Shown one piece after another: positions 1 through 64,000 of a stretch of DNA of 64,000 nt. The position numbers and the translations under genes were made by a program. Below the pieces are notes generated by a model, which worked only from the letters and a program-made list of their open reading frames with translations, had not been told where the DNA came from and did no database searches. Numbering within the stretch: position 1 is the first letter of the stretch; the number at the start of each line of letters is the position of its first letter. Source of the stretch: Roseovarius sp. TE539 (GTDB taxonomy: Bacteria; Pseudomonadota; Alphaproteobacteria; Rhodobacterales; Rhodobacteraceae); NCBI RefSeq assembly GCF_003298505.1, contig NZ_QNGB01000005.1, positions 62,001 through 126,000 on the forward strand. Direction: 5' to 3'.

Positions 1-417
1 GAACCGCCGGCCAAACCCGATCCGAAACCGGCCGCGGCGACGCCACCGCCCGACGAGGCGGAGCCGAAAAAGCCCGCCGCCCCGGCGGCCCCTCCGGCGC
101 CCGAGGCACCGGCCGCAGCGCCCGTCTCAAGCCGCGCCGACAGGATCGTGCCGGCCGGACAGCCGCTGCCGCCGCAGCCCTCCACGAACGAGATCGACCC
201 CAAGGCGCTTGCCAAGGTTTCCGAGATCGAGAAGAAGGCCAAGCGCCTTTCGCTGATGGAACTCACGGCGCGAACGTGCAAATGGCCCGTGGGCGACCCG
301 GCGACCGAGGATTTCTGGTTCTGCGGCCTTCCGGTACAATCCGGCAAGCCCTATTGCGAAGCCCATGTCGGGGTCGCGTTCCAGCCGATGTCAAGCCGCC
401 GGGACCGCAAGCGCTGA
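1..417 (+). CDS. gcrA: GcrA cell-cycle regulator, C-terminal part (5' end outside window)
   Basis: The open frame enters from the left edge and ends in TGA at 415-417. The first ~50 visible codons are a Pro/Ala-rich low-complexity linker. The last ~40 residues carry the signature GcrA C-terminal region (TCKWPVGDPATEDFWFCG, then a second Cys-x5-Cys-like segment ending GKPYCEAH). GcrA is a sigma70-associated transcription factor that senses GANTC methylation by CcrM and drives cell-cycle genes in alphaproteobacteria. The N-terminal DNA-binding domain lies outside the window, so its integrity cannot be judged. Confidence 0.93.
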   Translation, partial: EPPAKPDPKPAAATPPPDEAEPKKPAAPAAPPAPEAPAAAPVSSRADRIVPAGQPLPPQPSTNEIDPKALAKVSEIEKKAKRLSLMELTARTCKWPVGDPATEDFWFCGLPVQSGKPYCEAHVGVAFQPMSSRRDRKR

Positions 418-523
418 CGCGGCCCGGGGCACCGCACAGCTGACGTGTTCTTCGCCCCGCCCCTCATTCCGCCGGACGCGCCGCCATCGCCCCGCGCTTG
501 AGCATGTCCGCCCGCGTGACAGG

Positions 524-1567
524 TCAATAGGGCATCGGATGGGTCCGGTGGGCACTGTCGATCTCCTCCAGCACAGCGTCGCTCAGGGTCACGGCAGTGC
601 TGTCCAGTGCCAGATCCAGTTGATCCATCGTCGTTGCCCCGAAAATGGCCGATGTCATGAAGGGCCGCGTCCGGCACCAGGCCAACGCCATCTGCACCGG
701 GTGCAGCCCGTGCCGCCGCGCGATCCCCAGATAGGCATCGACCGCCGCGAAGGCGCGCTCGGTCCGGCGTCCGCCCAGATCCCCGTTGAGCGCCATGCGC
801 GAGCCTTCCGGCACCGCCCCGCCCTGATACTTGCCGCTCAGGAGCCCCGCCGCCAATGGCGAGAAGGCCAGAAGGCCGACATCCTCGTTGACGCTCAGCT
901 CCGCGAGGTCGGTATCGTACAGCCGGCACATGAGCGAATATTCGTTCTGGATCGAGGCCACCCTCGGCAGGCCCCGCTCGTCTGCCACGCGCAACCACTG
1001 CGCGGTGCCCCAGGCGCTTTCGTTGGACAGGCCGAAATGCCCGATCGTGCCGCGTGCCACCTCGCGCTGCAACGCCTCCAGCGTCTCCTCCATATGGGCT
1101 ATGGTCGCCTGCCGGTCCTGCCCGGACGGGTCATACCGCCAGTTCTGACGGAACATGTAGCTGCCGCGGTTGGGCCAATGGAACTGATAGAGATCGATGT
1201 GATCGGTGCGCAGCCGCCGCAGTGACCCCTCGATCGCGCCGGGGATGGTTTCGGCGCTGATCGGTGCCCCGCCCCGCGCATGGCGGAAGCCCTCTCCGGA
1301 ATGCTTTGTAGCCAGGATCACCGCGTCCCGCCGGCCGCTGCGTGCGATCCATTCGCCGATGACCTCTTCGGTGCGTCCGGTGGTTTCGGCGCGGATCGGG
1401 TTGACCGGATACATCTCGGCCGTGTCGATGAAATTCACCCCCCTCTCCAGCGCCCTGTCGATCTGCGCATGACCTTCGGCGGCCGTATTCTGGCTGCCCC
1501 ATGTCATCGACCCGAGGCAAAGCTCGCTCACCATCAGCCCGGTCCGGCCCAAAGGATTCATCTGCAT
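524..1567 (-). CDS. Aldo/keto reductase (Tas-like)
   Basis: A 347-residue NADPH-dependent aldo/keto reductase of the usual family length. It begins MQMNPLGRTGLMVSELCLGS, typical of this family. The catalytic tetrad is visible as Asp and Tyr in FIDTAEMYP (about 47-55), Lys in LATKHSGEG and His in QFHWPN. The length and the extended middle loop resemble the E. coli Tas branch rather than short potassium-channel beta-like members. It is transcribed away from the imuA-like gene, sharing a short divergent promoter region with it. The physiological substrate cannot be told from sequence. Confidence 0.9.
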   Translation of the reverse strand: MQMNPLGRTGLMVSELCLGSMTWGSQNTAAEGHAQIDRALERGVNFIDTAEMYPVNPIRAETTGRTEEVIGEWIARSGRRDAVILATKHSGEGFRHARGGAPISAETIPGAIEGSLRRLRTDHIDLYQFHWPNRGSYMFRQNWRYDPSGQDRQATIAHMEETLEALQREVARGTIGHFGLSNESAWGTAQWLRVADERGLPRVASIQNEYSLMCRLYDTDLAELSVNEDVGLLAFSPLAAGLLSGKYQGGAVPEGSRMALNGDLGGRRTERAFAAVDAYLGIARRHGLHPVQMALAWCRTRPFMTSAIFGATTMDQLDLALDSTAVTLSDAVLEEIDSAHRTHPMPY

Positions 1568-1666
1568 GTTGCGGCTCCTGTCCCTGCCGTTGTCAATCTA
1601 TTGCCGGCGCGACCTTAGCGTTTTTTCCCGGCGCGTCACCCCCGGTTGTCCGGTATCGGGGATTGA

Positions 1667-1681
1667 GAACATAAGAAGAAC
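1667..1681 (+). promoter_or_regulatory. LexA (SOS) box, GAAC-N7-GAAC
   Basis: GAAC at 1667-1670 and GAAC at 1678-1681 form a direct repeat with exactly seven bases between them. This is the LexA operator described for alphaproteobacteria including Rhodobacter. It ends 16 bases before the ATG of the imuA-like gene, as expected for SOS repression of that gene. Confidence 0.75.
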
Positions 1682-1697
1682 ATTATATCTTCCCCCG

Positions 1698-2315
1698 ATG
1701 ACCTCCACGCATCTTCTCTCCCGCACGCCGCACCTGCCGCGCCCCGCCCTGACCATTCTCGAGGGCGGCGTCACGCTGCCGCTGGCGCGCCTGCACGAAT
1801 GCTGCGGCCCAGGGCGCCACAGCTTCGCGATGCTGGTCGCCGGCGCCTCACGGGGGGCGGTCTTCTGGATCGCGCCACGCTGGCGGGGCGATACGCTCAA
1901 CCCGGACGGCATGACGGCCTTCACCGATCCCGCGCGTTTCACCTTCGTGACCCCGGACAGGGCCGAGGATGTGCTCTGGACCCTGGAGGAGGTGCTGCGC
2001 AGCGGCGTGGTACCGTTGGCGGTGGCCGATCTGCCCGGTCCGCCGGGCCTGACCGCGGTACGCCGGCTGCACCTGGCCGCCGAGACGGGCGCATCCGGGG
2101 CAGGCAACGCGCAGGACGGCACCGCGCCGCTGGGCCTGATCCTGACACCGGGCGAGGGCGGCGCGCCGGCGGTCGAGACACGATGGCACATGGCCCCCGC
2201 CCATGATCCCGGTCACACCGCATGGAGGCTGGACCGGCGCCGCGCGCGCACCGCCCCGCCCCGGTGCTGGCGTCTGGAGGGCGGACCCGGCGCCTGGCAG
2301 CTGACGAAATCGTGA
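1698..2315 (+). CDS. imuA: ImuA-like SOS mutagenesis accessory protein
   Basis: A 205-residue protein starting MTSTHLLSRTPHLPRPALT. The frame is open upstream, but the ATG at 1698 sits just after the LexA box. Family hallmarks are the early LHECCGPGRHSFAMLVAG segment, DVLWTLEEVLRSGVVPLAVAD, RRLHLAAE and the C-terminal TRWHMAP...RWRLEGGPGAW pattern (RecA-like fold without an intact Walker A). In most bacteria imuA is cotranscribed with imuB and dnaE2 for error-prone translesion synthesis. Here the next gene is a YceI protein, so the partners are absent from this locus. Assignment to the ImuA family is by motif pattern; SOS control is inferred from the box. Confidence 0.7.
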   Translation: MTSTHLLSRTPHLPRPALTILEGGVTLPLARLHECCGPGRHSFAMLVAGASRGAVFWIAPRWRGDTLNPDGMTAFTDPARFTFVTPDRAEDVLWTLEEVLRSGVVPLAVADLPGPPGLTAVRRLHLAAETGASGAGNAQDGTAPLGLILTPGEGGAPAVETRWHMAPAHDPGHTAWRLDRRRARTAPPRCWRLEGGPGAWQLTKS

Positions 2316-2369
2316 CCCTCGCACACACCGCGAGGGGCTGTATGCTGCACCTGCCCGGAAAGGACCGTC

Positions 2370-2930
2370 ATGCACCGACTTCTGCCCCTGCTGATCATCT
2401 GCATTGCGGCGTCGCTGGCCGCCGCCGCGCCGCTGCCCTACCGGCTGGACACCGCGCGCTCCATGGTCGCGTTCACATATGACCTGCAGGGCCGGACGAC
2501 GGAAGGGCGGATGCCGGTCAAATCCGCCGACATCCGGATCGACCTCCACGAGATCGGCCGCAGCACCGTCTCGGTCACGCTGGACGCGCGACGGGCACGG
2601 GCGGGATTCATCTTCGCAACCCGCGCCATGAAGGGGCCCGAAATCCTCGATACCGCGCACCATCCCGAGATCCGCTTCCGCTCCACCCGGATCAGGGGCA
2701 GCCTGTCCGCCGCCACCGTCACCGGAGACCTGACAGTGCGCGGAATCACCCGACCGGTCACGCTTGCCGCCGGGCTCTACCGCCAGCGCGGTACCGCCCC
2801 GGACGAACTCGACCAGCTCACCGTGCTGATGACCGGCCGCATCAGCCGCAGCGCCTTCGGCGCCAAAGGCTTTGCCGGTATGGTGGGCGACGTGATCAGC
2901 CTGCGCATCATCGCCCGGATCGGGAAATAG
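2370..2930 (+). CDS. YceI family protein, secreted
   Basis: A 186-residue protein with an N-terminal Sec signal peptide (MHRLLPLLIICIAASLAAAA, probable cleavage after the Ala run). The mature part has the YceI lipocalin-like pattern: YRLDTARSMVAFTYD, the GPEILDTAHHPEIRFRST segment and VTGDLTVRGITRPVTL. YceI proteins bind long-chain isoprenoids or amphiphiles in the periplasm. It follows the imuA-like gene by 54 bases in the same direction and could be cotranscribed, though no functional link is known. Confidence 0.9.
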   Translation: MHRLLPLLIICIAASLAAAAPLPYRLDTARSMVAFTYDLQGRTTEGRMPVKSADIRIDLHEIGRSTVSVTLDARRARAGFIFATRAMKGPEILDTAHHPEIRFRSTRIRGSLSAATVTGDLTVRGITRPVTLAAGLYRQRGTAPDELDQLTVLMTGRISRSAFGAKGFAGMVGDVISLRIIARIGK

Positions 2931-3044
2931 TGCCGCCCCGAGACGGGCTGGACGGACCTGCACGCCGGCCTGACGCGGAAAACGACACGGAACTGTCGAA
3001 TCTGCGCTGGCCTTCCTGGCCGGGCCTGCGATGCTGCGAATGTC

Positions 3045-4268
3045 ATGCGCATCCTGATTTCCTTCGCCGCCCTCTTCCTCTCGGTCATTCTGCTACAACT
3101 TTCGACCGGCGGGGTCGGCCCTCTCGACGCGCTGTCCGGTGTCTTCCTGGGCTTCACGACCGCGCAGGTGGGCCTGCTTGGCTCGGCGCATTTCGTGGGT
3201 TTCTTCATTGGCTGCTGGTGGGCGCCACGACTGATGGGCAGCGTCGGTCATTCGCGCGCCTTCGCGGCCTTCACCGCGGCCGGGGCGATCGGGCTGCTGG
3301 CCCACATGATGGTGGTCGATCCCTATGCCTGGGCCCTGATGCGGGTCGCCTCCGGCATTTGTGTCGCCGGCTGCTACACGGTAATCGAAGCCTGGCTCCA
3401 GGCAAAGGTCACCAACGCCACGCGCGGCCGCACGATGGGGGTTTACCGGGTGGCCGACATGGGCGCCAACCTCATGGCACAGCTTCTCATATCGGTGCTC
3501 GCGCCGGCCTCCTACGTTTCCTACAACCTGCTGGCTCTGCTGTGCTGTGCCGCGCTGCTGCCGCTCACGCTGACCACGGTGCGCCAGCCCGAAACACCCG
3601 ATGCGCCGCGCCTGCGCCCGCGTCTGGCGCTGACATGTTCCCCGCTCGCCGTCGCCGGGGTCGTGGTGGCCGCCCTGTCCAGTTCGGCCTTCCGCATGGT
3701 CGGGCCTCTCTACGGCCAGAGGGTCGGCCTTGAAACGGACCAGATCGCCTGGTTCCTCGCCGCTTTCGTCCTTGGCGGAGCACTGGCGCAATATCCGGTG
3801 GGCTGGCTGGCCGACCGCTTTGACCGTCGCAAGGTGTTGATCGGACTTTCGCTCGCGGCCGTGATCAGTTGCCTTGTCACCGCCTTCAGCGGCCAGCTCT
3901 CCTCTGGCGGGATCTTTCTGACCGCGGTATTCTTCGGACTCACGACCTTTCCGATCTACTCGGTTTCAGCCGCCCATGCCCATGACTTCGCGAAAAGCTC
4001 ACAGCGGGTCGAGCTTTCGGCGGCACTCATGTTCTTCTTCGCGATCGGGGCGATCGCCTCGCCGCTGCTGGCCTCGACGCTGATCGACGGTTTTGGTCCG
4101 CCCGCCATGTTCATGATGATCGCCATGGGCCACGTGGGGTTGGCTGTATTCGGGATCACCCGCATGTATGCGCGTCCCACGACCATCACGCGTACACCCT
4201 ATATCTGGACGCCGCGCACCAGTTTCATCATCGGTCGCCTCACCGGCCGCAGCCGGGACCGCTCCTGA
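3045..4268 (+). CDS. MFS permease, YcaD/YbjJ-like family
   Basis: A 407-residue, 12-helix major facilitator permease of the inner membrane. It opens directly in the first helix (MRILISFAALFLSVILLQLS). Between helices 2 and 3 the motif-A loop is degenerate; a clear second copy, GWLADRFDRRKVL, lies at about residue 257. The Cys-Tyr-Thr-x3-Glu-Ala-Trp-Leu segment in helix 5 and TRGRTMGVYRVADMG after it are shared with the gene at 4521-5798, so the two are family members. Substrate unknown. The start was chosen because the ATG opens the first helix with no extra hydrophilic leader. Confidence 0.85.
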   Translation: MRILISFAALFLSVILLQLSTGGVGPLDALSGVFLGFTTAQVGLLGSAHFVGFFIGCWWAPRLMGSVGHSRAFAAFTAAGAIGLLAHMMVVDPYAWALMRVASGICVAGCYTVIEAWLQAKVTNATRGRTMGVYRVADMGANLMAQLLISVLAPASYVSYNLLALLCCAALLPLTLTTVRQPETPDAPRLRPRLALTCSPLAVAGVVVAALSSSAFRMVGPLYGQRVGLETDQIAWFLAAFVLGGALAQYPVGWLADRFDRRKVLIGLSLAAVISCLVTAFSGQLSSGGIFLTAVFFGLTTFPIYSVSAAHAHDFAKSSQRVELSAALMFFFAIGAIASPLLASTLIDGFGPPAMFMMIAMGHVGLAVFGITRMYARPTTITRTPYIWTPRTSFIIGRLTGRSRDRS

Positions 4269-4304
4269 CATGCGGGCCCCTGGATGCCGGTCTCCATTGG
4301 CGGA

Positions 4305-4441
4305 GCGCGCCAGGGGCGCGCGCAGTCCTGTCTCGTTGCCGGCCTTCGGCCGCCGCCTCGGGATGCCTCCGGCGGGAGTATTGCAGGAAAGATGAAGACG
4401 GACCGGGTGCCTTCATCTTTCCCCAAATACTCCGGGGGAGG
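4305..4441. repeat. Hairpin-rich BIME/REP-like element between convergent genes
   Basis: The 252-base gap between the stops of two convergent MFS genes contains a 7-bp hairpin (GCGCGCC/GGCGCGC, 4305-4321) and a 5-bp hairpin with TTC loop near 4340. It also holds a long imperfect inverted repeat with arms 4366-4397 and 4411-4441, whose inner ends are GAAAGATGAAG and CTTCATCTTTC around a 13-base loop. Related half-elements occur at 14163-14191 and, more diverged, at 43708-43734. It probably serves as a bidirectional transcription barrier; family membership is inferred from the three copies seen here. Confidence 0.65.
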
Positions 4442-4520
4442 TTGTCGTTGTCCCGCCAATGACGCCGGCGACGGTCAGCGCCCACGGGACACCTGCCGAA
4501 CCGGAAAGAGCCCTGTCGCA

Positions 4521-5798
4521 TCACCCATGGGCCGGCGGAACGGTATCTTCCGCGGCCTGTTCCTCTGCCTGCTCGGCATACCATTCCTGTGCCGCCGCCA
4601 GCGCCACAGGGGACGCTGTCGGCTGCACGCCAAGGTAACTGCCGGTCTCGTCGACGGGCACCGCCGGACGCCGTGTCATCCGCCAGCCTGCGTAGAGCGT
4701 GATCGCCGCGAAGATGATCACCAGGAACAGCCAGAACCCTTTCGGCCCCGCGACCTCCATCAGCTGGCCGGTTGCCATCGGCCCCACGATCGCGCCCACC
4801 CCATAAGCGAAAACCAGTCCGCCGGACGCCGCGGCCATGTCGTCAATCTCAAGGTAATCATTCAGATAGGCAATGAAGAGCGCATAAAGCGGGTTGGCCA
4901 CACCGCCCACGATGAAGGCCAGAACCAATATCACCTCGAATCGCGTTCCCAGCACGAAGCTCGCCCCGGTGGCCACCGTCCCGATCGCCGCGAGGGCAAG
5001 GATCAGTATCCGCCGGTCCATCCGGTCCGAAAGCCATCCGACGGGAAACTGCCAGACCATCGAGCCGGTGAAGATCGCGGCGACAAACCCGGTGATCTGC
5101 GCCACGCTCAGCCCCGCAGCCGCGCCATAGACAGAGGCCATGCCGAACTGCGCCGCGAAGGCCCCGCCCAGAAGCAACGTACCGATGCTTGCCAGCGGGG
5201 ATTTGCCATAGAGCTGTCGCAGGCTCATCGGCTTTGTCGTCTCGAAGGCGGGAGTGGGACTGATCGACAGGAGGATCGGCGCGAAACTCAGCGACACCAG
5301 GATGGACGGAATCACGAACAGGAAGAATCCGCTCGCCTCGCCGAGGTTCATCATCCCCTGCGCCGCGATCATGCCGAGCATCTGCGCCACCATGTAGACT
5401 GACAGGACCTTGCCGCGCGTCTGGTTGGTGGCGGCGTTGTTCAGCCAGCTTTCGGCGGTCACGTAAACCCCCGACAGGCAGAACCCCAGCACCACCCGGA
5501 TCGCCGTCCAGCTGTAAGGGTCGGTCAGGATCGGAAAGGCGATGAGCCCTGCCGAGATGAACGAGGCCAGCGCCGCGAAGACACGCACATGCCCGACCCG
5601 CCGGATCAGCTCCGGCGTCAGCCGGCTGCCGACCAGGAACCCCAGGAAATATCCCGACGTGATCACCGACAGCTGCAAGGTGCCGAACCCCTCCAGCGCC
5701 CCGCGCACGCCCATCAGAGTGGCCTGCATGCCGTTGCCGATCATGATCAGCGTCATGCCCAGCAGAAGGGCCCAGACGGAAGCGAGAACCTGGAACAT
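4521..5798 (-). CDS. MFS permease, YcaD-like family
   Basis: A 425-residue major facilitator permease with 12 predicted membrane helices. Motif-A-like sequence [16 protein letters not shown] follows helix 8. The [19 protein letters not shown] segment corresponds to the EAWLQAKVTNATRGRTMG segment of the convergent gene 252 bases away, so the pair are paralogues. About 45 residues of hydrophilic C-terminal tail, rich in Ala and Glu, extend past the last helix. Substrate unknown; YcaD-type carriers are poorly characterised. Only a short interval separates its start from metG, which is divergent. Confidence 0.85.
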
Positions 5799-5995
5799 CG
5801 CAGCGGACCCTTGCGGCTTGGGCCGGCACGCGCCGGCGGAATCGAGTGTCGGCTACCAGCCCGTGCAAGGCCGCGTCAAACCGGTTTGCGACACGATCGC
5901 GCGCTCCCGGCGGCTTTCTTTGTCCAACCGGCTCTGGCCCTTCGGCGCCACAGCGATTAAACGGGGCCAAACGGACGCGAAGGGGCGCAGGACAC

Positions 5996-7714
5996 ATGGC
6001 ACGGCATCTGATCACCTCGGCAATCCCCTACATCAACGGGATAAAGCATCTCGGCAATCTTGTCGGCAGCCAGCTGCCCGCCGATCTTTTCGCGCGTTAT
6101 CAGCGTGGGCGCGGCCACGAGGTGCTGTTCCTGTGTGCCACCGACGAGCACGGCACACCGGCCGAACTGGCGGCCACCAAGGCAGGACAACCGGTGGCCG
6201 AGTACTGCGCCGAGATGTGGCAGGTGCAAAAGGACCTCTCCGACGGGTTCGCCCTGAGCTTCGATCACTTCGGTCGCTCTTCCAGCGCCCAGAACACGCG
6301 CCTCACCCAGCACCTTGCCACGAGACTGCACGCTGCCGGACTGATCGAGGAAGTGACCGAGAAACAGGTCTATTCGATTGCCGACCGGCGCTTCCTTCCG
6401 GATCGCTACATCGAGGGCACCTGCCCCAATTGCGGGTATGAGCGCGCCCGCGGCGACCAGTGCGAGAATTGCACCAAGCAGCTTGACCCCACCGATCTGA
6501 TCGAGGCCCGCAGCGCCATCTCCGGCTCCACCGACCTGGAGGTGCGTGAAACCAAGCATCTCTACCTGCGCCAGTCGAAGATGCGCGACCGTCTCGACGC
6601 CTGGATTGATTCCAAGACCGGCTGGCCCATCCTGACCACCTCGATCGCGAAGAAATGGCTGCATGACGAAGGCGGGCTGCGCGACCGCGGCATCACCCGC
6701 GATCTCGACTGGGGCATTCCCGCGCAGTTCGAGGGCGCGCCGTGGTCGGGCATGGAGGGCAAGGTGTTCTACGTTTGGTTCGACGCGCCGATCGAATACA
6801 TCGCCTGCGGCGCAGAATGGGCCGAGGCACGGGGGCTGGACGCGGCCGCCTGGGAACGATGGTGGCGCGAGGACAAGGGCGCCGCGGATATTACCTACAC
6901 GCAGTTCATGGGCAAGGACAACGTGCCCTTCCACACCCTTTCCTTTCCGGCCACGCTGATGGGCTCGGGCGAACCGTGGAAGCTGGTGGATTACATCAAG
7001 TCCTTCAATTACCTCAACTACGACGGCGGCCAGTTTTCCACCAGCCAGGGCCGCGGGGTGTTCATGGATGACGCGCTCCAGATCCTGCCGGCCGATTACT
7101 GGCGCTGGTGGCTGCTTTCCCACGCGCCCGAGGGCGGGGATTCCGAATTCACCTGGGAAAATTTCCAGATGAACGTGAACAAGGATCTGGCCGATGTTCT
7201 GGGCAATTTCGTATCGCGAGTGACCAAGTTCTGCCGCGCCAAGTTCGGCGAGACGGTTCCCGAGGCGGGCATGCAAGGGCCCGACGAGGCGGCGCTGACC
7301 GAAGCCCTGGAAAACCGCATCCGCGCCTACGAGGGCCACATGGAGGCGATGGAGATCCGCAAGGCCGCCGCCGCCCTGCGCGCCATCTGGGTGGAGGGCA
7401 ACGAATACCTGCAATCCGCCGCCCCCTGGGCCTCGGTCAAGGAAGACCCGGCCACCGCTGCGATGCAGATCCGCCTGGCGCTCAACCTCATCCGCCTCTA
7501 CGCGGTGCTTTCGGCGCCCTTCATCCCCGATGCCGCGCAGCGCATGCTCGTGGCGCTGGACTGCCGCGATGCCGGCTGGCCCGATGATGTCGCGTCCGCG
7601 CTGCGCACCCTGCCGCCCGGCCACGCCTTCACGGTACCGGATGTGCTTTTCGCCAAGATCAACGACACAGCGCGCGAGGACTGGCAGGCCCGTTTCTCCG
7701 GCATCCGCGACTGA
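5996..7714 (+). CDS. metG: Methionyl-tRNA synthetase
   Basis: A 572-residue class I aminoacyl-tRNA synthetase charging tRNA-Met. The HIGH-type motif is HLGN at residues 18-21. A zinc knuckle CPNC...CENC lies near 142-160, and the KMSKS-type motif appears as QFSTSQGRG near 345. The form is the MetRS type with the FSTS signature loop rather than canonical KMSKS, and there is no C-terminal tRNA-binding (Arc1p-like) extension. The start ATG at 5996 gives [15 protein letters not shown], the conserved N-terminus; the frame stays open upstream but that part has no similarity. Confidence 0.96.
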
Positions 7715-7829
7715 CCGCCGCGCCGGATCGGCCGGAGGGACGCTCAGGATTGACCTTGTCACAGTGCTGTGAGACGGCTCGGTGGCACCGTTCGCAGGGC
7801 CGGGCGCGGACCGGAAGGATGGACACCCG

Positions 7830-8825
7830 ATGTCGCGCAGCACCAGTTTTGATGAACTTTTCGACGGCATGCAGGATCCTGCGCTCGTACTTGATGCGGA
7901 GTCCGGCGCCATAAAGGCCGCCAACCGTGCGGCGGGCCGTTTGCTGGGCTACACGCAAACCGAACTGGAGGGCATGACCGCCGCGGATTTCCACGCGCAC
8001 GAACTGCCCAGGTTGCGCGATTTCATGAAAGAGGTGGCCCGCAACGGCGCCTGGCAAAGCGATGCGATGTCGTGCCGCACCCGCACGGGAGAGCTTGTCC
8101 CGGCCGAGATCCGAAGCACCGCCTTTCATCCCGCATCCGGCAGCGATCAGGAGCTTCTGGTGCTGATCCGCGATCTCAGGGGCGAACAATTGGCCGAAGT
8201 GGGCCGCTCGGTCCGCAAGCTGGTCCATGACCTGCGCAACGCCCTGACCACGGCGCAGCTTCTGTCGGACCGCCTTGCCGGGCACGAGGACGCGCATGTG
8301 CGCGCCGGGGCCGACGTGATGTCACGCTCTCTCGAGCGGGCGCTGCAACTTTGCCAGCAGACGATGCTGGCCGGTCGGGTCGAGGAACAGAAACCCGATC
8401 CCACCCGCTTCATGCTCGACGATGTGGTGGAGGAACTCCAGGCCACCACGATCCTTCCCGGCGGCATCGGCCCGCAACTGGAATTCGACTCCGGCGACGC
8501 GGTGTTGCTGGACGCCGATTTCGACCAGGTCTACCGGATCCTGCTCAACCTCGTGCGCAACGCCTCGGACGCCGGGGCGGCGCATATCGCGATTTCCGGA
8601 CGCCGGGACGACGGCCTGACCCGCATCACCGTTTCCGATGACGGCCCCGGCCTTCCCGAAGAGATCCTGCGCCAGCTCCACACGGACAAGGCCGGCACGG
8701 GCAGTACGGGGCTGGGGCTGATGATCGCCTCGGAACTGGCGCAGGGTCACGGCGGCGGACTTGAAGTCGGGCGCACCGGCGCCGGTGGCACGGTCTTCGA
8801 AATCACCATCCCGGATCAGGGCTGA
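7830..8825 (+). CDS. PAS domain sensor histidine kinase, cytosolic
   Basis: A 331-residue kinase with no membrane helix. Residues ~5-120 form a PAS domain (FDELFDGMQDPALVLDAESG, LLGYTQTELEGMTAADF). The phosphoacceptor is His in VHDLRNALTT near 132. The ATPase domain has the N box NLVRNASDAG, G1 DDGPGLP and G2 GTGSTGLGLMIA. No response regulator is adjacent, so it is an orphan. The start at 7830 was chosen because the ATG begins the PAS segment directly. Its stop overlaps by ten bases the convergent gene that follows. Confidence 0.9.
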   Translation: MSRSTSFDELFDGMQDPALVLDAESGAIKAANRAAGRLLGYTQTELEGMTAADFHAHELPRLRDFMKEVARNGAWQSDAMSCRTRTGELVPAEIRSTAFHPASGSDQELLVLIRDLRGEQLAEVGRSVRKLVHDLRNALTTAQLLSDRLAGHEDAHVRAGADVMSRSLERALQLCQQTMLAGRVEEQKPDPTRFMLDDVVEELQATTILPGGIGPQLEFDSGDAVLLDADFDQVYRILLNLVRNASDAGAAHIAISGRRDDGLTRITVSDDGPGLPEEILRQLHTDKAGTGSTGLGLMIASELAQGHGGGLEVGRTGAGGTVFEITIPDQG

Positions 8826-9382
8826 GGTGGCCGGGCTGCCGGGGTGCTGCGGTATTCGGGATCGAGACGCGTCCGCTTGAGGTGATTGGCATAGGTCGCG
8901 ATGGTGAACTCGCCCACCACGGCGATGATCTCGAGCAGCGATGCCTCGTCAAGGCCACGCCGCTCAAGATGGGCGATTTCCGAAGATGGCAGACGGCCAT
9001 GCAGCTCAAGTATCCGCCGCGCCGCCTGGGCAAGCGTGCGCGCCCTGTCATCGTTGGGCAGACCCCTGTCCAACAGCGCCTCGACGATCGGCTCGGGCGT
9101 GCCGGCCTCCACGGCTTCCTTCGACAGCGCCGCCTGACAATAGCCGCATTCAACGTGCTCGGCGGTGATCAGCCCCACCAGCAACCGCTCGGCCGGGCTC
9201 AGCCGGCCATGCGCCTCCAGTTCGGAGTCCAGCGCCAGAAAAGCGGACAGAACCGCCGGGTTACCCTTCAACGTCCGAAAGAGGTTGGGAAGCCCGGCAG
9301 GATATACCGTGCGCATTTCGGCCAGCAAATGATCGACATCGACGGTCAAGGGGCACCTCGTCTCACGCTCGTCATCAACCAT
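8816..9382 (-). CDS. Carboxymuconolactone decarboxylase/AhpD-fold protein
   Basis: A 188-residue protein of the peroxidase-related CMD family. The core helix carries EHVECGYCQAALSKEAVEAG, giving the redox CxxC of AhpD-like proteins, but the position four residues after the second Cys, usually His, is Leu. The surrounding pattern (LSPAERLLVGLITAE, EASLLEIIAVVGEFTIATYANH) is typical of this fold. Members act as alkylhydroperoxidases or reductase partners; loss of the His makes peroxidase chemistry uncertain. It is tail-to-tail with the histidine kinase. Confidence 0.85.
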   Translation of the reverse strand: MVDDERETRCPLTVDVDHLLAEMRTVYPAGLPNLFRTLKGNPAVLSAFLALDSELEAHGRLSPAERLLVGLITAEHVECGYCQAALSKEAVEAGTPEPIVEALLDRGLPNDDRARTLAQAARRILELHGRLPSSEIAHLERRGLDEASLLEIIAVVGEFTIATYANHLKRTRLDPEYRSTPAARPPQP

Positions 9383-9502
9383 AGGAGTTCCCGCGAACCG
9401 CGTCCATCACCCGCCGGATCATCTCTCATCACGGATGGTTTATCGCCGGCGGAGTGTGCCGCTGTCGGCACTGCCACGGCCAGGATCGGGCGCGGCGGGG
9501 AT

Positions 9503-9534
9503 GGCGGCGGCGGGCCTTTCGGGTCTCCGCCGCC
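9503..9534 (-). terminator. GC-rich hairpin after tig
   Basis: Just past the stop of trigger factor, GGCGGCGG (9503-9510) and CCGCCGCC (9527-9534) form an 8-bp GC stem with a 16-base loop. There is no following T-run on the minus strand, so it may stabilise the 3' end or work with Rho rather than act as an intrinsic terminator. Confidence 0.4.
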
Positions 9535-9545
9535 CCCGGCATTGC

Positions 9546-10883
9546 TCAGGTGGCCTCGTCGTCCATCGCCTCGACGGCCGCCTGCAGCTCGTCCTTGCTG
9601 ACCTCCTTTTCGGTCACGTCGGCCAGTTCGACCACGTAGTCGATGACCTTGTCCTCGAAGAGGGGAGCCCGGAGCTGCTGCTGCATCTGCTGGTTCTGCT
9701 GCACGAACTCGAAGAATTCACGCTCCTGGCCCGGATATTGCCGCGCTTGCGACATGATCGCCTGGGTCATTTCCTGATCCGTCACCTCGATCTCTGCCCG
9801 CTGACCCAAGTCGGCTAGCAGAAGACCCAGGCGGACCCGCCGCTCGGCCAGTTTCCGGTGCTCGTCGGTCGGCTCGATCTCGGGGTGGTCATGGCCCTGC
9901 ACATCCGGGTTGTCCTCGTGCCAGAGCTGATGGGCGATCTGCTTGGCCTCCGCCTCGACCATGCTCGGCGGCAGGTCGAAATCCACCATCCCGTCCAGCG
10001 CATCCAGGAGCCGGCGCTTCATCACCGCGCGCGCGGCCCCGGCGTATTCCTCTTCAAGCCGCTCGCGGATCTGGGTCTTGAGCCCCTCCAGATCGTCCGA
10101 GCCATATTTCTGCGCCAGCTCATCATTGATCTCGGCGGGCTTGGGTGCCTTCACGGCCTTTACGGTACAGTCGAAGACCGCCTCCTTGCCGGCCAGGTTC
10201 TCGGCCTGGTAATCTTCGGGGAAGGTGACGGTCACGGCGGTCTCGTCGCCGACCTTCACGCCAACCAGCTGTTCCTCGAAGCCGGGGATGAAGCTGCCGG
10301 ATCCCAGCGTCAGCGGATAATCCTCCGCGGCGCCGCCCTCGAAGGGCTCACCATCGACCTTGCCGACGAAATCGACGACCACCTGATCGCCATCCTCGGC
10401 CGTCGCACCCTCTGCGCGGTCCTCGAAATCCTGCGCGCTCTCGGCCAGGTTGGCCAGCGCCTCGTCCACGGCGGCATCATCCGCCTTGGCGACCATCTTT
10501 TCCAGTTCGATCGACTTCAGATCGAGCTCGGGAATTTCGGGAAGCTTCTCATAGGACATCTCCACGTGGACATCCTCGCCTTCCTTCCAGTCCTCGTTGG
10601 CCATCCGGATGTTGGGTTCGGCCGCCGGGCGATCGCCACTCTCCTCGAAATGCTGGCTCATGGCGCCGTCCACGGCTTCCTGCATCGCCTCACCCAGCAC
10701 CCGCTGCCCGAACTGCTTCTTCAGCAGCGCCAGTGGAACCTTGCCCTTGCGAAACCCCTTCATCTCGATATCCGGCTGCGCCTCGGCCAGCTTCTCGGTG
10801 ACCTTGTCGTCAAGCTCCTGAGCGGTCAGGATCATCTTGTAGGCGCGCTTCAGGCCTTCGTTCTGGGTCTCGGTGACCTGCAT
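9546..10883 (-). CDS. tig: Trigger factor (ribosome-associated chaperone, PPIase)
   Basis: A 445-residue ribosome-bound chaperone. The ribosome-binding signature is [17 protein letters not shown] (about 44-60). The central FKBP domain includes [15 protein letters not shown] and [19 protein letters not shown]. The C-terminal arm is helical, Gln-rich and acidic. The ATG at 10883 ([10 protein letters not shown]) is preferred over the one four codons upstream because GAGGA lies about eight bases before it and this is the conserved N-terminus. It is monocistronic by position. Confidence 0.96.
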
Positions 10884-11012
10884 AGTCGTCCTCATTCATT
10901 ACGGTATGCCGCGCGGGCGCGCGGTGGGGAGAAATCAGAGGCCCTTCTAGGTGTGCCCGCCAATGCTTGCAAGCAGAGTCTTGGCCGCGTCTGCCGGGCG
11001 CCCGGTCGCGCC

Positions 11013-11789
11013 CTACCAGCGCCCGGTCGCGGCACGCGCCATCAGGGCAAGCCGGCTGCTCACCGGGGGCGGATCAAGATCGCCATCGGCCACGCGGCCC
11101 GGATCGCGCCGGGCCCGCTTCAGCACTCCGGCCGCCTGCCAGAGCGGCAGAAGTGCCGGACGCGCGGCCCGCGAGACCGCAGAACGCCGCTTGCGCGCCC
11201 GCACCAGCCGGTCCAGCCCGTCCTGTGCCAGCGCCCGGACAGCTTCCGGGCGCCCGTCCACCAGCGGCACGCGCCCCGCCCTTTCAAGCGCCGGCACCGC
11301 CCGCAGCCAGTTGGCCAGCCCCAGTGCCCGGCCCGCATCGCGCACAACCTCTTCCTCGGCCGGCCCCAGCGCCCGCGCCACAGCCAGCATCAGGTTGCCC
11401 GAGGTGCGGTCGACATAGGCGTCGAAATGCGCCGCGTCCTCGAACGGATCGCGGTAGATGTCCCAACGCCGGGCCGCGACAAGCTGCTTTAGACCCGCCG
11501 CGCCCGCGTTGTCCACCGCCCGCGCCAGCGGGGTCGCCACCTCGTGGCGGCGCACCGGACCACCCGCCTCGATCTCGCCGAGGACATCATGCCACCATTG
11601 CAGGCGCATCTCGGCGATCATCGCCTCGCCCGTCACCCAGGGCGCGCGCGCGACCTCGACATTGAATGCATAGACGGCAAACAGCACCGGACGCGCCGCC
11701 ACCGGCGCCGCCATGGTCGCCGCGAAACGATCACGGTCGGCGCGTTCGACGATTTGCGCGCAGGCGATGAGATCGTCGTCGAACGCCAT
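11013..11789 (-). CDS. Squalene/phytoene synthase family protein
   Basis: A 258-residue protein of the all-trans prenyl synthase family (NDUFAF6/HpnC-like branch). It has RDRFAATMAAPVAARPVLFA near the N-terminus, ARAPWVTGEAMIAEMRLQWW and YVDRTSGNLMLAVARALG. The Asp-rich catalytic motifs of true squalene/phytoene synthases (DxxxD) are not obvious, so a non-catalytic or respiratory-assembly role is possible. The start at 11789 (MAFDDDLIACAQ) is five bases downstream of the methyltransferase stop, indicating translational coupling in the cimA operon. Confidence 0.8.
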   Translation of the reverse strand: MAFDDDLIACAQIVERADRDRFAATMAAPVAARPVLFAVYAFNVEVARAPWVTGEAMIAEMRLQWWHDVLGEIEAGGPVRRHEVATPLARAVDNAGAAGLKQLVAARRWDIYRDPFEDAAHFDAYVDRTSGNLMLAVARALGPAEEEVVRDAGRALGLANWLRAVPALERAGRVPLVDGRPEAVRALAQDGLDRLVRARKRRSAVSRAARPALLPLWQAAGVLKRARRDPGRVADGDLDPPPVSSRLALMARAATGRW

Positions 11790-11794
11790 CCGCC

Positions 11795-12532
11795 TCAGCG
11801 CCCCCCCGGTTCCGGCCGCACCAGCACCAGCGCATAGGACACCGCCTCCGGGACCGCCTGCCAAAGCGCGATCTCGCGCCGTGTCGCGGCCACCAGATCG
11901 GCAAGCGGACCTTCGCCCGCCGCTTCCGGATCAGCGCTCAGCGCATCCAGCCGGCCCTCGAGCTCGCGGTAATATCCCGCCCATGCCGCTCCTGCGACCC
12001 GCCGGTGATCCAGGACGGCGAAGCCCGCCGCCCGCACCCGTTCCTCGATGCCGGCCAGATCGCTGATCGCCGGATACTCCGCCCAGAACGCCCGCGCCGC
12101 CCCGGGCGCATCCTCCTCCAGGACCGGCTCGGAAAACGCCACCGCGCCGCCCGGCGCCAGCGCTCCGCGCCATTGCCGCAGCCCCTCGGTCACGCCGAGG
12201 AAATAAAGCGCCCCGGCACACCAGATCAGGTCGTAAGGGCCGGTCAGGCCGGCCATGTCGCCCTGCCGGACGGTCACGTTCTCCAGCCCGGCGCAGGCCG
12301 CGCGCGCCTCCGCGACCAGGTGATCCATCATCTCGACCCCCTCGATCCGTGCCCCGGGACGCGCCCGGGCCAGGGCCGCCAGGTCGGCGCCGGGGCCGCA
12401 GCCCGCATCGGCGATCCGCGCCCGCGCGCCGACATCCAGCCGTGCGAGCGCCCACCGGACGTCCTCCGGCGTGCCGGGGCCCTGCCGGGTCATGCCGCGG
12501 TGCAGCCGGGCGATCGCCTCCGGTCCGGTCAC
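11795..12532 (-). CDS. Class I SAM-dependent methyltransferase
   Basis: A 245-residue methyltransferase. The SAM-binding motif I is IADAGCGPGADLAALAR (about 39-55), followed by the acidic loop IEGVEMMDHLV and motif IV GPYDLIWCAGALYFLG. Substrate unknown. The initiator is GTG, and its G-T-G-A overlap with the cimA stop (12529-12532) shows it lies in the cimA operon; the next gene is the squalene-synthase-like protein. The conserved synteny may indicate a lipid or quinone-related substrate, but that is only inference. Confidence 0.85.
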   Translation of the reverse strand: MTGPEAIARLHRGMTRQGPGTPEDVRWALARLDVGARARIADAGCGPGADLAALARARPGARIEGVEMMDHLVAEARAACAGLENVTVRQGDMAGLTGPYDLIWCAGALYFLGVTEGLRQWRGALAPGGAVAFSEPVLEEDAPGAARAFWAEYPAISDLAGIEERVRAAGFAVLDHRRVAGAAWAGYYRELEGRLDALSADPEAAGEGPLADLVAATRREIALWQAVPEAVSYALVLVRPEPGGR

Positions 12533-14148
12533 GCGACGACGCCCTCGTGCACGAGCTTCCAGTTGATCGCCTCCAGAAGCGCCTCGAAACTGGCATCTAC
12601 GATGTTGGGGCTCACCCCCACGGTAGACCAGCGCCGCCCCTGCCCGTCCTCGCTGTCGATGATCACGCGCGTCACCGCCTCGGTGCCACCCTGGGTGATG
12701 CGGACCTTGAAATCCACCAGCCGCATGTCCGCGATCACCGCCTGGTATCGCCCCAGGTCCTTGGCCAGCGCCTTGGCCAGCGCATTGACCGGTCCGCGGT
12801 CGCCCCCCGCCTCGTCCATCGACTCGCTGACCGACAGCTTCTTGTCGCCATCGACCTTGACCACGACCACCGCTTCCGAAAGGCTCACCATCCGGTCGTA
12901 CTTGTTCTTGCGCCGTTCGACCGTAACCTTGTAACGCTTGACCTCGAAGAACTCCGGCAGCCGCCCCAGCTCGCGCCGCGCCAGCAATTCGAAACTGGCC
13001 TGCGCGCTGTCGTAGGTATAGCCCTGATCCTCGCGCGCCTTGATCACCTCCAGGATGCGCGCCAGCGCCGGGTCGCCCGGCGCCACCTCCAGCCCCGCCT
13101 CGGCCAGCCGCCGGCGCAGGTTCGACTGCCCGGCCTGGTTCGACATCGGGATGACCCGCGCGTTGCCCACCACCTCCGGATCCACGTGCTCGTAGGTCGA
13201 GGGATCCTTGAGGATCGCGCTCGCGTGCAGCCCCGCCTTGTGCGCGAAAGCCGAGGCGCCCACATAAGCCGCCTGCTTCAAGGGAACCCGGTTGAGAATG
13301 TCGTCCAGCTGTCGGCTGGCATGGGTCAGCCCGGTCAGCGCGGCACGGGTCACACCGGTCTCGAAACGCTCCGCATAGGGCGGCTTGAGCAGCAGCGAGG
13401 GGATCAGCGTGGTAAGATTGGCGTTGCCACAGCGCTCACCCAGACCATTGAGCGTGCCCTGGACCTGCCGCACCCCGGCATCCACCGCCGCCAGGCTCCC
13501 GGCCACAGCGTTGCCGGTATCGTCATGGGTGTGAATGCCCAGACGATCGCCGGGAATGCCCGCGGCCATCACCTCGCCCACGATGCGCCCGATCTCGGTC
13601 GGCAGGGTACCGCCATTGGTGTCACACAGCACGATCCATCGCGCCCCCGCATCCAGCGCGGCGCGCAGACACTCCAGCGCATGCGCCCTGTTGGCCTTCC
13701 AGCCGTCAAAGAAATGCTCGGCATCGAACAATGCCTCGCGGCCCTGCCCCGCCACATGCGCGACCGATCGCGCGATGTTCTCGCGGTTCTCCTCAAGGGT
13801 GATTCCCAGTGCCGTCTCGACATGGAAATCATGGGTCTTTCCCACCAGGCAGACGGCGCGCGTCCCCGCGTTCATAACCGCCGCCAGAACGTCGTCATTC
13901 TCCGCCGACCGGCCTGCGCGCTTGGTCATGCCGAAGGCCGTCATGGTGGCCCGCGTCTTCGGCGCAGCCTCGAAAAAGGCGCTGTCGGTGGGGTTCGCAC
14001 CGGGCCAGCCGCCCTCGATGTAATCCAGCCCCAGATGGTCCAGCGCCCCGGCGATCTGGACCTTTTCGGAGGTCGAGAAACTCACCCCTTGCGTCTGCTG
14101 CCCGTCCCGCAGGGTGGTGTCGTAGAGATAGAGCCGTTCCTTGCCCAT
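12529..14148 (-). CDS. cimA: (R)-citramalate synthase
   Basis: A 539-residue enzyme condensing pyruvate and acetyl-CoA to citramalate, the threonine-independent entry into isoleucine synthesis. The LeuA-like TIM barrel starts LYLYDTTLRDGQQTQGVSFS, with metal ligands in the TLRDG and GIHTHDDTGNAVA motifs and NGLGERCGNANL. The C-terminal ~130 residues form the LeuA allosteric domain. Residues like YIEGGWPGANPTD are diagnostic for the CimA/long 2-isopropylmalate-synthase-like group. The start at 14148 has GGAGCG eight bases upstream. First gene of a three-gene operon with the methyltransferase and squalene-synthase-like genes. Confidence 0.93.
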   Translation of the reverse strand: MGKERLYLYDTTLRDGQQTQGVSFSTSEKVQIAGALDHLGLDYIEGGWPGANPTDSAFFEAAPKTRATMTAFGMTKRAGRSAENDDVLAAVMNAGTRAVCLVGKTHDFHVETALGITLEENRENIARSVAHVAGQGREALFDAEHFFDGWKANRAHALECLRAALDAGARWIVLCDTNGGTLPTEIGRIVGEVMAAGIPGDRLGIHTHDDTGNAVAGSLAAVDAGVRQVQGTLNGLGERCGNANLTTLIPSLLLKPPYAERFETGVTRAALTGLTHASRQLDDILNRVPLKQAAYVGASAFAHKAGLHASAILKDPSTYEHVDPEVVGNARVIPMSNQAGQSNLRRRLAEAGLEVAPGDPALARILEVIKAREDQGYTYDSAQASFELLARRELGRLPEFFEVKRYKVTVERRKNKYDRMVSLSEAVVVVKVDGDKKLSVSESMDEAGGDRGPVNALAKALAKDLGRYQAVIADMRLVDFKVRITQGGTEAVTRVIIDSEDGQGRRWSTVGVSPNIVDASFEALLEAINWKLVHEGVVA

Positions 14149-14162
14149 CAGATCGCTCCCTG

Positions 14163-14210
14163 CTTCATCTTTCCACAAATACTCCGGAGAGCATGAGGGG
14201 CCGGCCCCTC
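14163..14210. repeat. Single copy of TTCATCTTTCC...ATACTCC repeat plus 16-bp palindrome
   Basis: The stretch 14163-14191 reads CTTCATCTTTCC then AAATACTCCGGAGAG. It matches the right arm of the element at 4411-4441, with a few changes in the spacer. It is followed at 14195-14210 by a perfect palindrome, GAGGGGCC then GGCCCCTC. It lies directly upstream of cimA, in its leader or promoter region. Confidence 0.6.
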
Positions 14211-14330
14211 ACTCCGCCGCGCGAACGCCCAACCGCCCCTTGGCAGCGCCCGGCCCGCACGGGGCGCTTATGAACACCGTGCGACAGCGCCCCACGCCCC
14301 GAACGCCATGGCTGCATCACCACCTCCGCC

Positions 14331-14367
14331 AAAAGCGCCCGCCCCGTGGGAGGGCGGGTCGGGCGCT
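14331..14367 (-). terminator. Probable intrinsic terminator of cysS
   Basis: On the minus strand downstream of cysS, the 8-bp arms AGCGCCCG and CGGGCGCT (plus-strand coordinates 14334-14341 and 14360-14367) enclose a GC-rich loop that can pair further. They are followed by TTTT. A second related arm at 14242-14268 can pair with the same sequence. The remaining bases of the cysS-cimA gap (14149-14409) hold no convincing gene. Confidence 0.5.
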
Positions 14368-14409
14368 GCCCGGAACAAGCCCGGGCGGGACGTTTGGCCA
14401 TGGTCCGTG

Positions 14410-15858
14410 TCACTTCAATTCCTCCAGCTTGTCGGGGTCGAAACCTGATTTGGCGACGAGCGACACTCCTCCCTTTGACATTTGAACTTCTACGCCCGCA
14501 TCGACCAAAGCAGCTTTCAAGGCATCAACTTCTGAGAAGTCTTTGGAAAGCATAGCGCTTTCTCGAAGATCACCTAGCTTGTGAGCGAAGTGCTCAAGGA
14601 TTCCATCGGAGAGTGTAACCCAAGCCTTCGTTTCAGGTGTCAAAAGACCCAAGAAATTGGCGCACTCTTTTAGGACACGTTTCGTGGCCTCGCTGCCACC
14701 TTCCGCAAATTTTGCAACTTCTTCCAATCTTGAAAGAGCGAGAGGGGTATTCAGATCGTTTGCGATCGCATCGACAATGCCCCATTGCTTCGCATGTTCA
14801 AAATTCGAGAACTGGTTCAGCTCAATACCTTTCACGAGTTTGTGCCATTTCCTAAGCTTGTCCTCAGCAGCAAAGGCCTTCTCCGCCGTCCAGTCCATCG
14901 GCTTGCGGTAATGCGTGCTCAGGAACACGAACCGGATCACCTCGCCCGGCACCTTCCAGCCGCCGTCCCAGTTGCCTTCCAGCAAATCCCGCACGGTGAA
15001 GAAATTGCCCAGGGACTTGGCCATTTTCCGCCCTTCCACCTGCAGCATCTCGTTGTGCATCCAGAGCTTCGCGAACTCCCCGTGCGGATGCGCGCAGCAG
15101 CTTTGCGCGATCTCGTTCTCGTGGTGGGGAAACATCAGGTCGCCGCCGCCGCCATGGATGTCGAAGCTTTCGCCCAGCAATTCGTAACTCATCGCCGAGC
15201 ACTCGATATGCCATCCGGGCCGGCCCCGGCCCCAAGGGCTCTCCCAGCCCGGCAGGTCGTCGGAGGACGGCTTCCACAGCACGAAATCCATCGGGTTGCG
15301 CTTGTAGGGCGCCACCTCCACCCGCGCCCCGGCGATCATGTCATCGACCGACCGGCCCGACAATGCCCCGTATTTCTCGCGCCAGCTATCGATGGCGAAA
15401 AGCACATGCCCCCCGGCCTCGTAGGCATGGCCCCGTTCGATCAGCGTTTCGATCATCGCGATCATCTGGGGGATGTATTGCGTGGCGCGCGGCATGTGGT
15501 CGGGCTCCAGCGCGCCCAGCTCGCCCATGTCGTCAAGAAACCACTGCGTCGTCTGCTCGGTGAGCCGCCGGATCTCGGCCGTCACGTCGCCGTCCCCGCC
15601 CACGTTTTCCAGCGCCCGCGCGTTGATCTTGTCATCAACGTCCGTGAAGTTGCGCACGTAGGTCACGTGATCCGGCCCATATTCAAGCCGAAGCAGCCGG
15701 TAGAGCACGTCAAAGACCACGACGGGGCGCGCATTGCCCAGATGCGCCCGGTCATAGACCGTGGGGCCACAGACATACATGCGCACGTCGTCGGGGTCGA
15801 TCGGGCGGAAGTCCTCCTTCGTCCGGGTCCTGGTATTGTAAAGCCTGATGGTCGTCAT
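14410..15858 (-). CDS. cysS: Cysteinyl-tRNA synthetase
   Basis: A 482-residue class I synthetase charging tRNA-Cys. The zinc/cysteine site starts with [19 protein letters not shown], with HLGN as the HIGH motif. GWHIECSAM and the His-rich [10 protein letters not shown] supply the other zinc ligands, and KMSKS appears as KMAKSLGNF. The start at 15858 has GAGGA five bases upstream. Residues ~327-482 are encoded by clearly AT-richer DNA (42-53% GC per 60-base line against 62-67% just before), suggesting a recombinant 3' third. A leader-peptide attenuator candidate precedes the gene. Confidence 0.95.
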
Positions 15859-15941
15859 TGATGTCCTCGCGCGCGCATCCCGCGGCGGGCTTATCAACTT
15901 GCGTTCATGTTTGGAACAGAAGACCGACCCGCCGAGATGTC

Positions 15942-15983
15942 TCAGCCGGTGATGCAGCAGATAATGGTCGTTGCCGTGGTCAT
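15942..15983 (-). CDS. Putative leader peptide with tandem Cys codons upstream of cysS
   Basis: A 13-codon [16 protein letters not shown], ends 83 bases before the cysS ATG. It contains adjacent TGC-TGC codons (15954-15959). No Shine-Dalgarno is visible, but the predicted promoter places the transcript start at or within a few bases of the ATG, so it would be leaderless, as reported for the trpL leader of Sinorhizobium. A 6-bp hairpin (GCTGAG/CTCGGC, 15941-15946 with 15931-15936) overlaps the stop. Its right arm shares bases with CGGCGGG (15928-15934), which could instead pair with CCCGCCG (15883-15889). The high Thr/Ile content leaves amino-acid specificity open. Inference, not proven. Confidence 0.5.
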
Positions 15984-15990
15984 GACACCG

Positions 15991-16019
15991 AGCTTAGGCC
16001 GAACCCGCGGGCCGGTCAA
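15991..16019 (-). promoter_or_regulatory. Candidate sigma70 promoter for the cysS leader
   Basis: On the minus strand, TTGACC (16019-16014) and TAAGCT (15996-15991) are separated by exactly 17 bases. The -35 matches five of six consensus bases and the -10 three of six. The distance from the -10 to the leader ATG is seven bases, so transcription would begin at about the ATG. Confidence 0.45.
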
Positions 16020-16150
16020 GCAACCGACCGGCCGGTCGTCCGGCTCCCCGGGGACATGCCGCCGCGAACCGGGCCGGAGATCCCTTCCGCACCCCTGTCC
16101 AAACTCGTCGGACCGTTCAAACCGCCGAAGCCGCTGTCGGTGCGGCCACG

Positions 16151-16189
16151 TCTGTTCCGTTTGCGACATTATTTCGCATTCGGAACAGA
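16151..16189. promoter_or_regulatory. 39-base interrupted palindrome, operator candidate
   Basis: The outer arms TCTGTTCCG (16151-16159) and CGGAACAGA (16181-16189) are perfect inverted repeats. The inner arms TGCGA (16162-16166) and TCGCA (16174-16178) are also symmetric about the same centre at 16170. Two nested dyads sharing one centre in an otherwise empty divergent region suggest a dimeric or tetrameric regulator. A related half-site, TTGGAACAGA, is at 15911-15920. The regulator is unknown. Confidence 0.55.
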
Positions 16190-16241
16190 CCCGCGGTGCC
16201 GAATCGGGCCTCACTGATCCACCGGCGAGGAGGAAACGCCC

Positions 16242-16331
16242 ATGACGCAGATGTGCAAGATCACTCTGATCGTCCGAACAATCGGCGCGGAAAGGGGCTT
16301 GGCCCCGCGTGGCGGACCACTGGAAAGCTGA
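16242..16331 (+). CDS. 29-residue upstream ORF before the MttB-family gene
   Basis: ATG at 16242 is preceded by GAGGAGG with eight bases of spacing, the strongest ribosome-binding site in this region. The ORF runs for 29 codons (MTQMCKITLIVRTIGAERG, then a Gly/Pro-rich end) to TGA at 16329-16331. An inverted repeat, GAAAGCTG (16323-16330) and CAGCTTTC (16353-16360), overlaps the stop and lies just before the Shine-Dalgarno of the next gene. This layout suits a regulatory leader ORF; no homologue is recognised. Confidence 0.45.
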   Translation: MTQMCKITLIVRTIGAERGLAPRGGPLES

Positions 16332-16373
16332 CCCGTTTCAACCCTTTACGGACAGCTTTCAAGGATCACCAAC

Positions 16374-17915
16374 ATGACGGAATCAACCACCGCACGCCGT
16401 TCGGGCGGGCGCGCCGCGCGCCGCGCCAGCCGCGCCGCCCCGCTTGAGGATGCGGTCCGCCCGGTCCGTGCCGGCCTCGACGGCGGCAGCTACGCCCCCC
16501 TGACCGACGCCGGGGTCCGGAGCATTCACACCGCTGCCCTCGACGCGCTCGCGGAAATCGGTCTCGCGGACGCGCCGGCCAGTGGCATCGCCCACCTGAC
16601 CAGGGCGGGGGCCACGCTTGGCGCCGACGGGCGGCTGCGTTTTCCGCGCGCCCTTGTCGAAGACGCGGTCGCGCATGCCAACCGCCGGATCACGCTGCAC
16701 GGCCGCGACCCTGCCCATGACCTGCAACTCGGCGGCACCCGCGTGCATTACGGCACCGCCGGTGCCGCGGTGCACATGGTCGATGTCCAGACCCGGCACT
16801 ACCGCGAAAGCACCCTGCAGGATCTTCACGACGCCGCGCGCATCGCTGACCGGCTGGACAATATCCATTTCGTCCAGCGCCCCATGGTCGCCCGCGACAT
16901 CGAAGACGCCCGCGAGATGGAACTGAATACCGTCTATGCCTGTTGTGCGGGCACTTCCAAGCATGTCGGCACCTCGTTCTCCGAGCCCGGCCATGTGACC
17001 GCCGCACTGGAGATGCTTCACATGATCGCGGGCGGCGAGGATGCCTGGCGCACCCGGCCGTTTGTCAGCAATTCCAATTGCTTCGTCGTGCCGCCAATGA
17101 AATTCGCAACCGAATCCTGCCAGGTGATGGAGGCCTGTATCGCGGGGGGCATGCCGGTGTTGCTTCTGTCGGCCGGCATGGCCGGAGCTACCGCGCCCTC
17201 GACCATTGCCGGCGCCATCGTGCAGGCGGTGGCGGAATGCCTTGCGGGGCTTGTCTACGTGAACGCGGTGAAACCCGGCCATCCGGCCATCTTCGGCACC
17301 TGGCCCTTCGGGCTGGACCTGCGGACCGGGGCGATGACCGGCGGCTCGGGTGAACAGGCCCTGCTGAGCGCCGGCTGCGCGCAGATGCACCGGTTCTACG
17401 ACTTGCCCGGCGGCGCCGTGGGCGGGATCGCCGATTCCAAGCTGCCGGACATGCAGGCCGGTTGGGAGGCGATGTGTTCCAATGTCATGGCCGGCTTGTC
17501 AGGGCTCAACATGGTCTACGAGGCGGCCGGGATGCATGCCTCGCTGCTGGGGTTCTGCCACGAGTCGCTGATCCTCGGGGATGACCTGATCGGACAGGCG
17601 TTGCGCTGCACCCGCGGGATCGAGGTGACGGAGGACACGATCAACCTGGATGTCATGCGCGAGACCTGCCTTGATGGCCCCGGTCATTACCTCGGCGCGG
17701 CGCAGACATTGGGGCGGATGCAGTCCGATCATGTCTACCCGGCCCTGGGCGACCGCACCTCGCCAAAGGAATGGGCGGAACTGGACAAGCCGGACCTGGT
17801 GGCCCGCGCCAGCGCCCGCAAGGAGGCGATCCTTGCGGAACGCGCCGCGGCCCGGTTCGATCCGATGCTCGATGCCGCTATCCGCAGGCGGTTCGACATC
17901 CGACTACCGGCCTGA
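16374..17915 (+). CDS. Trimethylamine methyltransferase (MttB) family protein, non-pyrrolysine
   Basis: A 513-residue corrinoid-dependent methyltransferase of the MttB/COG5598 superfamily. Family segments include the N-terminal LTDAGVRSIHTAALDALAEI, YGTAGAAVHMVDVQTRHYR, FVSNSNCFVVPPMKFA and ADSKLPDMQAGWEA. The frame is uninterrupted, with no internal amber codon, so it belongs to the pyrrolysine-free branch, whose characterised members demethylate quaternary amines such as glycine betaine. The first ~30 residues are Arg/Ala-rich. AAGGA lies eight bases before the ATG. No corrinoid protein or reductive activase is adjacent, so the methyl acceptor must be encoded elsewhere. A leader ORF and palindrome upstream suggest tight regulation. 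Confidence 0.88.
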   Translation: MTESTTARRSGGRAARRASRAAPLEDAVRPVRAGLDGGSYAPLTDAGVRSIHTAALDALAEIGLADAPASGIAHLTRAGATLGADGRLRFPRALVEDAVAHANRRITLHGRDPAHDLQLGGTRVHYGTAGAAVHMVDVQTRHYRESTLQDLHDAARIADRLDNIHFVQRPMVARDIEDAREMELNTVYACCAGTSKHVGTSFSEPGHVTAALEMLHMIAGGEDAWRTRPFVSNSNCFVVPPMKFATESCQVMEACIAGGMPVLLLSAGMAGATAPSTIAGAIVQAVAECLAGLVYVNAVKPGHPAIFGTWPFGLDLRTGAMTGGSGEQALLSAGCAQMHRFYDLPGGAVGGIADSKLPDMQAGWEAMCSNVMAGLSGLNMVYEAAGMHASLLGFCHESLILGDDLIGQALRCTRGIEVTEDTINLDVMRETCLDGPGHYLGAAQTLGRMQSDHVYPALGDRTSPKEWAELDKPDLVARASARKEAILAERAAARFDPMLDAAIRRRFDIRLPA

Positions 17916-17964
17916 TCCGGGTCGGTCATCCGGAGGCAGGCGCGCGACGGCATGCGCCTGCAAC

Positions 17965-18939
17965 TCAGTTGCCCAGCATCCAGGTGCCGTCAGGCCAGAA
18001 GGCGTGGAAGGCAAAGGCGAACATCACGTCATGCACCACGTCGTTGCCATTTGCGTCGCGCACCCGCACATTGCCAACGTCCTTGCCCTGCGCGATCACC
18101 TCGGCATCAAGCGCGGACGCCTGACCGGACTCCCAGCTGATCGTGACACCGGCCTCGGTCACGCCGCCTTCCTCGCGCACCCGCGTCAGGGGCCACGCGC
18201 GGTCGCCCACGCGCACCACCCGCACCAAGGGCGGGACGCCATGCGGCGGTTGTTCACCGCGGTAGAGAAACGGGCGCGATGAACTGTCGTAAGAGACGTA
18301 AGGATTGCGCCCGTAGCGCCGCGGGTAGTTCGGTTCGGCCATCACCAGGCCCTCGGGGTTGCGGGCCTTGAAGGTGTCCCAGCTTTCCATCCAGCCGGGC
18401 AGCATCTTCAGCTCCGTGCCGGTAAGATCACCGACGATTGCCTCGCCCACGGCCTGCTGCCACCAGCTTTCGGTTTCGCGATCATACATCACCATGTCCG
18501 AATTGCGCAGCTTGCCGGACACGCCGAATGTCAACGTGCCCTGTTCGACACGGCGATCGAAGGTGATGCCCGAATTGCAAAGCGGGCAGAAGGTGACCGC
18601 GACGGGCACACCTCCGACCGTGTCATTCACGATCTCGTGAAATGTGAGGTAGCGGATGGGATAGGCGCGCGGCACCGCCCCGTCGATCTCGAGGGTCATA
18701 ACCGGTTCGTTCCCGCCGATTCGCGTCTCGTCCGACACCTTGAGGAATTCCGGGTCGCTGATCGCCGGGATGCCGTCCTTCGGAGGACCGCCCGACATGA
18801 TCTCGGACCAGTTGTCGATGCTGGACTTCTTGAAATTGGTATCCGGCCACTGGTTTTTCCAGAGCCTGGGCTCGGCATGGGCCGATCCCGCCACGAGAAG
18901 CATCACGGCAAGAAAACGGGCGAAAACGAACATGTGCAT
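17965..18939 (-). CDS. DUF3179 domain-containing secreted protein
   Basis: A 324-residue protein with a Sec signal peptide (MHMFVFARFLAVMLLVAGSA, cleavage near AHA). The mature region has the DUF3179 signature: ISDPEFLKVSDETRIGGNEP, YPIRYLTFHEIVND, VTFCPLCNSGITFDRRV and GVSGKLRNSDMVMYDRETES. The CPLC pair may bind metal or form a disulfide. The function of the family is not established. An alternative ATG two codons in (18933) is possible. It is convergent with the MttB-family gene. Confidence 0.9.
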   Translation of the reverse strand: MHMFVFARFLAVMLLVAGSAHAEPRLWKNQWPDTNFKKSSIDNWSEIMSGGPPKDGIPAISDPEFLKVSDETRIGGNEPVMTLEIDGAVPRAYPIRYLTFHEIVNDTVGGVPVAVTFCPLCNSGITFDRRVEQGTLTFGVSGKLRNSDMVMYDRETESWWQQAVGEAIVGDLTGTELKMLPGWMESWDTFKARNPEGLVMAEPNYPRRYGRNPYVSYDSSSRPFLYRGEQPPHGVPPLVRVVRVGDRAWPLTRVREEGGVTEAGVTISWESGQASALDAEVIAQGKDVGNVRVRDANGNDVVHDVMFAFAFHAFWPDGTWMLGN

Positions 18940-19040
18940 ACACTCTGGATCAGGGACGTCGTGATGCTCATGATGGGCCGTAACGCCCGATCTGCCTAGC
19001 CTCTCCCACGCGATTGTGAGCCGGGCGGAGGGCCGACGCC

Positions 19041-19820
19041 TCAGCCCTCCCTGTCGCGATTCATCCTCTCCATGACCGCATCCCAGCGCCGGTCGCGCAA
19101 CAGACGGCGAAAGGCGCGTTCCAGCTCGCCGACAGCGTCGCGTTCGTACCAGCGTCCATGGGCCAGGATCATCCGGTGCGGTGCCCAGGCGATGATCCGG
19201 TCTATGCTGTCGGCCAGCGGCTCCTTCCGGAAGGTCATTCGCATGCCGGGAGGCATCTTGCCGTCGCTGTCATCGACTCCCATCACCCAGATGAACGGCC
19301 GCGTCCAGACGGGCAGCTTCGCGGTCTCGAAATTCCGGATCAGATCCGTGACGACAAGGGTTTCGGACTCACGGTGGAAAAAGACCACCTCGTGATGCAC
19401 GCGGCTGCCCTCGACGATCATCTGCTCGATCTGGCCACTCCACGGCGCCTCTGCCTGCGGTCCGAGTTCGTGATCGCAGTGCAGCGTCACGCCCTTCCTT
19501 TCTGCCCGCGCGACCGCGCCCGGCGCGGCCCAGGTTACTGCTTCGGGATAGGCTGCCCGCCAGTCGGGGATGCTGGCATGGCAACGCCAGTTCGGGACGA
19601 TCAGATGACGGACCGGACCAAGTGCATCAAGTTCCCCCTTCAGCGCATCGGTCAGCACGGTTGGCGCGTGCACCCAGAGATCGCCGTTCTCCAGCTGCAC
19701 GACCGTCGCCCGGGTGGGGAACGGCATGCGGTACGACATGATTGCCGGCCCGTCGATCAGCCATATGCCTTTGGCCGGGGACTTGAGCGTGTTCAGCGGC
19801 TCGTAGCCCGTGGACCTCAT
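19041..19820 (-). CDS. DUF4336 domain-containing protein (metallo-beta-lactamase-like fold)
   Basis: A 259-residue cytosolic protein with the DUF4336 pattern: GIWLIDGPAIMSYRMPFPTR at the N-terminus, LWVHAPTVL, VRHLIVPNWRCHASIPDW and the ILAHGRWYERDAVGELERAF C-terminal helix. The family resembles metallo-hydrolases but lacks a full HxHxDH motif, and its biochemical role is unknown. The start overlaps the stop of the exported cyclophilin by four bases (ATGA), so it is translationally coupled as the third gene of the ppi operon. Confidence 0.85.
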   Translation of the reverse strand: MRSTGYEPLNTLKSPAKGIWLIDGPAIMSYRMPFPTRATVVQLENGDLWVHAPTVLTDALKGELDALGPVRHLIVPNWRCHASIPDWRAAYPEAVTWAAPGAVARAERKGVTLHCDHELGPQAEAPWSGQIEQMIVEGSRVHHEVVFFHRESETLVVTDLIRNFETAKLPVWTRPFIWVMGVDDSDGKMPPGMRMTFRKEPLADSIDRIIAWAPHRMILAHGRWYERDAVGELERAFRRLLRDRRWDAVMERMNRDREG

Positions 19821-20365
19821 GGGGCGGCCGTGACCCGGGTCATCACGTCCGGTCGACCGCTGACCGCACCGTTGCGCGCGTTGCCGCGCTTGATGTCATC
19901 GATCACATCCATGCCGGAGGTGACGCGCCCTACCACGGTATATTGCCCGTCAAGATGCGGCGCATCCGCAAACATGATGAAGAACTGGCTGTTGGCGCTG
20001 TCGGGATCACGACTGCGGGCCATGCCGACGACACCGCGCTCGAACGGGATCTCCGAGAACTCGGCCTTCAGGTCGGGCGCGTCACTGCCGCCGGTGCCGG
20101 CGCGGCGCATGTCGATATCGTCGATATCGCCGAACTCCACGTCGCCCGTCTGGGCCATGAACCCGTCGATCACGCGATGAAAGACGACCCCGTCATATTC
20201 CCCGGCCTCGGCCAGCGACACGACGCGCTTGACGTGGCCCGGTGCCACGTCCTCGAACAGGTCGATCTCGACGGTGCCCTGCGCCTCGCCGCCGACAACC
20301 ATTCTGAGGGAATCGCCTGCCGCGGGCGCGGCCAGCATCCCGAGGACAACCGCCAGCCTAAGCAT
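19817..20365 (-). CDS. Peptidyl-prolyl cis-trans isomerase, cyclophilin type, exported
   Basis: A 182-residue cyclophilin with an N-terminal signal peptide (MLRLAVVLGMLAAPAAG). The catalytic core is visible as VVFHRVIDGFMAQTGD, NSQFFIMFADAP and LDGQYTVVGRVTSGMD; the Trp of eukaryotic cyclophilins is replaced, as usual in bacteria. It should assist folding in the periplasm. The start lies eight bases inside the upstream cytosolic cyclophilin gene, so the two paralogues form a coupled pair. Confidence 0.93.
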   Translation of the reverse strand: MLRLAVVLGMLAAPAAGDSLRMVVGGEAQGTVEIDLFEDVAPGHVKRVVSLAEAGEYDGVVFHRVIDGFMAQTGDVEFGDIDDIDMRRAGTGGSDAPDLKAEFSEIPFERGVVGMARSRDPDSANSQFFIMFADAPHLDGQYTVVGRVTSGMDVIDDIKRGNARNGAVSGRPDVMTRVTAAP

Positions 20366-20864
20366 CCGCGGCCACCTTCACACTGATCATGCGGTCCGGA
20401 TTCTGCGGCGGCTCTCCGCGCGTTATCGCGTCCACATGCTCCATCCCGGAAACCACACGCCCGTAGACCGTGTACTGACCGTTGAGGAAATGGTTGTCCT
20501 TGAAACTGATGAAGAACTGCGAGTTCGCGCTGTCGGGATTCTGGCTTCGGGCGGCGCCGATGGTTCCGCGGTCATGCGGGATGCGGCTGAACTCGGCCTT
20601 GAGGTTGGGCAGATCGCTGCCCCCGGTACCCGCCATCCGCGGATTGTACCCGTTTTCCATGTTCGCGTTGGCAACGTCGCCCGTCTGGGCCATGAACCCG
20701 TCTATGACGCGGTGAAAGGCAACATTGTCATAATGGCCGGCACGCGCCAGTTCCTTCATCCGCGCGCAATGGGCGGGGGCCACATCGGGCAGCAGTTCGA
20801 TCGTGACGGTGCCGTCCTTCAGCTCCAGCAGAATCGTGTTCTCGGGGTCTTTGATTTCGGCCAT
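20358..20864 (-). CDS. ppiB: Peptidyl-prolyl cis-trans isomerase, cyclophilin type, cytosolic
   Basis: A 168-residue PpiB-type cyclophilin without signal peptide, beginning MAEIKDPENTILLELKDG. Core motifs are VAFHRVIDGFMAQTGD, PNLKAEFSRIPHDRG and NSQFFISFKDNHFLNGQYTV. The frame is open far upstream, but the ATG at 20864 has AAGGAGG seven bases before it and starts at the conserved N-terminus. First gene of the ppiB - exported cyclophilin - DUF4336 operon, divergent from pgk. Confidence 0.94.
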   Translation of the reverse strand: MAEIKDPENTILLELKDGTVTIELLPDVAPAHCARMKELARAGHYDNVAFHRVIDGFMAQTGDVANANMENGYNPRMAGTGGSDLPNLKAEFSRIPHDRGTIGAARSQNPDSANSQFFISFKDNHFLNGQYTVYGRVVSGMEHVDAITRGEPPQNPDRMISVKVAADA

Positions 20865-20988
20865 CGGGCCCTCCTTGATATCGTGCCCCGTACCTAGGCG
20901 CTCGGCCGGTGATTGCCAAGCGCCGAGGTTGACGCCGATGTGCCTTCGCGCCATGACGGCCCCGCGACAGTCCTGAAAAGGAGGCGAC

Positions 20989-22173
20989 ATGGCCTGGAAG
21001 ACGCTCGACGACATGGACCTCGACGGAAAGCGCGTGCTCACCCGTGTGGACATAAACGTGCCGGTCGAGGAAGGCCGGGTTACCGATGCCACACGCATCG
21101 AACGCGTCAAGCCGACGGTTGACGACATTCTGGCTAAGGGCGGCACACCGATCCTGATCGCGCATTTCGGACGTCCGAAGGGAAAGGTGGTGCCGGACAT
21201 GTCTCTCCGGGCCGTGTTGCCGGCTGTCGAGGCCGCCCTTGGCCGCTCGGTCATCTTCATCGATTCACTCGAGGACGCCGAGGCGCCGGCAGCCGGGGCG
21301 CAGCGCGGCGAGGTCCTGCTGCTGGAAAACATCCGCTTTCACCCCGGCGAGGAAGCCAACGATCCCGATTTCGCCCGCAGGCTCGCGGCACTTGGCGATG
21401 TCTACTGCAATGACGCGTTTTCGGCCGCGCACCGTGCCCACGCGTCGACCGAAGGGGTGGCGCATCACCTGCCATCCTGCGCGGGGCGGCTGATGCAAGC
21501 CGAACTGCAGGCGCTCGAAGCCGCGCTCGCGACACCGCAACGGCCGGTTCTCGCGGTAGTGGGCGGCGCCAAGGTCTCGACCAAGATCGACCTGCTGTCA
21601 AACCTTGTCGAAAAGGTTGATCAGCTGGTGATCGGCGGTGGCATGGCCAACACGTTTCTCGCCGCTCAGGGACTCGATGTCGGCAAGTCCCTGTGCGAAC
21701 ATGACATGCTTGCGACCGCGCGCGAGATCGCGGCGAAAGCGGCGCGCACCGGATGCGAGATCCTGCTGCCGCGTGACGTGGTGGTGGCGCGCGAATTCCG
21801 TGAAGGTGCCGAACACGAGACGGTCAGGGCCGAGGATTGCCCCGCCGATGCGATGATCCTGGATGCCGGTCCCGAGAGCGTGGCCCATATCCAGCAGGCC
21901 CTCGATCGCGCCAGAACGCTGATCTGGAACGGCCCGCTGGGAGCGTTCGAGATCGCGCCGTTCGATACCGCCACCAATGACGCTGCCGCTTATGCCGCGG
22001 GGCTCAGCCGGCAGGGCAAGCTGATCTCCGTGGCCGGAGGCGGAGACACGGTCGCGGCGCTCAACAAGGCTGATGCAGCCCAGCAGTTCAGCTATATCTC
22101 CACCGCCGGCGGCGCCTTTCTTGAATGGATGGAAGGCAGGGACCTGCCCGGCGTTGCGGCGCTCAAGGGCTAA
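20989..22173 (+). CDS. pgk: Phosphoglycerate kinase
   Basis: A 394-residue glycolytic/gluconeogenic enzyme interconverting 1,3-bisphosphoglycerate and 3-phosphoglycerate with ATP formation. The N-domain substrate motif is [13 protein letters not shown], and the adenine-side residues are in [14 protein letters not shown]. The C-terminal loop is [11 protein letters not shown] near residue 350. AAAGGAGG lies five to eight bases before the ATG. It is followed 116 bases downstream by the class I aldolase, forming a small glycolytic cluster. Confidence 0.97.
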
Positions 22174-22289
22174 CGGCGCTTCGGCGGCGACCACCATGTA
22201 AAGACGTTAGCGCCACCACAATTGCAACACCGCGGCCGCTCGCCTAGAACCCGGCGCAGTTCATGAAATCACCGGGCGGGACAGGGACA

Positions 22290-23183
22290 ATGACCAAAGC
22301 GATACAGGCAGAGAAAATCCGGACCGGCAACGGCTTTATCGCCGCGCTCGATCAATCGGGGGGCTCGACACCCAAGGCGCTCAGGCTCTACGGCGTCGCC
22401 GAGGATGCCTATGCGTCGGACGCCGAGATGTTCGACCTGATCCACGCGATGCGCAGCCGGATCGTCCGCGCCCCGGCCTTCTCGGGGGATCGCATCATCG
22501 GCGCCATCCTGTTCGAGCAGACCATGGACCGCGATATCGGTGGCAAGCCTTCTGCCGAATACCTGTGGGAGGATCGCGGCGTGGTCCCCTTCCTTAAGGT
22601 CGACAAGGGGCTGGAGGCCGAGGCGGACGGCGTGCGGCAGATGAAGCCGATGCCCGATCTGGACGCGGTTCTGGCCCGGGCCGTGCAAAAGGGCATGTTC
22701 GGCACCAAGATGCGCTCGGTCATCGACGGCGCATCGCCGTCCGGAATCCGGGCCAATGTCGCCCAGCAATTCGATGTGGCGCGCAAGATCCTGGCGCACG
22801 GGCTGGTGCCGATCATCGAGCCCGAGGTGACGATCTCGATCAGTGACAAGGCGGCGGCCGAAGACCTCCTGCGCGAAGAGATCGCCGCGCAACTCGACGA
22901 GTTGCCCGAAGACAGCCATGTCATGCTAAAGCTGACCCTGCCAGAGGCCGATAACCATTACCGTCCTTTCGTTGAGCATGGCCGGGTGCTGCGTGTCGTG
23001 GCGCTGTCGGGGGGATACACCCGCGAAGAGGCCAATGCCCGGCTGGCGCGGAACGCCGGCGTTGTCGCCAGTTTCTCGCGCGCCCTGACAGAAGGTCTCT
23101 CGGCGGATCAGTCCGAAGCGGACTTCAACCGTGTCCTGGAGCAGTCGATCGAAAGTATCTACAAGGCGTCCGTCGCGGGGTGA
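22290..23183 (+). CDS. Fructose-bisphosphate aldolase, class I
   Basis: A 297-residue Schiff-base aldolase of the bacterial class I type cleaving fructose 1,6-bisphosphate. It has FIAALDQSGGSTPKALRLYG at the N-terminus, GTKMRSVIDGASPSGI, PIIEPEV and VMLKLTLPEADNHY, where the Lys in LKLTLP is the likely Schiff-base residue; ALSGGYTREEAN binds phosphate. ATG at 22290 is preferred over the ATG nine codons upstream because it starts the conserved region and is preceded by AGGGA. Cotranscription with pgk is plausible. Confidence 0.92.
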   Translation: MTKAIQAEKIRTGNGFIAALDQSGGSTPKALRLYGVAEDAYASDAEMFDLIHAMRSRIVRAPAFSGDRIIGAILFEQTMDRDIGGKPSAEYLWEDRGVVPFLKVDKGLEAEADGVRQMKPMPDLDAVLARAVQKGMFGTKMRSVIDGASPSGIRANVAQQFDVARKILAHGLVPIIEPEVTISISDKAAAEDLLREEIAAQLDELPEDSHVMLKLTLPEADNHYRPFVEHGRVLRVVALSGGYTREEANARLARNAGVVASFSRALTEGLSADQSEADFNRVLEQSIESIYKASVAG

Positions 23184-23218
23184 AAAGGCGGGCTGGCCCA
23201 GGTCGTGCCGGATCGGGC

Positions 23219-24898
23219 TCACCCGTGGGTCTGAGGGTCGTTCGGGATTGAATGCGACACGCCCCGGGCCGGCTGCGTGGAGTCCAGCCGCGCCAGGATC
23301 CGGTCCGTATCCACATCGCCAATCGCACCGGCCACCCGGCCCCGCGGCCCCGCGAGGCGTGTCGCAACATACGCCTCCGAAACCGCGGCTGGGGCCTGCC
23401 TGATCAGGACCGACGCGGTCAGAAGCGTCGCAATGCTTTCGGCATACCAGCGCGCCAACCCCTCGTCGGGCAGGCTTGGAAACCGCTCCATATGCGCTCT
23501 CAGAGCGGCATCATACCCCCGGTTCGTCCCCGCGGCAGCACCGAGTTCGTCGCTCAGAAGATCGCCCGCCTCGGGCGCACGTCGCAGGGTGCGCAGGATA
23601 TCGAGACAGATCACGTTGCCCGACCCTTCCCAGATGGAGTTGAGCGGCGCCTCGCGGTAAAGAAGGGGCATCGGCGTGTCCTCCACGTAACCCATGCCGC
23701 CGATCGCCTCCATCGCCTCGTAGATCACTCCGGGACACAGCTTGTTGCCAAGGAACTTGGCCAAAGCGACCGCCAGCCGCGCATAAGCGCCCTCGGCGGG
23801 ATCCCCGCCGCCGAACCGGCCCGCCACGTGCAGCCCGAGCGCGAGCGTCCCCTCCCAGTCCAGCGCCAGGTCCGCCAGCACGCGGCGCATCAGGGGCTGA
23901 TCGATCAGCCGCTTCTGGAAGGCGCTTCGGTGGCTGACCCAGTGATGGGCATGCCCGATCGCCGCCCGCATGAGGCCCGCCGGTGCCATCGCCGTATCAA
24001 GCCGCGTATGGTGCACCATCTCGATGATGCGCCGCACGCCCTCGCCCTCCTCTCCCAGACGGATGGCCCGCGCGCCCGCGTACTCGATCTCGGCCGAAGC
24101 GTTGGCGCGGTTGCCAAGCTTGTCCTTGAGGCGCTGGATCCGAATGGCGTTGCGTTCCCCTTCCAGCCAGCGGGGCACCAGAAAACAGGTCAACCCGCCC
24201 TCGGACTGTGCCAGCGTCAGGAACCCGTCGGACATCGGCGCCGAACAGAACCACTTGTGACCATGCAGGACATGCCCGTCCTCGCTGCGCCGCGCCGTGG
24301 TCGTATTGGCACGCACGTCCGATCCGCCCTGCTTCTCGGTCATCGCCATGCCCATGGTGACGCCGTGTTTGATCGCCATCGGAACCGGCCGAGGATCGTA
24401 TTCCCGCGCCAGCAGTTTCGCCGCCCAGTCGCGGGCCGTTCCGGTATCTGTCCCGATGGCGGGCACCGCCGCGTAGGTCATCGTCATCGGACAGCAGACG
24501 CCCGGCTCGACCTGGCTGGTGATATACACCATTGCGGCGTGTGTCGCGTGCCCGCCATCACCCGGCTCCCAGGCGGTGGCCGCGTAACCAGCCTTCATTC
24601 CGGCCCGCATCAGCTCGTGGTACGCGGGATGGAACCTTACCTCGTCCAGACGCCGCCCACCTGCATCGAAAAGCACCGCTTCCGGCGGGTGCCGGTTGGC
24701 ATCGCGCCCGGCGGCGCGCATCCCGGCACGGCCCATCAGCGCACCATAGGCCGCCAGCGTCCCGGAATCGGCCCCGGCGGCGCCGGCGTGATCACGCAAT
24801 GCAGGGTCCTGCGCCCAGAGATCCGTATCACCCGGGTCCTCGGGCTGGTTGAGAACCTCGTGCGTGCCCAGGTCGCTGCGCGCTGGAGAATGTGTCAT
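23219..24898 (-). CDS. AidB-like acyl-CoA dehydrogenase
   Basis: A 559-residue flavoprotein matching the AidB branch of acyl-CoA dehydrogenases. It has THEVLNQPED at the N-terminus, RLDEVRFHPAYHELMRAG, GMAMTEKQGGSDVRANTT, GHKWFCSAPMSDGFLTLAQ, RLKDKLGNRANASAEIEY and NSIWEGSGNVICLDILR. E. coli AidB binds DNA and FAD and is induced by alkylation. Here no ada-type regulator is adjacent, and involvement in alkylation protection is only by homology. About 18 residues longer than the E. coli protein. Convergent with the aldolase gene and divergent from ftsB. Confidence 0.9.
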   Translation of the reverse strand: MTHSPARSDLGTHEVLNQPEDPGDTDLWAQDPALRDHAGAAGADSGTLAAYGALMGRAGMRAAGRDANRHPPEAVLFDAGGRRLDEVRFHPAYHELMRAGMKAGYAATAWEPGDGGHATHAAMVYITSQVEPGVCCPMTMTYAAVPAIGTDTGTARDWAAKLLAREYDPRPVPMAIKHGVTMGMAMTEKQGGSDVRANTTTARRSEDGHVLHGHKWFCSAPMSDGFLTLAQSEGGLTCFLVPRWLEGERNAIRIQRLKDKLGNRANASAEIEYAGARAIRLGEEGEGVRRIIEMVHHTRLDTAMAPAGLMRAAIGHAHHWVSHRSAFQKRLIDQPLMRRVLADLALDWEGTLALGLHVAGRFGGGDPAEGAYARLAVALAKFLGNKLCPGVIYEAMEAIGGMGYVEDTPMPLLYREAPLNSIWEGSGNVICLDILRTLRRAPEAGDLLSDELGAAAGTNRGYDAALRAHMERFPSLPDEGLARWYAESIATLLTASVLIRQAPAAVSEAYVATRLAGPRGRVAGAIGDVDTDRILARLDSTQPARGVSHSIPNDPQTHG

Positions 24899-25032
24899 CG
24901 GCCGCCTCCCTCGCCATGCATGCAGGGTAACGCCGCAAACCGGATCAGGGAAAGGGGATTCACATGCTTGCCGCTCTGTGGCATTGTGTTGGCGGCGTCC
25001 GCAAGAGGCGCAAAGGCAGAGGCAGTGCAGAC

Positions 25033-25332
25033 ATGTCCAAAGGCAACCGCCCCGCGATCGGGGTTCTGGTCTACTTCACCCTCGCCTGCGCCATCGGCGG
25101 CTATTTCACGTTTGCCGCGGTGCAGGGCGATTACGGCATCTTCAGCCGTGCCGAGATCGAGGCCGAGACACGCGAATTGCGGACGCGCCTCGAGGAGATA
25201 GAAGCGCGGGTCGCAAGGATGGAGAATCTCACCCGTCGCCTGTCGGACGAATACCTTGACCTCGATCTTCTGGATCAGCAGGCCCGCGACGTGCTCGGCC
25301 TGCTCCGTGCCGATGAGCTGGTGATCCGCTGA
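25033..25332 (+). CDS. ftsB: FtsB/DivIC family septum formation initiator
   Basis: A 99-residue bitopic membrane protein. After a short basic N-terminus (MSKGNRPAIG) comes one membrane helix (about 10-30), then a coiled coil of heptads (~37-75) rich in Glu, Arg and Leu, then the LDLDLLDQQARDVLGLLRAD segment typical of alphaproteobacterial FtsB. It acts in the FtsQLB divisome complex. ATG at 25033 is preferred over an upstream in-frame ATG that would add a hydrophilic 23-residue leader. It lies just before the pdh operon, a common neighbourhood in Rhodobacterales. Confidence 0.85.
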   Translation: MSKGNRPAIGVLVYFTLACAIGGYFTFAAVQGDYGIFSRAEIEAETRELRTRLEEIEARVARMENLTRRLSDEYLDLDLLDQQARDVLGLLRADELVIR

Positions 25333-25460
25333 ACGGGTCGATACCCGGCCGCCACGCCGTTGCCTGCCCACCTCGCGAGGCGGCCCGGAAGGGCCGAAGA
25401 GCGCCTGCGACACAGGATGCTCAAATTCGCTCTCGAAATGGCGTGCCTGATGGTGTAAAT

Positions 25461-25482
25461 GGTAGTTTAACGCTAAACTACC
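25461..25482. promoter_or_regulatory. Perfect 22-base palindrome in front of pdhA, operator candidate
   Basis: The 9-base arms GGTAGTTTA (25461-25469) and TAAACTACC (25474-25482) are perfect inverted repeats around ACGC. The dyad is AT-rich in a GC-rich setting and ends ten bases before the pdhA Shine-Dalgarno AAGGAG (25492-25497), as expected for a repressor site. No T-run follows, so it is not an intrinsic terminator. The regulator is not identified. Confidence 0.6.
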
Positions 25483-25507
25483 TTGCATCATAAGGAGTCG
25501 TCCGCCC

Positions 25508-26551
25508 ATGGCCGCCCCAAAAAGCACAAAGAAATCCAATATTTCCGCGGATGAGCTCAAGGGCCATTACCGCGATATGCTGCTGATCCGCCGATTCGAG
25601 GAAAAGGCGGGGCAGCTTTACGGCATGGGGCTGATCGGCGGGTTCTGCCATCTCTACATCGGGCAGGAGGCCGTTGTCGTCGGTCTTGAAGCGGCCGCCG
25701 AAGAGGGCGACAAGCGCATCACCACCTACCGCGACCACGGCCACATGCTGGCCTGCGGGATGGATCCGAACGGTGTCATGGCCGAACTGACGGGCCGCGA
25801 CGGCGGCTATTCGCGCGGCAAGGGCGGCTCGATGCACATGTTTTCCAAGGAAAAGCATTTCTACGGCGGCCACGGCATCGTCGGCGCCAACGTGCCGCTC
25901 GGCGCAGGGCTCGCCTTCGCGGACAAGTACCGCGGCGAGGACCGCGTGACCTTCACCTATTTCGGCGACGGTGCCGCAAATCAGGGTCAGGTCTATGAAA
26001 CCTTCAACATGGCTGCCCTTTGGGATCTGCCGGTGGTCTTCGTGATCGAGAACAACCAGTATGCAATGGGCACATCGCAGAAACGTTCCACCTCCACGCC
26101 CGACATCTACACCCGTGGCGAGGCCTTCGGCATCCCCGGCGAGGCGGTGGACGGCATGGATGTTCTGGCGGTCAAGGCGGCAGGCGACAAGGCGGTCAAG
26201 CACTGCCGGTCGGGCAAGGGGCCATACATCCTGGAAATCAAGACCTACCGTTACCGCGGCCACTCCATGTCCGACCCGGCGAAATACAGGACCCGCGAGG
26301 AAGTTCAGAAGATGCGCGAGGAAAAGGACGCGATCGAACATGTCCGCGACCTGCTGCTGAGTGGCGATCACGCCAGCGAGGAGGACCTCAAGGCGATCGA
26401 CAAGGAGATCAAGGAAATCGTGAACGCCTCGGCGGAGTTTGCCAAGGAAAGCCCGGAACCCGAACCCGAGGAACTCTGGACAGACATCTACGCCGACGTG
26501 ACGCCGCAAAACCAGGTTGCCGGAGAAGGAGAAGAAACCAATGCCAACTGA
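25508..26551 (+). CDS. pdhA: Pyruvate dehydrogenase E1 component, alpha subunit
   Basis: A 347-residue thiamine-diphosphate enzyme subunit that decarboxylates pyruvate in the pyruvate dehydrogenase complex. Motifs: [19 protein letters not shown], the TPP/Mg site [17 protein letters not shown]...[11 protein letters not shown], and the phosphorylation-loop-like [18 protein letters not shown]. The E1 is the heterotetrameric (alpha2beta2) type. Its 3' end overlaps pdhB by 11 bases. The C-terminal ~40 residues are acidic. First gene of the pdhA-pdhB-pdhC operon. Confidence 0.97.
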
Positions 26552-27944
26552 AATTCTCATGCCGGCGCTCTCCCCGACCATGGAGGAAGGCACCCTGGCG
26601 AAATGGCTCGTCAAGGAAGGCGACACTGTCAGTTCCGGTGACATCCTCGCCGAGATCGAGACCGACAAGGCGACGATGGAATTCGAAGCCGTCGATGAAG
26701 GCACGGTGGGCAAGATCCTGGTGGCCGAGGGCACCGAGGCCGTGAAGGTCAACACGGCCATCGCGGTACTTCTGGACGAAGGCGAAGACGCCGGCGACAT
26801 CGACAAGGCAGCCGCATCGGCCCCTGGGTCCGGCTCCGGGCAGACGCAAGAGGCACCCGACGAGAGAGCACCCGAGAAAGCCACCGCCAAGGCCAGGTCC
26901 GGCGCCGCGCAAGGCGAGGCGCTGACGCCCAACACCGAACCGGACTGGCCCCAAGGCACCGAGACAGCCAACCAGACGGTGCGCGAGGCGCTCAATTCCG
27001 CCATCGCCGAGGAACTGCGCCGCGACGACTCGGTGTTTCTCATGGGCGAGGAGGTTGCCGAATACGAAGGCGCCTACAAGATCACCCAGGGATTGCTGGA
27101 CGAGTTCGGCGCGCGCCGGATCATCGACACGCCGATCACGGAACACGGTTTCGCCGGCATCGGCGTCGGGGCCGCGCTTGGTGGTCTTCGGCCGATCGTG
27201 GAGTTCATGACCTGGAACTTCGCCATGCAGGCCATCGACCAGATCATCAACTCCGCTGCCAAGACGCTCTACATGTCCGGCGGCCAGATGGGTTGTCCTA
27301 TCGTCTTCCGCGGACCCAACGGCGCCGCCGCGCGTGTCGGCGCCCAGCACAGCCAGGACTACGCGACATGGTACTCGCAGGTGCCGGGCCTCAAGGTGGT
27401 GCAGCCCTATTCGGCCTCTGACGCCAAGGGCCTTCTGAAATCCGCGATCCGCGATCCCAACCCGGTGATCTTCCTCGAGAACGAGATCCTCTATGGCAAG
27501 AGCTTCGAGGTGCCGGTGCTTGATGATTTCACCGTGCCCTTCGGCAAGGCCCGTGTCTGGCGCGAGGGGGATGACGTAACCATCGTCAGCTTCGGCATCG
27601 GCATGACCTACGCGATGGAAGCGGCCGAAAAGCTTGCGGAGAACGGGATCGAGGCCGAGGTGATCGATCTGCGCACCCTGCGTCCCATCGACTACGACAC
27701 CGTGATCGCGAGTGTGCGAAAGACCAACCGCTGCGTCACCGTCGAGGAAGGCTGGCCGGTCTGCGCCATCGGCAACCACATCTCGGCGGTGCTGATGGAA
27801 CGGGCCTTCGACTGGCTCGATGCGCCGGTGATCAACTGCACGGGCAAGGATGTGCCCATGCCCTATGCCGCCAACCTGGAGAAGATGGCGCTGACCTCGA
27901 CCGACGAAGTGCTCGAGGCCGTGCGCCAGGTGACCTACCGGTAA
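26541..27944 (+). CDS. pdhB: Pyruvate dehydrogenase E1 component, beta subunit with N-terminal lipoyl domain
   Basis: A 467-residue protein with an N-terminal lipoyl domain (residues 1-80, lipoyl Lys in ETDKATMEF), a ~55-residue Ala/Pro/Glu linker, then the E1-beta transketolase fold ([40 protein letters not shown]). The lipoyl domain is nearly identical to that of the downstream E2. Such fused E1-beta subunits are known in Rhodobacterales and Rhizobiales. Start at 26541 overlaps the end of pdhA, with GGAGAAG ahead. Confidence 0.97.
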
Positions 27945-27957
27945 GGAGACAAGAGCG

Positions 27958-29286
27958 ATGCCGACAGAAATACTCATGCCCGCCCTGTCCCCGACCATGG
28001 AGGAGGGCACCCTTGCCAAGTGGTTGGTCAAGGAGGGCGACGAGGTCAACTCGGGCGACCTGCTGGCCGAGATCGAGACCGACAAGGCGACGATGGAATT
28101 CGAGGCCGTGGACGAAGGCACCATCGGCAAGATCCTGGTTGCCGAAGGCAGCGAAGCGGTGAAGGTGAACACGCCCATCGCGCTGCTGCTGGAAGAGGGC
28201 GAGAGCGCCGACGTTATGGACAACGACGCAGAAGGGACGCAAACCACCAGCGACCCGGACCCGCAACCGAAGGAACAGGACGGCTCCGGGGACGGCAAGG
28301 CGTCACCCGTGACCGAATCTGACACCCCCGCCCCGGCCGCACCAAGGGATGACAAGGGCGAACGCATTTTCGCCTCCCCCCTCGCGCGTCGGATCGCCGC
28401 CGAGAAGGGGCTGGATCTGGCCCAGATCACGGGCTCCGGCCCGCACGGGCGAATCGTCAAGGCGGATGTTGTCGATGCCAAGGCAGCCGACGCACCGGCC
28501 CCTGCCGCAGCGCCGGAACCAAGTGCCGATAAGGCCCCTGCCGCCGCACCCGCCGGCCCCTCGGCCGATGCGGTCGCGGCCATGTACCAGGGGCGCGACT
28601 ACGAGGAAATGAAGCTTGACGGGATGCGCAAGACCATCGCCGCGCGCCTGACGGAAGCCAAGCAGACCGTGCCTCATTTCTACCTTCGGCGCGATATCCG
28701 CCTGGACGCACTGATGAAATTCCGCAGCCAGCTCAACAAGCAACTCGAAGAGCGGGGCGTGAAGCTCTCGGTCAATGATTTCATCATCAAGGCTTGTGCA
28801 CTGGCCCTGCAATCCGTGCCGGACGCAAATGCAGTCTGGGCCGGGGACCGGATTCTCAAGCTCAAACCATCGGACGTGGCTGTCGCCGTGGCGATCGAGG
28901 GCGGGCTTTTCACGCCGGTACTCAGGGATGCCGATATGAAATCGCTCTCCGCGCTTTCGACAGAGATGAAGGATCTGGCCGGGCGCGCGCGTGACCGCAA
29001 GCTCAGCCCCGAAGAGTACCAGGGCGGCACCTTCGCCATATCCAACCTCGGCATGTTCGGGATCGAGAATTTCGACGCCGTCATCAATCCCCCGCATGGC
29101 GCGATCCTGGCCGTGGGCGCCGGGGTGAAGAAACCCGTGGTCGGCACCGATGGAGAACTGACGATGGCAACCGTCATGTCGGTCACCCTGAGCGTGGATC
29201 ACCGGGTCATCGACGGGGCGCTCGGCGCGCAACTCCTCGAACAGATCGTCCAGAACCTGGAAAACCCGATGGTGATGCTGGCCTGA
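27958..29286 (+). CDS. pdhC: Pyruvate dehydrogenase E2, dihydrolipoamide acetyltransferase
   Basis: A 442-residue E2 core protein. One lipoyl domain is at 1-80 (ETDKATMEF). A ~50-residue linker follows, then the peripheral subunit-binding domain ([20 protein letters not shown], about 140-175), a second Ala/Pro linker, and the catalytic acetyltransferase domain ending with the active-site [16 protein letters not shown]. It transfers acetyl from lipoamide to CoA. It starts 13 bases after pdhB and is followed by an intrinsic terminator; no lpd (E3) is present here. Confidence 0.97.
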
Positions 29287-29315
29287 ACGGCAGCGGATCT
29301 GCCGGACATCGTGGC

Positions 29316-29352
29316 AAGGCCCCGGGGCAATGACCCGGGGCCTTTTCCTTTT
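29316..29352 (+). terminator. Intrinsic terminator of the pdh operon
   Basis: AAGGCCCCGGG (29316-29326) and CCCGGGGCCTT (29334-29344) form an 11-bp stem around a seven-base loop. It is followed immediately by TTTTCCTTTT (29343-29352), 30 bases after the pdhC stop. Confidence 0.9.
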
Positions 29353-29518
29353 CGGGCCACAGTCCTGCCAGGCCATTGGCGCCGGCACACGTCATGCGCG
29401 CAGCGGGACCGTAGGTAAGGTTTCCCTCACTTGGCCCGCCGGGGCGCGCGGCGCATAGTCCCATGCATGGAGTTTCGAGTGTCACACCGTCAGAGACGGA
29501 AATATTCAAGGAAACAAG

Positions 29519-29839
29519 ATGATTGCGATCGACATGCACACCCCGGATGCCGTCATGATCTGCCGGGTGATCGGACTTCTCGGATTTGCAATCTATGTGC
29601 TGGGTTTTTTCCTGCTCTGCACCAGCCGTCTGACCAGTGAAACACCCCTGTTTTTCTTGATGAATCTGACCGCGGCATGCTGTGTGCTGATTTCTCTCGC
29701 GGTTGATTTCAATCTCAGCTCGGCGCTCATACAGGGATCTTACGTCATGATGTCACTCGCCGCGGTCACCATGCGCGCCCGGATGTGGCGCAGAAGGGCC
29801 ACGGCACATACGGCGCCGAATTTGACTGCTGAAACCTGA
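29519..29839 (+). CDS. Small membrane protein, CBU_0592-like
   Basis: A 106-residue protein with three hydrophobic segments (about 15-34, 43-61, 67-82). The order and motifs (VIGLLGFAIYVLGFFLL, PLFFLMNLTAACCVLISL, NLSSALIQGSYVMMSLAAV) match the CBU_0592-like domain found in small bacterial membrane proteins. Function unknown. The ATG at 29519 has AAGGAAAC close upstream. The hydrophilic C-terminus after the last helix is basic and short. It is convergent with cysE. Confidence 0.7.
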   Translation: MIAIDMHTPDAVMICRVIGLLGFAIYVLGFFLLCTSRLTSETPLFFLMNLTAACCVLISLAVDFNLSSALIQGSYVMMSLAAVTMRARMWRRRATAHTAPNLTAET

Positions 29840-29845
29840 TCGCGG

Positions 29846-30652
29846 TCAGCGCACGCCCAACAACTGGTCCATTGCCACCGAGGGTTGATCACACCCCGCT
29901 TCTCCGACGATCCTGGCCGGGACACCGGCCACCGTCTTGCAGGATGGAACCTCTTCAAGAACCACGGACCCCGCCGCGATACGGCTGCACTTGCCGACCC
30001 GGATATTGCCCAGAACCTTGGCGCCCGCACCGATCAGCACCCCGTCCCCGATCTTGGGATGACGATCTTCTTCTTCCTTGCCCGTACCACCAAGCGTCAC
30101 CGAGTGGAGCATCGACACGTTGTCACCGACCGTGGCGGTTTCACCGATCACGATGGAATGGGCATGGTCAATCATGATCCCCTTGCCGATACGTGCCGCC
30201 GGGTGAATATCCACACCGAACACTTCCGATACCCGCATCTGGAAGAACCGGGCGAGATCACGCCGCCCTTGTGTCCACAGCCAATGCGCGATGCGATAGG
30301 CTTGGATCGCCTGGAAACCCTTGAAGAAGAGAAGCGGCTGCACGTAGCGTTCGCAGGCCGGATCGCGGTCATGGACCGCCACGATATCGGCCCGCGCGGC
30401 GATTGCGATATCCGGGTCGGCGGCATAGGCCGCATCACAGATTTCCCGCAGGATCTGGCTGCCCATTTCGTCCGACGCCAGCTTCAGGGACATTCGGTAG
30501 GCCATCGCCGATTCGATGTCGCCATGGTGAAGAATCGACGAATGGACAAGCCCGCCAAGCAGCGGCTCGTCCCGGATCATCTCCTCGGCCTCGCGGGTGA
30601 TCCGTGCCCAGGTCGGATCCAGTTCGGCAAGCTTTGCACGCGTTTCAACCAT
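29846..30652 (-). CDS. cysE: Serine O-acetyltransferase
   Basis: A 268-residue enzyme acetylating serine for cysteine synthesis. N-terminal helical domain: the EPLLGGLVHSSILHHGDIES segment. The left-handed beta-helix hexapeptide repeats begin at VDIHPAARIGKGIMIDHAH, with catalytic His in DHAHSIVIGE and the LHSVTLGGTGK site. Start at 30652 (MVETRAKL) is preferred over the ATG two codons upstream, because AAGGAG sits one to two bases from that codon but about seven from the chosen one. Divergent from the DksA-like gene. Confidence 0.95.
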   Translation of the reverse strand: MVETRAKLAELDPTWARITREAEEMIRDEPLLGGLVHSSILHHGDIESAMAYRMSLKLASDEMGSQILREICDAAYAADPDIAIAARADIVAVHDRDPACERYVQPLLFFKGFQAIQAYRIAHWLWTQGRRDLARFFQMRVSEVFGVDIHPAARIGKGIMIDHAHSIVIGETATVGDNVSMLHSVTLGGTGKEEEDRHPKIGDGVLIGAGAKVLGNIRVGKCSRIAAGSVVLEEVPSCKTVAGVPARIVGEAGCDQPSVAMDQLLGVR

Positions 30653-30736
30653 TTTCATGCTCCTTCCGCTGTGCTTCATTATAGCAGATAGATGGGGCAG
30701 GCAAAATGCAATGCCGTGATCGGGGGCGTGACGGGT

Positions 30737-31075
30737 ATGAATGACGAGGCTCTGGCACGATTTCGTGAACTCATCGCGGAGCGGCTTGCCGCGCTCGACA
30801 ACGAGGACGCCCGCGGCGAGGCGGGACAGGCCACCGTCGAACTTGATCAGCAGGCTGTCGGCCGGCTCAGCCGCATGGACGCGCTTCAGAATCAGGCGAT
30901 GGCCAAGGCCAGCCATGCTCGCAGACAGGGTGAGCGGCGGCGCCTGAACGCCGCGCTCGCCCGCATCGAGGAGGGCGAATACGGCTTTTGCGAGGACTGC
31001 GGCGAGGATATCGCCGAAGGACGGCTCGAACTCGACCCGGCGGCCGGCAAATGCATCCAGTGCGCAAAAGGCTGA
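30737..31075 (+). CDS. DksA/TraR-type C4 zinc-finger protein
   Basis: A 112-residue DksA-like protein. Helical coiled-coil residues 1-75 are followed by the zinc knuckle CEDCGEDI...CIQC (two CxxC pairs separated by 17 residues). It is shorter than E. coli DksA (151 aa) and lacks its long N-terminal part. Proteins like this may bind RNA polymerase through the secondary channel. Start uncertain: ATG at 30737 (MNDEALARF) or an in-frame GTG at 30728. Its stop lies 18 bases from the end of the GTA cluster, convergently. Confidence 0.85.
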   Translation: MNDEALARFRELIAERLAALDNEDARGEAGQATVELDQQAVGRLSRMDALQNQAMAKASHARRQGERRRLNAALARIEEGEYGFCEDCGEDIAEGRLELDPAAGKCIQCAKG

Positions 31076-31093
31076 CCGCGGCGCACCGGCGGC

Positions 31094-34000
31094 CTAACCT
31101 TCCAATGGCAGAACAGCGAAGGCTCCGGGTCCGAAGCGCGCCGAAATCTGTGCGACCCGCAACTCGTAGGCACCATCCAGATCGTCCTGGGCCCGCGCAG
31201 TGGCGCCGTAGGTCCATTGCGGCCCGTTCACTGTTTCCTCGCGCAGGATGACGTTGCCCTGTACCACGCGCACAAGATAGCTTTCGGTTTCCTCGCCCAA
31301 CGGCACTTCGGGCGTGTTCCATGGGTCACCGTCGATCCGGGTTCGGCGAATCCATGTCAGATGCAGATTTCCTGCCGGATCGGGCGCAGTGCGCATGTGA
31401 ACGGGGCGCAGGGGGCGCAGGCCGATGCCGTCAAACGCCATGACCGCGTGACTGTAGGACGGATCGTCCACCGGACGGCCGGCCGGCCCGATCCGGTAAT
31501 GCCGCGCCCGCCCGCGCTGTGCAGCCTTCAGGGCGATCTGAGTGGGTGTTCCATCCATCATCACCACCCATGACCCGGCCGGCCAGCCGCCTTCGGGCAC
31601 CGCCACCTCGGTGCCCAGTTGCCCGCGCAGCCGGTGGCGCAGAACGTAGGTGTCCGCCTCCACCAGTTCCGCATCCCGGAACTGTATCAGTTCCCACGCG
31701 CCGGGCGTGCCGTCCCCCACAGCGCACAGATTGCTCCCGTTCAGCATCGCCGTCTCCGAAACGCTTTCCACAGTCCCGTTCACCATCTTCAGGAAAAGGC
31801 CCTCACCTCTGTCGATACGCCCCGGCGCCATTGGCGCGAGGGGTGTCTCCGTGATCCCGACCCGGGCGCGTTTGGAAATGATCTGATCCAGGACGTAATC
31901 GGCGTCAGAGTCCGAGGAATGGACAGCGGCCGACCCCGGCCACGTATCGCCACTGACAGCCACATGTGGCGCATGCGGAACTTCGTCGCCGGTCATCAGC
32001 GGCAAATCCAGAAAGAAGGGCAGAACCGGCAGAGGCGGCACGAAGGGGCGCAGCCGCGGCGGTGTCTCGGCAATTTCCACATGGCGGTAACTCTCCGGCT
32101 CGATCCGAACCGCCTCGAGGCGCTGCGCATGGCCCAGCTGCTCGACATTGTCGATACGGAACCGGCCCTGCCCGCCCGACCCCTCAAGGCCGAGGATATC
32201 CCCCGGCCCAAGATCAAGGCGCGAGGGCGGAAGATGCAACTCCACCCGATCGCCCGAGGCGCGCGCCTCCGACAACCATCGCTCGACCACCTGCCGGCCT
32301 TCCGCGCGTGTCATCACCAGCGGCATTTCCGAACTCGAAACCGCATGGGTGGCGTCATCGTGCAGGATCGCCTCCTCGGCGATCACCGCGTAATCGGCAT
32401 TCGCTTCCACGAAACGCAGCCGCACCCGCCCCGACAATTCGGAACCGCCGTCGCGGATTCGCCGGATCGGGGCATCGCCGTCCATGCGCACCATGGCCGT
32501 TTCAGGCACTGCTTGCTGCGTCAGCCCGTCGCGCATCCGGAATCCCAGGCTGCCGCCTCTCTCGACCGCATCCACCCCGTAGCGCAACAGCAATGGCTGC
32601 AGCACCGCACGCGCCGGTTCGACATCGGTGACTGTGTAACCGCGCACGAGCGCATGCAGCCCCGACGTGTCCACCGCCTCCAGGCCCGAGCGTGCGGCAA
32701 CCTCCCGTATGACAGCAGCCAGCGACCGCGCAGAGGCACGCCCGGTGATCCAGTGTCCGCGCGCGTAGTTTCCACCGTCGCGCCAAAGGCCATCGTTGTT
32801 GGGAAAGAACGGAAACGGGCGCGCGTCCCAGGCCCAGACATGGGCATGATCCATGTCCAGCATCGGGCCCTCGTAGATATCCGAAACCGGATTGTTGGCA
32901 GGATCGGTCCAGTAGCCGGTCATCGCGCGCAGATACTGGCGTTGTACAAGCGTATCCTGCTGCCCGTTCGAATGATAGGGCAGCGCCGACTCCGAGGATT
33001 TGGGATCAAGGAACTTGTTGGGCTGGTTGGTGCCCTTGTCCACCGCCGCGCACCCCATCTCGGTAAAGCGTACAGGCTTGGACCGCGGCACCCACGCCGT
33101 CGGTTGCGCTGCGCGTACCCCGTCGACGCGTTCGTGGTGGCGGTGCTCCCACCAGTTACGAACATCCTTGACGCGCCAGATCCAAGGCTCGCCATAATCG
33201 CCATCGGTAATCGGCGTCCGGATCTGTGCCGCTCGGGCCTCGCGCGAATGGTAAAACCAGTCGTAAAGCTCACCGCCCTCGATATTGGCCTGCAGATAGT
33301 CAAGGTCATAGATGCTGTCCGCCCCGGCGTCGGCGTCTGCATGATCCATCCCGTCGCGCCAGTCCGACAAGGGCATGTAATTGTCGATGCCAACAAAATC
33401 TATGTTGTCGTCAGCCCAGAGCGGATCGAGATGGAAAAACCGGTCGCCGCTGCCATCCTGAGGCTGGTGGCCGGAATACTCGGACCAGTCGGCGGCATAG
33501 CTGATCTTGACGTCGGGCCCGAGGATCTGGCGCACCTCGGCCGCCAGGTCGACGAATTGCTGTACCGCGGGAAAGCTGTTCCCGGGGCCGCGGATCTGTG
33601 TCAGCCCGCGCATTTCCGATCCGATACAGAAACTTTCGACACCGCCAGCCGCGGCGCAAAGGGCTGCCTGATGCAGGATGAAGCGCCGGAGGCCCCATTC
33701 ATCCGGGCCGTGGTAGCTGACAGGGCTCTGCTTGACCGCTCCGCCATAGCTCAGCAGTGATCGCGCATCACCAGGCTCCTCCGGGGCCGGCGAAACCGGC
33801 GTGATGCCGAAATCCGCTGCCTTGGCGGTGCCGAAGAACGCCGCCACCTCGGCCACCGCCGTGGCAGTGCCGTCAGGGCTTCCCGGGCGCCCCGGCGCGA
33901 TCGAGGTCGTGATCCGCCCACGCCACGGCAATACAGCCTGCGTACCGGCATCGCTGTAGGGGTCGGGAAGAACATTGCCTTCGAACTGGTCCATCAGGAT

Positions 34001-35101
34001 GAACGGATAATACATCACCTCCTGACCGGCCTGCCGCAACGCCAGGATACCCTCGATCACGGAGGCGTCGGTGGGCGTGCCTCCATAGACCGGCCGGTCC
34101 TCCGCATCCCGAACAACGAGCGGAGCATCACCACGGGACAACCCGGCGACCTGCCAGGGCATGTTGACCGCATCGAATTGCGCGTGTTCCACCTTGGGCC
34201 GGACCGTGCAGTGCCCGCAACGCAGGTCGTCTCCGAACCAGCTCACCACCAGCGCGACCGACCCGCAGGCCGGAAGCTCGCCACGCAGATTGTCCAGCGC
34301 GGTCGCGAAATCGGCCTTTTCCGAAGGCGTGTTCACATTTGCAAGCTCCACTGACCCAGGGCCGGGATTCATGCGTACCGGCGTGGTGGCGAGCGAGTAT
34401 TCACCGCTGCCCGGCAACAGCGCCACCGCCCGTACCCCGTGTGCCGGATCAAGCGCCGCGCCCGGCTCTTCCGGCTGTGCGGGACGGCTGACCTCGAAGG
34501 TGAACTGCGGAACCCGGTTGCCGAAGCGCCCAAGCTCCAGATCCTCGATCACCACGTAGGCGGTCCCGCGATAAGCGGGAACAGTGCCCGACCCTTCAAC
34601 CGCTTCGATCTTGGGATCGGGAAGCTGATCGGCACTGCCAGGATAAATTCGCATCGCGAGGCTGTCGCGCGCAATCTCGGTCCCGTCGGCCCAGGCCCGT
34701 CCGACATGGGTGATCTCGCCCTCGCACAGCGCCAGCGCCACGCTCACAGAATAGCTGAACTCGCGCCGGGCCGGGGGGCGCGGGGCGCCCTTGCCGCCGC
34801 CACCCCCTTCCACCGTGACCTCCTCACGGAACTCCGTGGCCCAGATCACCTGCCCCGAGACCCTCATCCGGCCATGGATCTGCGCAATCGCGTCACCCTC
34901 TCCGGCACCTGTCAGGCGCAGCCTCTGCACCCGTCCGGTTTCGATCACTTCCGAGCCACTGCCCAGAAGCCGCTGATCTATCGACCGCCCGATCACGGCA
35001 CCGGCAAAGCGTCCGGCCGCAGCCGCCGAAAGGCCCAGTACACTGCCGCCCAGCGATCCGCCGATTGCCGCGCCCGCCGCCGATAAAATTACCGTCGCCA
35101 T
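31094..35101 (-). CDS. g15: GTA baseplate megatron protein (TIM-barrel domain), RcGTA g15 homologue
   Basis: A 1335-residue protein, the last and largest gene of the GTA cluster. N-terminus: a hydrophobic Gly/Ala-rich segment (AAGAAIGGSLGGSVLGLSAA). Residues ~440-730 form the GTA TIM-barrel (glycoside-hydrolase-like) domain, with FCIGSEMRGLTQIRG, ISYAADWSEYSG and HAHVWAWDARPFPFFPN. The C-terminal half contains beta-rich tail-tip domains, ending in FnIII-like sequence. In RcGTA this protein (Rcc01698) forms the baseplate tip contacting the cell. Start abuts the g14 stop without gap. Confidence 0.95.
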   Translation of the reverse strand: MATVILSAAGAAIGGSLGGSVLGLSAAAAGRFAGAVIGRSIDQRLLGSGSEVIETGRVQRLRLTGAGEGDAIAQIHGRMRVSGQVIWATEFREEVTVEGGGGGKGAPRPPARREFSYSVSVALALCEGEITHVGRAWADGTEIARDSLAMRIYPGSADQLPDPKIEAVEGSGTVPAYRGTAYVVIEDLELGRFGNRVPQFTFEVSRPAQPEEPGAALDPAHGVRAVALLPGSGEYSLATTPVRMNPGPGSVELANVNTPSEKADFATALDNLRGELPACGSVALVVSWFGDDLRCGHCTVRPKVEHAQFDAVNMPWQVAGLSRGDAPLVVRDAEDRPVYGGTPTDASVIEGILALRQAGQEVMYYPFILMDQFEGNVLPDPYSDAGTQAVLPWRGRITTSIAPGRPGSPDGTATAVAEVAAFFGTAKAADFGITPVSPAPEEPGDARSLLSYGGAVKQSPVSYHGPDEWGLRRFILHQAALCAAAGGVESFCIGSEMRGLTQIRGPGNSFPAVQQFVDLAAEVRQILGPDVKISYAADWSEYSGHQPQDGSGDRFFHLDPLWADDNIDFVGIDNYMPLSDWRDGMDHADADAGADSIYDLDYLQANIEGGELYDWFYHSREARAAQIRTPITDGDYGEPWIWRVKDVRNWWEHRHHERVDGVRAAQPTAWVPRSKPVRFTEMGCAAVDKGTNQPNKFLDPKSSESALPYHSNGQQDTLVQRQYLRAMTGYWTDPANNPVSDIYEGPMLDMDHAHVWAWDARPFPFFPNNDGLWRDGGNYARGHWITGRASARSLAAVIREVAARSGLEAVDTSGLHALVRGYTVTDVEPARAVLQPLLLRYGVDAVERGGSLGFRMRDGLTQQAVPETAMVRMDGDAPIRRIRDGGSELSGRVRLRFVEANADYAVIAEEAILHDDATHAVSSSEMPLVMTRAEGRQVVERWLSEARASGDRVELHLPPSRLDLGPGDILGLEGSGGQGRFRIDNVEQLGHAQRLEAVRIEPESYRHVEIAETPPRLRPFVPPLPVLPFFLDLPLMTGDEVPHAPHVAVSGDTWPGSAAVHSSDSDADYVLDQIISKRARVGITETPLAPMAPGRIDRGEGLFLKMVNGTVESVSETAMLNGSNLCAVGDGTPGAWELIQFRDAELVEADTYVLRHRLRGQLGTEVAVPEGGWPAGSWVVMMDGTPTQIALKAAQRGRARHYRIGPAGRPVDDPSYSHAVMAFDGIGLRPLRPVHMRTAPDPAGNLHLTWIRRTRIDGDPWNTPEVPLGEETESYLVRVVQGNVILREETVNGPQWTYGATARAQDDLDGAYELRVAQISARFGPGAFAVLPLEG

Positions 35102-35551
35102 CTACTCGCCCTCCTCGGGAAATGTGAACCGGGCCACGATCCGGCGCCGCCACGGTGTGCTGAGCGGGCTCTCCACCACGCCATGACCCGAGTACGCATG
35201 GATAAAGCTCGCCTGCGCGCCAATTCTTCCAGTCAGTCCAAGATGCTTGGCCACCGATCCCGCCCGCATCCGGAACAGAAGCACGTCGCCCGACGCCTCG
35301 TCCTGCCCGGTTGGTTTGGCACGCAGATGCCGCAACGCCGCCTGCCACAGCACCTCTTCACGCGCGGGCTCCGACCAGTCCATCGAATAGGCCGGTGGTT
35401 GCTCGGGTTCGGTTCCCACCACCTCGCGCCAGATCCCGCGGATCAGCCCGAGACAATCCGCGCCCGCCCCGCGCCGCGAGGCCTGATGCCGGTAGGGCGT
35501 GCCGATCCACTCCCTTGCCGCCCTTGCCGCACGTTCACCCTGCACGTTCAT
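35102..35551 (-). CDS. g14: GTA NlpC/P60-type cell-wall peptidase, g14 homologue
   Basis: A 149-residue peptidase of the NlpC/P60 fold. The catalytic Cys is in RGAGADCLGLIRG (about 28-40) and the His in AKHLGLTGRIG, followed by the FIHAYSGHGVVES segment. It is predicted to cut peptidoglycan during DNA injection. Start at 35551 (MNVQGERAARAAREWIGTPY) overlaps the g13 stop by four bases; the frame is open for 40 codons upstream without similarity. Confidence 0.93.
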   Translation of the reverse strand: MNVQGERAARAAREWIGTPYRHQASRRGAGADCLGLIRGIWREVVGTEPEQPPAYSMDWSEPAREEVLWQAALRHLRAKPTGQDEASGDVLLFRMRAGSVAKHLGLTGRIGAQASFIHAYSGHGVVESPLSTPWRRRIVARFTFPEEGE

Positions 35552-36438
35552 GACCGTCGGCTCCCACCGTCCAGTCGTGCCGCTTTCGCCGGGTCGGTGA
35601 TCGTCCAGTCGTCGCCAGGAATGTCGGGGAAGCCTTGAAAGTTCAGAAGATTGTCGAACTTGATCCGGCAAGTCTCCATACGCTTGTCGCAGCCCGCCTC
35701 AAGCCGCAGCCTGTCGCCCGGCGCCACTGCCGCCCGCAGCGGGTGCCACAGTTCGATAACCCGCGCGCCGTCTGCCTCGCGGTCGCGCTTGATCAGCCCT
35801 GTCAGGCCTTTGGCCGCGCCCGAAATCATCTCCAGGCGCCCGTGCCGGAACCAGTCCGGATCGAACCCCGGCAGCCCGCCGAAACCGAAGATCCGGCCCT
35901 CTTCCACCGTTTGAACATCCCGTTCGGTCGCGTAGCCCGGCGTTTCAAGGTCGAAGCGGCAATCGCCATCGCCAAGCACCGCGGTACAGGGCTTCTGATA
36001 GACCCGACCCACCGGCCGGTTCAGCGCCTCGGCCAGCCCCCGCAACTCTGCCTCGAAGGCGCCGCCCGCGCGGCGCAGCTCGCCGATCGTCCCGGTGAAC
36101 TGCAACTGCCGTTGGCGCACTGCATCCCAGTTCACGATCCAGGCGCGCACCTCGGCCCCGTCGAAGCGCCCCGCCTCGATATCCGCCTCGCGGATCGCGA
36201 CATCACTCAGTGCGCCCAGTGCCTCCGTGTTGTCCACGGCAAGGCCGGTGCCCTGCTGAACCGCCAGCGCGCTGAGGCCGGTTTCGGCACGAAATGTGAT
36301 CCCCTCGAAGCTCAGATCCCGGTCATGATCGGTGAACCCCATGACCACACCATCGCGCCGCCTGACCGACCAGCAACGGCAAGTGGTCGTGGTCCCGCCC
36401 TTGAGGTGGGCCAGCAGGTCCGCGTCAAAGCCGCTCAT
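35548..36438 (-). CDS. g13: GTA tail hub protein (DUF2163), g13 homologue
   Basis: A 296-residue protein with an N-terminal DUF2163 and a C-terminal phage BR0599-like domain. Cysteines at 151, 160, 250 and 257 (PCTAVLGDGDC and GCDKRMETC) match the four-Cys set of lambda gpL-like hub proteins, which can bind an iron-sulfur cluster. In RcGTA (Rcc01696) it forms the baseplate hub. ATG overlaps the g12 stop by four bases. Confidence 0.92.
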   Translation of the reverse strand: MSGFDADLLAHLKGGTTTTCRCWSVRRRDGVVMGFTDHDRDLSFEGITFRAETGLSALAVQQGTGLAVDNTEALGALSDVAIREADIEAGRFDGAEVRAWIVNWDAVRQRQLQFTGTIGELRRAGGAFEAELRGLAEALNRPVGRVYQKPCTAVLGDGDCRFDLETPGYATERDVQTVEEGRIFGFGGLPGFDPDWFRHGRLEMISGAAKGLTGLIKRDREADGARVIELWHPLRAAVAPGDRLRLEAGCDKRMETCRIKFDNLLNFQGFPDIPGDDWTITDPAKAARLDGGSRRS

Positions 36439-37067
36439 GCCCGGATCTCCACCACCGGCACGCTGGGCACCTCGCCGGCCTGGAAGCTGGCAAGGCTGGT
36501 CTGGATACGGTCGGTGTCGAAGCGCACGGGCACGTCGAACTCGAACCCCGCTGTGATCTCCAGCCCGGCATTGGGCGGATGCCGGAAGCGGATGATGCCG
36601 GTGACTTCATCCACGCTGTAATGGATTCCGTCCTGCTGCTCGTCCCCGGAAAGACCGATCCTCACGGTGCCGCGTACCGGCTTGTGAATGGGCCGCGCAT
36701 AACTCTGCCCGCCCGAGCGATAGGTCTTCGTCAACCGGAATTCGGCGGTCACGTCATCACCCGTCGCGATCAACTGATCGCGGTAATCGGGCAAGGCCCC
36801 GGCACGCCCGGACTTGAAATCTGTCCAGTCCTTCCAGCGAAATCCATGCATCTGCCCGCGCCGCGCCTCGAAAAATGCGATCAGCGTCTCGATATCGTCC
36901 AGTGAACGCATCGCGACCCCCGCGTCGAAGCGGCGCCGCGAATGTGCCCAGGGCGTGTTGCGTTCCTCGTACCCGTTGGCCAGTGTCACCACATCGGTGT
37001 GGCGCTCCGGTCCGCCCATCGAGCCGAAGCTCAGGCTGGCAGGAAATCTAACCTCATGAAAAGCCAT
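36435..37067 (-). CDS. g12: GTA distal tail protein (DUF2460), g12 homologue
   Basis: A 210-residue protein beginning MAFHEVRFPASLSFGSMGGP, the conserved start of the DUF2460/TIGR02217 family. Other landmarks: ERNTPWAHSRRRFDAGVAMR, MHGFRWKDWTDFKSG and IHYSVDEVTGIIRFRHPP. In RcGTA it is the distal tail (Dit-like) ring linking tail tube and baseplate. Start at 37067 has GGGGAGAG ahead; the frame is open for 35 further codons but without similarity. Confidence 0.93.
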   Translation of the reverse strand: MAFHEVRFPASLSFGSMGGPERHTDVVTLANGYEERNTPWAHSRRRFDAGVAMRSLDDIETLIAFFEARRGQMHGFRWKDWTDFKSGRAGALPDYRDQLIATGDDVTAEFRLTKTYRSGGQSYARPIHKPVRGTVRIGLSGDEQQDGIHYSVDEVTGIIRFRHPPNAGLEITAGFEFDVPVRFDTDRIQTSLASFQAGEVPSVPVVEIRA

Positions 37068-37089
37068 CGTCTCTCTCCCCTTTGATACC

Positions 37090-37749
37090 TCAGCGGTTGC
37101 GCCGGCCATGTCCGATTGCGCGGCCAAGCCGCGCGGCGATCTGGCCCTGGCTGCGGCGGAACCCCTCGGCATCGGGGGTGGTGACGTTCATGACCACGTG
37201 CACCGCGCCGCCGCCTCCGCCGCGCACGCCGAGTTTTCCGTCAGACCCGCGCGCAAGCGGCATGATCGCCTCGGGCCCCGCCTCGCCCATCAATCCGGTG
37301 CCGCCACGCATCGGAAAGGTGACCGGCCCGCTGACGACACCACCGCTGGCAAACGGCTGCACTCGCCCTTGGGCAAAGCTGGCCCCGTTCCCGAACGGGA
37401 AAAGCCCGCTCACCAACCCGCCAACCCCCTGTGCCAGAAGCCCGCCGACATGATCGGTGACAGGGCGTACCGCGGTATTGAACGCGGTGCTGATCATCGA
37501 GTTGGCCAGCGTGTCCAGTGTCTGGGAAAGGCTGTCGCCGCGCAGAACCGCCCCGTCGATGGCGCGTTTCAGCCCCCTGCTCATGCCCCTTTCAAGGGTC
37601 GCCACATCGCGGCCGGTGCCGGCAAAGGAGGCGCGCACCCGCGCCATCTCACCGTTGAAAGCCGCCGCCATGCCCGCCGCCGCACCGAAATTCTCGTCCA
37701 GTGCCGAAACTTGTGTATCCAGATCGTCCAACCGGTCCAGATCATCCAT
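37090..37749 (-). CDS. g11: GTA tail tape measure protein, g11 homologue
   Basis: A 219-residue tape measure protein, very short compared with phage equivalents, consistent with the short GTA tail. N-terminus is acidic helical (MDDLDRLDDLDTQVSALDEN), the middle has a hydrophobic Ala/Gly segment (GGLLAQGVGGLVSGLFPFG), and the C-terminus carries FASGGVVSGP, GLMGEAGPEAIMPLARG and Gly-rich repeats typical of phage tail-tape C-termini. It overlaps g10.1 by eight bases. Confidence 0.9.
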   Translation of the reverse strand: MDDLDRLDDLDTQVSALDENFGAAAGMAAAFNGEMARVRASFAGTGRDVATLERGMSRGLKRAIDGAVLRGDSLSQTLDTLANSMISTAFNTAVRPVTDHVGGLLAQGVGGLVSGLFPFGNGASFAQGRVQPFASGGVVSGPVTFPMRGGTGLMGEAGPEAIMPLARGSDGKLGVRGGGGGAVHVVMNVTTPDAEGFRRSQGQIAARLGRAIGHGRRNR

Positions 37750-37945
37750 CGCCCTGATCTCCCTTCTTGTCCGGGTAAGCCCGCAGCAGTTCGTCAAGCC
37801 GCGCCCGCGCCAGTGGCGCCTCCGGCTCCGAGCGGCCCAGCAACAGCCGCAGTTCCGCCGGGGTCAGCGCCCAGAAATCCCTCGGGCGCAGGGCAAGGCC
37901 CCGAATCCCCGCCTGCATCAGAGCTGGCCAGTCGAAGCCGCTCAT
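37742..37945 (-). CDS. GTA small tail protein, g10.1 homologue (TIGR02216)
   Basis: A 67-residue protein beginning MSGFDWPALMQAGIRGLALR and containing LTPAELRLLLG, the pattern of the short phage protein family TIGR02216, which functions with tail assembly chaperones. Its start overlaps the g10 stop by four bases (37942-37945), and its end overlaps g11 by eight, so expression is coupled to both. Confidence 0.85.
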   Translation of the reverse strand: MSGFDWPALMQAGIRGLALRPRDFWALTPAELRLLLGRSEPEAPLARARLDELLRAYPDKKGDQGDG

Positions 37946-38271
37946 TCCGGGCCCGCCTCTGCCGGCAGCATGAAGGCCCGGGCGAGCAACTCCGCCGCCG
38001 CGCGCGCGGCACCGACGGGCCCGCCCGCGATATCTGCGGACACCAGATCGGATGCACCGCCCTGCCAACCGCCGCCCCGCAGGCCCGCCACGATCAACCC
38101 CAGAACGTCCCGCGTGGAAAAGGCACCACTCTCGAACCGCTCCACCAGTTCCACCAGGGTGCCGGTCTCCAGCTCGGCCTCCAGTTCCGCCAGCGCGCCC
38201 AGGGTCAGCTTCAGCACCCTGCGCTCACCGTCTATGTCCAGCGCCACCTCTCCGGTCCACGGGTTGGCCAT
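37942..38271 (-). CDS. g10: GTA tail assembly chaperone-like protein, g10 homologue
   Basis: A 109-residue protein, MANPWTGEVALDIDGERRVL, then LTLGALAELEAELETGTLVE, matching the GTA gp10 family. It is thought to be a tail assembly chaperone and is not part of the mature particle. The start could be ATG at 38271 (two bases after the g9 stop) or GTG at 38277 overlapping that stop; ATG was chosen because it gives the conserved N-terminus. Confidence 0.88.
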   Translation of the reverse strand: MANPWTGEVALDIDGERRVLKLTLGALAELEAELETGTLVELVERFESGAFSTRDVLGLIVAGLRGGGWQGGASDLVSADIAGGPVGAARAAAELLARAFMLPAEAGPE

Positions 38272-38273
38272 GA

Positions 38274-38687
38274 TCACACCGCCGAAAAGCTCAGCCGCCC
38301 GGCCGAGGCCATCGACAACTCGTAGGTCGCCTCACCATCATGAGCGCCGGCATATTCGATCGCTGTCACCTGGAACGGCCCCTCCACGATGCCGAAATCG
38401 GGAATCACCACCTGGAAGTCCGGCGTTTCCCCGTCGAAGAAGATCTGGCGCGCGCGCTCGTCGCTGGCGGCGTCCCGGAAAACGCCGGATCCGCTGATCG
38501 TCGCGGATTTCACGCCCGCCCCGGCCAGCAATTCGCGCCAGCCGCCATCGCTTTCCAGGCTGGTCACATCAACACTTTCAGCATTGAAACTGATCCGCGT
38601 CGCCCGCAGGCCCGCCACCGTTTGGAACTGACCGTCATTGGTCAGATCTACCTTGACCAGAAGGTCCTTGCCGTTTTGCACTGCCAT
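38274..38687 (-). CDS. g9: GTA major tail tube protein, g9 homologue
   Basis: A 137-residue major tail protein of the phage TIGR02126 type: MAVQNGKDLLVKVDLTNDG, ISFNAESVDVTSLESDGGW, SGSGVFRDAASDERARQIFF and YELSMASAGRLSFSAV. Six copies per ring build the tail tube in RcGTA (Rcc01691). It starts 24 bases after g8. Confidence 0.94.
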   Translation of the reverse strand: MAVQNGKDLLVKVDLTNDGQFQTVAGLRATRISFNAESVDVTSLESDGGWRELLAGAGVKSATISGSGVFRDAASDERARQIFFDGETPDFQVVIPDFGIVEGPFQVTAIEYAGAHDGEATYELSMASAGRLSFSAV

Positions 38688-38711
38688 CGTCTTGTCTCCG
38701 AATTTGAAAGT

Positions 38712-39125
38712 TTAGCCTGCGTCGTCCACGCGGGCGCGGAATGTCAGGTCGATCCGGCGCAGGTTGCCCATGCCCTCGCGCCGGGCACGTGCCCTCTGGA
38801 ACCAGATCGCCACCAGCCGCCCTCTTGCGAGGCTCAGATCAGCGCCCGCCAGCGCGTCGCTGATCGCCGCTGCAACCGCTTTGGCAGCCTGGAAGCCCGC
38901 CGCGCCGGTGACCACTGAAACCGTGAACCGGTGCAACGCACCCGCGCCGGTGCCGTCCGAACGGTCGCGCACATCCTCCGCACCCAGGGTCACGTAAAGA
39001 TCGGGCAACGGGCCGGGTGGCACCGCGTCATAGATCGCCCCTCCAGCCAGCGCCGAAAGCGTCGCATCCTCCGTCAACCTCTGATAGACGGCCGCCTGAA
39101 GTGCCGCAGTGCTTGCGTAACTCAT
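38712..39125 (-). CDS. g8: GTA tail terminator protein (DUF3168), g8 homologue
   Basis: A 137-residue DUF3168 protein: MSYASTAALQAAVYQRLTED, YVTLGAEDVRDRSDGTGAGA and HRFTVSVVTGAAGFQAAKAV. It closes the tail tube at the neck in RcGTA (Rcc01690). ATGA overlap with g7. Confidence 0.92.
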   Translation of the reverse strand: MSYASTAALQAAVYQRLTEDATLSALAGGAIYDAVPPGPLPDLYVTLGAEDVRDRSDGTGAGALHRFTVSVVTGAAGFQAAKAVAAAISDALAGADLSLARGRLVAIWFQRARARREGMGNLRRIDLTFRARVDDAG

Positions 39126-39460
39126 AGCGACACCTCCTCTTCGGCAAAGCAGATCAGGTAGCGTGCCCGGGCATCCTGCTCGGCCACTGCCATGATGACG
39201 AAGGCCCGCGACCCGTCGCGCAACCGCTGCCCCGGTTTGGGCCGCGACGGCGCGCCATGGGGGGCCGCGCGCACCACGATCCGGTGGGTCATGTTGGAAA
39301 GCGCCGCCTCCTCGCCCGCCCGGTCACGGCCCGTGCGCGCGTCCACATCCGCCCAAAGCGTGCCCAGAGGCACCCAGACCGGTGCAAAACCGCCGGCGCC
39401 GTCGGGCGCGTCGGATCTCGCCTCAAGAACCAGCCTTCGGTTGAGCCGCGGTGCCCCCAT
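39122..39460 (-). CDS. g7: GTA head closure/stopper protein, g7 homologue
   Basis: A 112-residue head-tail adaptor of the phage SPP1 gp16-like family, MGAPRLNRRLVLEARSDAPD, with the WADVDARTGRDR segment and a Thr-His-Arg-Ile-Val-Val motif typical of these beta-barrels. It overlaps g6 by one base (TGATG) and g8 by four. The frame extends a further 131 codons upstream but this is shadow sequence of g6. Confidence 0.92.
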   Translation of the reverse strand: MGAPRLNRRLVLEARSDAPDGAGGFAPVWVPLGTLWADVDARTGRDRAGEEAALSNMTHRIVVRAAPHGAPSRPKPGQRLRDGSRAFVIMAVAEQDARARYLICFAEEEVSL

Positions 39461-40059
39461 CACACCGCCCCCCCGCCAAACAGGCGCACGGTCCGGTAGC
39501 GCTCGATCAGGCTCGTCACCCCGAAGGGCATGCAGCCGCCGCCGAGCGCCATCTCGTGGCGGTATTCGTAATAATGCGCCGCCAGCAACAGCACCGCCTG
39601 CCCCAGGTCGGCCGGCAGATCGCCCCAGCCGGGTCCGTACCCGGCGGTAAAGCGAAGCTCGGCCCGCCCCCCCGGTGGCATGCCCGGCAGGCAAGCACCA
39701 GTGGGACGCAGCCACGGACGCTGCATGTCCGGCTCCAGCTTGTAGAACGACGGCTCGATCACCTCTTCCTCGTCGTTCCGGTCGAGCAGCCTCAGCGAAA
39801 GGATCATTGTGACGGGTGCCACCGGAAGGGCCTGCCCGGCACGATCGCGCCACTCCGTCAGCGTCCAGGAGAAATCCCTCGAGATCAGCACCTTGCCGGT
39901 ACGCGCCTCGATCGCCGCAAGCGCAGCACGCAGGAAACTTTCCAGCACCGCGTCCTGAAGGTCACCGTCGGAAAACCCGGTTCCCAGCCGCAGATGCGCC
40001 TTGAATTCCGCCAGCGGCAGCGCCGCCTGGGGCACCGTGGTTTCTTCGATTAACATCAT
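39460..40059 (-). CDS. g6: GTA head-tail adaptor protein, g6 homologue
   Basis: A 199-residue connector protein starting MMLIEETTVPQAALPLAEFK, with phage gp6-type features such as AHLRLGTGFSDGDLQDAVL, LTEWRDRAGQALPVAPV and FTAGYGPGWGDLPADLGQAV. It binds the portal ring in RcGTA (Rcc01688). GGAG is seven bases before the ATG at 40059. A 157-base gap with a strong stem separates it from the capsid gene. Confidence 0.93.
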   Translation of the reverse strand: MMLIEETTVPQAALPLAEFKAHLRLGTGFSDGDLQDAVLESFLRAALAAIEARTGKVLISRDFSWTLTEWRDRAGQALPVAPVTMILSLRLLDRNDEEEVIEPSFYKLEPDMQRPWLRPTGACLPGMPPGGRAELRFTAGYGPGWGDLPADLGQAVLLLAAHYYEYRHEMALGGGCMPFGVTSLIERYRTVRLFGGGAV

Positions 40060-40098
40060 GGAATTACTCCGAAACATTCGGCTCCCTCCTTGGGTTGA

Positions 40099-40172
40099 GG
40101 CACGCGCCGCCAGCGCTGCCCGGACGGAGGGGAGCAGCTGGACAGCACATTGTCGTGGTGGCGGCGCGCACC
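40099..40172 (-). other. 14-bp stem-loop between capsid (g5) and g6 genes
   Basis: Plus-strand GGCACGCGCCGCCA (40099-40112) and TGGCGGCGCGCACC (40159-40172) pair over all 14 positions in the minus-strand RNA, two of them G-U. The loop is 46 bases. This is in the only non-coding gap after the major capsid gene. It could act as a partial terminator or as a 3' stabiliser giving more capsid than connector protein. Confidence 0.55.
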
Positions 40173-40216
40173 CGAACCGGCAGCCATTCCAGGCCGCCGG
40201 CCCACCCGCTCACCCC

Positions 40217-41398
40217 TTAAGAGGTGGCGAATTTCAACAACTTGATCGCCGCGAAATCGCTCACATCACCGCCCACACGCTTTGTGGCATAGAAAAGGAC
40301 ATGCGGCTTGGCGCTGAACGGGTCGCGCAGAACCCTCAGGTCCGGGCGCTCGGCCACGGTGTACCCAGCGGAAAAATCCCCAAAGGCCACCGCCATCGCG
40401 TCGCTGGCGATATCGGGCATGTCCTCGGCGATCAGCACCGGGTATCCCATCAGGCGCGCCGGCTCGCCGGCAGCCATGCCATCGGACCAAAGGAACCGCC
40501 CATCGGCATCCTTGAATTTGCGGATCGTGCCCGCGGTGCGCGAATTCATCACGAAACTCGCGTTCGCCCGGTATTCCGCGCCCAGGGCGTAAACCAGGTC
40601 GATTATCGCGTCCGGGCCATCGAAATCTCCGTCCGCACCAGTGGTTACATAACCCAGGTTGCCCCATGCCCAGAGCCCGTCATCCACCGCCGGATGGCTG
40701 AGGAAACCCATCGGCTTGTCGCTGCCGTCCCCGGATACGAAAGCCGCGGCCTCGGCCCGCGCGAACTTGTCGGCGATGCGTCCGGCCAGCCAGGTCTCGA
40801 TGTCGAAGGCGCTGTCGTCCAGAAGCCGCTGGCTTGCCTTCGGCAACGCGCTCAGCTCGTGCAGCGGAATGGTGATCCGGTCGATCAGCGGCGTGTCCGT
40901 CTCGGGCACCGCGCCTGCCTCGCTCGCCCAGCCATGGCCCATCTCGGAATGGTCGATCAGCACGTCAAAACTGGTAGCTTCGACCGCCACGACATTCGCT
41001 ATGGCACGCACGGAAGCGGTGTCGCTCAGGGTCGAGCGGATCATCTCGGAGGTCTGCGGATCCACAAGATAGCCGCCATCGGCCGCCACGGAGCCGGACA
41101 GCGCCTTGCCCTCCAGTTCAAGCCCCCGCAACCCGTCATCGTCACCCGAGCGCAGATAAGCGCCGAAAGCCTTGCGATGCGGGGCGCCGGTCTCGGCCTC
41201 GACGGCCAGTGCGGGGCGCGCAGCCGTGATGGACGTGCGTTCAAACATGGTCATTTTCTCTTCCTGCTGTTTCAGTCGGTTGGTGATATCGGACTGGAAG
41301 CCCCTGAAGTCATTCATGAAGTCCGTCACGGCGGATTTCACCTCGGCGGCCGGAGAAACATCCTCCCCGACCCGAGACGTGATCTCGGTCTTGCTCAT
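40217..41398 (-). CDS. g5: GTA major capsid protein, HK97 fold, g5 homologue
   Basis: A 393-residue HK97-fold capsid protein. Residues 1-~75 form a helical scaffold-like region (MSKTEITSRVGEDVSPAAEV; FMNDFRGFQSDITNRLKQQE) that is cut off by the g4 protease in the family. The core has FGAYLRSGDDDGLRGLELEG, GGYLVDPQTSEMIRSTL and ADKFARAEAAAFVSGDGSDK. The length matches RcGTA Rcc01687 (about 398). Confidence 0.96.
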   Translation of the reverse strand: MSKTEITSRVGEDVSPAAEVKSAVTDFMNDFRGFQSDITNRLKQQEEKMTMFERTSITAARPALAVEAETGAPHRKAFGAYLRSGDDDGLRGLELEGKALSGSVAADGGYLVDPQTSEMIRSTLSDTASVRAIANVVAVEATSFDVLIDHSEMGHGWASEAGAVPETDTPLIDRITIPLHELSALPKASQRLLDDSAFDIETWLAGRIADKFARAEAAAFVSGDGSDKPMGFLSHPAVDDGLWAWGNLGYVTTGADGDFDGPDAIIDLVYALGAEYRANASFVMNSRTAGTIRKFKDADGRFLWSDGMAAGEPARLMGYPVLIAEDMPDIASDAMAVAFGDFSAGYTVAERPDLRVLRDPFSAKPHVLFYATKRVGGDVSDFAAIKLLKFATS

Positions 41399-41443
41399 CG
41401 CTTGTTCCTGTTCCTGCTTTGGGTGTTCGCGGCGCGTGTGTTG

Positions 41444-42004
41444 TCAGGTCATCCGCGCCATCTCCCGGCGGGCCTCGGCAAAGGCCACCGCCAATTCACG
41501 CAGGCAGTCACCGGACGGGTCTTCACCCTTGGCCGCCACCCGCGCACTGGGCAGCATCGGGAATGTCACCAGCGACACCTCCCATAGCTCCAGTTCCTGC
41601 AAGAGCCGACGGCCCTTGTCGTTCCTGCCCGCCCTGACGGTCCGGTAACCGATACTCAGCCCGTCGATGGCGCCCGCCGCGATCAGCGCCGCGGCCTCGC
41701 GCCCCCGGCCCACCTTTTCCAGAAGCCGGCCCTTGACGTAAAGGCCGCGCGCATCCTCGCGCACCGCGTCCCAGACACCGATCGGCTGTGCCGGATCATG
41801 CTGCCAGAGCATCTTGACCTGACGGCCCTCCTGCTTGAGACGCCTGAGCGAGCCCGCATAAGCTCCCTTGGCCACGATGTCGCCACCGTGATCAGGGGCG
41901 CCGAAATGACTGGCGTATCCCTCGATAAGCGTGCCGTCTGTGACGCTGAGCGCCTCCTCGCCGAAGCGGCAGAACTTGGTTTCAAGTCGCGTCTGCATAT
42001 CCAT
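41444..42004 (-). CDS. g4: GTA prohead protease, HK97 family, g4 homologue
   Basis: A ~186-residue caudoviral prohead serine protease. Signature: GYASHFGAPDHGGDIVAKGA, catalytic His in MLWQHDPAQPIGVWD (about 90) and catalytic Ser in DGLSIGYRT. The start is ambiguous between clustered ATGs; 42004 was chosen because AGG is nine bases upstream, while the ATG at 42013 immediately follows it. Confidence 0.92.
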   Translation of the reverse strand: MDMQTRLETKFCRFGEEALSVTDGTLIEGYASHFGAPDHGGDIVAKGAYAGSLRRLKQEGRQVKMLWQHDPAQPIGVWDAVREDARGLYVKGRLLEKVGRGREAAALIAAGAIDGLSIGYRTVRAGRNDKGRRLLQELELWEVSLVTFPMLPSARVAAKGEDPSGDCLRELAVAFAEARREMARMT

Positions 42005-42070
42005 GCGTTTCATCCTTCCGCAGGCCGGGCTTCGGCCCGGCACGTCATTTCCCGCCATCCGGCCCGGCGA

Positions 42071-42313
42071 TCAGGGCATTGCCGCCAGAAGCGGCTGGAA
42101 CGCCTGCGCCAGGATCGCGCCGACCATGCCGAAAACCGCCAGCCACAGCCGTTTCTCAAGCCGTTCCATCATCTCCTCGATCTTCGCCAGCCTCTGCGCC
42201 AGCGCCTCGAATTGCAGCTTGGCCACCCTCTCATGCGCCTCCAGCCGCAGGGCCGGCGCACAGTCGAACGCCTCAAACCCATAGCGCGCCCGCGGCTCCC
42301 CCGGCTCAGCCAT
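42071..42313 (-). CDS. GTA protein g3.5 homologue
   Basis: An 80-residue protein. Residues 1-55 are helical and charged (LQFEALAQRLAKIEEMMERL), followed by one hydrophobic C-terminal segment (WLAVFGMVGAILAQAFQPLL). This architecture and its position between portal and protease match RcGTA Rcc01685 (g3.5), of uncertain role in head formation. Starts eight bases inside the g3 3' end. Confidence 0.85.
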   Translation of the reverse strand: MAEPGEPRARYGFEAFDCAPALRLEAHERVAKLQFEALAQRLAKIEEMMERLEKRLWLAVFGMVGAILAQAFQPLLAAMP

Positions 42314-43514
42314 CGGCAGACTCCGCTCCCGTCGTCCCTTCTGCCGGCATCGGTGGCAGGCCCAGCATCTCGCGTTTTTCCGTCGCAGTCAGGAAATCGG
42401 CCCCCGCGACACGCGTCCACTGAGACTCGCGTTCCGCCGACAGTGCCGGAACCTGGTCGAGATCCGGCTTCAGACGCAGCCGCTCACCGGTGAATTCCCC
42501 CAGCCAATGGATCAGCGCCGCTGCCACCCGCGCCGACAGTGGCAGCACCGTGAGACGGAAAAACGCACGGTTCGCCTCCTGGTAATTGGCATAGGTCGCG
42601 TCTCCCGGCACTCCCAAAAGCATCGGCGGCACTCCGAAGGCCAGCGCGATCTCGCGCGCCGCCGCCTCCTTGGTTTTCTGGAATTCCATGTCCGACGGCG
42701 AAAAACCCATCGGCTTCCAGTCAAGCCCGCCTTCCAGAAGCATCGGCCGACCGGCATTCCGCGGCCCCTGATGATGGGACTCCATCTCGCTCACGAGACG
42801 GTCATACTGATCCGTGCTCAGCCCCGACTGCCCTTCGGCACCGCGATAGACGATCGCGCCCGAAGGTCGGGCCGCGTTGTCCAGAAGCGCCTTGGACCAG
42901 CGGCTCGCAGCGTTGTGAACGTCCACCGCCTGCGCGGCCGCCTGCATCGGGGCGAGCCCGTAATGATCGTCCTGGGGGTGGAAATTCCGCAGGTGGCAAA
43001 CCCCTGGCGCCGCTTCGGACACATCGAAGCGATGGGTGCGCCCGCCAACCCGGTACTCGTAGGCCACCGGCCAGCCATCCTGCCCCGGCACCACCCGGAT
43101 CCGGTCCGAACGCAGGACATGCAGCTCCCGCGGCACCGAGCCGGACGCGCCTACCGCCTCGACATAAGCGTTGCCGGTAAGAAGGAGCTGTGCGTAAAGC
43201 GCCTCCATCATCTCGGCCCGGCCCTGCGCCGGGTTGGGACGGTCCAGCAACCCGATTACCGGGTGTCCGGCAAAACGCTGCGCATCGTCCTCCAGCACGA
43301 GCGGCAACGAGGCCGCGGCCTCGGCCACCAGTTTCACGCATCGAAACCCGACCGGGTTCCCGGCGAAACCCGTCCGCGCAAGCGACACCGCGTCTCGCGG
43401 GCTCCAGGCCGCGCGGCCGGCCCCGTGCCAGGCCATCAGCGGCCCGGTGGCGCTGGCCTTCTGTTCGGTCGCCCCTGCCCCCGTGCCGCCCTGCCGGAAG
43501 AAATCCATGATCAT
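42306..43514 (-). CDS. g3: GTA portal protein, g3 homologue
   Basis: A 402-residue HK97-family portal protein, the dodecameric DNA gate of the head. Landmarks: NPVGFRCVKLVAEAAASLPL, HPVIGLLDRPNPAQGRAEMM, ALYAQLLLTGNAYVEAVG, FGVPPMLLGVPGDATYANYQ and LTATEKREMLGLPPMPAEG. Start at 43514 (MIMDFFRQGG) has AGGAG ten bases upstream. A 256-base gap carrying a repeat element separates it from the terminase gene. Confidence 0.95.
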   Translation of the reverse strand: MIMDFFRQGGTGAGATEQKASATGPLMAWHGAGRAAWSPRDAVSLARTGFAGNPVGFRCVKLVAEAAASLPLVLEDDAQRFAGHPVIGLLDRPNPAQGRAEMMEALYAQLLLTGNAYVEAVGASGSVPRELHVLRSDRIRVVPGQDGWPVAYEYRVGGRTHRFDVSEAAPGVCHLRNFHPQDDHYGLAPMQAAAQAVDVHNAASRWSKALLDNAARPSGAIVYRGAEGQSGLSTDQYDRLVSEMESHHQGPRNAGRPMLLEGGLDWKPMGFSPSDMEFQKTKEAAAREIALAFGVPPMLLGVPGDATYANYQEANRAFFRLTVLPLSARVAAALIHWLGEFTGERLRLKPDLDQVPALSAERESQWTRVAGADFLTATEKREMLGLPPMPAEGTTGAESADG

Positions 43515-43630
43515 CTCTGGGTGTCTCCTTGGGTTCTGCTTGCTGGTGCCGGGCGTTTCCTGCCCCGCGTCGAAACTCAAAAGACCACAAAAGGTTTACA
43601 AAATCCGTATCAGCCCGTGCGCTGCATCTG

Positions 43631-43734
43631 CGGGGAGGTTCACCCCGCTTTCGGGGCCGTGCAGAGGGGCGCTGCCCCTCTTGCCGCGGACAGGCCGCGG
43701 CAATTCACCCCGGGATATTTCCGGCCAAAAGAAG
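43631..43734. repeat. Hairpin repeat element inserted between g2 and g3
   Basis: Three consecutive hairpins (CGGGG/CCCCG 43631-43647; AGAGGGGC/GCCCCTCT 43663-43681 with a three-base loop; GCCGCGG/CCGCGGC 43683-43701) are followed by CCCCGGGATATTT...AAAAGAAG (43708-43734). The tail resembles the reverse complement of the repeats at 4411-4441 and 14163-14191. The flanking 43560-43620 is AT-richer and empty of genes. Confidence 0.6.
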
Positions 43735-43770
43735 GACAACCGGAAGAGGCGAGGGCCGCATGTGGACGGC

Positions 43771-45183
43771 TCACACCGCCCGCACCCGGGGATGGCGCCA
43801 TTTCGCCGCCGGTCCGATCATCAACTCATGCAGCGCCCAGACAAGCGCATCCACCCGGTCGGGGCTGCCACGGCCCTCGAAACCGCGCGCCGTCATGGCA
43901 CACATCTGGTCCTCCAGCGCCGAGAGCCCGCGCAGATGGCTCACCCGCCCCTGCTCATAGAGCGCCGCCACCGGCTCGGCCCGGGCGGCCTTGCCGCGGC
44001 TTGCATGGACCTTGCGCAGGGGCACCAGAGGATCGACCTGCCGGATCACCGTTTCCACAAGGTCACCACCCTGGTTGACCTCGGCCACGAGCCGCTCGGC
44101 ACCCCATGTCTCCATGGCCCCTACGGCAGCGGCGGCCCAACGCGCCGGCGATGCGGCGCTGACGCTGAGATCGGCCAGGACGCAGGCCCGCCAGTCCTGC
44201 ACCGGGCCGCGCGTCGCGGCCCCGACCACCACGATCCCGCATGCGTCGGAGCCCTGGTTGCCGCTCACCGGCGGGTCTACGGCCACGACAATCCGGTCAA
44301 GGTCCGGCACCGCGGCAAGCCGGACCCCGTCCAGCGCAGCAGGCGTCCAGAGTGCATCCTCAGCCTCGTCCACCAGTATGCCGTCAAGTTCCTGCCGGCC
44401 CAGCCGCGTGCCGGCATAGCGCGCCCGCACCTCGTCAAGGAAGCTTTCTGCCAGGAAGGCACGGTTGGCTTCCGTGGGCGCGCTCGTCACCACTGTGGTC
44501 GGGGTTTCCAGAAGCTCTTTTAGCACGCCAACGTTGCGGGGCGTGGTGGTGACGCAGACACGCGGTTCCTCGCCCAACCGCAGTGCGAATTGCAGCATGT
44601 CCCAGGTCTCGCGCGCCTTCTTCCACTTGGCCAGCTCGTCGACCCAGGCGGCATCGAATTGCGGACCGCGCAGCCCCTCGGGCTCATGTGCCGAAAACGC
44701 CTGTGCGGTGGCCCCGTTGGGCCAGATCAGCCGCTTGCGCGTCGCTTGCCATTCGGGGCGCCTGTCGGGCGGGCTGCAGGCCATGATGCCGCTTTCGCCG
44801 AAGACCATCACCTCGCGCACCTGGTCTATCGTCTCGCCCACCAGCGCCATGCGCCGCGCCGGCCCCCGATCCAGTGGCCGAGAACCCTCCATCCGCATGC
44901 GCACCCATTCCGCCCCGGCGCGGGTCTTGCCGGCGCCACGCCCGCCCATCACCACCCAGGTGCGCCAGTCCCCGACAGGGGGCAACTGGTGATCCAGCGC
45001 CCAGAACTCGAAAAGGTAGGGAAGCGCCAGAAGCTCACCGTCCTCCAGGTTGTCAAGGAACTCGGCCTGCACTTCTGGCCCTTCTGAGACGATCCAGGCG
45101 GCTCCCGATAGAAGTTCGGGCGGTGTCGAAATCAAGGGCCCATTCGTGGACGATGCCCTTTTGCTCTTTTTGACGTCTTTCAA
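43771..45183 (-). CDS. g2: GTA terminase large subunit, g2 homologue
   Basis: A 470-residue packaging ATPase/nuclease. Walker A is GGRGAGKT at about 80-87; Walker B is AAWVDEL near 180; the RNase-H-like nuclease acidic residues lie in VAVDPPVSG (about 318) and DRVDALVWAL. The N-terminus LEDGELLALPYLFEFWALDH is characteristic of GTA terminases. The initiator is TTG at 45183 with GGAGG six bases upstream, giving a 131-base overlap with g1. Confidence 0.95.
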   Translation of the reverse strand: MKDVKKSKRASSTNGPLISTPPELLSGAAWIVSEGPEVQAEFLDNLEDGELLALPYLFEFWALDHQLPPVGDWRTWVVMGGRGAGKTRAGAEWVRMRMEGSRPLDRGPARRMALVGETIDQVREVMVFGESGIMACSPPDRRPEWQATRKRLIWPNGATAQAFSAHEPEGLRGPQFDAAWVDELAKWKKARETWDMLQFALRLGEEPRVCVTTTPRNVGVLKELLETPTTVVTSAPTEANRAFLAESFLDEVRARYAGTRLGRQELDGILVDEAEDALWTPAALDGVRLAAVPDLDRIVVAVDPPVSGNQGSDACGIVVVGAATRGPVQDWRACVLADLSVSAASPARWAAAAVGAMETWGAERLVAEVNQGGDLVETVIRQVDPLVPLRKVHASRGKAARAEPVAALYEQGRVSHLRGLSALEDQMCAMTARGFEGRGSPDRVDALVWALHELMIGPAAKWRHPRVRAV

Positions 45184-45391
45184 TTTGTGCCTCCGCTTCG
45201 ATTGCGATGCGCAGCCATTGCCGGATATCCGATATGGCCCGCGAGGGATTCTTCAGGCCCTCGAATTCGCCGGCCCTTATCCGGTCCTGCAGCGCCTCCA
45301 GATCGGCCCTCATGTCGCTGAGTTGGCGCTCAAGGGAGGTTACCGAGGTCGTCAGGCCCGAGGGCCCCTCATCGGGGGTGATCAAAACCAT
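45053..45391 (-). CDS. g1: GTA small terminase protein, g1 homologue
   Basis: A 112-residue protein rich in helices. Residues 15-50 form a coiled coil (LERQLSDMRADLEALQDRIR), followed by GEFEGLKNPSRAISDIRQWL and a basic C-terminus (RLDRLRRARSAGRVP). Its position and features match RcGTA Rcc01682, the small terminase subunit, which lacks specific DNA binding, consistent with random packaging of host DNA. Its 3' 131 bases overlap g2. Confidence 0.88.
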   Translation of the reverse strand: MVLITPDEGPSGLTTSVTSLERQLSDMRADLEALQDRIRAGEFEGLKNPSRAISDIRQWLRIAIEAEAQIERRQKEQKGIVHEWALDFDTARTSIGSRLDRLRRARSAGRVP

Positions 45392-45835
45392 GCGTGCTCA
45401 ATGCCCCATGTGGTGAATTGCTCCTTGTGCCCTCCGTGGTGGAAGACTGGGTTCGGGCCTTCCAGCAAGTCACAACCTATACGTGTAATTATTTGTAATG
45501 TCAATTTTTTCGGTAAAACAACGACGGGCAAACGCCCGGTATGATTACATTTTCTCAACACTCTCGAGGCTTGTGATCTTGGACAGAAGCGTGGGGCGGA
45601 GCTGGGCGGATCGACTGGCCTTGACAGTCCTTCCATGGCTGTAACTTGAACAAAACCGTCCATTGGATCATTTCTGCCCCGGAAAATGCTGCTGTATCCT
45701 GATTAAAATGAATAAGAACACCAATACTCCACAGGTCATGATACCATGCCGCGACGGAAGGGCCGCCAGGACGGGAATTCTCTGGTACGCTCAGGCAGGG
45801 TATACTCTCACGACCCTGGAAAGGATCCGCACAGA
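45392..45835. other. 444-base divergent region GTA cluster/hemolysin III gene
   Basis: No gene was found here. The interval is AT-rich relative to the flanks. It contains the GTA promoter (45476-45504), a small hairpin CGGGC/GCCCG (45525-45538) just upstream of it, and, on the plus strand, a possible weak -10 TATACT at 45801-45806 for the next gene. The rest (about 45540-45790) has no recognised signal. Confidence 0.6.
45476..45504 (-). promoter_or_regulatory. Sigma70-type promoter of the GTA cluster
   Basis: On the minus strand, TTGACA (45504-45499, perfect -35) and TATAGG (45481-45476, four of six) are separated by exactly 17 AT-rich bases. The predicted transcript start is about 45469, giving a leader of about 78 bases before g1. 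In RcGTA the corresponding promoter depends on the GafA regulator; no GafA site can be recognised here by eye. Confidence 0.65.
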
Positions 45836-46477
45836 ATGAGTTATCCAGCCTATACACGGGCCGAACGCATCGCCGACGGCACGATCCAAGTGATCGGATT
45901 TCTTGGCGCGATTACAGGGATTTGCCTACTCTTCACGGTTGTCTCTCTGGATCTGAACGGGCCGCTTCTGACCGCCGTGATCGTCTATGCGGCGGGACTT
46001 CTGGTCATGCTCGCGGCCTCTGCAGCCTATCACCTTGCGGCGCATACGCCCGCCCGGCCTTATTTGCGCCGCCTCGACCACGCGGCCATCTATTTGAAAA
46101 TTGCCAGTACTTTCACACCCTTGAGCGTTATTCTGGGCACCGCCTTCGGATACGCCGTGCTGGCCTGTGTCTGGGTTCTCGCCATCTTCGGCGCGACCGT
46201 GAAGTTGTTTAAAAAACGTGGAAAAATGACAACCGGCTGGGCACCCTACCTGGCCCTGGGCTGGATCGGAGTGGTGCTTTTCATCCCGCTCACCGCTGTC
46301 TTGCCGGGGTTCAGCCTGGCCTTCATTATCGCCGGCGGGTTTCTCTATACCGCCGGGATCGCGTTCTATATCCGCGAAAAGCTGCGCTTTTCGAACGCCA
46401 TCTGGCATGGCTTCACGCTCGCCGCATCGGCGTGCTTTTTTCTCGGTATCTCCGGCGCCTTGCCCGCCGCACCCTGA
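45836..46477 (+). CDS. Hemolysin III/TrhA family membrane protein
   Basis: A 213-residue, seven-helix membrane protein of the PAQR-related hemolysin III family. It starts MSYPAYTRAERIADGTIQVI. Family landmarks are AYHLAAHTPARPYLRRLDHA (conserved His pair and RLDHAAIYLKIAS), and the C-terminal HGFTLAASACFFLGI with the third metal-ligand His. Members (E. coli TrhA/YqfA) affect membrane energetics and fatty-acid homeostasis. AAGGA lies 11 bases before the chosen ATG. Confidence 0.9.
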   Translation: MSYPAYTRAERIADGTIQVIGFLGAITGICLLFTVVSLDLNGPLLTAVIVYAAGLLVMLAASAAYHLAAHTPARPYLRRLDHAAIYLKIASTFTPLSVILGTAFGYAVLACVWVLAIFGATVKLFKKRGKMTTGWAPYLALGWIGVVLFIPLTAVLPGFSLAFIIAGGFLYTAGIAFYIREKLRFSNAIWHGFTLAASACFFLGISGALPAAP

Positions 46478-46532
46478 GGGCCTCGACACCCGTAACCATT
46501 GCCGTGAAAGACGGGCGCGCTACCTCCCGCTC

Positions 46533-46904
46533 ATGGCTGAAACACGCGTCCTATATAACGGCGATTGCCCGGTCTGCTCGGCAGAAATCGGGCATTACAG
46601 GCGATACAGTGATCGCAATAAACTGCCGATCCGTTTTGACGACCTGAATGCCCCTGAACTCGCGGATTGGGGGCTTGATGCAGACACGGCCGCGCAACGC
46701 CTGTATGTCGCCCGCGGGGGTCAGCTCCATTCCGGAATCCCCGCTTTCCTGATACTTTGGTCCGAGATGCCGCGTTATCAGTGGTTGGCGCGTATAGTCG
46801 GCCTGCCCATCATCAGGCAATTCGCCGAAATCTGTTACGATCGGGCTCTCGCGCCGTTGATATACAAACGTCACCTGCGCCGCAAAGCGCGGACATCCAA
46901 CTAG
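46533..46904 (+). CDS. DCC family thiol-disulfide oxidoreductase (DUF393)
   Basis: A 123-residue protein starting MAETRVLYNGDCPVCSAEIG. The Asp-Cys-x-x-Cys motif at about 11-15 defines the DCC family, predicted thioredoxin-like oxidoreductases. IRFDDLNAPELADWGLD and the hydrophobic C-terminal half fit the family. It follows the hemolysin III gene by 55 bases and its stop overlaps the convergent DUF6455 gene by four bases. Confidence 0.88.
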   Translation: MAETRVLYNGDCPVCSAEIGHYRRYSDRNKLPIRFDDLNAPELADWGLDADTAAQRLYVARGGQLHSGIPAFLILWSEMPRYQWLARIVGLPIIRQFAEICYDRALAPLIYKRHLRRKARTSN

Positions 46905-47182
46905 GAAACCGGCGCCGCGGACAATTGCGCGTCCAGCTTCATCAAGGCCAAGGCAGCGCGGTTGCGGCAAGGCTTGGGCGCGGCCGGTGCAGCCGTGGTT
47001 TCGGCAAGCCATCGATCGCAGGCATCCCTCCATGCGCAGCCGCGACATCTCTGAACCATTCGGGACCAATCAGCGCAGTCGAGATACCCATTGGCCCGCG
47101 CCGCGACCGGATCAGCGCCCGTCGTCTGGGCCATCCGCTTGAGAAGCCAGTAATGCCGCCGCTCATTTCCCAAAGGTTTCAT
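46901..47182 (-). CDS. DUF6455 family protein (copy 1)
   Basis: A 93-residue protein. The C-terminal pattern RCRGCAWRDACDRWLAET, with two Cys pairs, and a third Cys in PKPCRNRAAL, match DUF6455, a small family common in Rhodobacterales, possibly metal-binding. N-terminus MKPLGNERRHYWLLKRMAQT. GGAGG lies seven bases upstream of the ATG. Function unknown. Confidence 0.75.
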   Translation of the reverse strand: MKPLGNERRHYWLLKRMAQTTGADPVAARANGYLDCADWSRMVQRCRGCAWRDACDRWLAETTAAPAAPKPCRNRAALALMKLDAQLSAAPVS

Positions 47183-47205
47183 AACTCTACCTCCGCCAAC
47201 GGTGC

Positions 47206-47478
47206 TCAGGCATGTCCGCCATGCATGAGCCGTTCGAAGAGATCGGCGTTTCGGCACCTCTCTGGCGGTGCGCCCGCGCGCGACGAACCTGCCCGTTTGT
47301 TCAGCCAATTCTCGCATTCATCGGGATGCGCGCAACCTGTGCAGGACAAAACCGCATCGCTGACATCATCCGTGTCCATCCGTCCCTCGAACATCGCCTC
47401 TTCAAGATCCAGACCAAGCGTATTCGCCATTCGGTCCACCAGACCGGCATGGCGCTTGAAAGTCTTCGTGTCGGACAT
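47206..47478 (-). CDS. DUF6455 family protein (copy 2)
   Basis: A 90-residue paralogue of the next gene, with SCTGCAHPDECENWLNKR and PERCRNADLFERL as the corresponding Cys-bearing blocks and an N-terminal MSDTKTFKRHAGLVDRMANT. The two copies are 23 bases apart, with the GGGGAGAT ribosome-binding site ahead of this one, so they form a tandem pair. Sequence identity outside the Cys blocks is low. Confidence 0.75.
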   Translation of the reverse strand: MSDTKTFKRHAGLVDRMANTLGLDLEEAMFEGRMDTDDVSDAVLSCTGCAHPDECENWLNKRAGSSRAGAPPERCRNADLFERLMHGGHA

Positions 47479-47564
47479 CTCGTATCTCCCCTGGTGCCGC
47501 CGCTTTGCGATCGTTGACTTTAGGGTAGGATAATTCGGGGGGCTGAACGGGGCATTGACTTGCA

Positions 47565-47924
47565 TCAAACCGGCAAGTCCGCGAGATAGGCGCGAACACA
47601 GGCCTGCACGTGGCGAAATCGGTCCCCGCCAAGATGCTTCCCGCCATACCAACGTGTGACAACGACGATATGGTTCGAAAGCGCCGACCGCTCCAGCATT
47701 TGAAGGATCAGAATTGACGCACCGGTTTCTCCGTCATCGGCCCGGAAGGATGTTCCCTCGGACAGCACGGCCGCCCATGAGTTATGCGTGGCGCGGGCAA
47801 ACTTCTTCTTGCGCTTCAGCGTCTTGAGAAAATCCTCGATACCTGCATTGTCAGTCACCTCTCCACCCGAAACCGCGTATCTGGAACCACGGTCGCTGAC
47901 GACCCCCATAAGCTGCCGCATCAC
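47565..47924 (-). CDS. IMPACT/YigZ N-terminal domain protein
   Basis: A 119-residue protein carrying only the IMPACT (UPF0029) domain: ARATHNSWAAVLSEGTSFRA, ADDGETGAS and VTRWYGGKHLGGDRFRHVQA. E. coli YigZ is about 204 residues; the C-terminal domain is missing here. It may bind nucleic acid or act on stalled ribosomes, but this is not established. ATGA overlap with the upstream M48 protease gene indicates coupling. Confidence 0.88.
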   Translation of the reverse strand: MMRQLMGVVSDRGSRYAVSGGEVTDNAGIEDFLKTLKRKKKFARATHNSWAAVLSEGTSFRADDGETGASILILQMLERSALSNHIVVVTRWYGGKHLGGDRFRHVQACVRAYLADLPV

Positions 47925-48634
47925 AGGCCGGCAGCAACGCGGCGCACCGTTTCTATACGCTGCGCATTGGGCGGATGGGTTCCCAGAAACCTGTTGCCCG
48001 GATCGGGGATACGGGTGAAATAGGCGGCCCCGCGCACCGGATCGTATCCTGCGCGCTTGGCGATGATGGTCCCCAGCGAATCAGCCTCGAGCTCGAAATC
48101 CTTGGAGTAGATCCGCGATCCGATTCGGGCACCGGTGTCACCGGCCTGATTCACGATGCCTGTATCGCCACCAAGAACCGAGGCCACGATTGCGGTTCCC
48201 AGACCCACCGCCAGCGCGGTGCGCTGCTGTCGGGCGATGTGGCCCTCGATGTGATGTGCGGCCTCATGGCTCATTATGAAAGCAAGCTCATCGGGGTTGC
48301 GCACATCCGCAATCAGCGGAAGCGTGAAGGCCAGGATCGGGCGGCCGGATTCATCGAGCGTTTGAAAGGCATTGGGCGGGCGGCCGGGGCGGTCGTCCAC
48401 GACAATTCTGAAATCGCAATCAAGCCCGCGCGTGCGGGCCCTGCACTCCCTTTCCGCCACCGGCTCCACGGTGTTGACGACCGATACAAACTGCTGCGCC
48501 GCCGTACGGGCCTCCGCGTCGGTCATGCTCCGCGCACGCTGCGGTGCGGCGTCCTGTGGCACCGGGACGGTCGTGCATCCTGCACCCGCTGACAGGACGA
48601 CAAGACAGAATAGAGCAAAGATTTGTCGGCGCAT
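47921..48634 (-). CDS. M48 family metalloprotease, lipoprotein
   Basis: A 237-residue zinc protease. An N-terminal signal ends in a lipobox (VLSAGAGC), so it should be lipid-anchored at the inner face of the outer membrane or periplasm. The catalytic HEAAHHIEGH motif lies at about 122-131, with the third ligand in ELEADSLGTIIAKRAGYDP. THPPNAQRIETVR closes the fold. BepA/LoiP-like role in envelope quality control by homology. Start at 48634 (MRRQIFALFCLVV). Confidence 0.9.
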   Translation of the reverse strand: MRRQIFALFCLVVLSAGAGCTTVPVPQDAAPQRARSMTDAEARTAAQQFVSVVNTVEPVAERECRARTRGLDCDFRIVVDDRPGRPPNAFQTLDESGRPILAFTLPLIADVRNPDELAFIMSHEAAHHIEGHIARQQRTALAVGLGTAIVASVLGGDTGIVNQAGDTGARIGSRIYSKDFELEADSLGTIIAKRAGYDPVRGAAYFTRIPDPGNRFLGTHPPNAQRIETVRRVAAGL

Positions 48635-48760
48635 GGCACGTTTCCGATCAGTCAGCATTCATACAACCCGATATTTATCAGGCTTTTCCAGTGCCGCCAG
48701 CCCACAGTGGCATTGCATCAGAGGCATTGCAAAAGCCCGCCGTCCCGCTAGGCTGCCGTC

Positions 48761-49000
48761 ATGTTTTCTATCGAGCACGAATTTGACGCCACGGTCGTCA
48801 CGCTTGTTGATGAGGGTCCGCCGCCACTTGGCGAGGATGTCGTCGTAAATGCCTTCGAAGAGTGCATTACCGTTGAACAATACGACGCGCATCACGACCG
48901 GACAGTGAGAATCACCTTTTCGATGTCTCAGGTACGAGACCTCGCGGCCGCCCTGAACTTGCCGGAAGGTGTTTACACACTGAAAACCACGGGTCCGTGA
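48761..49000 (+). CDS. Hypothetical protein, 79 residues
   Basis: MFSIEHEFDATVVTLVDEGP, then an acidic mixed alpha/beta composition with ITVEQYDAHHDRTVRITFSM and a C-terminal LPEGVYTLKT. No known domain recognised. The codon usage is GC-rich in third positions like its neighbours, and no competing frame covers it, so it is probably real. No clear Shine-Dalgarno. It ends eight bases before the convergent DUF167 gene. Confidence 0.6.
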   Translation: MFSIEHEFDATVVTLVDEGPPPLGEDVVVNAFEECITVEQYDAHHDRTVRITFSMSQVRDLAAALNLPEGVYTLKTTGP

Positions 49001-49007
49001 GCCAAGG

Positions 49008-49262
49008 TCAATCGATCCTGAAAACCTTGTGGCGTGCCGTCTGCCCGCGTATCAGGACCAGACGGGATTTCGGCAACCCGAGCGCCTTTGCCAGAATCCT
49101 GCGCACCGCTTCGTTGGCCCGTCCCTTTTCCGGTGCGGCGCTCACCCGGACACGCAGGCCCAACTCCGACATCTCGATGCGGTCCCGCGAGGCGCGGGGC
49201 GTGACGGTAACCGCGATTTCCGCTCCGGATGGATAAAGTCCGCTCAGATCGGGAAACTTCAT
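49008..49262 (-). CDS. DUF167 (YggU-like) protein
   Basis: An 84-residue protein with the DUF167 core: ITVTPRASRDRIEM-like segment (AVTVTPRASRDRIEMSELGL), VRVSAAPEKGRANEAVRRIL and GLPKSRLVLIRGQTARHKVF. Structure known, function unknown. AAGG lies seven bases before the ATG. Confidence 0.9.
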   Translation of the reverse strand: MKFPDLSGLYPSGAEIAVTVTPRASRDRIEMSELGLRVRVSAAPEKGRANEAVRRILAKALGLPKSRLVLIRGQTARHKVFRID

Positions 49263-49406
49263 CGTGATCCTTTCCTGGGTCGCGGCGCAAGCATATCCTT
49301 ACGGGGCCCGGCGGCCAATGCCGGTATCATGTCAAGGCGCGCAGGGCTTGACCCCGGCCGCCCGCCGAAGGACATCTATCCCGAACGGAGAAAAGGTAGC
49401 CCCGGA

Positions 49407-49985
49407 ATGCCCATCACCGACCAAGCCGCATTGGAGTTCCTGATGACCCGCCGGTCGCGGCCCGCCAAAATGCTGGCCCCGCCAGTTCCGACGCGCTCGG
49501 AACTTGAGCCAATACTTAGGGCTGCATTGCGCAGCCCGGACCACGGCAAGCTGGAGCCTTGGCGCCTCATCGTTCTGGAACGCGCGGCCCTTGTACGGCT
49601 CGCCGATTTGGTCACGGCGCGGGGCGGATCCCTTGGACGCGATGAGAATGATACCGTCAAGGCGCGGGCGCAATTCAACGACTCGCATCTCGCTGTCGCT
49701 GTAATCGAGGTTCAAAAGCCGTCCGACAAAGTGCCTCCGATCGAGCAAAGCTATTCCGCCGGCGCAGTTTGCCTCGGCCTGCTCAACGCCGCTCTTGCCT
49801 CGGGCTGGGGGGCGAACTGGCTCAGCGGTTGGCCCGCGCATGACCGCGGTTTCGTCGACAGCGGCCTTGGCCTTGCGGGGCACGAGCGCGTGGTGGGTTT
49901 CGTCCACATAGGCACGGCTCGGGCGGAACCTCCGGAACGTCCCCGTCCGGATACGGAGTCCACGGTTACATGGGTTTCAGAATGA
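49407..49985 (+). CDS. Nitroreductase family protein
   Basis: A 192-residue FMN-dependent reductase resembling YdjA: LMTRRSRPAKMLAPPVPTRS, AALRSPDHGKLEPWRLIVLE, QSYSAGAVCLGLLNAALASG and GWGANWLSGWPAHDRG. The ATG at 49407 follows AAAAGG. Physiological substrate unknown. It overlaps the next gene at its 3' end. Confidence 0.9.
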   Translation: MPITDQAALEFLMTRRSRPAKMLAPPVPTRSELEPILRAALRSPDHGKLEPWRLIVLERAALVRLADLVTARGGSLGRDENDTVKARAQFNDSHLAVAVIEVQKPSDKVPPIEQSYSAGAVCLGLLNAALASGWGANWLSGWPAHDRGFVDSGLGLAGHERVVGFVHIGTARAEPPERPRPDTESTVTWVSE

Positions 49986-50686
49986 TTTTCGGATCTTTCT
50001 TCAAGGCCCTGGGGCAGATAGGTGACCGGAGATTCCGGCGGGTGCTCTTGCTGGGCGTCCTGCTGACACTTGCGCTTCTGGTGGCCGCCTATGCCGGGTT
50101 CCTGACCTTCCTGCAGTGGTCACTCGGCGAAGAAGCGCAGCTTCCGGTTATCGGCAAGGTGCGGTGGCTTGATGACCTTCTTGGCTGGGGCAGCCTTTTT
50201 CTGATGCTGGCCTTCTCGGTTTTCCTGATGATCCCGGTCGCCTCGGCGATAACCTCGATGTTCCTGGAGGAGGTGGCACAGGCGGTCGAGGATCGACATT
50301 ACCCGCACCTCCCACCCGTGCCGCGCATTCCCTTCGGTGAGGCCTTGCGCGACACCGTGAATTTTCTCGGCATCCTGATAGGCGCCAATATCGTGGCGCT
50401 GATGATCTATCCGTTCGCGACCGGTTTTGCGCCATTCTTGTTCTTTGCGCTCAACGGTTTCCTGCTGGGAATGGAGTATTTCCAACTCGCGGCGATGCGG
50501 CGGATAGGCCGCGCCAACGCGAAGGCGATGAGGCGGCAACATCTGGGAACCATCTGGCTGGCCGGTATCCTCATGGCGCTGCCGTTATCGATTCCCGTAA
50601 TGAACCTGGTGATCCCGATCATCGGCGCCGCAACGTTCACCCATCTGTTTCATGCGATTCACTCGCGGACGGCCCCATCCGCTTGA
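49982..50686 (+). CDS. EI24/CysZ-like membrane protein
   Basis: A 234-residue membrane protein of the EI24 domain family with about six hydrophobic segments. It starts MIFGSFFKALGQIGDRRFRR, the first helix being VLLLGVLLTLALLVAAYAGF. SMFLEEVAQAVEDRHYPHLP and GYFQLAAMRRIGRA-like FLLGMEYFQLAAMRR segments are typical. CysZ members transport sulfate. The start here overlaps the nitroreductase stop by four bases; ATG at 49970 is an alternative. Its last 50 bases overlap the convergent DUF1467 gene. Confidence 0.85.
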   Translation: MIFGSFFKALGQIGDRRFRRVLLLGVLLTLALLVAAYAGFLTFLQWSLGEEAQLPVIGKVRWLDDLLGWGSLFLMLAFSVFLMIPVASAITSMFLEEVAQAVEDRHYPHLPPVPRIPFGEALRDTVNFLGILIGANIVALMIYPFATGFAPFLFFALNGFLLGMEYFQLAAMRRIGRANAKAMRRQHLGTIWLAGILMALPLSIPVMNLVIPIIGAATFTHLFHAIHSRTAPSA

Positions 50687-50939
50687 ACATGTCTATATCA
50701 CGCACAGTGACCGCGCCGGTGAAGATCACCCCCGCGATTATCACCCATAAAACCGCGGCGATGGCGGTGGTCAGCCATGCCTTCTTTTTCAGATGGTGCT
50801 TTTGAGGCGAACCATCATGCGTTCCGGGAACGACGTCGCCTGCTTCGCCCTGGGTCTGGATCCGGATGGGGATGATGGTGAGAAAGGTCATCGACCAGAT
50901 GACCAGGAACAGCACGATACCCGAGGCGATACCCATCAA
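50637..50939 (-). CDS. DUF1467 family membrane protein
   Basis: A 100-residue protein with two membrane helices (about 3-23 and 54-76) separated by a polar loop: SGIVLFLVIWSMTFLTIIPI and VPGTHDGSPQKHHLKKKAWL. This is the DUF1467 pattern. Function unknown. ATGA overlap with the epimerase gene upstream. The conserved mce-DUF1467 neighbourhood is common in alphaproteobacteria. Confidence 0.88.
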   Translation of the reverse strand: MMGIASGIVLFLVIWSMTFLTIIPIRIQTQGEAGDVVPGTHDGSPQKHHLKKKAWLTTAIAAVLWVIIAGVIFTGAVTVRDIDMFKRMGPSASESHETDG

Positions 50940-51340
50940 ACCTGCTCCAGCTCAACCAGGGTGCCATTGAAATCCTTGGGATGAAGAAAAAGCACCGGCT
51001 TGCCATGCGCGCCAATCTTGGGCTCGCCGGAACCAAGCACACGGGCGCCACTCCGGGCAAGGTTATCGCGTGCCGCGATTATGTCCTCCACCTCATAGCA
51101 GACATGGTGAATCCCGCCCGACGGATTCTTTTCCAGAAATCCGGCAATCGGGCTGTCGGCCCCGAGGGGGTGCAACAATTCGATCTTCGTGTTCGGCAGA
51201 TTGATGAACACCACCGTCACGCCGTGATCGGGCTCATCCTGCGGCGCCCCCACCTCCGCACCGAGCGCGTCACGGTAGAGTGCGGCCGCAGCATCCAGAT
51301 CGGGCACGGCGATGGCAACGTGATTTAGGCGTCCTATCAT
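50936..51340 (-). CDS. mce: Methylmalonyl-CoA epimerase
   Basis: A 134-residue VOC-fold enzyme racemising methylmalonyl-CoA in propionate metabolism: MIGRLNHVAIAVPDLDAAAA with metal ligand His, VVFINLPNTKIELLHPLGAD, GGIHHVCYEVEDI and VLFLHPKDFNGTLVELEQV, ending with the Glu ligand. The length is standard. It is followed by the DUF1467 gene with overlap. Confidence 0.95.
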   Translation of the reverse strand: MIGRLNHVAIAVPDLDAAAALYRDALGAEVGAPQDEPDHGVTVVFINLPNTKIELLHPLGADSPIAGFLEKNPSGGIHHVCYEVEDIIAARDNLARSGARVLGSGEPKIGAHGKPVLFLHPKDFNGTLVELEQV

Positions 51341-51491
51341 GGTCGGATCCCCGGCTTTTGCATTTCCCGAATGTTATGTCCTCACCGGCATCCCGTGACA
51401 AGCGACAGGGGGACGCAGCGGGCGGATTAACCCGCGATTCATCAACCCTGCGTAACCCTAGGCCGCAGAAATGCCAGCAAGGACATTCACG

Positions 51492-52208
51492 ATGACAGAC
51501 AAAGAAAGCCTTCTTCCTCAGCCCGCACCAACGCCCGGTCGCCCCCTTCTGGGCATGACTGCTCTGGTTGTCGAGGACAGCCTCTACTTCTGCGACGCGT
51601 TGCGCCTGCTCTGCCTGCACAGCGGTGCACGAATCCGTCGTGCGGATTGCCTGCGTTCAGCGCGAAGGCATCTTCAGGTCTATCGGCCAAGCGTCATGAT
51701 CGTCGACATGGGGTTGCCGGACGGGTCCGGCCTGGACCTGATAAAGGAGGTCGGCAACGGAGAACCGCGCGTGAATGTGATTCTGGGCACCAGCGCCAGG
51801 GAAAACGGCGCGGAGCTGGCGCGCGCGGCCGGCGCCGATGGTTTCCTCTCCAAACCGGTCGAAAGTCTCGGGGTGTTTCAGCAGACAATCCTGGAAAACT
51901 GTGCACCCGAGACGAGGCCGGCCGGGCCGAGAATCATGCGCACGGACATGATCGATCCCGATCCGATCGCCTTTCGCGAGGATATGAGCCATGCTGCAAG
52001 CCTTCTGGAAGATTGCCACGAAGGACCGGTCCTGGATTACGTGGCCCGGTTCCTCGAAGGAGTGGCGCACACCGCCCGGGACCGGCCGCTCGAACAGGCC
52101 GTGCAGGCAATCCTTCACGGCGACCCCGGGGCGCCCGCAGCACCCGCCAAGGTTGCCAGGCTTGCCGGGCTGGTCCAGGAAAGGCTCGGGGAGCGCATGG
52201 TTATCTGA
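51492..52208 (+). CDS. Receiver-domain response regulator without recognised output
   Basis: A 238-residue protein. Residues ~25-145 form a receiver domain: ALVVEDSLYFCDALRLL (acidic pocket Glu-Asp), phosphoacceptor Asp in VMIVDMGLPDGSG and Lys in GADGFLSKPVESL. The C-terminal ~90 residues are helical (HAASLLEDCHEGPVLDYVAR) and match no known DNA-binding domain. AAGGA lies nine bases before the ATG. The next gene downstream, a DUF1800 protein, is 89 bases away and may be cotranscribed. Confidence 0.85.
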   Translation: MTDKESLLPQPAPTPGRPLLGMTALVVEDSLYFCDALRLLCLHSGARIRRADCLRSARRHLQVYRPSVMIVDMGLPDGSGLDLIKEVGNGEPRVNVILGTSARENGAELARAAGADGFLSKPVESLGVFQQTILENCAPETRPAGPRIMRTDMIDPDPIAFREDMSHAASLLEDCHEGPVLDYVARFLEGVAHTARDRPLEQAVQAILHGDPGAPAAPAKVARLAGLVQERLGERMVI

Positions 52209-52297
52209 AAGCAGGCTCCAGCGACCTAAAGGTGACATCGGGGCGCGCCACGCGTATGATGCAAACTTGTTGCGGGGCTCCGGATGCGAGGGTGCGC

Positions 52298-53683
52298 ATG
52301 CGCTTCGATCGCGAAAAGGCAGACATACGGTTCGGCTGTGGATTGTCTCCGCGCATTGCCCCGCCGCGCGACATTCAACAGATGATCGACCAGTTGAAGG
52401 GGCCGGACGAGGCATCGGATGTCTTCCCGATCCCAAAGACCGAAACAATCCTCGAACTGGCCCGCGCCTCTCGAGCGGCGAGGCAGCAACGCCGCAAGGC
52501 CACCACCGAAAAATCGCGTGAAAACGCCCGCGACGCCCGACGCAGTGTCAGGCGCAGGGTGCAACGCCTCGCACTCGACTCTCTGGCAAATGGTTTCCTG
52601 CGCCGGGCGCTCACCGTGGACGGGTTGCGCGAAAGGCTCTGCGCCTTCTGGGGAGATCATTTCACCGCCAGTGGCAAGGGGGTCCTGTGGCGCCATGCCA
52701 GACCAGCCTATGTCGAAACCGCGATCCGCCCCCATGTCACCGGGAATTTCGCTGACATGCTGCGCGCCGTGGCAATGCAACCCCTGATGCTACACTATCT
52801 CGATCAGCACCTGTCGGTCGGTCCCACGAGCCGTGTGGCACAGGTCAACCGGACGCTTGACGGGCTCAACGAGAATCTGGCCCGCGAAATGCTGGAACTG
52901 CACACGCTCGGCGTGGATGGCCCCTATGATCAGTCGGATGTCCGGCAACTGGCCAGGTTGCTTACCGGGCTGAGCTACAACCTTAAGCAGGGTTTCATCT
53001 ATCGTTCGAGCTTCGCGGAGCCGGGGCCCGAGACCATCCTTGGCGTGACATACGGACAAGGCAAGGGCCGGCTTGAGGACATTCATGCCGCGTTGGACGA
53101 TATTGCAACGCATCCGTCCACGGCAGCGCATGTTGCCCGCAAACTGGCCGTGCATTTCGTCTCTGACGAACCGGCCGAGGCGCTGGTGGCTCACATCGCT
53201 GCGCGGTTCCGTGACACGGACGGCGATATGGCCGCAGTGACGGAAGCCTTGCTTGAGCATCCGGCCGCCTGGCAACCGGCGGCCGAAAACGTCAAGCGAC
53301 CGGTGGATTTCATCGGCTCCGCCCTTCGTGCGCTCGATATCGTGCCACGCCACATCCCGAAGAACGATCCGCGGAAAATGCTGGACCTTCTGATCATGCC
53401 GCTTGCTCTCATGGGACAGGACTGGACCGGACCCTCGAGTCCGGAGGGGTGGCCGGAGGCCAACGAGGAGTGGATCACGCCGCAGCGTCTCGCGGCACGT
53501 CTGCAATGGGCAATGAGCGCGCCATTCGCGCTTCGGCGTGTGCTGCCCAACCCGGAAGATTTCGCACTTGGCGCCCTTGGGCACGCGCCGCCGCAAGACG
53601 TGATACGCGCCGCACGGGCCGCAGAAACCCGGGCCGAGGGGGTGGGCATTGTCCTGGCCTCGCCAGCCTTCCAGAGGATGTAG
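52298..53683 (+). CDS. DUF1800 domain-containing protein
   Basis: A 461-residue protein of the DUF1800 family: GCGLSPRIAPPRDIQQMIDQ near the N-terminus, LCAFWGDHFTASGKG, AVAMQPLMLHYLDQHLSVGP, NENLAREMLELHTLGVDGPY and EALLEHPAAWQPAAENVKRP. The family usually pairs with DUF1501 and is predicted to be exported; no clear signal peptide is visible with this start. GAGG lies six bases before the ATG. Function unknown. Confidence 0.88.
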   Translation: MRFDREKADIRFGCGLSPRIAPPRDIQQMIDQLKGPDEASDVFPIPKTETILELARASRAARQQRRKATTEKSRENARDARRSVRRRVQRLALDSLANGFLRRALTVDGLRERLCAFWGDHFTASGKGVLWRHARPAYVETAIRPHVTGNFADMLRAVAMQPLMLHYLDQHLSVGPTSRVAQVNRTLDGLNENLAREMLELHTLGVDGPYDQSDVRQLARLLTGLSYNLKQGFIYRSSFAEPGPETILGVTYGQGKGRLEDIHAALDDIATHPSTAAHVARKLAVHFVSDEPAEALVAHIAARFRDTDGDMAAVTEALLEHPAAWQPAAENVKRPVDFIGSALRALDIVPRHIPKNDPRKMLDLLIMPLALMGQDWTGPSSPEGWPEANEEWITPQRLAARLQWAMSAPFALRRVLPNPEDFALGALGHAPPQDVIRAARAAETRAEGVGIVLASPAFQRM

Positions 53684-53688
53684 CAGAA

Positions 53689-54930
53689 ATGGCAGGACAC
53701 GCACCGGCAAGACGGGAATTTCTTTCAAATGGGGCCGCTTTGGGCTGCTGCCTTGCCGCCAGCCCGATACTGACGCCTGTAACCCTCGCCAGTGCACCAC
53801 ATGATCATCGGCTCGTGGTGATCATCCTGCGCGGCGGGATGGACGGGCTCGACGTCATCCGCCCCCTTGGCGATGCCGCGTTTTCAACCCTGCGCCCTGA
53901 CCTGCGTCTGAAGGAAACGGACCGCGGCATGGATCTGGACGGTTTCTTTGCACTGCATCCTGCCCTGGCGGGGCTGATGCCGCTTTGGCGGGCCGGGGAA
54001 TTCGCGGCATTCCACGCGGTCTCAACACCCTACCGGGGCAAGCGCAGCCATTTCGACGGCCAGGACGTTCTGGAATCCGGGATCGGGCTTGAGGATCGGC
54101 AAACACGCAGCGACGGTTGGCTCAACCGGGTCCTGCAGCAACTTCCGGGTGCAGAGTCAGAGACGGCCTACGCCATAGGCCGCTCCGACATGCTGCTTAC
54201 ACGGGGCGCCGCCGAAGTTGCCGACTGGGCGCCGGACGCGGCGCTCGTCCTAAGCCCTCAGGCGCAATCACTGCTGGAAATGGTAATGCACGACGATCCA
54301 CTTTTTCGGGATGCGACAATCGAAGCGATCGCCCTGTCGGGGACCGATCTGGCGGCGCAGCCCGGCAGGTCCGCGCCTCGCGGCGGGGACATGATGAACG
54401 CGATGCGCGAAAACATGCGGGCCGCACGCGGTGGCGCCCGTCCGGCAAGCATTGCCCGATTTGCCGCAGATCGTTTGAGGCAAGATACCCGGATCGCGGC
54501 TTTTTCTCTCAACGGGTTCGATACGCATTCGCGTCAGGACAAGAGCCTGCCAGGGTCACTTGAGCGGCTGGCGGAGGCGATCATGACGCTGCGCAACAAT
54601 CTGGGGCCGGTCTGGGAACGCACCACCGTCGCGGCGATGACCGAATTCGGCCGAACCGCACGGCTCAACGGTAGCGGCGGCACGGATCACGGCACAGGTG
54701 GTGCCATGCTGCTGGCCGGGGGGGCTGTCCGTGGCGGCAGGGTGCTGACGGACTGGCCCGGACTGGCCGAGGCGGATTTGTTCCAGGGGCGCGATCTGCG
54801 CCCGACAAGGGATCTGCGCGCACCGTTGGGTTGGCTTTTGCGGGATCTTTTCGGGTTCGAGAAGCGCGTTATCGAGACTGCGATCTTCCCCGGTGCCGAC
54901 ATGGGGCCCGACCCGGGGCTCACACGTTGA
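53689..54930 (+). CDS. DUF1501 domain-containing protein with Tat-type signal
   Basis: A 413-residue protein starting MAGHAPARREFLSNGAALGC, a short twin-Arg-like signal (RREFLSNGAA). The sulfatase-like DUF1501 core has LVVIILRGGMDGLDVIRP, HAVSTPYRGKRSHFDGQDVL, SLNGFDTHSRQDKSLPGSLE and MTEFGRTARLNGSGGTDHGT. It begins five bases after the DUF1800 stop, the usual pairing. Function unknown. Confidence 0.9.
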   Translation: MAGHAPARREFLSNGAALGCCLAASPILTPVTLASAPHDHRLVVIILRGGMDGLDVIRPLGDAAFSTLRPDLRLKETDRGMDLDGFFALHPALAGLMPLWRAGEFAAFHAVSTPYRGKRSHFDGQDVLESGIGLEDRQTRSDGWLNRVLQQLPGAESETAYAIGRSDMLLTRGAAEVADWAPDAALVLSPQAQSLLEMVMHDDPLFRDATIEAIALSGTDLAAQPGRSAPRGGDMMNAMRENMRAARGGARPASIARFAADRLRQDTRIAAFSLNGFDTHSRQDKSLPGSLERLAEAIMTLRNNLGPVWERTTVAAMTEFGRTARLNGSGGTDHGTGGAMLLAGGAVRGGRVLTDWPGLAEADLFQGRDLRPTRDLRAPLGWLLRDLFGFEKRVIETAIFPGADMGPDPGLTR

Positions 54931-54996
54931 GCACGGGGCTATGCAGGCAGTCCGCCACCGCTTATCCTGATGCTGCAATGGCAACTGGATCGACCG

Positions 54997-55722
54997 ATGA
55001 CGCACAAGGACCACCCGCGAGGACCCATCGTCGAGAACTGGAAAGTGCCCCCACAGCCGGGTCACATGATCTTGTCAGGCCGTTATGCGCGTCTGGAACC
55101 GCTTTCGGCGGATGCCCATGCCGCGCTTCTGTTCCATGCCTTCGACGGGGATGAAACTGTCTGGGATTACATGCCGGTCGGTCCTTTCGCGTCAGCCGCG
55201 CAATTCCATCGCTGGATGCGCGAGGCAACGGCCAGGGACGACATCCTTTTCTTCGCCATCGACGATATCGAAATGGGCGCACCCGGTGGTTTCGCCTCCT
55301 ATCTCAGGATCAAGCCCGAAGCTGGCTCGATCGAGGTCGGTTTCATCGCAATGGCCCCGCGACTGCAGCGCACCCGCGCTGCGACCGAGGCGATTTACCT
55401 GATGATGAAATGGGCCTTCGAGGCCGGGTATCGCCGTTTTGAATGGAAATGCGACGCGCTGAACACGGCATCGCGCCGCGCCGCGCAAAGGCTCGGGCTG
55501 AGCTACGAGGGCGTGTTCCGGCAAGCGGCGGTGGTCAAGGGCCGCAACCGTGACACCGCCTGGTTCGCCGCGATCGACAGCGAGTGGCCAGCGCTCGACG
55601 AGGCGTTCCGGTTCTGGCTCGCCCCGTCCAACTTCGACGAGCGGGGCCTGCAGCGCGAAGCACTGAGCGATCTCACCCGCCTGGTACGCGCCACCGATGA
55701 CCCCGCCCTTCGGGTCGGGTAG
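54997..55722 (+). CDS. GNAT family N-acetyltransferase (RimJ/RimL-like)
   Basis: A 241-residue acetyltransferase of the RimJ/RimL type. After an N-terminal segment (VPPQPGHMILSGRYARLEPL) comes DETVWDYMPVGPFASAAQFH, SIEVGFIAMAPRLQRTRAAT (acetyl-CoA region), YLMMKWAFEAGYRRFEWKCD and NTASRRAAQRLGLSYEGVFR. The substrate may be a protein N-terminus or small amine. Start at 54997 (MTHKDHPRGP) or 54970. Convergent with aspS. Confidence 0.9.
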   Translation: MTHKDHPRGPIVENWKVPPQPGHMILSGRYARLEPLSADAHAALLFHAFDGDETVWDYMPVGPFASAAQFHRWMREATARDDILFFAIDDIEMGAPGGFASYLRIKPEAGSIEVGFIAMAPRLQRTRAATEAIYLMMKWAFEAGYRRFEWKCDALNTASRRAAQRLGLSYEGVFRQAAVVKGRNRDTAWFAAIDSEWPALDEAFRFWLAPSNFDERGLQREALSDLTRLVRATDDPALRVG

Positions 55723-55727
55723 CGCGG

Positions 55728-57503
55728 TCAATCCTGCGGGATCACCCGAAGGCCCAGTTCCATCAGCTGGTCCGAACCGGGCTCCGACGGCGCGTTCATC
55801 ATCAGGTCCTCGGCGCGCTGGTTCATCGGGAACATGATGACCTCGCGGATATTGGCCTCGTCCGCGAGAAGCATCACGATCCGGTCGATGCCCGCTGCAC
55901 AGCCGCCATGCGGGGGGGCGCCGTACTGGAACGCATTGACAAGACCGCCGAAACGCTTCCTGACCTCCGCCTCGTCGTACCCCGCCCTTTCAAAGGCGCG
56001 GATCATCACGTCAAGCCGGTGGTTGCGGATCGCGCCCGAAACGATCTCGTAGCCGTTGCAGCTCAGGTCGTATTGATACCCCAGCACATCCAGCGGATCA
56101 CCCTCGAGCGCCTCCAGCCCGCCCTGCGGCATCGAGAAGGGATTGTGGGAGAAATCCACCTTGCCGGTTTCATCATCCTTTTCGTACATCGGGAAATCGA
56201 CGACCCAGGCGAAGGCGAAGCGGTTCTTTTCGGTCAGATCCAGCTCCTCTCCGATGACATCACGGGCCTTGCCCGCAACAGCTTCGAAGGCATGCGGCTT
56301 GCCCCCCAGGAAGAAGGCGGCGTCGCCCTTGCCGAGGCCCAGTTGCCGGCGGATCGCTTCGGTGCGTTCGGGGCCGATATTCTTGGCCAGGGGGCCGGCG
56401 GCCTCGATGCCGTCGTCACCATCCCGCCAGAATATGTATCCCATCCCCGGCAGGCCCTCCTTCTGGGCAAAGGCGTTCATCCGGTCGCAGAACTTGCGGG
56501 AGCCGCCGCCCGGGGCGGGGATGGCGCGGACCTGGGTGCCATCCTGTTCCAGGAGCTTGGCGAATATCGCAAAGCCACTGCCGCGGAAATGCTCTGACAC
56601 GTCAGCCATCTTGATGGGGTTGCGCAGGTCCGGCTTGTCGGTTCCGTACCACAGCGCCGCATCGCGATAGGAAATCTGAGGCCAATGCTTGTCGACCGTG
56701 TGCCCGCCACCAAACTCTTCGAAGACACCGTCGATCACCGGCTGGATGGTATCGAAAATATCCTGCTGCTCGACAAAGCTCATTTCCATGTCGAGTTGAT
56801 AGAAATCGGTGGGTGAACGGTCGGCGCGCGGGTCCTCGTCACGAAAACACGGCGCGATCTGGAAATACTTGTCGAAGCCAGACACCATGATCAACTGCTT
56901 GAAAAGCTGTGGCGCCTGCGGCAACGCGTAGAAACGGCCGGGATGCAGGCGGGAGGGCACCAGAAAGTCGCGGGCGCCTTCCGGGCTCGATGCGGTGATG
57001 ATCGGGGTCTGGAACTCGCGGAACCCGATATCCCACATCCTGCGACGGATCGACGCGACAACATCGGAGCGCAGCTTCATGTTGGTCTGCATCGCCTCGC
57101 GACGCAGATCGAGGTAGCGGTAGCGCAAGCGCGTCTCCTCGGGATATTCCTGATCGCCGAACACAATCAGCGGCAATTCGGCCGAGCTGCCAAGGACACG
57201 GACGTCGCGGATATAAACCTCGATCTCGCCGGTGGGCAGACGCGGGTTGATCAGGCTCTCGTCGCGCGCCTTGACCTCGCCGTCGATGCACACGCACCAT
57301 TCCGAGCGCAGGTTCTCGACTTCCGCGAAAACCGGGCTGTCAGGGTCTGCCAGAACCTGCGTGACGCCGTAGTGATCGCGCAGGTCGACGAAAAGAACCC
57401 CGCCATGATCGCGGATGCGGTGAACCCAGCCCGAAAGGCGTACGATCTCGCCCACGTTGGTTTTGGTCAGCTCGGCGCAGGTATGGCTGCGGTATGCGTG
57501 CAT
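55728..57503 (-). CDS. aspS: Aspartyl-tRNA synthetase
   Basis: A 591-residue class II synthetase of the bacterial type. N-terminal OB fold: [20 protein letters not shown]. Motif 1 region [13 protein letters not shown]; motif 2 [19 protein letters not shown]; motif 3 [23 protein letters not shown] insertion domain lies between motifs 2 and 3 (about 310-430). The length is standard. Divergent from cfa. Confidence 0.97.
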
Positions 57504-57769
57504 GGGGTCCTCTCAGGGTGCGGCGGACGAAGGTATTGATCCGCGCCGATACACCTTGCCTGTGGCCTAAAGTCAAGTGTCGCACTGCAGCAAGCCGCCC
57601 TTGCCGACAAGTCGTAAAATATTGGTTATGGCAAAATCATTTACACGCGACGGGATTTGCGCAAAAATATGCCCGCTCGAGCAGAAATGCTGGCCACACC
57701 AGCAATTTGGCACGTTTCGCATAAGCGCGATCATACGCCGCCAGCGGCGCAACGCGAAGGGGGTGACCC

Positions 57770-59005
57770 ATGTGGACAAGAGCACTGAACGGTATGCTGA
57801 ACCGTCTTGTACAGGACGGAGAATTGAGCGTGACCTTTCCTGATGGCTCCACGGGGCATTACGGAGACTCCACAAGGGGACCCAGTGTTGCGATCACGCT
57901 GCATCCCGATGATCTTCCGAGGCGACTGGTGTTGACGCCGGATCTCACGCTGGGCGAATCCTACATGCATGGACAGTTGACGATCGAGGATGACGATCTT
58001 TACGGTCTGCTGACCTTGGTGATCCGCAACATCGCCCGGCAGGGATATACCTGGTATCAAAGGCCGATCACGGCCATCCGGCATCTGATGCGTTACATGG
58101 CGCAGTTCAATCCGGCCCCGAGGGCACAGTCAAACGTGGCTCACCACTACGATCTGTCCGGTGAATTATACGACCTGTTTCTCGATACGGACCGACAGTA
58201 TTCCTGCGCCTATTTCCGCGATCCCGAAATGACGCTCGAAGAGGCGCAAGAGGCGAAGAAACATCACATCGCCGGCAAACTGCTGATCGAGCCCGGAATG
58301 CGGGTTCTGGACATAGGTTGCGGATGGGGCGGCATGGGTCTGACGTTGGCACGGGACTACGGCGCCGACGTGACCGGTGTGACGCTGTCGCGTGAGCAGC
58401 ACGCCATGGCGAATGCCCGCGCCGAAGAGGCCGGGCTTGCGGACAGGGCGCGTTTCCACCTCACGGATTACCGAAAGGTCACCGGGCAGTTCGACAGGAT
58501 CGTCTCGGTCGGTATGTTCGAACATGTCGGTGTGCCCCATTACAATGAATACTTCGGCAACGTTCGCAAGCGGCTGACGGAAGACGGCGTGGCGCTGATC
58601 CACACCATCGGCCGGTCGAGCCCGCCCGGCAGCACCAACCCGTGGATTGCCAAGTACATTTTCCCGGGCGGTTACATCCCGGCCATGTCCGAGACATTGC
58701 GTGCCGTTGAACATCAGAGCCTTTATACGACGGATGTGGAAATATGGCGGCTGCACTACGCTGAAACCCTGCGCCATTGGCATGACCGCTTCATGACGAA
58801 TGTGGACAGGGCACGCGAGCTCTATGACGAGACGTTCTGCCGGATGTGGCGCTTCTACCTTGTGGCCAGCGAGCTTACTTTCAGGCTGAATCGTCAGGTG
58901 GTTTTCCAGTTCCAGCTTTCGCCGGTGCAGGATACCGTACCGTTGACCCGCGACTACCTTTATCGCGAGGATGACTCCGGAATTCGGCGGCATGCAGCGG
59001 AATAG
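57770..59005 (+). CDS. cfa: Cyclopropane-fatty-acyl-phospholipid synthase
   Basis: A 411-residue SAM-dependent enzyme that cyclopropanates unsaturated acyl chains of membrane phospholipids. The N-terminal lipid-binding part includes TPDLTLGESYMHGQLTIEDD and VAHHYDLSGELYDLFLDTDR. SAM motif VLDIGCGWGGMGLTLARDYG at about 178. GMFEHVGVPHYNEYF is the catalytic segment. AAGGGGG lies six to eight bases before the ATG. In Rhodobacter a cfa gene is controlled by an ECF sigma factor; no such promoter could be verified in the AT-rich upstream region here. Confidence 0.95.
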   Translation: MWTRALNGMLNRLVQDGELSVTFPDGSTGHYGDSTRGPSVAITLHPDDLPRRLVLTPDLTLGESYMHGQLTIEDDDLYGLLTLVIRNIARQGYTWYQRPITAIRHLMRYMAQFNPAPRAQSNVAHHYDLSGELYDLFLDTDRQYSCAYFRDPEMTLEEAQEAKKHHIAGKLLIEPGMRVLDIGCGWGGMGLTLARDYGADVTGVTLSREQHAMANARAEEAGLADRARFHLTDYRKVTGQFDRIVSVGMFEHVGVPHYNEYFGNVRKRLTEDGVALIHTIGRSSPPGSTNPWIAKYIFPGGYIPAMSETLRAVEHQSLYTTDVEIWRLHYAETLRHWHDRFMTNVDRARELYDETFCRMWRFYLVASELTFRLNRQVVFQFQLSPVQDTVPLTRDYLYREDDSGIRRHAAE

Positions 59006-59013
59006 AGCGCCTT

Positions 59014-59652
59014 TCAGGCCATTTCCGCCTGTATGAGGCCCCGCAGCGAATTTCCGACAAAAAGGCGTGTGGCCCGGTGCAGATCATCCGGGGTCAGCAC
59101 CGCTTCGCGGACCTTGGCAGCGGCCAGCAAACGTTCCCGCAGCACACCGGGCAGCAGGCCACATCGGAGCGGCGGCGTCAGAAGGCCGTCACCGAGATCG
59201 GCGAAAACCGTGGTGATCGTCCCGTCGCAGACCTGTCCCGCCTCGTTCAGCAGGATCGCCTCGTCCAGATGCGGGGGCAGTGCGGCCCGCGCCGCGTCAT
59301 AGGCCCCTCGGCAGGTGGTCTTGTGCCTGAGCCAGGGATCGCAGGCGCGCAGCCTTTCCTCGGCCAGGCCGACCCGCCAAACCGTATCGGGAGGCAGGAT
59401 TTCGAAGCTCTGCACGGAAATCTCCGCCTGCCCCCGTGCATCGAGGGTCAATCGCACCCGCAACGGCCCTTCGCCCGTCAGCCGGTCAAGCTCTGCCTCC
59501 GCCCCCGAGGGATCCAGACCCAGAGCGGCGGCACTATGCCGGAACCGCGCGATATGCTCCGCGCCATGCCTAATCCCGCCGGCCCGGGTCCAGCGGAATG
59601 TCTCGATCAGGCGAAAGCCGGGATCAGCCGGCAGGCGAAACGACTCTTCCAA
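59014..59652 (-). CDS. pabC: Aminodeoxychorismate lyase-like class IV aminotransferase
   Basis: A 212-residue PLP enzyme of fold class IV, short for PabC but with the key segments: RLIETFRWTRAGGIRHGAEH, the PLP Lys in LRHKTTCRGAYDAARAA, AILLNEAGQVCDGTITTVFA and PPLRCGLLPGVLRERLLA. It makes 4-aminobenzoate for folate. Initiator TTG at 59652 with GAGGAGG five bases upstream, 46 bases inside the pabB 3' end. Confidence 0.88.
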   Translation of the reverse strand: MEESFRLPADPGFRLIETFRWTRAGGIRHGAEHIARFRHSAAALGLDPSGAEAELDRLTGEGPLRVRLTLDARGQAEISVQSFEILPPDTVWRVGLAEERLRACDPWLRHKTTCRGAYDAARAALPPHLDEAILLNEAGQVCDGTITTVFADLGDGLLTPPLRCGLLPGVLRERLLAAAKVREAVLTPDDLHRATRLFVGNSLRGLIQAEMA

Positions 59653-60731
59653 AGCGCCTCCTCGTATTCGCTGTCGGCCGTGCTGTCATGGACAACACCG
59701 CCGCCGACATTCAGCGTTGCCTGCCCGTCTTCAAGCATAAGCGTGCGTATCGCGACATTGAACTCGGCGCGTCCATCCGGAGCCGCCCATCCGATTGTTC
59801 CGCAATAGATGTCGCGTGCATGGTCTTCCAGTCCGGCAAGGATCTGCATCGCCCTCAGTTTGGGCGCTCCCGTTATCGACCCGCAGGGAAACAGGGCCCG
59901 GAAGATCGCGGCAAGCCCGGTATCTTCCTGCATCCGACCGCAGATGAGCGATGTCATCTGGTGAACGGTGCTGAAACTTTCGACCGCGAAAAGCTCTGGA
60001 ACCCGAACGGTTCCGGGGCGGCAGATCCTCGACAGGTCATTGCGCAGCAGATCGACGATCATCAGGTTCTCGGCCCGGTTCTTTTCGTCCTGGATCAAGA
60101 ATGCGCGCCGGCGGGCATCGTCTTGCGGAGTCTCGCCGCGGGGCTGCGTTCCCTTCATCGGGCGTGTTTCGATTTGACCTTCGGCATCGGTGCGAAAGAA
60201 CAGCTCGGGAGAACGCGACAGGATGTCGGGCAAGCCGGGCTGACGGATCATGGCACCGTACCGAACCGGCTGCGCCCGGCAAAGCGCAGCATACAACGCC
60301 CCCGCCTCCCCGTCTGCGCACATCTTCAGCGGAAAGGTGAGGTTGGCCTGATAGATATCTCCGGCGGAGATGTAATCATGCACCGCCTCGAAGGCATCTG
60401 CATAACGTGCTCGGTCCCAACACGGCACGAAATCCGCAAGCGCCGCCCGACCGCCCGGTGCGGAGGGCGAATCGTCCGGGCACGAATAGACACCGAACCG
60501 CAGAAGAGGCAGGCGGCGCCTCTGCGGCGTGAGGGCCAGAAGCCGCGGTTCCAGCGCGAACCCAAGTTCATAGCTCGCATAACCTGCAAGCCAATTGCCC
60601 TGCGCTTGCGCGTCGTCGATCGCAGCCAGCGCCGCGGGCACTTCATCGGGTTCGATGGCCGTGATCATGCGCTGCGGCCGGTCGAAACCGCACGGCTCTC
60701 CGTCCGGGCCCTTGTCGAAGAGAATCTGCAA
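59607..60731 (-). CDS. pabB: Aminodeoxychorismate synthase component I
   Basis: A ~374-residue chorismate-binding enzyme: GDIYQANLTFPLKM, MKGTQPRGETPQDDARRR, MIVDLLRNDLSRIC, GSITGAPKLRAMQIL and GGGVVHDSTADSEYEEALWK. It lacks the full N-terminal Trp pocket domain of longer PabB forms. Start is proposed at TTG 60731 (LQILFDKGPDG), which has AGGAAGG eight bases upstream, rather than ATG at 60776, which adds a 15-residue leader without similarity. Overlaps pabC. Confidence 0.92.
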   Translation of the reverse strand: MQILFDKGPDGEPCGFDRPQRMITAIEPDEVPAALAAIDDAQAQGNWLAGYASYELGFALEPRLLALTPQRRRLPLLRFGVYSCPDDSPSAPGGRAALADFVPCWDRARYADAFEAVHDYISAGDIYQANLTFPLKMCADGEAGALYAALCRAQPVRYGAMIRQPGLPDILSRSPELFFRTDAEGQIETRPMKGTQPRGETPQDDARRRAFLIQDEKNRAENLMIVDLLRNDLSRICRPGTVRVPELFAVESFSTVHQMTSLICGRMQEDTGLAAIFRALFPCGSITGAPKLRAMQILAGLEDHARDIYCGTIGWAAPDGRAEFNVAIRTLMLEDGQATLNVGGGVVHDSTADSEYEEALWKSRFACRLIPAFA

Positions 60732-60911
60732 GAACGTATCCTTCCTCAGTTGCCCGGAAACTAGCGCCGAACACATCCCGCGCCATCCTCAAAACGTCCC
60801 TTCGCGACAGAATTGCGATGCCCCTTGCACCGCGTCGCGTGATGGATATAACCCGCTTCAATTTGCGTGCGCGGCGAATGTCGCGTCCTTTGCCGCTGTC
60901 CGGGGAAAACC

Positions 60912-63900
60912 ATGCCGAAAAGAACCGATATCTCTTCCATCATGATCATCGGCGCGGGCCCCATCATAATCGGTCAGGCCTGTGAGTTCGACTATTCGGG
61001 CGCGCAGGCATGCAAGGCCCTTCGCGAGGAGGGCTACCGCGTCATCCTGGTCAACTCGAATCCGGCAACGATCATGACGGACCCGGGGCTGGCCGATGCA
61101 ACCTATATCGAACCGATCACGCCCGAGGTCGTGGCCCGCATCATTGAACTGGAAAAGCCCCATGCGCTGCTGCCGACAATGGGCGGACAGACCGGGCTCA
61201 ACACCGCGCTGGCGGTGGCTGATATGGGGGTTCTGGAAAAATTCGGCGTGGAACTGATCGGAGCGAACCGCGCGGCGATCGAGATGGCCGAGGACCGCAA
61301 GCTTTTCCGTGAGGCGATGGATCGTCTGGGAATCGAGAACCCCAAGGCCACGATCGCGAACGACATGGATGAATGCATGGCCGCGCTGGAGCATGTGGGG
61401 CTTCCGGCGATCATCCGTCCGGCCTTCACCCTCGGGGGAACTGGTGGCGGCGTCGCCTATAACCGCGACGACTACATTCACTTCTGCAAGTCGGGGCTGG
61501 ACGCCTCGCCGGTCAACCAGATCCTGATCGACGAGTCCCTTCTGGGATGGAAGGAATTCGAAATGGAGGTGGTACGCGACAAGGCTGATAACGCGATCAT
61601 CGTATGCTCCATCGAAAACGTCGATCCGATGGGGGTTCACACCGGCGATTCCATTACCGTCGCACCGGCTCTTACCCTGACTGACCGGGAATATCAGGCT
61701 ATGCGCAACGGTTCCATCGCCGTCCTGCGCGAGATCGGCGTCGAAACCGGCGGATCGAATGTGCAGTGGGCCATCAATCCCGAAGACGGTCGCATGGTGG
61801 TGATCGAAATGAATCCGCGCGTCAGCCGCTCTTCTGCACTTGCGTCCAAGGCAACCGGTTTTCCGATCGCCAAGATCGCGGCAAAACTCGCGGTCGGCTA
61901 CACGTTGGACGAGCTCGACAACGACATCACCAAGGTGACGCCTGCCAGCTTCGAGCCCACGATAGATTACGTCGTCACCAAGATTCCACGCTTCGCATTC
62001 GAGAAGTTTCCGGGCAGTGAGCCGACCCTCTCAACCGCCATGAAATCCGTTGGCGAAGCAATGGCGATAGGCCGCACGATCCACGAGTCGCTGCAAAAGG
62101 CGCTTTCGAGCATGGAAACCGGCCTTAGCGGTTTCGATGAAATCGCCATCGATGGCGCGCCGGACAAGGCGGCGGTCACCCGCGCCATCAGCCGTCAGAC
62201 ACCGGACCGGATGCGGACCATAGCGCAGGCCATGCGTCACGGGCTCAGCAATGATGACATTCACGCCGCCACCGCCTACGATCCGTGGTTCCTGTCTCGT
62301 ATACGCGAAATAGTGGACGCCGAGGAACAGGTTCGCGAACACGGGTTGCCGACCGATCAGGAGGGCCTCCGCGCGCTCAAGATGATGGGGTTCAGCGACT
62401 CGCGTCTGGCCGCGCTTACCGGCTTTGCCGAGGAAGACATCCGCAGAACACGTCTTTCGGCGGGTGTCAGGGCGGTTTTCAAACGCATTGACACCTGCGC
62501 CGCCGAATTCGAGGCGCAGACCCCCTACATGTATTCCACCTACGAGGCGCCGGTGATGGGCGAGGCGGAATGCGAGGCGCGACCCTCTGACCGCAAGAAG
62601 GTGGTGATCCTGGGTGGCGGACCCAACCGGATCGGTCAGGGCATCGAGTTCGATTACTGCTGTTGCCATGCATGTTTCGCGCTCACGGATGCCGGCTATG
62701 AGACGATCATGATCAACTGCAACCCTGAAACGGTCAGCACCGATTACGACACGTCCGACCGACTCTATTTCGAACCGCTGACATTCGAACACGTGATGGG
62801 CATTCTCAACGCAGAGCAGGAAAACGGTACGCTTCACGGCGTCATCGTGCAGTTCGGCGGGCAAACGCCACTCAAACTCGCCAACGCTCTGGAGGCAGAA
62901 GGCATCCCGATCCTCGGAACTTCACCAGATGCGATCGACCTCGCGGAGGACAGGGAACGTTTTCAGGCACTGGTTAATCAACTGGATCTGCGGCAGCCCA
63001 AGAACGGGTTGGCCTACACCGATTCCCAGGCCCTGAGCATTGCCGATGATATCGGTTTTCCGCTGGTCATCCGGCCCTCTTACGTTCTTGGCGGACGCGC
63101 CATGGAAATCGTTCGCGACATGGCCCATCTGGAACGCTATATCGCCGAGGCGGTGATTGTCTCCGGCGACAGTCCTGTACTGCTGGACGGGTATCTGTCC
63201 GGTGCGATCGAATGCGATGTCGATGCGCTTTGCGACGGAAAGAACGTTCATGTCGCAGGGATCATGCAGCATATCGAGGAAGCCGGCGTGCATTCGGGGG
63301 ACAGCGCCTGTTCCATCCCGCCCTATTCGCTCGGCCCCGAAACCATCGCCGAGATCGAACGCCAGACCATAGCGCTGGCACGCGGGTTGGACGTGGTCGG
63401 GCTCATGAATGTGCAATTTGCCGTCAAGGGGGACGAGATTTACCTGATCGAGGTCAATCCGCGGGCCTCGCGCACGGTTCCTTTCGTTGCAAAGGCCACG
63501 GATTCCGCCATCGCGTCAATTGCGGCGCGTCTCATGGCCGGGGAAACCCTTGATCAGTTCACGCATCGCGGACCATATCCCGCCGGTGCGACGCCGGGAA
63601 GCCTGCCGATGGCGGATCAGATGACGCTGGCCGATCCGGCAATGCCCTGGTTCTCGGTCAAGGAGGCGGTGCTTCCCTTCGCGCGCTTTCCGGGCGTCGA
63701 CACGATCCTGGGGCCGGAGATGCGCTCCACAGGCGAGGTCATGGGCTGGGACGTGTCCTTCCCGCGGGCTTTCCTCAAGGCGCAGATCGGGGCCGGAAAT
63801 ACCCTGCCAGACGGCGGTAACGTTTTCTTTTCGATCAGGGACTCGGACAAGACAGAACAACTTGCCGAAACCGCGCAAGTGCTGGTGGACCTTGGTTTCT

Positions 63901-64000
63901 CGATCATTGCAACACGGGGGACGGCAGAGTTTCTCGAACGTCACGGCATCTCCTGCGAGGTGGTCAACAAGGTTTACGAGGGCCGCCCGAACGTCGTGGA
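60912..64000 (+). CDS. carB: Carbamoyl-phosphate synthase large subunit (3' end outside window)
   Basis: 1029 codons are visible of a protein usually about 1100 long. It makes carbamoyl phosphate for arginine and pyrimidine synthesis with CarA. The start [20 protein letters not shown] has GGGGAAAA ahead. The two homologous ATP-grasp halves are visible: the first with [20 protein letters not shown], the second with [20 protein letters not shown] near residue 571 and [19 protein letters not shown]. The MGS-like regulatory domain begins near residue 960 and is cut at the edge. Confidence 0.96.

Follow-up and report, generated by a model that had tools for sequence, protein, structure and literature searches.

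Alternative RNA helices around a conserved, probably leaderless cysteine-codon upstream ORF suggest ribosome-mediated attenuation of cysS in Rhodobacterales and Hyphomicrobiales

The closest described relative of the leader studied here is uORFC-8-2, which Brewer et al. published in 2021 as a predicted cysS attenuator with an intrinsic terminator (PMC8632094). As the passages of that paper devoted to the element describe it, uORFC-8-2 comprises 145 examples, lies exclusively upstream of cysS and only in Rhodobacterales, and has two prominent stems, the first of which holds the Cys codons, as well as a terminator with a U run. By name, uORFC-8-2 was found in the literature only in PMC8632094. 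A further relevant kind of element consists of the mycobacterial polycysteine leaderless short ORFs of Canestrari et al. (2020), which, as cited in the relevant parts of PMC9031893 and PMC13236596, exert Cys-responsive attenuation that is translational.

In this study, we analysed a window of 64,000 nucleotides from Roseovarius sp. TE539. On its minus strand, a candidate -35 element TTGACC (16019-16014) is followed by 17 nt, a candidate -10 element TAAGCT (15996-15991), 7 nt and then an ATG at 15983, which opens a 13-codon upstream ORF (uORF; 15983-15942, with its TGA ending at 15942) carrying TGC TGC as codons 9 and 10 (15959-15954). The uORF stop is separated by 83 nt from the ATG (15858) of cysS (14410-15858, minus strand), and the encoded protein matches the cysteine--tRNA ligase profile TIGR00435 with 413.4 bits against a cutoff of 340. 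Given this 7-nt spacing between the -10 element and the ATG, transcription is predicted to begin at the A of the start codon itself. This is the arrangement proposed in an earlier note on this DNA, namely a minus-strand promoter TTGACC-N17-TAAGCT placed for a start at the ATG of a 13-codon Cys ORF, and every part of it is present in the sequence. A promoter scan of the minus strand from 15600 to 16400 listed no promoter at the uORF and TAAGCT matches only 3 of the 6 consensus bases, so the support for the promoter is comparative. Where ATGs were nested, the uORF had been picked partly by its -10 score, and the position statistics are therefore given for the 115 loci with a single candidate ATG. 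TTG begins 34-38 nt before the ATG in 94 of these loci versus 49 of 920 shifted positions, and TA occupies the -10 place in 107 of them versus 48 of 920. In 135 of all 150 accepted uORFs, 6-7 nt separate the end of the best -10 hexamer from the ATG; C occupies position -1 in 83%, and a Shine-Dalgarno (SD)-like 4-mer precedes the ATG in only 10, whereas 125 of the 150 cysS starts have one (searched in windows of 10 and 11 nt, respectively). The promoter geometry is strong and points to a start of the uORF that is probably leaderless.

The earlier note had named conserved Cys codons upstream of cysS in relatives as the comparison to make, and this comparison bears out the ORF. We found cysS in all 40 genomes searched, our own included, and read 30 loci, of which 24 carry the same genus label; the latter, among them the window's own locus, were fetched solely for having cysS. 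The leader is alignable in 23 of these 24 loci. Its uORF ATG is kept in 23 of 23, and Cys codon 10 is kept in 22 of the 23 aligned loci (22 of the 24 with the genus label), the exception being a locus with a degenerate uORF (L002), while the 24th locus (L017) has no uORF and has lost the leader. Six loci of the same class but of different families (L025-L030) have no such leader, and two of them (L026 and L030) contain just unrelated CC frames. Searched across the whole genome, a pattern for the uORF's CC-end hits a single site, the cysS leader. Searches with Rfam 15 gave no match at gathering score at the leader in the window or in the loci of 12 relatives, and the sole match at E<=5 covers 22 nt upstream of the uORF (E 4.1).

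A covariance model, R1, built from the 23 aligned same-genus loci, matches 309 of 394 family genomes at E<=0.1 (308 of 393 genera), some of these matches being due to chance, and 289 of 394 at E<=1e-3, with 20 matches between 1e-3 and 0.1. A search of the order gave 242 matches in 292 at E<=0.1, all of the matching rows standing under the same family label; from the named loci, we infer that this family (f1) lies within Rhodobacterales. We fetched 130 of the 309 matched genomes, mostly higher-scoring ones, and two were duplicates of genomes already in the set. All 128 matches examined have a CysS motif close downstream, as do 158 of 158 in all loci. The match rate of R1 is a lower bound, because four loci that it did not match (L166, L167, L174, and L176) retain Cys uORFs by eye; 17 of the 20 family genomes listed among the 85 without a match have cysS. 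Extra matches in three genomes (G131, G288, and G414) are weak (E 0.067-0.143) and were taken as chance.

The 158 loci yielded 150 accepted uORFs, 8 loci being dropped because they had none; this count is not independent of the model, since the model itself had supplied 128 of the 158 loci. Acceptance required Cys near the end and one Ile. The accepted uORFs are 13 codons long in 86 cases and 14 codons long in 59; codon 10 is Cys in 129 of them, and codon 9 in 92. Tandem CC is present in 113 of the 150, Cys near the end having been a condition of acceptance, and the Cys codons are TGC in 386 instances and TGT in 21. In its position upstream of cysS in Rhodobacterales, its conserved AUG uORF, its tandem Cys and its predominance of UGC, the leader agrees with uORFC-8-2. 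As a separate observation, one cysS leader (L350) has a uORF, MTFAARIRRSIIIR, without a Cys codon, with the promoter and the stop-codon hairpin motif kept.

The leader is predicted to form alternative helices that share strands. A hairpin, H1ext (ACC.GCUGAG / CUCGGC.GGU; 15927-15950, minus strand), surrounds the uORF stop and is backed by pairing of its H1 core and by swap tests. The segment that we call arm5 (CGGCGGGT, 15927-15934) serves both as the 3' strand of H1ext and as the 5' strand of a competing helix, H2a, in which arm5 (GCGGG) pairs with arm3 (CCCGC), the commonest spacing between them being 36 nt. Pairing and folding tests give arm3 (GCCCGCCG, 15883-15890) two possible partners, arm5 or the cysS ribosome-binding site (RBS), a GC-rich segment that ends in the SD sequence GAGGA (15864-15875). 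The earlier note had described GCTGAG/CTCGGC at the ORF stop and CGGCGGG with CCCGCCG before the cysS SD, with bases in common; both pairings are there, the second as CGGCGGG(T)/(G)CCCGCCG ahead of GAGGA and the cysS ATG, and a third, long-range one involving the start codon had escaped the note. In this helix, H0, the start-codon G together with codons 2-4 pairs with the stretch lying immediately 3' of arm5. It encloses the Cys codons and has H1 inside it. In the window, H0 has, as read by eye, 4 bp only, between GACC (15981-15978), whose first base is the G of the start codon, and GGTC (15925-15922), and a U/C-rich tract, UUCUGUUC (15921-15914), follows it as a possible terminator tract or Rho site.

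Covariation across the family supports these helices. In the same-genus alignment, the six inner pairs of the seven in H2a are kept in 23 of 23 loci and the outermost in 21 of 23. In 100 loci outside model training, 93.0% of cells in the H1 core and H2a are paired versus 86.0% in shuffles (0/500), and two-sided changes occur in 10 of 11 pairs. The alignment of these 100 loci was fitted to the structure, which is why the slid controls matter; they are paired at 14-60%. One locus (L116) has GCAGGC/GCCTGC in H2a and, in the uORF, CCTGC, so that the two partners have changed in step. Swap tests, which ignore the relatedness of loci, were run after six of the 150 rows had been dropped for want of a clean H2a and then one more (L078) for a wrong helix, leaving 143 loci. 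For H0, own pairs reach -7.98 kcal/mol versus -6.16 when swapped (z -11.9, 0/2000; controls -1.5, -1.3, and +3.0), and at least 5 bp form in 103 of 143 own pairs versus about 47% of swapped pairs; 73 of 143 are in register from nt 3 with at least 5 bp, the pair table showing GC, AU, and CG at equivalent positions. H1ext gives a z of -11.1 (144 loci), and the z of -23.3 for H2a was set aside as circular, since its arms had been chosen as the best helix per sequence. Comparison of the loci thus backs the uORF, the promoter geometry and the covariation of H0, H1ext, H2a and, more weakly, of arm3 with the RBS. Two other pairings were tried and dropped: an anti-SD function of the H2 loop (GUCUUC with GAGGAC) has no covariation in the family (z 0.1) and was abandoned for Rhodobacterales, and a small inner helix in that loop (CUUC/GAAG) is weak (z -2.1, 33/2000). 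We also saw by eye, in two loci (L145 and L148) whose stop-to-arm5 distance is above the usual, an extra GC-rich hairpin between the uORF stop and arm5.

Folding calculations on the 143 leaders, in which a ribosome was modelled by masking the RNA that it would cover, indicate how translation of the uORF may select among these helices. With no ribosome, arm5 pairs with the uORF (median 0.70) and H2a has a median of 0.00 (mean 0.18). With a ribosome stalled on the Cys codons, H2a rises to medians of 0.48-0.69 (means 0.48 and 0.58), and with a ribosome at the stop it stands at a median of 0.03 (mean 0.23). The corresponding H2a values in the window are 0.00 when free, 0.00 and 0.41 for stalls on the first and second Cys codons, and 0.00 at the stop. 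Computation therefore finds alternative, mutually exclusive helices, one of which would be blocked by a stalled ribosome, as is characteristic of a ribosome-mediated attenuator. With no ribosome present, arm3 pairs more with the SD region (mean 0.43) than with any other partner, and 0.20 of it is unpaired. Opening the RBS costs a median of 14.3 kcal/mol with arm3 free versus 8.3 with H2a enforced, and the difference exceeds 2 kcal/mol in 121 of 143 loci and is negative in 8. Much of this cost is due to composition, because a shuffled arm3 still costs 12.7 kcal/mol versus 14.6 for the real one, which is the costlier in 95 of 128 loci (15 more loci had been dropped from this set for a distant cysS start). 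Between arm3 and the RBS, we found modest covariation (z -4.6, 0/2000; control -1.4), weaker than that of H0, H1ext, or H2a; an initial swap of arm3 and SD with shorter segments gave nothing (z 0.6). Ensemble accessibility of the SD is nearly flat, with a median of 0.44 (mean 0.44) when free and 0.47 (means 0.47-0.48) when stalled, and the translational arm of the model thus draws on the opening energies and the modest arm3:RBS covariation. We favor a reading of these folds in which ribosome-mediated Cys attenuation would act at least partly on translation.

The model that we consider reasonably probable is that the leader is a ribosome-mediated attenuator through which cysS senses the supply of Cys-tRNA, acting on H1ext and H0 versus H2a and on the cysS RBS. 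Transcription would start at the AUG of the 13-codon uORF, which 70S ribosomes would translate without a leader. Given ample Cys-tRNA, the ribosome would complete the uORF and depart, H1ext and H0 would fold and occupy arm5, and arm3, left free, would pair with the GC-rich cysS RBS and keep translation low, and a fraction of the transcripts may in addition end at the pyrimidine tract that follows H0. Under a shortage of Cys-tRNA, the ribosome would stall on Cys codon 9 or 10 and cover the 5' strand of H1ext, and the freed arm5 would pair with arm3 as H2a, uncovering the RBS and allowing cysS to be made. Within this scheme, ribosome stalling, the direction of the response and its placement at translation are what we infer.

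Other mechanisms have to be weighed against this one. Classical transcription attenuation, as proposed for uORFC-8-2, would have H0 and H1 form an intrinsic terminator with a U run, which a Cys-stalled ribosome would prevent. The part of PMC8632094 on the element states that the U run is consistent with a terminator stem, and the tract after H0 is indeed U/C rich, with U at tail positions 1-7 in 59, 55, 44, 69, 46, 62, and 65 of 103 loci. Nevertheless, the tract is broken by C (position 1 in 31 and position 3 in 40 of 103), and in the second order described below it is more C rich, position 1 being C in 56% and U in 24%. Terminator-like sites are absent from the minus strand between 15600 and 16400, which agrees with the caveat of the earlier note that there was no T-run terminator; a canonical terminator on that strand was accordingly rejected. 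The conserved, covarying H2a would also be left without an obvious role, as arm3 is made about 25 nt after the tract. On balance, we regard termination as the main mode of control as unlikely. Rho-dependent attenuation would make the pyrimidine-rich H2 loop a Rho site that is exposed after the ribosome leaves and hidden by H2a. The loop is conserved and C/U rich, and a uORF-dependent, presumably Rho-dependent attenuator has been reported in Sinorhizobium meliloti (PMC12218461), but the loop, mostly 33-40 nt long, falls short of the roughly 90 nt given in the relevant part of that report, and we give this possibility little credence. That the leader is an ordinary 5' UTR element, conserved for RNA stability or for another factor without regulatory translation of the uORF, seems highly improbable, given that conservation covers the frame, the start codon, the stop position and the Cys codons, and that the wobble base changes in the codons for Ile and other residues.

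A different question is which amino acid a ribosome-mediated attenuator of this kind would sense. The leader peptide is richer in Ile codons than in Cys codons in the window (15942-15983) and in its relatives from two orders. Ile is the commonest residue in the 150 uORFs of the first set (31% versus 22% for Cys) and makes up 28.7% versus 11.2% for Cys in the 100 uORFs of the second order, figures that are somewhat inflated by the acceptance rules, under which a uORF of the first set needed one Ile and a uORF of the second needed two. The rules account for only part of the surplus, and CC frames picked without an Ile condition contain the same residues. Cys sensing alone gives no reason for the Ile excess. 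The peptide could instead sense Ile, with or without Cys, or cause nascent-chain arrest, as might be suggested by the preponderance of Ile in both orders, by the use of both AUU and AUC with other AU-rich codons being rare, and by the Ile fixed third from the stop in 98 of 100 second-order uORFs. Branched-chain amino-acid synthesis is also reported to be disturbed by cysteine (PMC11893703). Against this idea, the model matches that were checked sit upstream of cysS (128 of 128 and 90 of 90) and not of Ile genes, and in Corynebacterium glutamicum added isoleucine did not relieve Cys inhibition according to one passage of PMC11893703, the abstract of which speaks of slight relief. The literature supports a link between cysteine and threonine deaminase only indirectly. 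We find Ile sensing or arrest rather improbable, and Cys would be the amino acid that the attenuator senses.

Outside Rhodobacterales, we saw by eye leaderless-looking Cys uORFs in the same layout before cysS in Devosia, Ensifer adhaerens, Rhizobium leguminosarum, Mesorhizobium, Phyllobacterium, Bradyrhizobium, and Stappia. Devosia and Stappia belong to Hyphomicrobiales, and we take Ensifer, Rhizobium, Mesorhizobium, Phyllobacterium, and Bradyrhizobium to belong there as well. A second covariance model, R2, built from 11 sequences, matches 149 of 297 genomes (75 of 123 genera) at E<=0.05 and 104 of 297 at E<=1e-3 in the order of genome G780, which would be Hyphomicrobiales, as identical leader peptides indicate. 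All 90 loci fetched there have a CysS motif, and 88 of 90 have an accepted uORF, acceptance in this set requiring two Ile and favoring Cys, GCTAGC at the stop, a -10 and, for upstream ATGs, a -35. Two of 102 loci were dropped because they lacked a uORF, and the remaining 100 uORFs include the 11 R2 sequences and one from a third order. Cys is present in 98 of the 100 (30 have one Cys and 2 none), and TTGA lies 35-39 nt upstream in 97, the choice of uORF having favored such features. After removal of 14 repeated peptides among the 100, swap tests on the 86 distinct peptides gave z values of -9.5 for H0, -8.2 for H1, -3.2 for H2, -3.1 for tail:SD, and -2.6 for down:SD, with controls at -0.9, +0.6, and +1.7; by the tail:SD value, an anti-SD function of the H2 loop is weakly supported there. 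When one more row without an H2 of 5 bp is left out, the RBS opening cost falls from 13.8 to 10.3 kcal/mol, the difference being above 2 in 56 of 85 loci and negative in 16. In a third, small order, 4 of 4 genomes matched and cysS lies downstream in the one that was read. A class-wide sample gave 5 matches of R2 in 289 at E<=0.01, so that the leader, as R2 sees it, is far from universal in the class. The earlier note had named Rhodobacterales for the comparison and could not have foreseen the extension of the leader to another order. In a locus of a further order (L266, 1-1270), the leader and cysS follow another gene, presumably one for glutamyl-tRNA synthetase, with a T-rich stretch between.

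Read together, these comparisons tentatively outline a switch conserved widely among Alphaproteobacteria, whose OFF fold would have as one of its strands the very start codon with which a leaderless leader ORF begins at the 5' end. Loading of ribosomes onto the bare AUG and decoding of Cys, possibly also of Ile, would jointly set the transfer of arm5 to arm3 and the opening of the cysS RBS, a two-input translational attenuator for an aminoacyl-tRNA synthetase common to Rhodobacterales, Hyphomicrobiales, and at least one further order; we hold this broader view as possible, with less than even confidence. The leader is a simple, testable case of amino-acid attenuation with a leader ORF that has no Shine-Dalgarno sequence. 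Should the start codon form part of the OFF helix, initiation without a leader would be an input to regulation in its own right. The published model, with its terminator and its restriction to Rhodobacterales, would also need revision. Because relatives of laboratory organisms, in Rhizobium and Ensifer, carry the leader, existing transcription-start and ribosome-profiling data could serve at once; the main text of an S. meliloti transcription-start paper (PMC3616915) does not name cysS.

Elsewhere in the window, Rfam PYLIS_3 matches at 17428-17526 (plus strand) with 40.6 bits (gathering score 38), within a trimethylamine methyltransferase-like ORF of 513 aa (16374-17915) that has no in-frame stop and scores 343.3 bits with TIGR02369 against a cutoff of 525. 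The lack of an in-frame stop and the score below the cutoff suggest that this ORF is probably a non-pyrrolysine homologue.

As far as the passages of PMC8632094 on uORFC-8-2 go, that element and the leader in the window are alike in having a tandem-Cys uORF before cysS in Rhodobacterales and in the ribosome-mediated attenuation proposed for them. An H0 that encloses the Cys codons, with H1 inside, fits the published wording on the stems. The two differ in the position of Cys, which the paper puts usually at codons 14-15 and which is at codons 9-10 in the window; in the U run, in place of which we find a U/C-rich tract after H0 with no clean U run; and in range, uORFC-8-2 being confined to Rhodobacterales and the leader here occurring also in Hyphomicrobiales and one further small order. 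The word "leaderless" does not occur in the main text of PMC8632094, and arm3 and the RBS are not mentioned in its relevant passages. Among literature titles, mainly of non-subscription papers, we recognised none on a leaderless start or a Hyphomicrobiales version of the cysS leader.

Mycobacteria belong to another phylum than the window organism, and ermC-type translational attenuators respond to macrolides rather than to an amino acid and are not leaderless. As described in parts of PMC9031893 and PMC13236596, the mycobacterial polycysteine ORFs resemble the window uORF in being leaderless with contiguous Cys codons, a likeness drawn from description; they serve cysteine biosynthetic genes (PMC13236596), whereas the window uORF precedes cysS. 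In the sections consulted of PMC10117765, trpL/rnTrpL of Sinorhizobium meliloti is likewise an alphaproteobacterial leaderless leader ORF, with a 14-aa peptide and a transcript that starts at the AUG, but it is a tryptophan attenuator that yields a small RNA. What stands of the interpretation in the earlier note is a Cys uORF ahead of cysS that is conserved and probably leaderless, together with two pairings that exclude each other, as ribosome-mediated attenuation would lead one to expect; what falls is its novelty, since the element had been published as uORFC-8-2 (PMC8632094, in the passages cited above). The core element is thus already known as a prediction, and the leaderless Cys attenuator as a kind is known from mycobacteria, as cited in the sources above. 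New with respect to these systems are the promoter geometry indicative of a leaderless start; the predicted H0 helix, which would place the start-codon G and codons 2-4 within the off-state fold; an alternative helix that modelling favors on a Cys stall and whose 3' strand would otherwise pair with the cysS RBS; and the same layout, as judged from comparison of leaders, in a second order.
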